The position numbers and the translations under genes are program-made. A DNA stretch of 24,337 nucleotides from a virus, in the IMG/VR virus record IMGVR_UViG_3300021963_000636, positions 1-24,337 of that record; one strand, written 5' to 3'. Positions within the stretch are counted from its first letter, which is position 1; every line of letters begins with the position of its first letter. Positions 1 through 24,337 of the stretch are shown one piece after another. The notes under the pieces were generated by a model. It was not told the DNA's origin and did not search any database. It saw only the letters and a list, made by a program, of their open reading frames with translations.

Positions 1-713
1 CCCAATCTTTGCTCACCAAGTTGACTCAAATTACGATCAGCCAAAGCTTGGCGAGAAGAACCCAAACCACCTGCACCACCAAACATGGCATTCTGTCCTG
101 CCAACTGATTGCGAATCTCTTCACGAGCAGGTTGCATAGAAGCATTAATTTGCTCTTGCTTAAACTGAGGTGAAAACAATTGAGCTAATTGACTTGCGCC
201 TTGAGTTGTTAAACCTTGGCCCAAACCCTGTTGGAAAGCCGCAGTACTGCCAACACCACCTGCGCCTTGGCCTTGCAAAGCAGTGGATAGACCGGCTTGT
301 TGACCAGCAATATTAGCCGCACCACCCAAACCTTGGCCCGTCAAACCTTGGCCTAAACCTTGTTGGTAGCCAGCCATGTTGCTCAAACCACTTGCGCCTT
401 GACCTGTCAAACCTTGTCCAAGACCTTGTTGATAACCCGCTAGGTTCTGTTGACCACCTAGACCACCTTGATAAGCTTGACCACCAGCTTGTTGTTGCAT
501 GGAGCCTGTCTGTTGAGCAACATCCATGGCAGTTTGGGCAGCTTGAGTGGCGGCAGGATTGGCATTCCCATAGGCAGTATTAGCCATACCAATTGTGTTT
601 TGGTAGGCGGGAAGGAATGTTTGAACTAGCGCATCAGTTTGCGCTGACATTGCCCGTTGTTGTTCGGGGGTTAGTTGTACTGTATTTGTACTTTTACTTT
701 TTCCGCCACCCAT
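1..713 (-). CDS. Gly/Gln-rich internal virion (ejection-type) protein, C-terminus cut by window edge
   Basis: This reading frame is open for 237 codons from the ATG at 713 and runs off the window edge, so its C-terminus is missing. The start MGGGKSKSTNTVQ follows an AAAGGG ribosome binding site and lies 2 bases after the stop of the preceding gene. Residues about 70-170 are low-complexity Gly/Gln repeats of about 22-23 residues built on YQQGLGQGLTGQG. They are followed by a conserved-looking segment with QPAREEIRNQLAGQNAMFGG and GSSRQALADRNL. Segments of that kind occur in podovirus structural proteins encoded just downstream of the tail genes and thought to be internal or ejection proteins; that role is inferred from position and composition. 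It is the last gene of the late operon visible here. No catalytic motif is seen. Confidence 0.7.
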   Translation of the reverse strand, partial: MGGGKSKSTNTVQLTPEQQRAMSAQTDALVQTFLPAYQNTIGMANTAYGNANPAATQAAQTAMDVAQQTGSMQQQAGGQAYQGGLGGQQNLAGYQQGLGQGLTGQGASGLSNMAGYQQGLGQGLTGQGLGGAANIAGQQAGLSTALQGQGAGGVGSTAAFQQGLGQGLTTQGASQLAQLFSPQFKQEQINASMQPAREEIRNQLAGQNAMFGGAGGLGSSRQALADRNLSQLGEQRL

Positions 714-715
714 AA

Positions 716-1012
716 TTAGTACCCTTTGCCTTTCCCAGATTGTTTCTGAGGTTGTATGGAAGCATTATCCCATGGTTGAATGGTATTTGAATAGGCATTT
801 GGCATACCCATTCTTGGTTGACCGCCTTGACCAGGCATGGTGACATTACGACCACCCTTGCCACTAGGTTGAGATTGGTTTGGCATAATAGTAGGAGTCG
901 TCATTGAGGCATCAACAGTTTGTTGAGGCTGTTGAGGCGGAAAACTCATTTGCTGACCCTTGCCACCACCTTGGTTAGGTGACTGTTGTATTGATGCTGA
1001 CTGCATTCCCAT
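716..1012 (-). CDS. Hypothetical Gln/Gly/Pro-rich small protein (98 aa)
   Basis: I do not recognise this protein. It is 98 residues of low complexity, rich in Gln, Gly, Pro, Met and Ser, with GKG motifs (GGGKGQQ, SGKGGR, SGKGKGY at the C-terminus) and no predicted membrane segment. It starts at an ATG with AAGGATAAATT upstream, 3 bases after the tail chaperone gene stops, and ends 2 bases before the next gene begins, so it is clearly part of the operon. It is probably disordered. Its place between the tail-fibre chaperone and the ejection-type protein suggests a minor virion or assembly component, but that is only positional inference. Confidence 0.65.
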   Translation of the reverse strand: MGMQSASIQQSPNQGGGKGQQMSFPPQQPQQTVDASMTTPTIMPNQSQPSGKGGRNVTMPGQGGQPRMGMPNAYSNTIQPWDNASIQPQKQSGKGKGY

Positions 1013-1015
1013 AAT

Positions 1016-1378
1016 TTATCCTTGTGGTGGTGTAGGCCAAATAACATTGTATGGATATCCTGATTGATTAGGAATATCCCGTAATTCTTGTCTATAAGTC
1101 GCCCATGCTTCTTGTTGGGCAGTAGTCAATGGATTGTTTGGAATCTGTGTCCAATCAGAATCAAAAAGCAATTGTTTTCTTTTAGCTTTTATTTCCGATT
1201 CTATGGCTTCAATAGGTTTATCTTCAATCCATTGCTTACTTTGAAAATGATATTTGTGCCATTCCGAAGGCGCAGTACCAATAAATTCAGGCAATTCAAT
1301 CATGCTATCTTGAGCAATATTTGAATAAGATGTTGAAATAACAAATCCATCTTGAGAAAGAATTGCATAATATTTCAT
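1016..1378 (-). CDS. Phage tail (fibre) assembly chaperone-like protein
   Basis: The C-terminal half (about residues 70-120) carries the hallmark of the tail assembly chaperone family: an LLFDSDWTQIPN motif, then a Trp-containing ATYRQELRDIP helix and a final IWPTPP tail. Members are small proteins encoded next to tail fibres and are thought to help fold or attach them. The N-terminal half (MKYYAILSQDGFVI...) is a small beta-rich region facing the fibre. The ATG overlaps the stop of the 1110-aa fibre gene by four bases (ATGA), so the two are translationally coupled, which supports a functional pairing. The length of 120 residues is normal for the family. Confidence 0.85.
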   Translation of the reverse strand: MKYYAILSQDGFVISTSYSNIAQDSMIELPEFIGTAPSEWHKYHFQSKQWIEDKPIEAIESEIKAKRKQLLFDSDWTQIPNNPLTTAQQEAWATYRQELRDIPNQSGYPYNVIWPTPPQG

Positions 1379-4300
1379 CGCTTGGTTCCCAACACATAAA
1401 AGTAATTACCAAAGTCTGATGTTGTACTAACTGGCAAGAAACTTACAGTACTACCCCATGTATTTGTGCTTAAAGTAATTGAAACAACAAAGTTTGATGT
1501 GCCTGGGTTTGCTAAATAGGCTACGCCTTGTGCAGTATTAGCTCCTGCGCCACTTGCAATTGAATAACTACGTTGTTTTACAGCAGTGCCATTTATTTTT
1601 ACTTGAACATCAATTTGTCCTGAACTAGCAGAATAACCATAAGTAAAAGAAAATTGATAAATAACAAGAATTGGCTGACCGCCTGTATTGACTGTTTGAG
1701 TTAATACATCACCTGTTGTAGATGAGCCAAACACTAAGGAACTATTTAATTGTGTATAAGCTGTAATTGTTGCGGCATTAAGGTTAATGTTTCCAGTTGA
1801 TACTACATTGCCATTAAGCGACATTTGACTGCCATCATAGGAAATGTTGGTTGTTGAATTTCCTAATGCAAATGTGCCAGTACCATTCAATATTCCACCA
1901 GAGCCTGTCATCGTTGTGCCAGAAACAGCCGCAGTACCAACTTGTATATTCTTGCTTGCGCTAACAGTAATTGAACTTAATTCATTGGCTGTAATCGTAT
2001 TGGCTGCAATCTGTCCCGCAGTAATCGTATTAGCCGCAATCTTGCTTGCATCAATCGTATTTGCACCAATGTTGCCTGCCGCTAAAACGCCAACTTGAGC
2101 CGTACCAATAGACGCACTTGCAATGTATGTTGAAACATTAGCAGAGGTAATTGAGTTTATGTATGCAAAAGCACCTGCACCTAAAGTTCCAAGAGACACA
2201 TTGCTATTCAAAATACTCGCAGGAGCATTAGATAAATCTGTAGCCACAGCACTAATGCCAGCAGCAGTAACAGTGCCGCCACCTGCGCCTGACAACACAC
2301 CATTACTACCAATTGAAATATTGCTATTTAACCAACCACTTGATGGAACTAAATAAGAAGATGAATTTACAGTTGCGCCTGATCCAAAAATGATATTGCC
2401 TGACGCATCTTTAATTGTTAAATTTCGTGAATCAATGTTAGTGGCAGTCACGCCATTAGCGGCAATTTGACCGGCAGTAATTGTGTTGGCAGCAATCTTA
2501 CTTGCATCAATTGTGTTTGCACCAATATTACCCGCTGTCAACACTCCAACTTGTGCAGTACCAATTGCGGCTCCTGCAATATAAGTTGTGGCATTCGCAG
2601 AAGTAATCTGACTAAGGTAAGCAAATCCACCTGCACCTAATGTTCCCAAAGTAACATTGCTATTAAGAATTCCACTAGGAGCGTTGCTTAAATTAACATT
2701 GATAGCATTAATTCCAACAGGAGTTACCGCACCACCACCAGCTCCAGTTAATGTGCCATCAGAATTAATTGAAATTAAACTGTTTGCAACAGCAGTTCCA
2801 CTACCTGTACCAATTCCTGTAATTGTTCCACTAGAAATTGCAATGTTGCTATTTAACCAGCCACCTGCAGGAGTAATGTTGGCATAGTTCAAAGGCGTAC
2901 CAGAAGCCAACAAAATATTGCCACTGTTATCTCGTACAGTTAATCCACGAGTCAGCACATTGTCAGCACTCATCAATCCTGTGACCATCTTGTCAGCAGT
3001 AATTGTGTTCTGAACAATCAAACTACCTGTAATATAAGTAGTAAACAATATCCAAGAAGTTACAAACCTGTAAACAGTAGCATTGTTGTAGTTGTTGTAG
3101 CTAACAGTAACAATATCACCTGCAACTGGGTTCCTGCCAATGACAGCATAAACTTCAGCATTTGTAGGCGCACTACTGTCATTTGCAAATCGAGTCACTA
3201 CAAAAGTAGCCGCACCTGCCGCACCGGTAGCACCAGGGTCACCAGTTCCACCATTTGCCCCGTTATATGCAATAGCTCGTATTGGATAAAGAGTGTTAGT
3301 CCAATCTAATGTTGAAGTGGTTGTTGTTGCAACAGTATTTAGTGGAATGGTGATAGACCAAAGATAGTTACCCGCAGTAGTGTTGCTAGGAGCTGTTGTA
3401 TACCACCCAGTAGGCGCAGTATATGAAGCACTACCCCAAATGTAGGTAGATGTTGTTGTAGGGCGTGTAGGAGGCGTGGATGAACCGGTCCATTGATAGA
3501 TTGTTGGGAAAGCTGACATGACGCCATTGGAGCCAGCTTCACCAGGCGCACCATCGTACAGAATCGGCATGTTAATAGTCTTGCTTATCGGTGAAGATAA
3601 GTTTGAACCATTTACAGTCAATGTCACCAACACACTAGTTGCAGAAGATGTTGGAGTAACAACTACAGAAGATGCTGTTGAACTAGATGGTGTTGCGCCA
3701 GTAATTGACCAATTAAAAGTAGGACTACTTACATTTGCGTAAACAGCACTTAAAGTTGCAGTTGCAGGATTAAAAGCACCACCTGCATTTTGTACAAATG
3801 TTGTGTAACCGGAAATGTCTACCGCAGGACCATTGCTACCGGCAGCGCCAGGGTCAGTAAAAATCAATTGAATGGTTGCAATACCTGCCTGAGTAACAAC
3901 ACCTGTACTATTTTTGTACCGAACAGGAACAGTAATGTAAGCAGGGCTAGATGACATTGCAGTTGGCGTAGGCCATAAAGCATAGTCACCCGCATCAGTT
4001 GGGTTGCCAATCGTAATGTTGGTTAATGAAATATCACCATAACCAGTGGTAGATGAATTGCCAATACGCCAAGAACTATTTACAAAAGCTACATTGCTAT
4101 CTGTCTGTGCATCAGTAAAAGGAACAACAGTACCTTTATCTGTGGCATACATTGTTGGCCTAATTCCAGTAAAGCTAGGAACCAATGGACTACCAGATCG
4201 TGGAACCTGAAGAATTGCAGGTGTAAAGTAAGGTAAGAATTGCTCTGTAATAACCGGAATATTGCCAGAAGTAACAACATCTAAATCAATAGAACCACCG

Positions 4301-4707
4301 CTATCTTTAACCCATCCTGTATCTGGTGCAGTAGTTGTTACCGCAAATTGAATCTGTCTGCCACCAGTAGCTATATAGAAAAGGAATTTAGTTGTTCCAA
4401 AACCACCTGTTGCTTTGTACCAAACATAGTCAGCAGGATTGTTTGATTCAGAAGCATCATTGCTATTTCTTAATCCGTAATACAAGCGACTAGTTGGATT
4501 ATTAGAAAAGTTTAATGAGCCATCATAACTGTCAGCATATTTGACAGCCATGTATTTGTACAAGTAACCGGTAATCTCGCCAACAGGACCTTTAATTTGA
4601 CCAGTGCCAGTATCTGCAGAAATATTAGGGCTAAAGTTTGCCAACAAATAATTAACTGCATCAGATATCTCTGATTGAGAAGGGTCATTGACTAAAGAAA
4701 ATGGCAT
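1375..4707 (-). CDS. Large tail fibre / host-recognition protein with duplicated module and collagen-like linkers
   Basis: This is an 1110-residue protein. The N-terminus (about 1-150: ISDAVNYLLANF, RLYYGLRN, GGFGTTKFLFY, GGRQIQF) resembles the virion-anchoring part of fibre proteins from other aquatic phages. Two collagen-like Gly-X-Y stretches lie near residues 388-397 (GAPGEAGSNG) and 484-500. Residues about 580-910 contain two tandem copies of a module of about 155-175 residues, with RDNSGNI/KDASGNI, WLNSNI, ILNSNV, LGTLGAG, then IDASKIAANTITAGQIAAN, a motif seen in fibre stalks. The last 110 residues are beta-rich and could be the receptor-binding tip. The ATG at 4707 overlaps the upstream stop (TAATG), and the chaperone gene overlaps its end. 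The receptor-binding role is inferred. Confidence 0.8.
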   Translation of the reverse strand: MPFSLVNDPSQSEISDAVNYLLANFSPNISADTGTGQIKGPVGEITGYLYKYMAVKYADSYDGSLNFSNNPTSRLYYGLRNSNDASESNNPADYVWYKATGGFGTTKFLFYIATGGRQIQFAVTTTAPDTGWVKDSGGSIDLDVVTSGNIPVITEQFLPYFTPAILQVPRSGSPLVPSFTGIRPTMYATDKGTVVPFTDAQTDSNVAFVNSSWRIGNSSTTGYGDISLTNITIGNPTDAGDYALWPTPTAMSSSPAYITVPVRYKNSTGVVTQAGIATIQLIFTDPGAAGSNGPAVDISGYTTFVQNAGGAFNPATATLSAVYANVSSPTFNWSITGATPSSSTASSVVVTPTSSATSVLVTLTVNGSNLSSPISKTINMPILYDGAPGEAGSNGVMSAFPTIYQWTGSSTPPTRPTTTSTYIWGSASYTAPTGWYTTAPSNTTAGNYLWSITIPLNTVATTTTSTLDWTNTLYPIRAIAYNGANGGTGDPGATGAAGAATFVVTRFANDSSAPTNAEVYAVIGRNPVAGDIVTVSYNNYNNATVYRFVTSWILFTTYITGSLIVQNTITADKMVTGLMSADNVLTRGLTVRDNSGNILLASGTPLNYANITPAGGWLNSNIAISSGTITGIGTGSGTAVANSLISINSDGTLTGAGGGAVTPVGINAINVNLSNAPSGILNSNVTLGTLGAGGFAYLSQITSANATTYIAGAAIGTAQVGVLTAGNIGANTIDASKIAANTITAGQIAANGVTATNIDSRNLTIKDASGNIIFGSGATVNSSSYLVPSSGWLNSNISIGSNGVLSGAGGGTVTAAGISAVATDLSNAPASILNSNVSLGTLGAGAFAYINSITSANVSTYIASASIGTAQVGVLAAGNIGANTIDASKIAANTITAGQIAANTITANELSSITVSASKNIQVGTAAVSGTTMTGSGGILNGTGTFALGNSTTNISYDGSQMSLNGNVVSTGNINLNAATITAYTQLNSSLVFGSSTTGDVLTQTVNTGGQPILVIYQFSFTYGYSASSGQIDVQVKINGTAVKQRSYSIASGAGANTAQGVAYLANPGTSNFVVSITLSTNTWGSTVSFLPVSTTSDFGNYFYVLGTKR
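1972..2440 (-). repeat. Second copy of the intragenic fibre module
   Basis: This DNA encodes about residues 757-912 of the large fibre protein. It repeats the order of motifs in the adjoining upstream copy: D-SGNI, WLNSNI, GAGGG, LSNAP, ILNSNV, LGTLGAG, IGTAQVGVL, IDASKIAANTITAGQIAAN. The 3' parts are almost identical in protein, and the DNA differs mostly at silent sites, which points to an old or diversified in-frame duplication. Confidence 0.75.
2441..2965 (-). repeat. First copy of the intragenic fibre module
   Basis: This DNA encodes about residues 581-756 of the large fibre protein. It carries the same motif series as the second copy directly downstream, with an extra insertion of about 20 residues after WLNSNI (a GIGTGSGTAVAN segment). 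The copies are in frame, so the duplication lengthens the stalk without breaking the gene. Confidence 0.75.
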
Positions 4708-6326
4708 TAGAAAGCATCCTCAGTTACTGTGGCTTGTAAGTTTAAAGCACTTACTTTCCATGTATCAGTCGCATCGTTTGAACCAAACTTAATAGCAACA
4801 GTACGCACTGAATTTTGTTGAGTAGTTACCCAAGGCGTATCTGTATCAATGTTTGTTATTCCTGTTTGACCATAAGTAGGTGTTTGAGCAGTTGAATTAG
4901 CTCCACCAACAGTAATATTAATTGCACCAGTACCTGCTATTTCAGGAAGTATTCTGTGAACATAAACTTTTGCAGAATAAGGAACAGGTCCATTTGCATT
5001 CTGTAGCGACATGTTGGTACGCTCAAACTGACAATCTATTGCAGAACCCACAAATGAATTACCAATAGATGTTTCAATCAACTTAGAGTTTGAAACACCA
5101 CCTTTGGCGTACACAACAGCTCTAGAAGCCAAATTAAAATAGTCGGTTGATGCATCTATCCAACGAGGTCCTTCTGTGCCCATACAAGCGTTTTGAATGT
5201 CTTTAGGAGCATTCCATACTTGAAGGTCATAGCGGTATGACAACATCTTGTTGCACCAACCAGTAGAGGTTAGGTCAGGATAGTAAATCTCAATCTGATA
5301 CTTTTGGGTGTTGTTAACCATGAACATCCGACCCGCATAGGTAGGATTGAGATTATTGAAAAAGTAATCTTTGACTTTTTGATTGCCCAAAGAACTAAAG
5401 TTTGATCCATCAAAAACCCAAATGTCACGAGCATCAATGCCATAAACATTGGCATCAGTATTTGTCCAACAGTTATTGTTAAACAAACCACGCCCTTGGT
5501 TAAGCAGCCTGACACCAAAAACTGGAGCAGTACTGTTTTGATAAGAAATTGGTGAGAAAACTACTGTATCCCAATAGGAACACACATAAAAGTTGCCGCC
5601 AAGAAAGAATCCATCAATCAAAGGACCACGAACAGGAACTTCTTGTTCATTAGCCACGTTAGACAAGGTTGGTTCCCATGTGGCTGGAATGCCAGTATTT
5701 GCAAAAGCTTGTGACCAACGAACAGTTGTTGGGTAGTTGTAATCAGTGCCGCCAATAGATTTGGTCAAATTACCGGCAATTAGAATGTTGCCCACATTGG
5801 GAGAGCAATAATTTCTGACAAAACCTGCCCTAGTTGCTGTAGAACCAACATCGTAATTCCAAGAAGCATTGCTAGTTACAGTAATCTCAGTTGATGTGGG
5901 CAGGAAATACATTGGGTTTTGTACAGTGTCATTGATAAAAAACACATTTCCAACCCAAGATGTGGTGATGTTGACATCTTCTGCATAACCGGCAATGTAG
6001 GCGGAAGGATTGGCTCCAACGCCTGGCGTGATGTTTGATATGCCAGTAGCCGTAATCATCCACCATTTTCCTTGGTTAGATGAATTACGGGTAGCAACGA
6101 CATATACCCAATTGGTTTCCGAGCGAAAACCACCTTCCATGAAGATGGGCATATCAGTGATAGTAGAAGCGATTTGAATTTCACCAAAGATTTTCTTGAT
6201 GCAACGCACATCGGCTTCTACATTTTTCCCGCTGTTGTATTCAGAAGCACCCAAAGCATTGCTAGGCACATCAGGAGTAAAACTCATTGATGTAAATGGC
6301 GTACGAAGGCGGGAATAATCGCTCAT
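4707..6326 (-). CDS. Tail nozzle-like beta-rich virion structural protein
   Basis: This is a 539-residue soluble protein, almost wholly beta-strand in character, with repeated hydrophobic strand/turn units and aromatic clusters (NWVYVVATRN, GKWWMITA, VGNVFFINDT, VYGIDARDIWVFDG, SYRYDLQVWNAP). This pattern suits a beta-propeller-like fold. Position after the adaptor and a fibre, and its size, match the nozzle/tail-hub proteins of phiEco32/SU10-type podoviruses. I assign it on this combination rather than on a diagnostic motif. The start ATG at 6326 has TAAGGA eight bases upstream. Its stop shares a base with the ATG of the large fibre (TAATG). Another virion surface protein is possible. Confidence 0.55.
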   Translation of the reverse strand: MSDYSRLRTPFTSMSFTPDVPSNALGASEYNSGKNVEADVRCIKKIFGEIQIASTITDMPIFMEGGFRSETNWVYVVATRNSSNQGKWWMITATGISNITPGVGANPSAYIAGYAEDVNITTSWVGNVFFINDTVQNPMYFLPTSTEITVTSNASWNYDVGSTATRAGFVRNYCSPNVGNILIAGNLTKSIGGTDYNYPTTVRWSQAFANTGIPATWEPTLSNVANEQEVPVRGPLIDGFFLGGNFYVCSYWDTVVFSPISYQNSTAPVFGVRLLNQGRGLFNNNCWTNTDANVYGIDARDIWVFDGSNFSSLGNQKVKDYFFNNLNPTYAGRMFMVNNTQKYQIEIYYPDLTSTGWCNKMLSYRYDLQVWNAPKDIQNACMGTEGPRWIDASTDYFNLASRAVVYAKGGVSNSKLIETSIGNSFVGSAIDCQFERTNMSLQNANGPVPYSAKVYVHRILPEIAGTGAINITVGGANSTAQTPTYGQTGITNIDTDTPWVTTQQNSVRTVAIKFGSNDATDTWKVSALNLQATVTEDAF

Positions 6327-6334
6327 GTGAGTCC

Positions 6335-6493
6335 TTATTGAACTGGCTGTTCTTCTGGTTTAGGAAGCTGCTCTTCAGCTTGGGTCTTAATCTTGACGAT
6401 CAAAGGCCAAGCGCCTGTTTTTGAGGGCAATTCACCCAAAACTTGCAGTACAGAGTTTACTTCTTCAATAGATAATTTCAATACGATTTCCAT
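6335..6493 (-). CDS. Small conserved-type phage protein (52 aa)
   Basis: This 52-residue gene begins MEIVLKLSIEEVNSVLQVLG and continues ELPSKTGAWPLIVKIKTQAE before an acidic/Pro-rich tail ending QPVQ. A strong AAGGA site lies seven bases before the ATG, and the stop is 8 bases before the nozzle gene start. The pattern of an IELxxEEVNxxLxxLGELP helix followed by VxKIKxQAE recurs in small phage proteins near tail genes, in my memory always without known function. It is probably a two-helix protein. The small size and tight packing make it a real operon member; its function is unknown. Confidence 0.75.
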   Translation of the reverse strand: MEIVLKLSIEEVNSVLQVLGELPSKTGAWPLIVKIKTQAEEQLPKPEEQPVQ

Positions 6494-6511
6494 TGCTTTT
6501 CCTTTTAAATT

Positions 6512-6533
6512 GCCACCAAAATCGGGTGGTGGC
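6512..6533 (-). other. Intercistronic hairpin between two small genes
   Basis: A perfect 7-bp inverted repeat (GCCACCA / TGGTGGC) with an 8-base loop lies in the short gap before the 52-aa gene, which has its own strong ribosome binding site. There is no U-tract in the leftward direction, so I read it as an RNA-processing or stability hairpin after the long fibre message rather than a true terminator. Confidence 0.5.
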
Positions 6534-6539
6534 TTCCCG

Positions 6540-6773
6540 TTATGCGGACGCTGTACGCAGGGGTGTCAGGTTTTCTGTAGTCCAGAAGTCCTTTGCAAGC
6601 ATGATCTTCAGATGCTCTTTGTTGCGTGACACGGTGTCGGCCCATTCGGCATCTTCCATGCCTTTAGGCTTGCCGCCGTTGATGAGGTTTACTGAGTCCA
6701 TTGCGGCGCTGTAGTGCTGTGCAATTTGCTCGGCGGTGGGTTGCTCCACGATTGGGGTTGTAACTTCAGTCAT
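6540..6773 (-). CDS. Hypothetical protein (77 aa) downstream of the S74 fibre
   Basis: This 77-residue soluble, helical, acidic protein (MTEVTTPIVEQPTAEQIAQHY ... GMEDAEWADTVSRNKEHLKIMLAKDFW) has a good AAAGGAG site that overlaps the end of the fibre gene. Its ATG is 2 bases after the fibre stop. Proteins with this short pattern are found beside phage fibre genes, but I know no function. It could be a fibre accessory or a tail chaperone by position only. There is no membrane segment or catalytic motif. The plus-strand frames over the same bases look like shadows. Confidence 0.7.
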   Translation of the reverse strand: MTEVTTPIVEQPTAEQIAQHYSAAMDSVNLINGGKPKGMEDAEWADTVSRNKEHLKIMLAKDFWTTENLTPLRTASA

Positions 6774-6775
6774 TT

Positions 6776-9700
6776 TCAGGCTCCTTTAAGTGCGGCAATT
6801 TCTGCCTTGAGTTGGTCAATCATGTCTGCCATCTCCTTGATGGCGTTGTGCAAAACAGGTACTAGGGCTTCGCCGTTGTACTTTAGGTGGTCTTCTTTTT
6901 CGTTGTCAATGATGACGGGATTTGCGCCCTCTGCCACCAAGATGTCTTGGGCTTTGTAGCCATAACGCTTGCGACCGTTACGCACAGCCTCATCACGCGA
7001 TTTGCGCATGTAGTACGAAACAGGGTTGAACTGGCGCAAGAAAGAAAGGCCGTGAGGAACATCCTCAAAATCCATCTTGTCACGCGCATCGGAAGTCACA
7101 GTCCAAGCCACTTTCACATAAGCGTTGGTGATGTTGTTGTGACCCATGATGATTCGGTTGGATTCAGTCGTCAGATTGAAAATCTGATTGCCGCCAGAAA
7201 GGTTGGAAAGGTCGGCAATTGAGATATTTCCAGAACCTGAGGAGGCATTAACAGCACAGCCTTGGCCGATGAACATATTGTCATTACCTGTACAACTGTA
7301 ACCAGCGTTGTAACCAACAAAAGTGTTTCTTACGGCGCTTCCCTGACTGTATCCAGCCTGATAACCAATCACAACGTGGTTGTTTCCAGTTGTTATGTTG
7401 TAGGACGCATCACGACCAATAAACACGTTGTAGGAACCAGTTGTGCCTGAAAGACCCGCTTGAAAACCAACAGCCAAGTTAAAGCCGCCAGTTGTCATCA
7501 ATTGCAAAGCCTTGGAGCCAAAAGCATCATTGATGTTTGTGCCCGTGTAAGTAGCAAGGGCTTGATAACCAATAGCCGTGCTGTAATTACCAGTGGTGTT
7601 GGCAGTCAAGGCTCCAGCACCCAGTGCCGTGTTGTACGAACCAGTTGTATTGGAAACCAGCGTTCCAGTGGTAGTCGAATTGACACGGCTACCGACAGCT
7701 ACGTTGGCAATACCTGTCGTGTTTGCGTTCAGCGCATAGTTACCAATTGCAACTATGCCGCCAAGTGAGTTGTTTGTGTAATAAGCCGCACCATGACCAA
7801 CAGCTACGTTGAATACACAAGCAGATGTTGCGACTGAAAACAAAGCGCCATTGCCAACTGCCACGTTCTCATTGGTGGTGTTGCTGAACAAGGCTTGATA
7901 GCCAATTGCAACGTTGTTTGTGCCTGTTTGGTTGCTATATCCAGCATTATAACCAACAGCAGTGTTGTTTGAGGCTGTGGTGTTGGAGTAAAGCGCGTTG
8001 TAACCAGTTGCTGTGTTGTAACTGCCAGTGGTGTTTGCTCCTAAAGCCTGATGACCGTATGCGGCGTTGTATCCGCCAGTGGTGTTGTTCACCATTGTGG
8101 CCCAGCCAACAGCCGTGTTGCGATCACCCGTGTTGGCGTACAAAGTCTGATAGCCGATAGCAACAGTGCGATCAGCACCATTTGTGTATCCCGCTTGAAC
8201 GCCAATCAAGACGTTTTGTGTAGCAGTGGCTCCGCTGTACCCCGCTTGATAGCCAACAGCCACGTTGTTAGATGCTGTGGTGTTACCTTGCAGTGCCTGT
8301 TGACCAACCGCTACGTTAGATGCGCCCGTAGTGTTGCTCGTCAACGAAGCGTTACCAATGGCCACGTTTTGGTTTGCAGTGGTGTTGGCAGTAAGAGCAA
8401 GCCAGCCCATCGCCACGTTTTCTTGGCCTGTGGTATTCGCGTATAAAGATTTATATCCAACAGCGGTGTTGTATGAGGCCGTGGTATTGCTAAACAAAGA
8501 CTGGTAGCCAATTGCTACATGGTTGCCACCAGTTGTATTGGTGTACAAGGCGTTTGAGCCAACAGCGACATTCAGTGTTCCAGTTGTGTTACTGCGACCT
8601 GCGGCATTACCAAAGACTGTTAAGTCTGAGCCAGTGGTGTTTGAGTAACCAGCTTGATAGCCGACTGCCGTTCCATAAGATGCTGTGGTGTTGGCGGTTA
8701 AAGTTTGAGTACCAATACCAACATTGCTATTTCCAGTATTAACAAAAAGAGAACGATAGCCCATTGCTACGTTGTAGTAGCCAGATACGTTTCCGTTTAA
8801 TGCTTGATAACCAAACGCACTGTTTTGAATGCCGTCTTGGTTTGAATTAAGAGCATTAACACCAAAACCTGAGTTGCTTGAACCTGTTGTATTAGCCGCC
8901 AAAGCACTTGCGCCAACCGCAGTATTGGTAGACACAGCACCTGCACCACGGCCTACGGTGATACCGTAAATAGTAGCGTCTGCGCTTCCTACAACCAGTT
9001 TGCTTCCTGTTACTGGGCTTGTGGTGTTGACCAACAGACCTGTGCTGGTTAGGCGCATTAACTCGTTGCTTGCGCCTGCATTAAATCGCAAAACGCCACC
9101 GCTTGCCCACTGAAGCAAGCCACCTGACACATTGTCTTCAGGGGTGAAGATGCGCGTTGCATCGCCAGAATACGCAATACCTTTACCTGCCGCTGCAAGA
9201 TAATTTCCAGTTGTTGTTAGGTTAGTCCCATCAAAAGTAAGCGCAGAACCGCTTGTAACAACATTAGAGCCGTTTAAATACGCTACTCCGTTAGCAGTAC
9301 CGCCCGACAAAGTGACATTACCTGATGCTGACAGGGTACTAAACGCACCTGCTCCGTTGTAGGCAGATAAATCAAGCGTGCCACCCAATGTCAAACTGCC
9401 TGATGTTGTAACTGTGCCTGTCAAGGTTAAGCCGTTAACAGTTCCTGTACCGCTAACGCTAGTCACAGTACCAATTGTGCTAGATGTACCCGCGCCAATA
9501 GCAGTGCGGAATGTTGCCGCATCTAAAGCAGAAACTGTGTTGTCAGCATTAAAACGAGGAAATGTAATTGCTGATGGGTTTGTCAGCGTAAATACATTGC
9601 CGCCAATAGTTGTAGCGCCAAGGCTTGTTCTTGCCGTAGCCGCTGTAGTTGCGCCAGTACCGCCATTTGCAATTGCAACAGTACCAGTCACATTAGACGC

Positions 9701-11317
9701 TGTGCCTGTGGTGTTTTGATTTAGCGTAGGAACATCTGCGGCTTGAATCGTAGACATGACCACATTAGTGCCATTACCACGAAGATAAGAACCTGAAGTT
9801 ACAGCACCCGCAAAAGTATTCATTGCGGCTTGGGCTGTAGTTTGACCAGAACCGCCATTAGCAACAGCCAATGTGCCAACTACCGAAGATGCTTGGACAA
9901 AAGCATTCGATTGGTTAATGTAAATACTTCCTGTGGAACTATTAACGTACGACACCACACCAATCCGAACTGGATAACCAGTTGGAGGAAATGTGTTCAT
10001 CAATTGACCGGCAGAATACGGGCTAACATAAAGAATGTCGCCAACAGTAAATGTGCCTGTATTTACGCCATTTAAAATGCCATTAATAACAACATAACCA
10101 TCTGCACCACTTGCAATAGCTTCATTTGCTAAACCAATGCAATTACCTGTAACCAATGTATTAGCTATTGATAATGCAACATTCGGATAAGTTTGACCAC
10201 TTGATGTAGAGGTAATGTAAACAGGCGCACCTTTGGCAATTGTTGATCCTGTACCATTACGAACTTTTAATTGTGTCTCTTGACCAACATGAAGTGAATT
10301 GCCAGAAATGTCGTTGTTGTAAGTTAAAGCTTTTTGAGTTAAGTCATACCATAAACGACCTTCAGCATAAGTTGGCGCACTTACACTTCCAAAAGTCTCG
10401 TAATCAGAAATAGTCAAACTTTCCAATGATGGGCTAGTGTTTAACACTACTGAGCCAGAACCCGTAGAAGTTGTCACACCTGTACCACCATTAGCAACAG
10501 CAAGCGTTCCTGCAAGCGTAATAGTGCCAGAGGTAGTTATTGGTCCACCAGAAGTTGTAAGACCTGTAGTGCCACCAGAAACATTTATAGAAGTAACTGT
10601 GCCAAGAGGATTAACCGCCCAAGATGTATTTGATCCATCAGTAGTTAAATATTTACCAGTATTACCTATTTGTGATGGAGCTAATGCATTAAAAGCAGTA
10701 TTGGCTGTTGCTTGACCTGTGCCGCCATTCGTAATGCTAACAATACCAGTAACATTGTTGGAAGTACCAGAAACGCTACCCTGAATGACAGAACTGAATG
10801 TTTTTGTGCCACCAACAGTTTGAGTGCTAGATGTATCTACATACAAAGTAGAACCAGTTAAACGAACCCAAGTGCCAGATTGTTTAAACCAAATAGTCTC
10901 AGGCGTTGTGCCAGTTTGAATCCACAATTGGCTATTTAAACCATCACCAGAAGTTGGCGAACCAGAACCACTAAGAATTGGCAATCCACTAGAGTAAGAA
11001 AAAACACCAGGTGCGCTCCAAACTAATGCGCCCGAATCTCTAGAGTTAACAAGAGCAATAGATACCCATACAGGCAATGTTGGAGCAGCAGGAGGATTTG
11101 TTGACCATCCAGTTGGAGGTGTTCCAGAGTTAGTTTGAAAACTCCACGATCCACCTGTAGGCGTTGCAGGTTGTGTGTCAGATTGAATAAAAATAAACCA
11201 TTCAAAATATGAGCCACCAAATGTTGTTCCGTTTCCGTACAAACCTGCTGATTCACTGCCTGGTGCTGAAACAACTGCCCCTGTGGGACTGCTACCATAA
11301 AGACCACTTGTAGCCAT
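6776..11317 (-). CDS. Giant tail fibre with YadA-like head repeats and C-terminal S74 intramolecular chaperone
   Basis: This is a 1513-residue protein. The N-terminus (MATSGLYGSSPTGAVV ... LYGNGTTFGGSYFEWFIF) is typical of virion-attachment ends in aquatic phage fibres. Residues about 190-680 contain fibre linkers built on ANGGTG.TTA. Residues about 785-1355 form some 34 repeats of about 17 residues with the core A-V/I-G-Y-x-A-L/G and NTTG turns, the left-handed beta-roll pattern of YadA-type heads. The last 105 residues from the TSDARDK motif are a peptidase S74 chaperone domain (FLRQFNPVSYYMR, YGYKAQDI, then a coiled-coil end). Self-cleavage is expected just before Ser1409, so the mature fibre would lack this part. 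TAAGGATTTAAT precedes the ATG. Confidence 0.92.
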   Translation of the reverse strand: MATSGLYGSSPTGAVVSAPGSESAGLYGNGTTFGGSYFEWFIFIQSDTQPATPTGGSWSFQTNSGTPPTGWSTNPPAAPTLPVWVSIALVNSRDSGALVWSAPGVFSYSSGLPILSGSGSPTSGDGLNSQLWIQTGTTPETIWFKQSGTWVRLTGSTLYVDTSSTQTVGGTKTFSSVIQGSVSGTSNNVTGIVSITNGGTGQATANTAFNALAPSQIGNTGKYLTTDGSNTSWAVNPLGTVTSINVSGGTTGLTTSGGPITTSGTITLAGTLAVANGGTGVTTSTGSGSVVLNTSPSLESLTISDYETFGSVSAPTYAEGRLWYDLTQKALTYNNDISGNSLHVGQETQLKVRNGTGSTIAKGAPVYITSTSSGQTYPNVALSIANTLVTGNCIGLANEAIASGADGYVVINGILNGVNTGTFTVGDILYVSPYSAGQLMNTFPPTGYPVRIGVVSYVNSSTGSIYINQSNAFVQASSVVGTLAVANGGSGQTTAQAAMNTFAGAVTSGSYLRGNGTNVVMSTIQAADVPTLNQNTTGTASNVTGTVAIANGGTGATTAATARTSLGATTIGGNVFTLTNPSAITFPRFNADNTVSALDAATFRTAIGAGTSSTIGTVTSVSGTGTVNGLTLTGTVTTSGSLTLGGTLDLSAYNGAGAFSTLSASGNVTLSGGTANGVAYLNGSNVVTSGSALTFDGTNLTTTGNYLAAAGKGIAYSGDATRIFTPEDNVSGGLLQWASGGVLRFNAGASNELMRLTSTGLLVNTTSPVTGSKLVVGSADATIYGITVGRGAGAVSTNTAVGASALAANTTGSSNSGFGVNALNSNQDGIQNSAFGYQALNGNVSGYYNVAMGYRSLFVNTGNSNVGIGTQTLTANTTASYGTAVGYQAGYSNTTGSDLTVFGNAAGRSNTTGTLNVAVGSNALYTNTTGGNHVAIGYQSLFSNTTASYNTAVGYKSLYANTTGQENVAMGWLALTANTTANQNVAIGNASLTSNTTGASNVAVGQQALQGNTTASNNVAVGYQAGYSGATATQNVLIGVQAGYTNGADRTVAIGYQTLYANTGDRNTAVGWATMVNNTTGGYNAAYGHQALGANTTGSYNTATGYNALYSNTTASNNTAVGYNAGYSNQTGTNNVAIGYQALFSNTTNENVAVGNGALFSVATSACVFNVAVGHGAAYYTNNSLGGIVAIGNYALNANTTGIANVAVGSRVNSTTTGTLVSNTTGSYNTALGAGALTANTTGNYSTAIGYQALATYTGTNINDAFGSKALQLMTTGGFNLAVGFQAGLSGTTGSYNVFIGRDASYNITTGNNHVVIGYQAGYSQGSAVRNTFVGYNAGYSCTGNDNMFIGQGCAVNASSGSGNISIADLSNLSGGNQIFNLTTESNRIIMGHNNITNAYVKVAWTVTSDARDKMDFEDVPHGLSFLRQFNPVSYYMRKSRDEAVRNGRKRYGYKAQDILVAEGANPVIIDNEKEDHLKYNGEALVPVLHNAIKEMADMIDQLKAEIAALKGA
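7252..8962 (-). repeat. Array of ~51-bp degenerate repeats encoding the YadA-like roll
   Basis: About 34 in-frame units of roughly 51 bp encode the beta-roll of the giant fibre. The DNA repeats are degenerate while the protein core (A-V/I-G, A-L/G) is kept, which indicates selection on protein structure. They explain the many long antisense open frames here, which should not be called genes. A few units (near 7780-7850 and 7650-7700) have irregular length, marking insertions in the roll. Confidence 0.85.
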
Positions 11318-11331
11318 ATTAAATCCTTAGT

Positions 11332-12318
11332 TCATTTGAACGAATATCTGTAGTTTCTTGGTTGGAATTCGGAAGTCAAATGTTGATCTCCGCCAAGCCA
11401 TTTTCCTTTGAAGTTTTGGTCTTCAATCAAACCATATGCAGTCTCATATCTGTCATTCCATTTTTGAGATTCTTCTGTGTTTTTATTTTTGTCGTAATAA
11501 GCCCACAAAGTGCCATACATGTAGCCTTCAGGAAATGAAGCCAAAGCCGCATTGTTTTGCACAATAGGATTCAAAGCATCACTTGTTGGGCCAAACAAAA
11601 ATGGGAATGTGCGCTGATAATAGGCTTTGATTTCTACGCCTTCACCAGGGTTTGGCGTAAACACATAATTTCCACCAACCTCAGAAAATGAAGCACGAAT
11701 AACCCGAGGCACACCAAATGGTCTGACATACAGTTGATCAATCATTCGTCTGCGAATAATTTCTCGATCACCAACTCGGTCATAAATAATCCAAGGACCC
11801 ATGGAAGCGGCAGGAGTGCCAGGCGGGACAGAGCTATTAGGTGTTTCTTGAAAAAACAAAATAGGTTTGTTCATGTCCGCAGGAATAGGAGCCATTCCCT
11901 GAGAGTTTGTCAGCAATGTTATAGGCGTATCACCATAAGGATCAGTACGCAAAGCTGGCAACTCAATAGTCCTCATTTTTAATTCGCACAATTGAATGCA
12001 AGACAAAATTTCAACAGAAGATTGAGTGGGCAATTTAAGAATTGAAGTTGGGTAACTAATGCCAACCCAAACATCATCAGGATCGCTAACAGTAATTGTG
12101 GTGCTAGAAACAGCCAAAATAGTAGTGTAAGGACCCATAACGCTAGGTCCAATAAAGTCACCAACCATTACTGCACTAAGGGCAGATGCTGAAGTAGTAA
12201 TTACACCAGTACCAGAGTTAAATGCTGTTGCATTAATATTGATTGAGGATGGGATGGCTCCTACCCATTGTGCTATTCGGCTAACAAGAGCGTTACCGGA
12301 TTGGATGAAAAGAGCCAT
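11332..12318 (-). CDS. SU10-type head-tail adaptor protein
   Basis: This 328-residue protein sits between the capsid gene and the fibres, where short-tailed phages encode the ring below the portal. The N-terminal part has helices around a beta-rich insertion (about residues 25-95). The middle carries RRMIDQLYVRPFGVPRVIRASF and then VEIKAYYQRTFPFLF. The C-terminus holds FPEGYMYGTLWAYYDKNKNTEE, a pattern I associate with SU10-like adaptors (Leu/Tyr-rich helices ending in an NRYSF-like tail). It should join portal to nozzle and help retain DNA. AAGGATGTCTT precedes the ATG. A less specific tail protein is possible. Confidence 0.65.
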   Translation of the reverse strand: MALFIQSGNALVSRIAQWVGAIPSSININATAFNSGTGVITTSASALSAVMVGDFIGPSVMGPYTTILAVSSTTITVSDPDDVWVGISYPTSILKLPTQSSVEILSCIQLCELKMRTIELPALRTDPYGDTPITLLTNSQGMAPIPADMNKPILFFQETPNSSVPPGTPAASMGPWIIYDRVGDREIIRRRMIDQLYVRPFGVPRVIRASFSEVGGNYVFTPNPGEGVEIKAYYQRTFPFLFGPTSDALNPIVQNNAALASFPEGYMYGTLWAYYDKNKNTEESQKWNDRYETAYGLIEDQNFKGKWLGGDQHLTSEFQPRNYRYSFK

Positions 12319-12327
12319 AAGACATCC

Positions 12328-12837
12328 TTATTTTGTCGGGACTATTGGATTATAGGGTAATGGAATTTTCCCGCTAGGGTGGCAAACAAAATCGCTGTAA
12401 AACTGATTCACAATGGCGTAAAACAAAATCTTGTCTTTTTTATCCATCTTAATCAGTTCCCAAGGACGATTGTTAAACCACTTTGAGCTTATTTCATGGG
12501 CAAAGCATTTAGGTAGATTCATTGCCTCAAAAGTACCGGCAAACAAAGGATTGTCTGTTGTGCCAATAGCTTTATAAAACTCTCTACGACCTTTGCAATA
12601 CTCTTTGACAGATTCCACATTTTTTTGTTCGTACTGAACATAGCGTTCACCATCCAATGCACCAACTTTGTAGTTCATATTGGGTGTGTTAAATGTCTGC
12701 GACCATGTTCCTGATTTAACCTCATTGAACATTTTGTCGTTTTTAATTAACGCACCTTCCAAACCACCCGAAAGAATGCCACTAGTGTAGTAGTCCTCGT
12801 TTACTTTGGCTTCTTCGTTGTTAAGGTTCAATTCCAT
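12328..12837 (-). CDS. Hypothetical virion-cluster protein (169 aa)
   Basis: I do not recognise this protein. It is 169 residues, soluble, rich in Lys, Asn and aromatic residues. There is no signal peptide or membrane helix, although LFYAIVNQFYSDFVCHP near residue 140 is quite hydrophobic. It starts with MELNLNNEEAKVNEDYY, preceded by GGAGCAAAGCA, and sits between the capsid gene with its strong downstream hairpin and the adaptor. Head-completion or decoration roles are possible from position. The hairpin at 12860-12883 may reduce its expression relative to the capsid protein. Confidence 0.7.
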   Translation of the reverse strand: MELNLNNEEAKVNEDYYTSGILSGGLEGALIKNDKMFNEVKSGTWSQTFNTPNMNYKVGALDGERYVQYEQKNVESVKEYCKGRREFYKAIGTTDNPLFAGTFEAMNLPKCFAHEISSKWFNNRPWELIKMDKKDKILFYAIVNQFYSDFVCHPSGKIPLPYNPIVPTK

Positions 12838-12859
12838 TGCTTTGCTCCATGATTTTCCA

Positions 12860-12883
12860 AAGGAGGCCCCTTGGGACCCCCTT
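12860..12883 (-). terminator. Strong hairpin after the capsid gene, possible attenuator
   Basis: In the leftward RNA this reads AAGGGGGUCC, loop CAAG, GGGCCUCCUU: a 10-bp GC-rich stem with two G-U pairs and a tetraloop. It begins 15 bases after the capsid stop and is followed by only three U residues, so termination would be partial. Placing a leaky terminator after the capsid gene is a known phage way to make capsid protein in excess. Protection of the capsid message 3' end is an equally good reading. Confidence 0.6.
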
Positions 12884-12897
12884 CAGAAACGCTAGGA

Positions 12898-14052
12898 TTA
12901 AGCCAAGTAGCGCTGAACTTGTGTAGTGGCACGAGGTGTGGTCACCACAGAACCAGTAGTCATACCTGCCAGAACAGCAACACCAGCGGGGTTACGCACA
13001 ATCAATGTGCCTTCCATGATGTACTGATCCAAAGAGGCATCAGCGTTAGAAAACACTTCGTTGTTAGGACCAAGTTCACGCAAAGAACCCCACTGAACAA
13101 CATCAGGGTTCAAGAACAAGATAGAAGTGTTGTCTGCACCGGTCTGATCCATAACCCATGAGTCATCGATCTGGTAGGTGTAGTTGAAGTCACCTTCGTA
13201 TGTACCAATCGTGTCGCCCTTATCAGCAGGGTTGAAACGATTAATAGAACGGCTTTGAGGAATGTTGTCAGAGATAGATGTACGCAACGATGTTGGGACT
13301 ACCATGTTGGTAATCTTGGCATTGAAACGCTGTTCAGCAACAGTCACCAACTGCTTGTACAGCACAGGGCTGAAAGCTTGCAGAGTTTGACCAGAAGAGA
13401 AGCTGAAATAACCCAAACCAGCATTGCTCAACACGCCATTGAAAGGAGTGTTGGTAGAAGTAGTAGAAGTGGTGTCGTTGCTATCAGAAGCAGCCAAGTT
13501 CAGAACGGCAGTACCAGAAGTTGGGTTGCCTGAACGTGTACCTGCAAAAGAGTACAAAGAACCAAAACGACGACCATTGTTGGGTGAAGAGCCTTGGGTA
13601 GCGGCTTGACCAGAGTACTTGATAGAAGCGCCATCGGCACGAACCATCTGCAACTCAACATCAAACATAATCTCGGTCAATTGCTTGACTTCTTGATATG
13701 CTTGTGGATCACCACCGGCTTGTTCAACAGCACGAGCAGTACCTGTAGCACCAATCACAGTTGTAAAAATCTGTGTGTAGTTACCGCAGTTAGCACGGGT
13801 GTTAGAAGCAGCGGCAGTTGAATCAACAGATGCACCTTCCAACTTAGCATTCAATGCTGGAGTACGGAAGTAATCGTTGGGCCAAATGTGCAAGGTTGAA
13901 TTGATCTTGCGTTTTTTGCTCATAGCCATGTTAGTAATCGGTGTACGATCTTTAACATAGTTAGAAACAGTCATATCGAGGTCTTTAACCACGATGTCGG
14001 TAGCATAGGCGCCATTGCCGTTACCGAGGGATGTACTTGTAATCGTTGCCAT
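12898..14052 (-). CDS. Major capsid protein (DUF5309/SU10-type, HK97 fold)
   Basis: This 384-residue protein forms the icosahedral shell. Motifs of the DUF5309/SU10 capsid group are visible: an N-terminal region leading to RTPITNMAMSKKRKINSTLH at residues 36-55, a HIWPNDYFRTP strand, then NYTQIFTTVIGATGTARAV and an EQAGG...QEVKQLTEIMFDVE helix (about 90-135, the spine-like helix). An insertion of Ser/Thr/Gly-rich sequence follows near 165-215. The C-terminal part has VVPTSLRTSISDNIP and LRELGPNNEVFSNADASLDQY. It has the best ribosome binding site of the window (CAGGAGAATTATT-ATG), follows the scaffold by 15 bases and is followed by a strong hairpin, all consistent with very high expression. 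Confidence 0.88.
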   Translation of the reverse strand: MATITSTSLGNGNGAYATDIVVKDLDMTVSNYVKDRTPITNMAMSKKRKINSTLHIWPNDYFRTPALNAKLEGASVDSTAAASNTRANCGNYTQIFTTVIGATGTARAVEQAGGDPQAYQEVKQLTEIMFDVELQMVRADGASIKYSGQAATQGSSPNNGRRFGSLYSFAGTRSGNPTSGTAVLNLAASDSNDTTSTTSTNTPFNGVLSNAGLGYFSFSSGQTLQAFSPVLYKQLVTVAEQRFNAKITNMVVPTSLRTSISDNIPQSRSINRFNPADKGDTIGTYEGDFNYTYQIDDSWVMDQTGADNTSILFLNPDVVQWGSLRELGPNNEVFSNADASLDQYIMEGTLIVRNPAGVAVLAGMTTGSVVTTPRATTQVQRYLA

Positions 14053-14067
14053 AATAATTCTCCTGAA

Positions 14068-15177
14068 TTAACGCTTGCGTTTATTTGCCGCAAGCATGGT
14101 TGCTAAAAGGTCACGAGCCGCATTCTTATCACCGCTTTGAGCCTTCTTTTGAAGTTCAACTGTACGATCTTCAGGTGCTGTTTTGCCTCTTGCCATTGGT
14201 TTACTAGCGGCTGCTAATGAACCTCCTGCATTTTTCACTTTAGGACCTTCTCGGAATTTCATACCATCCCGAATCAATCCTAAAAGGTACTCATCACTGG
14301 AAACCAAATCAATGTTTTGGACACCAGGGACAAATGAGCCATTTGCACCATTCCAATCCTTAGACAATTTCTCCCGCAATTCGGTAAAAGTTGCCTTGTT
14401 CGCCAATTCTTTGTCTTTGAAGCTTTGACGAGATTGTTCAAGCTGATGCTTTACAAACTCACTTCGTTGTTCAAAAAACTGTTGAACTTTCGGTCGATTC
14501 GCCTGAATAAACTGTGACTTTTCTTGAATTAGTTCGTTGTTCTGACGCATTGCCGCTTCAGCTTCACTTCTTCTAATATCATCAGTCGCATTGTCATAAA
14601 TCTGCTTCCATTGCTGGTTATATTGTTGGATTTGTACCAGTTCATCAGCGGCTTGTTGCAACTGAGGAACAACAGTTAGTTCCAACCCTATTTGCAGACC
14701 ATCTAGTTCAGTCCTGCGCTTACTTTCGTATTCTTCAAAATCTGCTTTTTCGGCTTTAAGCTTACGAGCATTTTCATGGATAGCACTTCCTTGACCAAGA
14801 ATAGCAGCCGCCTTTGATACAGGAATCTCAATAAAGCCACCTTCGGCATCCTTATTGGGAATTCTCCACATCATGTCAGGATTCTGCTCTGCAAATTCCA
14901 AGAAGTTAATTGAATCGGTTACACCATCGGTGGCCTCTTCTCCATCTTCTGAATCTACAGTGTCTGTAGTCCCATCAATACCATCTTCAGGTTCGATTCC
15001 CTCTTCAGGAGTCGCCTCGGGGGATTTGACTTGCGCCTCTTCTTGTCCCGCTGGTGGTGTAACTGCTTCGGTCGGAGGACTGTTACGCCTGTTGGCGGCA
15101 ATCATTCCTGCAATAGCATCTACAGGGTTTACACCAGTTTGCTCAGTGGCGGTCGCATTAGCGATTACGTCTGACAT
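14068..15177 (-). CDS. Capsid scaffolding protein
   Basis: This 369-residue protein is very acidic near the N-terminus (about residues 45-90, rich in Glu, Asp, Thr, Pro). It then becomes long, charged and coiled-coil-like (about 130-270: ENARKLKAEKADFEEYESKRR, LVQIQQYNQQWKQ, RRSEAEAAMRQNNELIQEKSQ). It ends in a basic tail (ARDLLATMLAANKRKR). This composition and the position directly before the major capsid gene are classic for a scaffold, which templates the procapsid and leaves before or during packaging. No protease signature is seen, so exit rather than self-cleavage is likely. AAGGTAATAT precedes the ATG. Confidence 0.78.
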   Translation of the reverse strand: MSDVIANATATEQTGVNPVDAIAGMIAANRRNSPPTEAVTPPAGQEEAQVKSPEATPEEGIEPEDGIDGTTDTVDSEDGEEATDGVTDSINFLEFAEQNPDMMWRIPNKDAEGGFIEIPVSKAAAILGQGSAIHENARKLKAEKADFEEYESKRRTELDGLQIGLELTVVPQLQQAADELVQIQQYNQQWKQIYDNATDDIRRSEAEAAMRQNNELIQEKSQFIQANRPKVQQFFEQRSEFVKHQLEQSRQSFKDKELANKATFTELREKLSKDWNGANGSFVPGVQNIDLVSSDEYLLGLIRDGMKFREGPKVKNAGGSLAAASKPMARGKTAPEDRTVELQKKAQSGDKNAARDLLATMLAANKRKR

Positions 15178-15185
15178 ATATTACC

Positions 15186-15515
15186 TTATTTCGTTAAAGT
15201 TTCAACATTTTTGTTGGCTACCTTACCGAGATATTCAGTTCGTTCAATAAACTCAATGAAGTCTCGGACTCCGGCAACACGCTGTGCATTATCAATTCGA
15301 TTAACATCGTCTTTGCTTTCTTCTAACATTTCAAGCAAATAAAACCTGTATAGGTTAAATAACAATGCAAAATCATCATTTCTCAAGAGCCTTTTAGCAC
15401 TCTCACTATTCTCAATAACCAGAGCCTTACGATTTACATTGGCCTCCTTATAAGTGTCTATTACTTTTGTCCTGCGATTAAAGTAATCACGGATATTTGA
15501 TACCAAGCTTTTCAT
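15186..15515 (-). CDS. Hypothetical helical protein (109 aa) between portal and scaffold
   Basis: I do not recognise this protein. It is 109 residues, charged and almost entirely helical in character (KVIDTYKEANVNRKALV, FALLFNLYRFYLLEMLEESKDD, RDFIEFIERTEYLGKVA). It has no membrane segment or cysteine motif. It starts with an AGGAATTGAA site 8 bases after the portal stop and ends 8 bases before the scaffold start. It could be a minor head or assembly protein by position. Its size fits small helical proteins found in this slot in other podoviruses, but no function can be given. Confidence 0.7.
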   Translation of the reverse strand: MKSLVSNIRDYFNRRTKVIDTYKEANVNRKALVIENSESAKRLLRNDDFALLFNLYRFYLLEMLEESKDDVNRIDNAQRVAGVRDFIEFIERTEYLGKVANKNVETLTK

Positions 15516-15523
15516 TTCAATTC

Positions 15524-17695
15524 CTAATCTATTTCAACGGCACTAAGTTTACCCCTCTTAGCTGCCAAACTTTCAAAGTAATTGTCCATATCAATATCTT
15601 CGGCTTTTTTCATATTCAAAGCAGTTATTGATCCGCTTTCCTGAACTTTAGCTTGATTCAAAGCCACCTTAGATTGCATTTCTTGTTGTTCAGCAGATGG
15701 ACCTTTTGCCGCTTGAGCTTGCATAATCTTGACTGCTTCTTCCATGGTTGGCAAATAAGCATCAACATCTTTAACACCCAAAACACGCAAAGTATCTTCA
15801 AAAGGTCTACGAACCTTGATAAACATTTCAGGCACTTCTTGTGGCACTTGCATCATGGCTTGAGCAAATTGCTGTTGTGCTTGAAGAATCATTTGTTGGC
15901 GTGTCAGGCGGTTTTCTTCAGACAAGAAACCCAATGCTAAATCAATGTTAATCATTTTGCGGTCAATAAACTCAAAGTTTTCAACCGACAAAGCATCCAT
16001 AAATGGTTGGCCTTTAAGACAAGTGCCAGCCAATTGCTGAATGTTGTAATCATCAGAATATTGGATCAATGTTTTCCAAGTAATGTAAATTACATCACGC
16101 AAACCAATGGCGCAGTTCTTGACCATTTCATCTTGGATCAACTGGTTAGGACCCATAGCCAATTGAAGTTTAAAGCCTGAATTACCATCTTTCATAACTT
16201 CAGGATTAAGCGTATCGCTTGGGCTAGTCATACCAATCATTGCCATTTTGTCCGATTCAAATCGGTTCATGGCTGATTCCACATATGCCAAATTACCTTG
16301 CATAGGTTGGAATTCAAAAATGTGTTTGGTGGGATCAAACTTACGATCCAAAATAAACATGGCACTTACGCCACGTTGAATTTCTTCGGCATCCAAAAAT
16401 TCTGGATTAACACCAATGCGAGGTGTAGAAGATTGCATGGCAAAAGACATTTCAGCCCTGCGGATTGCCGTTGCATATTCTTGAAGCGGAACCAAACGTT
16501 CACCCAATGAATAACCAAAAAAGTTACCTGTAATGGGTTTGGGGCACATGTTTGCCAATGGGATAAAATCCACTTCCTTGGCATACAGAATGTATGAACC
16601 TGAGAAACAGCATTCCACAATCTCTTCTTCGCCATCATCATCAATGTCTCTGCGAATCCAAGCAGTAGTCAACATGATGACTCGGCTGTAGCGGTCTGCA
16701 CCTTGAGAGGCAATTACGCCTTGGCCTGGCACTGGCGTAGAGTCACGAGCATGAAGCGCCAAATCATTTTCTAAAGCGCCAGCTTGGTAAGCACCCGCAG
16801 GTCCATAAGCCGCATGGTCAGCCAACAACTCTAAATCTACAAATGGGAATTGAGTTTTGCACTCATGGATGGTCATAGGGTCATAAAACCCTACAAAGTC
16901 TTGTTCTTGAATGGTAGAAATGGTTGGGTTACACACAAAATAATGTTGTGCAACATGTTTGATTTTGATGCTAGTTTCGTAACCAGTTAACTTGTACTTA
17001 GCACGATAAATAGTATTTTTACGCAATGCTTCTTGCAGTTCATCACCACTGGGTTCTTGCATTTGCTCATTTTCATCAGGAGCCATGGCCTCTTGCATAG
17101 CACCTTGCAAATCAACATCGATCTTACGCATGTCTTGGCGTTTAGCAGTCAACCCTTTTTCACCTGCCAAAGTTTCAAACACACGCAATTGATCTCGGGT
17201 TCCTTCAACTTCTTTGTATTGGGTAATAGGGTTACGCACAGGAGAAACCATCACAATGCCGTTTTTATGCAGCAATGAATCTTGTGCCCAATCACGAATA
17301 ACTTGGTAAGAATCGTTCTTACTGTTAATCATGTATTTGACCATTTCAGTGGCTTGACGAGCTTGGTCGCCATCCATTTCACTGAATCGTTCAAATTCAA
17401 AATTAACTTTGCCGTTTGGCATCAAACATTTGGTGATAACCGCTGTGGCGTAGTCAATGCCAGGCGCAACAATTGGTTGAATGTAGTCAATACCATGAAT
17501 TGGTTCTGTGGAATTTGATACAGGAATGTTAAGGTAATGGTAATCTGTAAATCGATTGTATGTATTCTTGGACTGTGTAAGTCTCAAGTAATCTACCATT
17601 TTTACATAAACTTCATGGCAAACTTGCTCGGTCAGGCCACGATCACCAGAAGGCGATTCAAGGCTCTCTACGATTACATTTTGTTTATCCAGCAT
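15524..17695 (-). CDS. Portal protein, P22-type
   Basis: This 723-residue protein is the size of P22-like portals. It forms the twelve-part ring at one capsid vertex through which DNA is packed and released. Visible family signs: an N-terminal helical region with KNTYNRFTDYHYLNIPVSN, a wing with DWAQDSLLHKNGIVMVSPV (136-153), the acidic RRDIDDDGEEEIVECCF stretch at 348-364 typical of P22-like portals, GYSLGERLVPLQEYATAIRR at 394-413, and a Gln/Ala-rich helical C-terminus (about 620-700) that would form the barrel. The start follows AAAGGATTTAAT and lies one base after the terminase stop. Confidence 0.9.
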   Translation of the reverse strand: MLDKQNVIVESLESPSGDRGLTEQVCHEVYVKMVDYLRLTQSKNTYNRFTDYHYLNIPVSNSTEPIHGIDYIQPIVAPGIDYATAVITKCLMPNGKVNFEFERFSEMDGDQARQATEMVKYMINSKNDSYQVIRDWAQDSLLHKNGIVMVSPVRNPITQYKEVEGTRDQLRVFETLAGEKGLTAKRQDMRKIDVDLQGAMQEAMAPDENEQMQEPSGDELQEALRKNTIYRAKYKLTGYETSIKIKHVAQHYFVCNPTISTIQEQDFVGFYDPMTIHECKTQFPFVDLELLADHAAYGPAGAYQAGALENDLALHARDSTPVPGQGVIASQGADRYSRVIMLTTAWIRRDIDDDGEEEIVECCFSGSYILYAKEVDFIPLANMCPKPITGNFFGYSLGERLVPLQEYATAIRRAEMSFAMQSSTPRIGVNPEFLDAEEIQRGVSAMFILDRKFDPTKHIFEFQPMQGNLAYVESAMNRFESDKMAMIGMTSPSDTLNPEVMKDGNSGFKLQLAMGPNQLIQDEMVKNCAIGLRDVIYITWKTLIQYSDDYNIQQLAGTCLKGQPFMDALSVENFEFIDRKMINIDLALGFLSEENRLTRQQMILQAQQQFAQAMMQVPQEVPEMFIKVRRPFEDTLRVLGVKDVDAYLPTMEEAVKIMQAQAAKGPSAEQQEMQSKVALNQAKVQESGSITALNMKKAEDIDMDNYFESLAAKRGKLSAVEID

Positions 17696-17696
17696 A

Positions 17697-19289
17697 TTAA
17701 ATCCTTTGGACTTTGCCTTCAGGCAATTCTATGCGCCTAAAAGCAAAGTTGTTTGCCCTGCTAACTATAGCTTCACCATGACCTTGAATCAAAGCTAATA
17801 TTCCAATACGGGCAGAGTCAATATGATCATCTGGATCAGAAAACTTACCTGCATCGTCAATGGCATAATTTCTAGCTTCATCAAGAAATCCCTTACATGT
17901 TTCGTTAATCATAAAAGATTTACGCTCCATGCCCATACGCATTATATTGATTCCATAAGCCTTATGGTTTGTTACTTTGCCTTGATCATTAGGTGGGTTT
18001 AATATAGCACCTGCAATGCAGTTTAGTCCATAGGAATCTTCAAAGACTTCTCGAACTGACTGTTCTGTCAATGTATACCGCCCTGCCAAACCCGCATCAT
18101 GGGGTAGGGCAATAGGCACATCTCTAGATTCCCTGTCCAACAAATAGTGAACATATTCGTCAGGGGTTTCCCCGCTAGGAATAGTTATTTGCTTATGTAA
18201 ATAGATGGTATCTTGCACAGAATCTCGGAAAAAGAAAGAAATTACTGTTGGGTCATTCTTAATTCCCAAGTCAAAGCTAATTAAACGCTCAAGTTTCTCA
18301 TTGTTTTTAAGGTCAATGTCTTCAGTTTTGTAAGTAGGCCATTCCAACAATGGGAAAACCACACCTTTGCCAACCAAAGGAATACCATTTATACGGCATT
18401 CTCTTTCCCAAGGCATAAAGTCTCGGGATAATTGTTCTCGTTCTTTTTTGGAAAAAAATGCTTCTCCCCATTCATTGGTGTATGGTATATCGTCCCAAGT
18501 AACCCTGACATGGGCATAGCCGTCAACACTGTCCCAGAACTTTCGGACAAGTCCCGACATACCTTTAAGCGGAGTAAACGAACAGATAACTTGCCCGTTT
18601 CGGGCCGCTGTACGAACAACAAGTTCTGAGAAAGTCTCATCTGGTGGTTGCTCATCAAGAACCACAAGGTCCAACTCAAAGCCTTGCAAATGTCTGACTT
18701 GTTGGGTGTAATTGGAGAAGTAAAGCTTAGACTTTCCTCCAGACTCATGCCAAACTTCAATGGCAAGGACATTGGCTCCATCTGTTCGGATTGATTTGTC
18801 ATCAATGCACTCCCTTGGAATAGAGCCAGTACCCAACTTATAACTTTGTTTAATATCGTCACAGCCCAACAATTTGGATTGCAAAGTCTTTGCAACTTGT
18901 TCCCATGATTCACCTGAACACATGGCAATAATGGGTTTATCCCACCGCACTCCAGTCCAACCTTTAGGATACCGGCCTGTCACATGATAAGCGGTTTCAT
19001 AAGTTGATGCGATTGTTTTTCCGGCACGATTGGCGGCAATCATTCCCCTGCGGGAATATTTAGCACCCATGTCAAAGAATTTTTGTTGATACTTAAATGG
19101 CTTGAACCACTTTAAAGTATTGAACTGCATATCTTGAGCAAGCTTGTCTCTAGCAATTTTCATTGCTTTGAGTTGCTCAGAATCAAGGGTTTTAATTACT
19201 TCTTTGCCACCGGCAAGTTTGACCAAATGCTTTATTGCTCTATCTTTGTAGAGTGGCAATATGTAATCACTGGCTTCACTTTTTGCCAT
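17697..19289 (-). CDS. terL: Terminase large subunit (ATPase and nuclease)
   Basis: This 530-residue motor protein pumps DNA into the procapsid and cuts it. The ATPase half has Walker A ANRAGKT at 86-92, Walker B LDLVVLDE at 206-213 with the catalytic Glu213, and a coupling-type motif ICSFTPLKG at 235-243. The nuclease half has the acidic residues expected of an RNase H-like fold: SFDLGIKNDPTV (Asp340), LPHDAG (Asp398) and DPDDHIDSARI (Asp488/Asp491). Length and domain order are normal. Its ATG overlaps the end of the small upstream gene by 14 bases, and it directly precedes the portal. The ribosome binding site is weak, so coupling to the preceding gene is likely. Confidence 0.95.
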   Translation of the reverse strand: MAKSEASDYILPLYKDRAIKHLVKLAGGKEVIKTLDSEQLKAMKIARDKLAQDMQFNTLKWFKPFKYQQKFFDMGAKYSRRGMIAANRAGKTIASTYETAYHVTGRYPKGWTGVRWDKPIIAMCSGESWEQVAKTLQSKLLGCDDIKQSYKLGTGSIPRECIDDKSIRTDGANVLAIEVWHESGGKSKLYFSNYTQQVRHLQGFELDLVVLDEQPPDETFSELVVRTAARNGQVICSFTPLKGMSGLVRKFWDSVDGYAHVRVTWDDIPYTNEWGEAFFSKKEREQLSRDFMPWERECRINGIPLVGKGVVFPLLEWPTYKTEDIDLKNNEKLERLISFDLGIKNDPTVISFFFRDSVQDTIYLHKQITIPSGETPDEYVHYLLDRESRDVPIALPHDAGLAGRYTLTEQSVREVFEDSYGLNCIAGAILNPPNDQGKVTNHKAYGINIMRMGMERKSFMINETCKGFLDEARNYAIDDAGKFSDPDDHIDSARIGILALIQGHGEAIVSRANNFAFRRIELPEGKVQRI

Positions 19290-19464
19290 AGTTATCTCGT
19301 ATGTCTAACAAGATTTGTGCAGCATATGCAAGGTAATAGACTTCATCCGGCTCAAGGATGTGTGTTCCTTGTAGGTCTTTTTGCAACCACTCTAAGGTTT
19401 TACGGGCACAAGCTTCAGCTTGGGATGACAGTCTATTTTGGAAAATTTTTGATGGGTCTTCCAT
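19276..19464 (-). CDS. Hypothetical protein (62 aa) overlapping the large terminase start
   Basis: I do not recognise this protein. It is a small helical protein (MEDPSKIFQNRLSSQAEACARKT... ILEPDEVYYLAYAAQILLDIRDNYGKK). I choose the ATG at 19464 over a GTG three codons upstream because the ATG shares one base with the preceding stop (TGATG), a usual coupling junction. The gene ends inside the terminase reading frame (14-base overlap). It sits where some phages encode terminase accessory proteins, but there is no motif to support that role. Confidence 0.65.
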   Translation of the reverse strand: MEDPSKIFQNRLSSQAEACARKTLEWLQKDLQGTHILEPDEVYYLAYAAQILLDIRDNYGKK

Positions 19465-20111
19465 CACGCCCACGGATCAGCAATATTTTTAGCAGAAATA
19501 CTAACAATGTCTCGGTCAATCAATGACCAAACACCACCGCCTTTTTCACCAATTAAAAATGTGTGGATACCACGACCTTCTTTGGTGTAAGTGCCATCAG
19601 GATTACGCAACACACGCTCTTCAGTGCGGGGATCAATCCATGTATATTTTTCAGGAACTGTTTGACCATATTTGTTAAGCTTTTCGCCATAAGGAACTTT
19701 TTCTACAGGACCTGTGATCTGATAAGTAATCAAACCATTTTCATACTTTCGGAAATCAATATAAACCTTTTTGTCAGACTGTGGGTCTAACGGATGAGGC
19801 ATATTGGTTGCGCCAAAGTAATGCACTTGTGATTCTTCATCAGGCAAATCAATGCTCCGTTTAGGAACTTTCTTAAGTGGGTCTTCAGGAATAACATCCT
19901 TCTTTTCCACATAAGGATTAAAGCCTGTCAAAAACTCATTAGGTACTTTTTTACCTTCAAGTGCATTCTTGGCGGCAATGTACTGTTCTTCTTTAGGTTT
20001 TCCAATAAGGTCTAAAGATACAGTGCCATCTGTTTTGTCGTAAACAAACTGAGCCAAGTCTCTTGCTGTTGGTAAGTCTACCTTCAGCGCTTCAATATCA
20101 TACGTTGCCAT
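19464..20111 (-). CDS. Hypothetical protein (215 aa) in the packaging region
   Basis: I do not recognise this protein. It is a 215-residue soluble protein of mixed alpha/beta character. The N-terminal helix (ALKVDLPTARDLAQFVYDK) is followed by a charged Pro-rich middle (EKKDVIPEDPLKKVPKRSIDLP) and a beta-rich C-terminal half with YIDFRKYENGLITYQITG, WIDPRTEERVLRNPDGTY and EKGGGVWSLIDRD. The C-terminal DPRT/NPDGTY turns suggest a small beta domain. The start has AAGGAAATGT upstream. It lies four genes after the candidate small terminase and two before the large one; function is unknown. Confidence 0.7.
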   Translation of the reverse strand: MATYDIEALKVDLPTARDLAQFVYDKTDGTVSLDLIGKPKEEQYIAAKNALEGKKVPNEFLTGFNPYVEKKDVIPEDPLKKVPKRSIDLPDEESQVHYFGATNMPHPLDPQSDKKVYIDFRKYENGLITYQITGPVEKVPYGEKLNKYGQTVPEKYTWIDPRTEERVLRNPDGTYTKEGRGIHTFLIGEKGGGVWSLIDRDIVSISAKNIADPWA

Positions 20112-20119
20112 ACATTTCC

Positions 20120-20284
20120 TTATTCAGCTTTTGGTTCTTCAGGTTCAACAGTTTGTTCAACCAAGGTATCACCAACTTGAGGTTTGTGGGCTACCACATA
20201 CTCATTAGTCAGATGAATTTTTTCGCCAGCAACAACGGCATAAATCTCGTTGGCTTCATCACGGACAAATTCTTCAATAATCAT
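20120..20284 (-). CDS. Small acidic hypothetical protein (54 aa)
   Basis: This short gene encodes MIIEEFVRDEANEIYAVVAG, then EKIHLTNEYVVAHKPQVGDT and an acidic tail ending EEPKAE. An AAGGAACAAT site precedes the ATG, and the stop is 8 bases before the next start, whose binding site fills the gap. The segment EYVVAHKPQVGDTLV reads like a small beta domain. I know no function. Good binding site, tight spacing and coding-like composition support it as a real gene. Confidence 0.72.
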   Translation of the reverse strand: MIIEEFVRDEANEIYAVVAGEKIHLTNEYVVAHKPQVGDTLVEQTVEPEEPKAE

Positions 20285-20292
20285 ATTGTTCC

Positions 20293-20520
20293 TTAAACAG
20301 GGATGTCTTTGCTGCGGTTGCTAGGCTTAACAAAGTTGCCGCCTTTAGTACCATTAGTATGCTGAGATGAAATGGTATTCACTTTGTATGCATTGGCAAC
20401 AGCACCGGCAACTGTAGCTCTGCGGCTATCTTCAGCAGAACGGCTAGACAGTTTGTCATTGATGCCTTTAGAGACACCCTTACGCATTTGAGCGCCACCA
20501 TTGATTACTTTTCCGTACAT
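20293..20520 (-). CDS. Small basic hypothetical protein (75 aa)
   Basis: This 75-residue basic protein is rich in Lys, Arg, Ser and Gly (MYGKVINGGAQMRKGVSKG, SSRSAEDSRRATVAGAVANA, GGNFVKPSNRSKDIPV). It may bind nucleic acid or be a minor head protein, but no domain is recognisable. Its ribosome binding site (GTGAGATTATT) is weaker than those of its neighbours, and it starts 7 bases after the preceding stop, so expression may rely on the upstream gene. Confidence 0.62.
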   Translation of the reverse strand: MYGKVINGGAQMRKGVSKGINDKLSSRSAEDSRRATVAGAVANAYKVNTISSQHTNGTKGGNFVKPSNRSKDIPV

Positions 20521-20527
20521 AATAATC

Positions 20528-20803
20528 TCACTTTAAATAGTTGGTGCGATCAGAATTCATGTAGCCGGTGTTTTCAGCACAACCACAATATTCTTTAGGG
20601 CGTGAAACCATAACTTTCTGATTACGGCCTGCAGTAACAGAACCACCAGTAGATGGTTTGCCTTGATTGCCAGAAGGTTGGCTTAATCCACCGCTACCAC
20701 TGGTAACAGCAGTTGCACCCAAAGGTCCACCCATACCAGGCACACGCTTTGATTGATTGCCCTTACGATTGGGGGCTTGGCTATAAAGAAAATTGGTTGT
20801 CAT
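20528..20803 (-). CDS. Gly/Ser/Gln-rich hypothetical protein (91 aa) with CGC motif
   Basis: This protein is 91 residues, low complexity through the middle (GLSQPSGNQGKPSTGGSVTAG), then ends with MVSRPKEYCGCAENTGYMNSDRTNYLK, a less biased part with a CGC pair. The ATG overlaps the stop of the 48-aa gene by four bases (ATGA) and has AAAGGTTCAAA upstream. Function is unknown. The Gly/Ser-rich middle suggests disorder, with the cysteine-bearing end as the likely conserved part. Confidence 0.65.
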   Translation of the reverse strand: MTTNFLYSQAPNRKGNQSKRVPGMGGPLGATAVTSGSGGLSQPSGNQGKPSTGGSVTAGRNQKVMVSRPKEYCGCAENTGYMNSDRTNYLK

Positions 20804-20946
20804 TTTGAACCTTTACGTTTATGTTCAGCATCCCGTTTCATTTGGTACGCAATTGCCACGGCCTGTTTCTGCGGTTTACCCGCTTTCATTTCGGTCTTGA
20901 CGTTAGAGGAAAAAGCTTTGGGACTTTTTGACTTTTTCAATGGCAT
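20800..20946 (-). CDS. Small Lys-rich phage protein of the KxGKPQKQAVAIAY type (48 aa)
   Basis: A 48-residue gene begins MPLKKSKSPKAFSSNVKTEM and continues KAGKPQKQAVAIAYQMKRDA before a basic tail. Small proteins with the SxKAFxxNVxxEMxAGKPxKQAxAIAY pattern are widespread in phages, but I know no proven function. It is strongly basic, with a single amphipathic helix, so nucleic-acid binding is a possible guess. GAAAGGTGTAATAT precedes the ATG. The end overlaps the next start by four bases (ATGA). Confidence 0.85.
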   Translation of the reverse strand: MPLKKSKSPKAFSSNVKTEMKAGKPQKQAVAIAYQMKRDAEHKRKGSK

Positions 20947-20961
20947 ATATTACACCTTTCT

Positions 20962-21483
20962 TTAAACTTTACGAAGAGAATCAAGAAACTCATTTAACGC
21001 ATCATCAGCATCACCCTCATCTTCCCTAGTCACATTTTGAATGTGTTCTACAGAAATAATAGGGGCACGACTAGATTCAAACGGAGCCAGTTTATCAGCA
21101 ATCTTGGCTTTGTCTTTAATATCCAACTCATCAGACTGCATGGCATCAATCAAAACTTCCATGGCAGTTTTCAGGGGTGGCAGACCACGGGATGTACGTT
21201 CATCATTGAGTTTGTTAAACAAAGCGCCATACTCGGTTACTTTGTTAACAATGGATTTTGGGCGACCACCAAGGTTAGTTTTTTGTGATCTAGGCACAAA
21301 GCTACTGAGGTCATATTCATCTTTGGGTTGTTCAGGTTCTGGTGCTTCTTTAGGCTCAATCTTGCCTGTAGCCAGTTTCATGGCTTTTTTCTCAGCTCGT
21401 TTAGCTCTGCCATATTCACGAGCTTTTCTCTTGAGTTCAGCAGAAGAGACAGTAGAGCCTTCGGGTCTTATTTCTTCAAACAT
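20962..21483 (-). CDS. Candidate terminase small subunit
   Basis: This 173-residue protein has a basic helical N-terminus (ELKRKAREYGRAKRAEKKAMK), an acidic Pro-rich linker, then GGRPKSIVNKVTEYGALFNKLN and a helical stretch LKTAMEVLIDAMQSDELDIKDKAKIADKLAPFE (split near residues 100-135) that looks like the helical core of some small terminases. The end is acidic (EDEGDADDALNEFLDSL). The small terminase recognises the packaging start and regulates the large one. Position upstream of terL supports the call, although seven genes from this one onward in the operon lie before or at terL, which is looser than usual. It overlaps the preceding gene by 16 bases. A DNA-binding head protein is possible. 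Confidence 0.5.
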   Translation of the reverse strand: MFEEIRPEGSTVSSAELKRKAREYGRAKRAEKKAMKLATGKIEPKEAPEPEQPKDEYDLSSFVPRSQKTNLGGRPKSIVNKVTEYGALFNKLNDERTSRGLPPLKTAMEVLIDAMQSDELDIKDKAKIADKLAPFESSRAPIISVEHIQNVTREDEGDADDALNEFLDSLRKV

Positions 21484-21971
21484 TCCATACCCTTTTCAGT
21501 TCTAATCCACCCATACGATCCATTGACACTGAACCCACGCTTTTGGTGAATTCTCATAAATCCATCATGCTCGGCACGAATAGAAGTTGAACATACTACA
21601 GGAATACTCCAAGTATGTGCCCACAGTATATGTTGGTCAATCATCTCATTAATTAACTTTACTCGCAACCGAGGACTTAAAGTAAGGTCAACATGGTGAA
21701 ATTTGGCATTGCTGATTTCTTCATTGGCATAGGTTGTATACCCACCCCTGTCAAACCAACAGTAGCCAAGCAGCTTTTCACCATTACGGCAAACAGCAAT
21801 GAACTCTCTACTCTTGTCAAACAGTTGAACAGTAGTAGCGATAGTGACATTTTTGCGGAACACTCCTTTGTCCCTAGTCAATATGCCATCAGCTTCAGTA
21901 CCAAATACTAAGTCTGCCATGTCCACAATATCGTCCACATCATGCAGCGGGTGTGCCAATGTCCATTCCAT
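21468..21971 (-). CDS. GNAT-like acetyltransferase-fold protein, first gene of the leftward operon
   Basis: This 167-residue protein has the strand/helix order of a GNAT domain: an N-terminal helix pair, FIAVCRNGEKLLGYCWFDRGG (about 77-97, central strands), HHVDLTLSPRLRVKLINEMI (about 112-131, the acetyl-CoA helix region) and FMRIHQKRGFSVNGSYGWIR (about 138-158, the last motif). The usual R/Q-x-x-G-x-G/A pyrophosphate loop is replaced by LSPRLRV, so catalysis is uncertain. GNAT-like proteins of unknown use occur near head genes in T7-like and other podoviruses. The ATG has AGGAATAGC upstream; it opens the operon after about 1 kb of non-coding DNA. Confidence 0.55.
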   Translation of the reverse strand: MEWTLAHPLHDVDDIVDMADLVFGTEADGILTRDKGVFRKNVTIATTVQLFDKSREFIAVCRNGEKLLGYCWFDRGGYTTYANEEISNAKFHHVDLTLSPRLRVKLINEMIDQHILWAHTWSIPVVCSTSIRAEHDGFMRIHQKRGFSVNGSYGWIRTEKGMECLKK

Positions 21972-21982
21972 GCTATTCCTAT

Positions 21983-22095
21983 GTTAAGTGTTGGAACTCA
22001 ATTCGGTCTTTGTCTAGGCAAGATAGAAAGCCAGAAAACATCTTGCGTCAACATCCTTGAATGCTGGCTTAACGCTCCAACACCCTAATTCTATC
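21983..22095. other. Interlocking inverted repeats with pseudoknot topology
   Basis: Three perfect inverted repeats interlock: GTGTTGGA (21988-21995) with TCCAACAC (22076-22083); GCAAGAT (22018-22024) with ATCTTGC (22040-22046); AAGCCAG (22028-22034) with CTGGCTT (22064-22070). The last two cross (order A-B-A'-B'), the layout of an H-type pseudoknot with loops of 3, 5 and 17 bases, and the first encloses both. GATAGAA (22022-22028) can also pair with TTCTATC (22089-22095). No gene is here. It may be a structured leader RNA, a small RNA or part of an origin. Confidence 0.55.
22023..22051 (-). promoter_or_regulatory. Candidate sigma70-type promoter for the leftward late operon
   Basis: On the minus strand TTGACG (-35, 5 of 6 to consensus) is followed after 17 bases by TTCTAT (-10, only 3 of 6). 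Transcription would begin near 22015 and give a leader of about 45 bases before the GNAT-like gene. The site sits inside the interlocking inverted repeats, so a protein or structure there could regulate it. The poor -10 suggests an activator or a phage sigma factor, or a false match. Confidence 0.35.
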
Positions 22096-22098
22096 CAG

Positions 22099-22157
22099 AA
22101 AAAGTTTTAAACAAAAATTTTTATACAGGATTTTTTATACAGAGTTATCCACAGGAT
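22099..22157. other. Candidate replication origin: AT-rich element, short repeats and DnaA box
   Basis: Positions 22099-22144 are almost pure A/T. TTATACAG occurs at 22121-22128 and 22135-22142, followed at once by TTATCCACA at 22145-22153, a perfect match to the bacterial DnaA box consensus TTATNCACA. The three elements are spaced 14 and 10 bases apart, like iterons. An AT-rich unwinding stretch beside a DnaA box, in a divergent intergenic region beside large dyads, is what a host-assisted phage origin would look like. One DnaA box alone is weak evidence. Confidence 0.45.
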
Positions 22158-22191
22158 ATTCTATTGCTATAGGTAAAAACCCTAATAGAAT
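22158..22191. repeat. Perfect 8-bp inverted repeat beside the DnaA box
   Basis: ATTCTATT (22158-22165) pairs with AATAGAAT (22184-22191) across 18 bases; an inner AGG/CCT pairing is also possible. It lies 4 bases after the DnaA box and includes one ACCCTAA word (22179-22185), so it may be part of the same origin or control element. Confidence 0.45.
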
Positions 22192-22486
22192 GAACTCGGG
22201 ACCATCATCCAGTCCTTGGGAAGGCAGGTAGCTTACCAACCCAGATAAACGTACCGAATCCATCGGTCTCTCTAGTAGGCAACGAACGGGAACATACAGG
22301 TGGAACGAGTCGCAAGACGAGTAGGTTAGATAAACAAGGTGCTACTTCTTCAAAGAAGAAAAAAAACAGTGGATGCCATAGTTCGTCCACAGTTAACCAA
22401 ACTAAGACTTACACAATCCCATCAGTACTAACAATCAATTAACCAGTGTTGTTTGTATGCAACAGGAAAAGTTTTAGAGAAATTTT
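22192..22486. other. Non-coding stretch with small hairpins only
   Basis: No convincing gene is seen on either strand. Short hairpins occur: ACCGA/TCGGT (22253-22267), GTC-GCAA-GAC inside a repeated ACGAGT word, TTCTTC/GAAGAA followed by a run of eight A residues (about 22348-22368), GTGGA/TCCAC (22369-22390) and TGTTG/CAACA (about 22447-22464). The block 22465-22486 (AAAAGTTTTA then AAATTTT) resembles the AT-rich element near 22099-22120. The reverse frame 22205-22390 is judged spurious. Confidence 0.4.
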
Positions 22487-22660
22487 GGGAATGGGGGAGT
22501 GGGCCCCCCCTTTCCAATCCTTTTCCAGTCCTACCCCCCCCACAACTACCAGGCAAATAGGCAAAGCATAGGGGGGTTTTAATGACCAGCGGGTCAGTTT
22601 AGCTACTGACTGAGGGGTCAGTAATAAGGGGAAACAAGGGGCCCACTCACTTTCCCGATT
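22487..22660. other. Nested inverted repeats with G and C runs
   Basis: GAGTGGGCCCC (22497-22507) is exactly complementary to GGGGCCCACTC (22638-22648), an 11-bp stem with 130 bases between its arms and imperfect flanking pairing (GGGAA..., TTTCC). Inside it, a run of eight C after A (22533-22541) can pair with GGGGGGT (22571-22577), and two further dyads lie at 22583-22623. The composition changes abruptly from AT-rich surroundings. It could be a folded replication or packaging site or a structured RNA. Confidence 0.55.
22583..22623. promoter_or_regulatory. Two adjacent dyads sharing GGGTCAGT, possible operator pair
   Basis: TGACC-AGCG-GGTCA (22583-22596) and TACTGAC-TGAGGG-GTCAGTA (22604-22623) are perfect inverted repeats placed about 24 bases apart centre to centre, and both contain GGGTCAGT in the same orientation. 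Two dyads about two helical turns apart suit a pair of repressor dimers, but they are also part of the larger fold around them. Confidence 0.4.
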
Positions 22661-22771
22661 CTCAAAAGAGTTAATTAGGCATCTGACCAGCCGCAAACCA
22701 TTGCAAACACTAGCTTTACTGGGTTTGATTGTGTCTAATCACTTATGACAAATAGTGTAGTAATCGGGAAT

Positions 22772-22815
22772 AGATTAGATAACTATTTGGCAAAGACGAT
22801 CTAATCTTGAATACT
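22772..22815 (+). promoter_or_regulatory. Candidate rightward promoter overlapped by a 9-bp dyad
   Basis: TTGGCA (22787-22792) is followed after 17 bases by AATACT (22810-22815), 9 of 12 matches to sigma70 consensus. The perfect dyad AGATTAGAT (22772-22780) / ATCTAATCT (22799-22807) straddles the -35 box and the spacer, a normal place for an operator. The start would be about 22822, giving a long leader before the first rightward gene at 22982. Confidence 0.35.
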
Positions 22816-22853
22816 TGAATAAAAATCAAGAGTCAACCGGCATTGATGCTATG

Positions 22854-22909
22854 TTAGGGTTAACCCTTAAGGGTTTAAAGTTGGTAAACCTAGGGTTTCC
22901 ACCTATGTT
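22854..22909 (+). promoter_or_regulatory. Overlapping palindromes and second candidate rightward promoter
   Basis: AGGGTTAACCCT (22856-22867, perfect 12 bp) overlaps AACCCTTAAGGGTT (22862-22875, perfect 14 bp), and the near-palindrome AAACCTAGGGTTT (22886-22898) follows. TTGGTA (22881-22886), 17 bases, TATGTT (22904-22909) is a plausible promoter with the third palindrome in its spacer. The repeated AGGGTT half-site suggests cooperative binding of a regulator controlling the 22982-24161 genes. The regulator is not in this window. Confidence 0.45.
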
Positions 22910-22981
22910 TTTTTAGTTGTTTTGTATCAATACTATGCTTGTCTTTCGGGACATTCCATAAACTTAGTTGAAAGTAACATC

Positions 22982-23338
22982 ATGCAAAACGTAAACCCTA
23001 TCATCGCTGCAGCACTCGCACCATTTGCACCAGCTGCCACAGATCCTACAATGCAAGCGCTTGTAGATCAGTATGGATCAATCGATTCTCAAATTAAAGC
23101 TCTCACAGAATCATTAAACCTGCTTAAAAAAGCAATTAAGGCACAAGGTTCAGGTGTCTATACAGGCAATGTCTATAAATTGAATGTATTTTCAACACCT
23201 GGCAGGGAAAGCACAGACTGGCGGTCTATTGCAGAACATTTCAACCCGTCTTATCAATTGATCACAGCTCACACTACTAAAGGTGATGCAGGGTTAACTA
23301 TTGCAGCTCCTTCACTTGCTAAGAAGGTGACAGCATGA
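22982..23338 (+). CDS. Hypothetical protein (118 aa), first gene of rightward operon
   Basis: I start this gene at the ATG at 22982 (MQNVNPIIAAALAPFAPAAT), not at an in-frame TTG twenty codons earlier, because the ATG is preceded by the leader word GAAAGTAAC shared with the GP88 gene and because the upstream residues look non-coding. The protein has an Ala/Pro-rich start, a helix (ALVDQYGSIDSQIKALTESLNLLKKAIKA) and a C-terminal part with GRESTDWRSIAEHFNPSYQLI and AHTTKGDAG. Small phage proteins with a helix, a short beta hairpin (GVYTGNVYKLNVF) and this type of ending are common but unassigned. Its stop overlaps the next start (ATGA). No Shine-Dalgarno site is seen. Confidence 0.72.
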   Translation: MQNVNPIIAAALAPFAPAATDPTMQALVDQYGSIDSQIKALTESLNLLKKAIKAQGSGVYTGNVYKLNVFSTPGRESTDWRSIAEHFNPSYQLITAHTTKGDAGLTIAAPSLAKKVTA

Positions 23339-23415
23339 AAAATACACTTTTAGACATTTTGGCAGCTGTGGCAATAGGTCTCATGCTTGCATTTTTTCTC
23401 ACTTATAGGGGTTAA
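23335..23415 (+). CDS. 26-aa single-pass membrane peptide
   Basis: This tiny gene encodes a short polar start (MKNTLLDI), one hydrophobic helix (about residues 5-23: LLDILAAVAIGLMLAFFLTY) and a short basic end (RG). The ATG overlaps the stop of the 118-aa gene by four bases, and AAGAAGGTGACAGC gives it a ribosome binding site, so translation is probably coupled. Such peptides may sit in the host inner membrane. Roles such as superinfection exclusion or host modulation are known for small phage membrane proteins, but nothing here points to one. Confidence 0.7.
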   Translation: MKNTLLDILAAVAIGLMLAFFLTYRG

Positions 23416-23427
23416 AAGCTCACCCTG

Positions 23428-23472
23428 CAGACACTTTTTATAGGTGTCTGTGTGGTGCGTTTTGCACCTATA
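23428..23472 (+). promoter_or_regulatory. Mutually exclusive hairpins upstream of the GP88 gene
   Basis: CAGACAC (23428-23434) pairs perfectly with GTGTCTG (23444-23450). TATAGGTG (23439-23446) pairs perfectly with CACCTATA (23465-23472), a stem that shares bases with the first and cannot form at the same time. Within it GGTGC (23454-23458) and GCACC (23464-23468) form a third short hairpin. No U-tract follows. Control of translation or mRNA processing ahead of the GP88 gene is possible. Confidence 0.5.
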
Positions 23473-23495
23473 ACTTAAGCCCGAAAGTAACTAAC

Positions 23496-24161
23496 ATGAA
23501 AATCATTCCAATCATTTCAATGACGAAAACACAGGCTGCCACTGTCTGCGGCACGTTGACAAGCACCAGTAAAATGCCTTGCAAAAGTTATTCCCTGCCT
23601 ACAGAGGCTTGCATAACCGGTTTCAAAATGGCACAGCTGCCAGGATCGATCTGTTCTATGTGTTATGCAGATCGTAATTTTTATAAAATGTACGAAAACA
23701 ACATTAAGCCGGCACAGTTTGCAAGGCTTGACAGCATCAATAGTGAATATTGGGTGTCTGGCATGGTGGCCCATATTGGGAAGGATGCTTATTTTCGGTT
23801 TCATGACAGCGGAGACCTGCAATCTGTCTCACACCTAGAAAAAATTGCAGCTGTATGCGCTGCCACACCAGATACAAAGCATTGGCTGCCTACTAGGGAA
23901 TATGGAATTATTAAGGTTTTTATTGAAAAACATGGCAAAAATAGCATTCCAAGTAATTTAACTGTGCGCTTGTCTGCCATGTACCCAGACAAGCCCGTAA
24001 CTGTGCCTGTATCGTTGCAGGGTATCGCAGGTATCACAGTGTCTAATGTGCATACCGAAAAGCCCATGGGGAATGTATGTAAAGCACCTGCACAGGGCGG
24101 AGAATGCAAAGAATGCCGGTTATGCTGGTCTGAAGCTGTAGTGTCATATGCGCTGCATTAA
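23496..24161 (+). CDS. GP88-family phage protein with cysteine cluster
   Basis: This 221-residue protein matches the 'gene product 88' family known from actinophages and other phages; its biochemical role is not established. Diagnostic stretches are KMPCKSYSLPTEACITG (27-42), GSICSMCYADRNFYKM (50-65), YFRFHDSGDLQS (99-110), KHWLPTREYGIIK (128-140) and a C-terminal ECKECRLCW (203-211). Cysteines at 53 and 56 form a CxxC, and 195, 204, 207 and 210 form a second cluster with CxxCxxC, so binding of a metal or an Fe-S cluster is plausible (inference). The ATG has no Shine-Dalgarno but follows GAAAGTAAC, as in the first gene of the operon. A terminator follows 14 bases after the stop. Confidence 0.85.
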   Translation: MKIIPIISMTKTQAATVCGTLTSTSKMPCKSYSLPTEACITGFKMAQLPGSICSMCYADRNFYKMYENNIKPAQFARLDSINSEYWVSGMVAHIGKDAYFRFHDSGDLQSVSHLEKIAAVCAATPDTKHWLPTREYGIIKVFIEKHGKNSIPSNLTVRLSAMYPDKPVTVPVSLQGIAGITVSNVHTEKPMGNVCKAPAQGGECKECRLCWSEAVVSYALH

Positions 24162-24175
24162 TTAATTAAACCCTT

Positions 24176-24203
24176 AAAAAGCCTGTTTATCGGGCTTTTT
24201 TTT
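24176..24203 (+). terminator. Intrinsic terminator of the rightward operon
   Basis: AAAAAGCC (24176-24183) pairs with GGCTTTTT (24193-24200) across a 9-base loop, and the T-run continues to 24203. This is a classic Rho-independent terminator just after the GP88 gene. The A-run on its left side gives U residues on the other strand too, so it could also act leftward. Confidence 0.9.
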
Positions 24204-24337
24204 GGTCTGTAGGTGTGGTGATATCACTGCGCCTAGTTTTTTTGCTTTGCAGGTGTCTGTAGGGCTTTGCTATGCCTGTCTGTGTGGCAGGTGCTGTAGT
24301 GTCTTTGGTAGGTCTGCAGGTGCTTTGCTGTGGGTCT
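24204..24337. repeat. G/T-rich non-coding end with repeated short words
   Basis: After the terminator the plus strand is dominated by G and T and has no convincing gene. GCAGGTG occurs at 24249, 24287 and 24316, CTGTAG three times and CTTTGC three times. TGTCTGTGTGG (24277-24287) is identical to 23445-23455 in the hairpin region before the GP88 gene. A 10-bp palindrome GTGATATCAC lies at 24218-24227. It may be a control region for genes beyond the window. Confidence 0.45.

Follow-up and report, generated by a model that had tools for sequence, protein, structure and literature searches.

GOLLD and ROOL are structured noncoding RNAs of phages and prophages, which are often found near tRNA islands and whose function is unknown (PMC12286853). 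They are the nearest known kind to the RNA described here, which we term RNA-B, and some RNA-B copies are likewise phage-borne near tRNAs. However, this likeness concerns the setting and not the family: GOLLD and ROOL are several hundred nucleotides long and form cages, whereas RNA-B comprises ~95 nt, has another fold and also occurs inside ordinary operons. Moreover, the GOLLD and ROOL family models gave no match on the window, i.e. the whole stretch of DNA analysed here (an entire IMG/VR record of viral DNA, 24,337 bases long, from an SU10-like podovirus), nor on 34 related loci. RNA-B also occupies the same kind of slot as the tRNA genes of phage tRNA islands, with tRNA-Asn/Thr in relatives of the window and one copy (L179) between two tRNAs, but it is not a tRNA, as there is no ARAGORN or Rfam match and no cloverleaf.

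In the twister ribozyme, the helices follow the order P1-P2-P3 and the terminal loop pairs back to the internal loop between P1 and P2. The put RNA of HK022 consists of two simple stem-loops acting in cis, and antitoxins of the ToxI type are pseudoknotted small RNAs acting in trans. With the latter and with RNA anti-CRISPRs (Racr; PMC10651486), RNA-B would share the character of a small phage-borne or phage-relevant trans-acting RNA. It does not qualify as a type III antitoxin (ToxI), being single-copy per contig (15 tested) and free of tandem repeats, and no toxin gene was found among its annotated neighbours, which are terminase, replication and lysis genes.

Results

The interval 21983-22095 of the window contains an 8-bp perfect inverted repeat (21988-21995/22076-22083) that encloses two perfect inverted repeats of 7 bp (22018-22024/22040-22046 and 22028-22034/22064-22070), which cross each other in H-type order. 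All three are exact at the positions given in a preliminary description of the sequence, and its judgement that such complementarity is unlikely by chance is borne out, as the site is far above dinucleotide shuffles: four or more perfect repeats of at least 7 bp occurred in none of 5000 shuffles of the interval (shuffle mean 0.25), any crossing pair in 0.42% of 5000, and no shuffle of the 5000 set such a pair inside an 8-bp repeat. Along the contig, the nested-plus-crossing arrangement was present in 2 of 2423 windows, both covering this site. Together with the covariation presented below, the shuffles rule out a chance origin of the repeats. A fourth 7-bp repeat (22022-22028/22089-22095), which had been proposed as an alternative pairing, is also present exactly, but it is not conserved in relatives and lies within the promoter, where it takes in the -10 box ahead of the RNA; on these grounds we rejected it as part of the structure. 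Pseudoknot-blind folding of the site was unremarkable for both strands (z -0.07 and 0.01). The signal therefore resides in the pairing pattern and the comparative data and not in the minimum free energy, and ordinary scans would miss the site.

Read on the minus strand, positions 22083 to 21988 are one copy of RNA-B, a new family of ~95-nt phage noncoding RNAs. The comparative analysis used three alignments, namely A1 with relatives of the window locus, the narrower A2 and A3 with 81 diverse sequences, and A2 and A3 place the 5' end at ~22083-22081 and the 3' end at ~21988. The copy in the window matches the covariance model of the family with 105.8 bits (E 7e-27); the model's 80 sequences include this copy. 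The fold itself is close to certain: a rod of the helices P1, P2, P2b and P3 is locked by an H-type pseudoknot, P4, between the loop of P3 and the strand between P1 and P2.

All arms lie on the minus strand. In P1, 22075-22083 pairs with 21988-21996, the last pair being G-U, and covariation is complete with 7 of 7 counted pairs changed on both sides. For P4, the 5' arm AAGCCAG (22064-22070) pairs with CTGGCTT (22028-22034) within the P3 hairpin loop; 99.8-100% of the cells are paired, with compensatory change in 5 of 7 pairs in A2 and 4 of 7 in A3. The 5' arm of P2 (22057-22060) leads into AGGATG (22057-22052) and pairs with 21998-22001, where 3 of 4 pairs covary. The strand at 22005-22008 serves as the 3' side of both the GG/CC pairs (22055-22056 with 22005-22006) and P2b (22050-22051 with 22007-22008). 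The pairs of P2b, which is detectable only in the broader sequence set, are 100% paired and covary in A3 as UA/GC/CG at one position and CG/UG/UA/AU at the next. Finally, P3 joins GCAAGAT (22040-22046) and ATCTTGC (22018-22024) and is 99.2% paired, with covariation in all six counted pairs in A3.

Over all helices of A3, 97.3% of the pair cells are paired, compared to 77.8% after shuffling and 30-50% with the partners slid, and double-sided change affects 23 of 29 pairs, four of them in the pseudoknot (483 double-change cells versus 135 expected). A2 gives a similar picture with 97.9% paired and double change in 21 of 25 pairs, and unsupervised mutual information recovers the same helices including the pseudoknot. 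No change is seen in A3 at three of the P4 pairs, at one pair of P2 or at GG/CC, and these positions provide no evidence either way. Even in window-type relatives both arms change together: on the minus strand, AAGCCAG/CTGGCTT turns into AAGCTCG/CGAGCTT in L020 and AAGACAG/CTGTCTT in L021, and GCAAGAT/ATCTTGC into GCAGGCG/CGCTTGC in L023.

In the minus-strand reading, G-U outnumbers A-C mismatches by 89 to 14, and by 11 to 0 in the copies antisense to both neighbours. The RNA is therefore the minus strand of the window, and the excess of G-U speaks against a palindrome at the DNA level or the other strand. Thus, of the two options left by the preliminary description, a folded RNA and a structured DNA site, the former holds, and the covariation in homologous regions that it had named as a check is decisive, with compensatory changes in P1, P2, P2b, P3 and P4. 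The overlap with a promoter ahead of the leftward operon, which it had also noted, holds as well, with the RNA directly after a -10-like hexamer. P2 and P2b were absent from that description, and the reader of the single sequence could not see that the element belongs to a widespread family mostly not tied to the leftward operon.

AGGATG is kept in 89 of 90 distinct sequences from the scan with the pseudoknot arms (see below), which were not selected for it. The invariant AUG, the near-invariant RAA bulges and the U-rich loop are fixed in place by the fold and probably serve as a binding surface. A small protein starting from the conserved AUG (MLTQ...FWLS) was rejected, as a stop occurs at codon 4 in several copies and stem positions covary (read by eye). 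We take AGGAUGU to resemble the CsrA binding consensus; a CsrA decoy remains no more than a weak idea, given a single conserved motif of this kind, which overlaps P2. Besides, several copies (L005:875-1009, L358, L399, L415, L438, L448, L458) carry an extra insertion, which in copies such as L358, L399 and L458 takes the form of an added, hairpin-like segment separating P3 from the 3' strand of P2b.

At least ~190 distinct copies of RNA-B are present in uncultured viral contigs. A scan with a pattern of conserved loop positions yielded at least 119 stretches of viral contigs, and 97 of 100 of these loci among the matches listed were confirmed by the covariance model, which was built from 80 sequences, mostly these very loci, and hence matches them by construction. 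A second scan was keyed only on the pseudoknot arms, leaving the rest of the RNA unselected; it returned at least 120 stretches and added new pair types. Each of the 15 contigs tested, up to 53 kb, has exactly one copy.

RNA-B was previously uncatalogued, lying outside Rfam 15 and with no copy found in GenBank phages. At gathering score, no Rfam 15 family matches the window, and the only families reaching it in 34 related loci are tRNA and, once, int-alpA, both away from RNA-B; the best lax Rfam matches on 21900-22500 do not overlap it. Using blastn against 50,697 GenBank phage records and 72,556 plasmids, we obtained only short partial matches of ~20-37 nt. Of the 88 matches from a pattern scan of ~85,000 prokaryote species, none held up against the covariance model, the top score being 17.5 bits (E 0.18), and 401 genomes of the Variovorax family contained no RNA-B under stricter filters. 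A description of RNA-B was not found in the literature, with subscription papers and most preprints outside coverage.

Terminase (17697-19289), portal (15524-17695) and capsid (12898-14052) genes of the window all run leftward. Downstream of RNA-B, the first gene of the leftward operon (21468-21971, minus strand) encodes 167 amino acids without a Pfam or PHROG match, and the AGGAA ribosome-binding site of the operon (21976-21980) is located outside P1. Directly upstream of RNA-B is the -10-like hexamer TAGAAT (22088-22093, minus strand), which reads TATAAT or TACAAT in relatives (A1); since it ends 4 nt before full P1, a transcription start at P1 is expected. We fetched 80 contigs encoding a relative of the 167-aa gene, and their upstream content differs: about a dozen have RNA-B at the window-equivalent position, some, such as L002, have promoter and ribosome-binding site back to back, and tRNA-Asn/Thr takes the position of RNA-B in L025, L029, L049, L073 and L080. 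Upstream of the promoter, a second gene-free stretch (22170-22380, minus strand) is strongly conserved in SU10-like relatives and shows apparent compensating changes (ACYGA...TCRGT, GGRCT...GGYCC), possibly representing another RNA or an origin. In addition, an AT-rich stretch contains an exact DnaA-box-like TTATCCACA at 22145-22153, which is TGTGGATAA in most relatives.

Among the matches listed, the genes flanking 191 RNA-B instances fall into 126 protein clusters, including small and large terminase subunits, several unrelated ssDNA-binding proteins, DNA polymerases of two types, exonucleases, HNH nuclease and lysozyme. With respect to both flanks, the 174 classifiable copies listed are oriented same/same (100), opposite/opposite (32), opposite/same (29) or same/opposite (13), and 63 of the 100 same-strand operon copies listed lie at most 60 nt from both neighbours. 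One gene pair, encoding a DUF669 ssDNA-binding protein and a Cas4 exonuclease, carries RNA-B in both orientations. In L179, L195, L206 and L266, RNA-B sits precisely in the gap between tRNA-His and tRNA-Tyr, a few nucleotides from each, and tRNA-Arg or tRNA-Met is close to RNA-B in two more contigs. The distance from a -10-like hexamer to the conserved P1 start peaks at 7 nt, a spacing seen in 27% of the copies without an upstream A module (see below), while other spacings reach mostly 0-8% and once 12%; in L199, a GC-rich hairpin lies just downstream of RNA-B. In L153, L204, L214 and L261, RNA-B occupies the whole space between the genes of the small and large terminase subunits, its end lying 2-5 nt ahead of the large-subunit ATG, which has no evident ribosome-binding site. 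This suggests leaderless translation after processing, or a cis role.

Many RNA-B copies directly follow another structured module, the A frame (AACACGCATGRRGATT...AGTCYYCAGCCGTGTT; RNA form AACACGCAUGRRGAUU...AGUCYYCAGCCGUGUU). Arrays of A modules and modules of an X frame (GTTGG...CCAAC; RNA GUUGG...CCAAC), mixed with tRNAs and RNA-B, are found in L218:8300-9600 (minus strand), L164, L213, L260, L023, L075 and others, the order in L218 being tRNA-Met, A-like, X, A, X, A, RNA-B, A. Neither module is in Rfam, and these arrays may be more novel still than RNA-B. The A frames number 172, and clustering of their interiors together with the X modules gives 133 clusters (85 singletons), a few of which are common to both frames. 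Some A or X interiors in L193, L502 and L004 include tRNA T-arm-like or tRNA-like pieces (GGGTTCGATCCCC, GTAGCTCAGTTGGTAGAGC), which ARAGORN did not call as tRNAs in the scanned loci.

Discussion

Beyond the fold, strand and conservation of RNA-B, our data establish a single copy in each of 15 tested contigs, many genomic contexts and both orientations. From these observations we infer, with moderate confidence, that RNA-B is a stable, independently acting phage noncoding RNA gene that functions in trans; transcript or processing data are lacking and the partner is unidentified. RNA-B would be a stable small transcript, with an adjacent promoter of its own or cut out of a longer transcript in the manner of tRNAs. 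Like a phage tRNA, it would make use of the transcription available at its site. In the window, this could mean synthesis from the promoter at 22088-22093 together with the leftward late transcript, or processing from the latter. The RNA may then act on a conserved partner during infection, be it in regulation, takeover or counter-defence. That the AUG and the RAA bulges are conserved points to a specific partner and, as the phages share few neighbouring genes, we assume a host factor, which is an inference only. A trans role is supported by the 126 neighbour clusters, the antisense copies, the gene pair with both orientations and the tRNA-flanked copies. On the other hand, the 100 of 174 listed copies in same-strand operons also suit a cis element, and the terminase ATG 2-5 nt after P1 hints at a cis role in that operon class.

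It is conceivable, though we hold it to be rather unlikely, that RNA-B is a cis-acting leader or intercistronic element for mRNA protection, ribosome access or antitermination of the HK022 put type. This would suit the window, where RNA-B is located between the promoter and the ribosome-binding site of the leftward operon, as well as the same-strand operon copies, 63 of which are no more than 60 nt away from each flanking gene, and the class between the terminase genes. However, it does not fit the 32 listed copies antisense to both flanks or the tRNA-flanked ones; the same gene pair carries either orientation, and the downstream genes differ. In the window, an expression platform as in a riboswitch cannot be seen, neither as a terminator nor as a sequestered ribosome-binding site: there is no terminator-like site between RNA-B and the gene, and the ribosome-binding site lies clear of P1. 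RNA-B resembles put as a phage RNA directly after a promoter and, in the window, in its sense position at the operon head, but many copies are antisense to the neighbouring operon, so that this position is not a property of the family.

Self-cleavage, by which RNA-B would act as a ribozyme or processing element cutting phage transcripts or RNA arrays, is merely inferred and appears improbable. The layout resembles twister, with the helix order of its T1 pseudoknot, and invariant unpaired nucleotides as well as the occurrence in multi-RNA arrays would be compatible with such an activity. However, RNA-B is longer and its conserved nucleotides are other ones and are not known to match those of any ribozyme; neither the conserved nucleotides nor the model score of twister are met on the window, no Rfam ribozyme reaches E 10 there or the gathering score in 34 related loci, and neither end has a fixed sequence. 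Only by analogy with phi29 pRNA or primer RNAs could RNA-B be assigned a role in packaging or replication, as an RNA that acts at the phage genome. Despite the single copy per contig (15 tested) and the frequent neighbourhood of terminase, ssDNA-binding protein, DNA polymerase and exonuclease genes we give this little credit, because lysozyme or tRNA genes neighbour other copies, RNA-B is missing from this place in close relatives of the window and the terminases match ordinary terminase families. A DNA-level site such as a recombination hairpin, an origin or an integron-attC-like element, as the inverted repeats, the mobility and the GTTGGGT/GCCCAAC ends of some copies might imply, can practically be dismissed, since G-U pairs are tolerated and A-C largely not, and the P1 ends vary freely in A3 (GGGGCGGC, GTAGAAGC) and do not form the attC core GTTRRRY/RYYYAAC at the stem ends.

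In the context of the arrays, RNA-B might be one module of a combinatorial phage RNA arsenal, a cassette-like system for many trans-acting RNAs, perhaps decoys for host defences. We put this forward as a speculation with limited backing; the interiors of the frames are diverse and recur in different phages, sometimes in both frames.

An abundant and well-supported RNA family with a covarying pseudoknot that is outside Rfam and isolate phages is rare, and RNA-B lends itself, with its exact model, to direct tests as a small RNA. It indicates a layer of phage biology invisible to annotation pipelines, in which small structured RNAs are carried like tRNAs and swapped between genomes. If the partner of RNA-B is a host factor, the family would offer a new handle on phage takeover or counter-defence.
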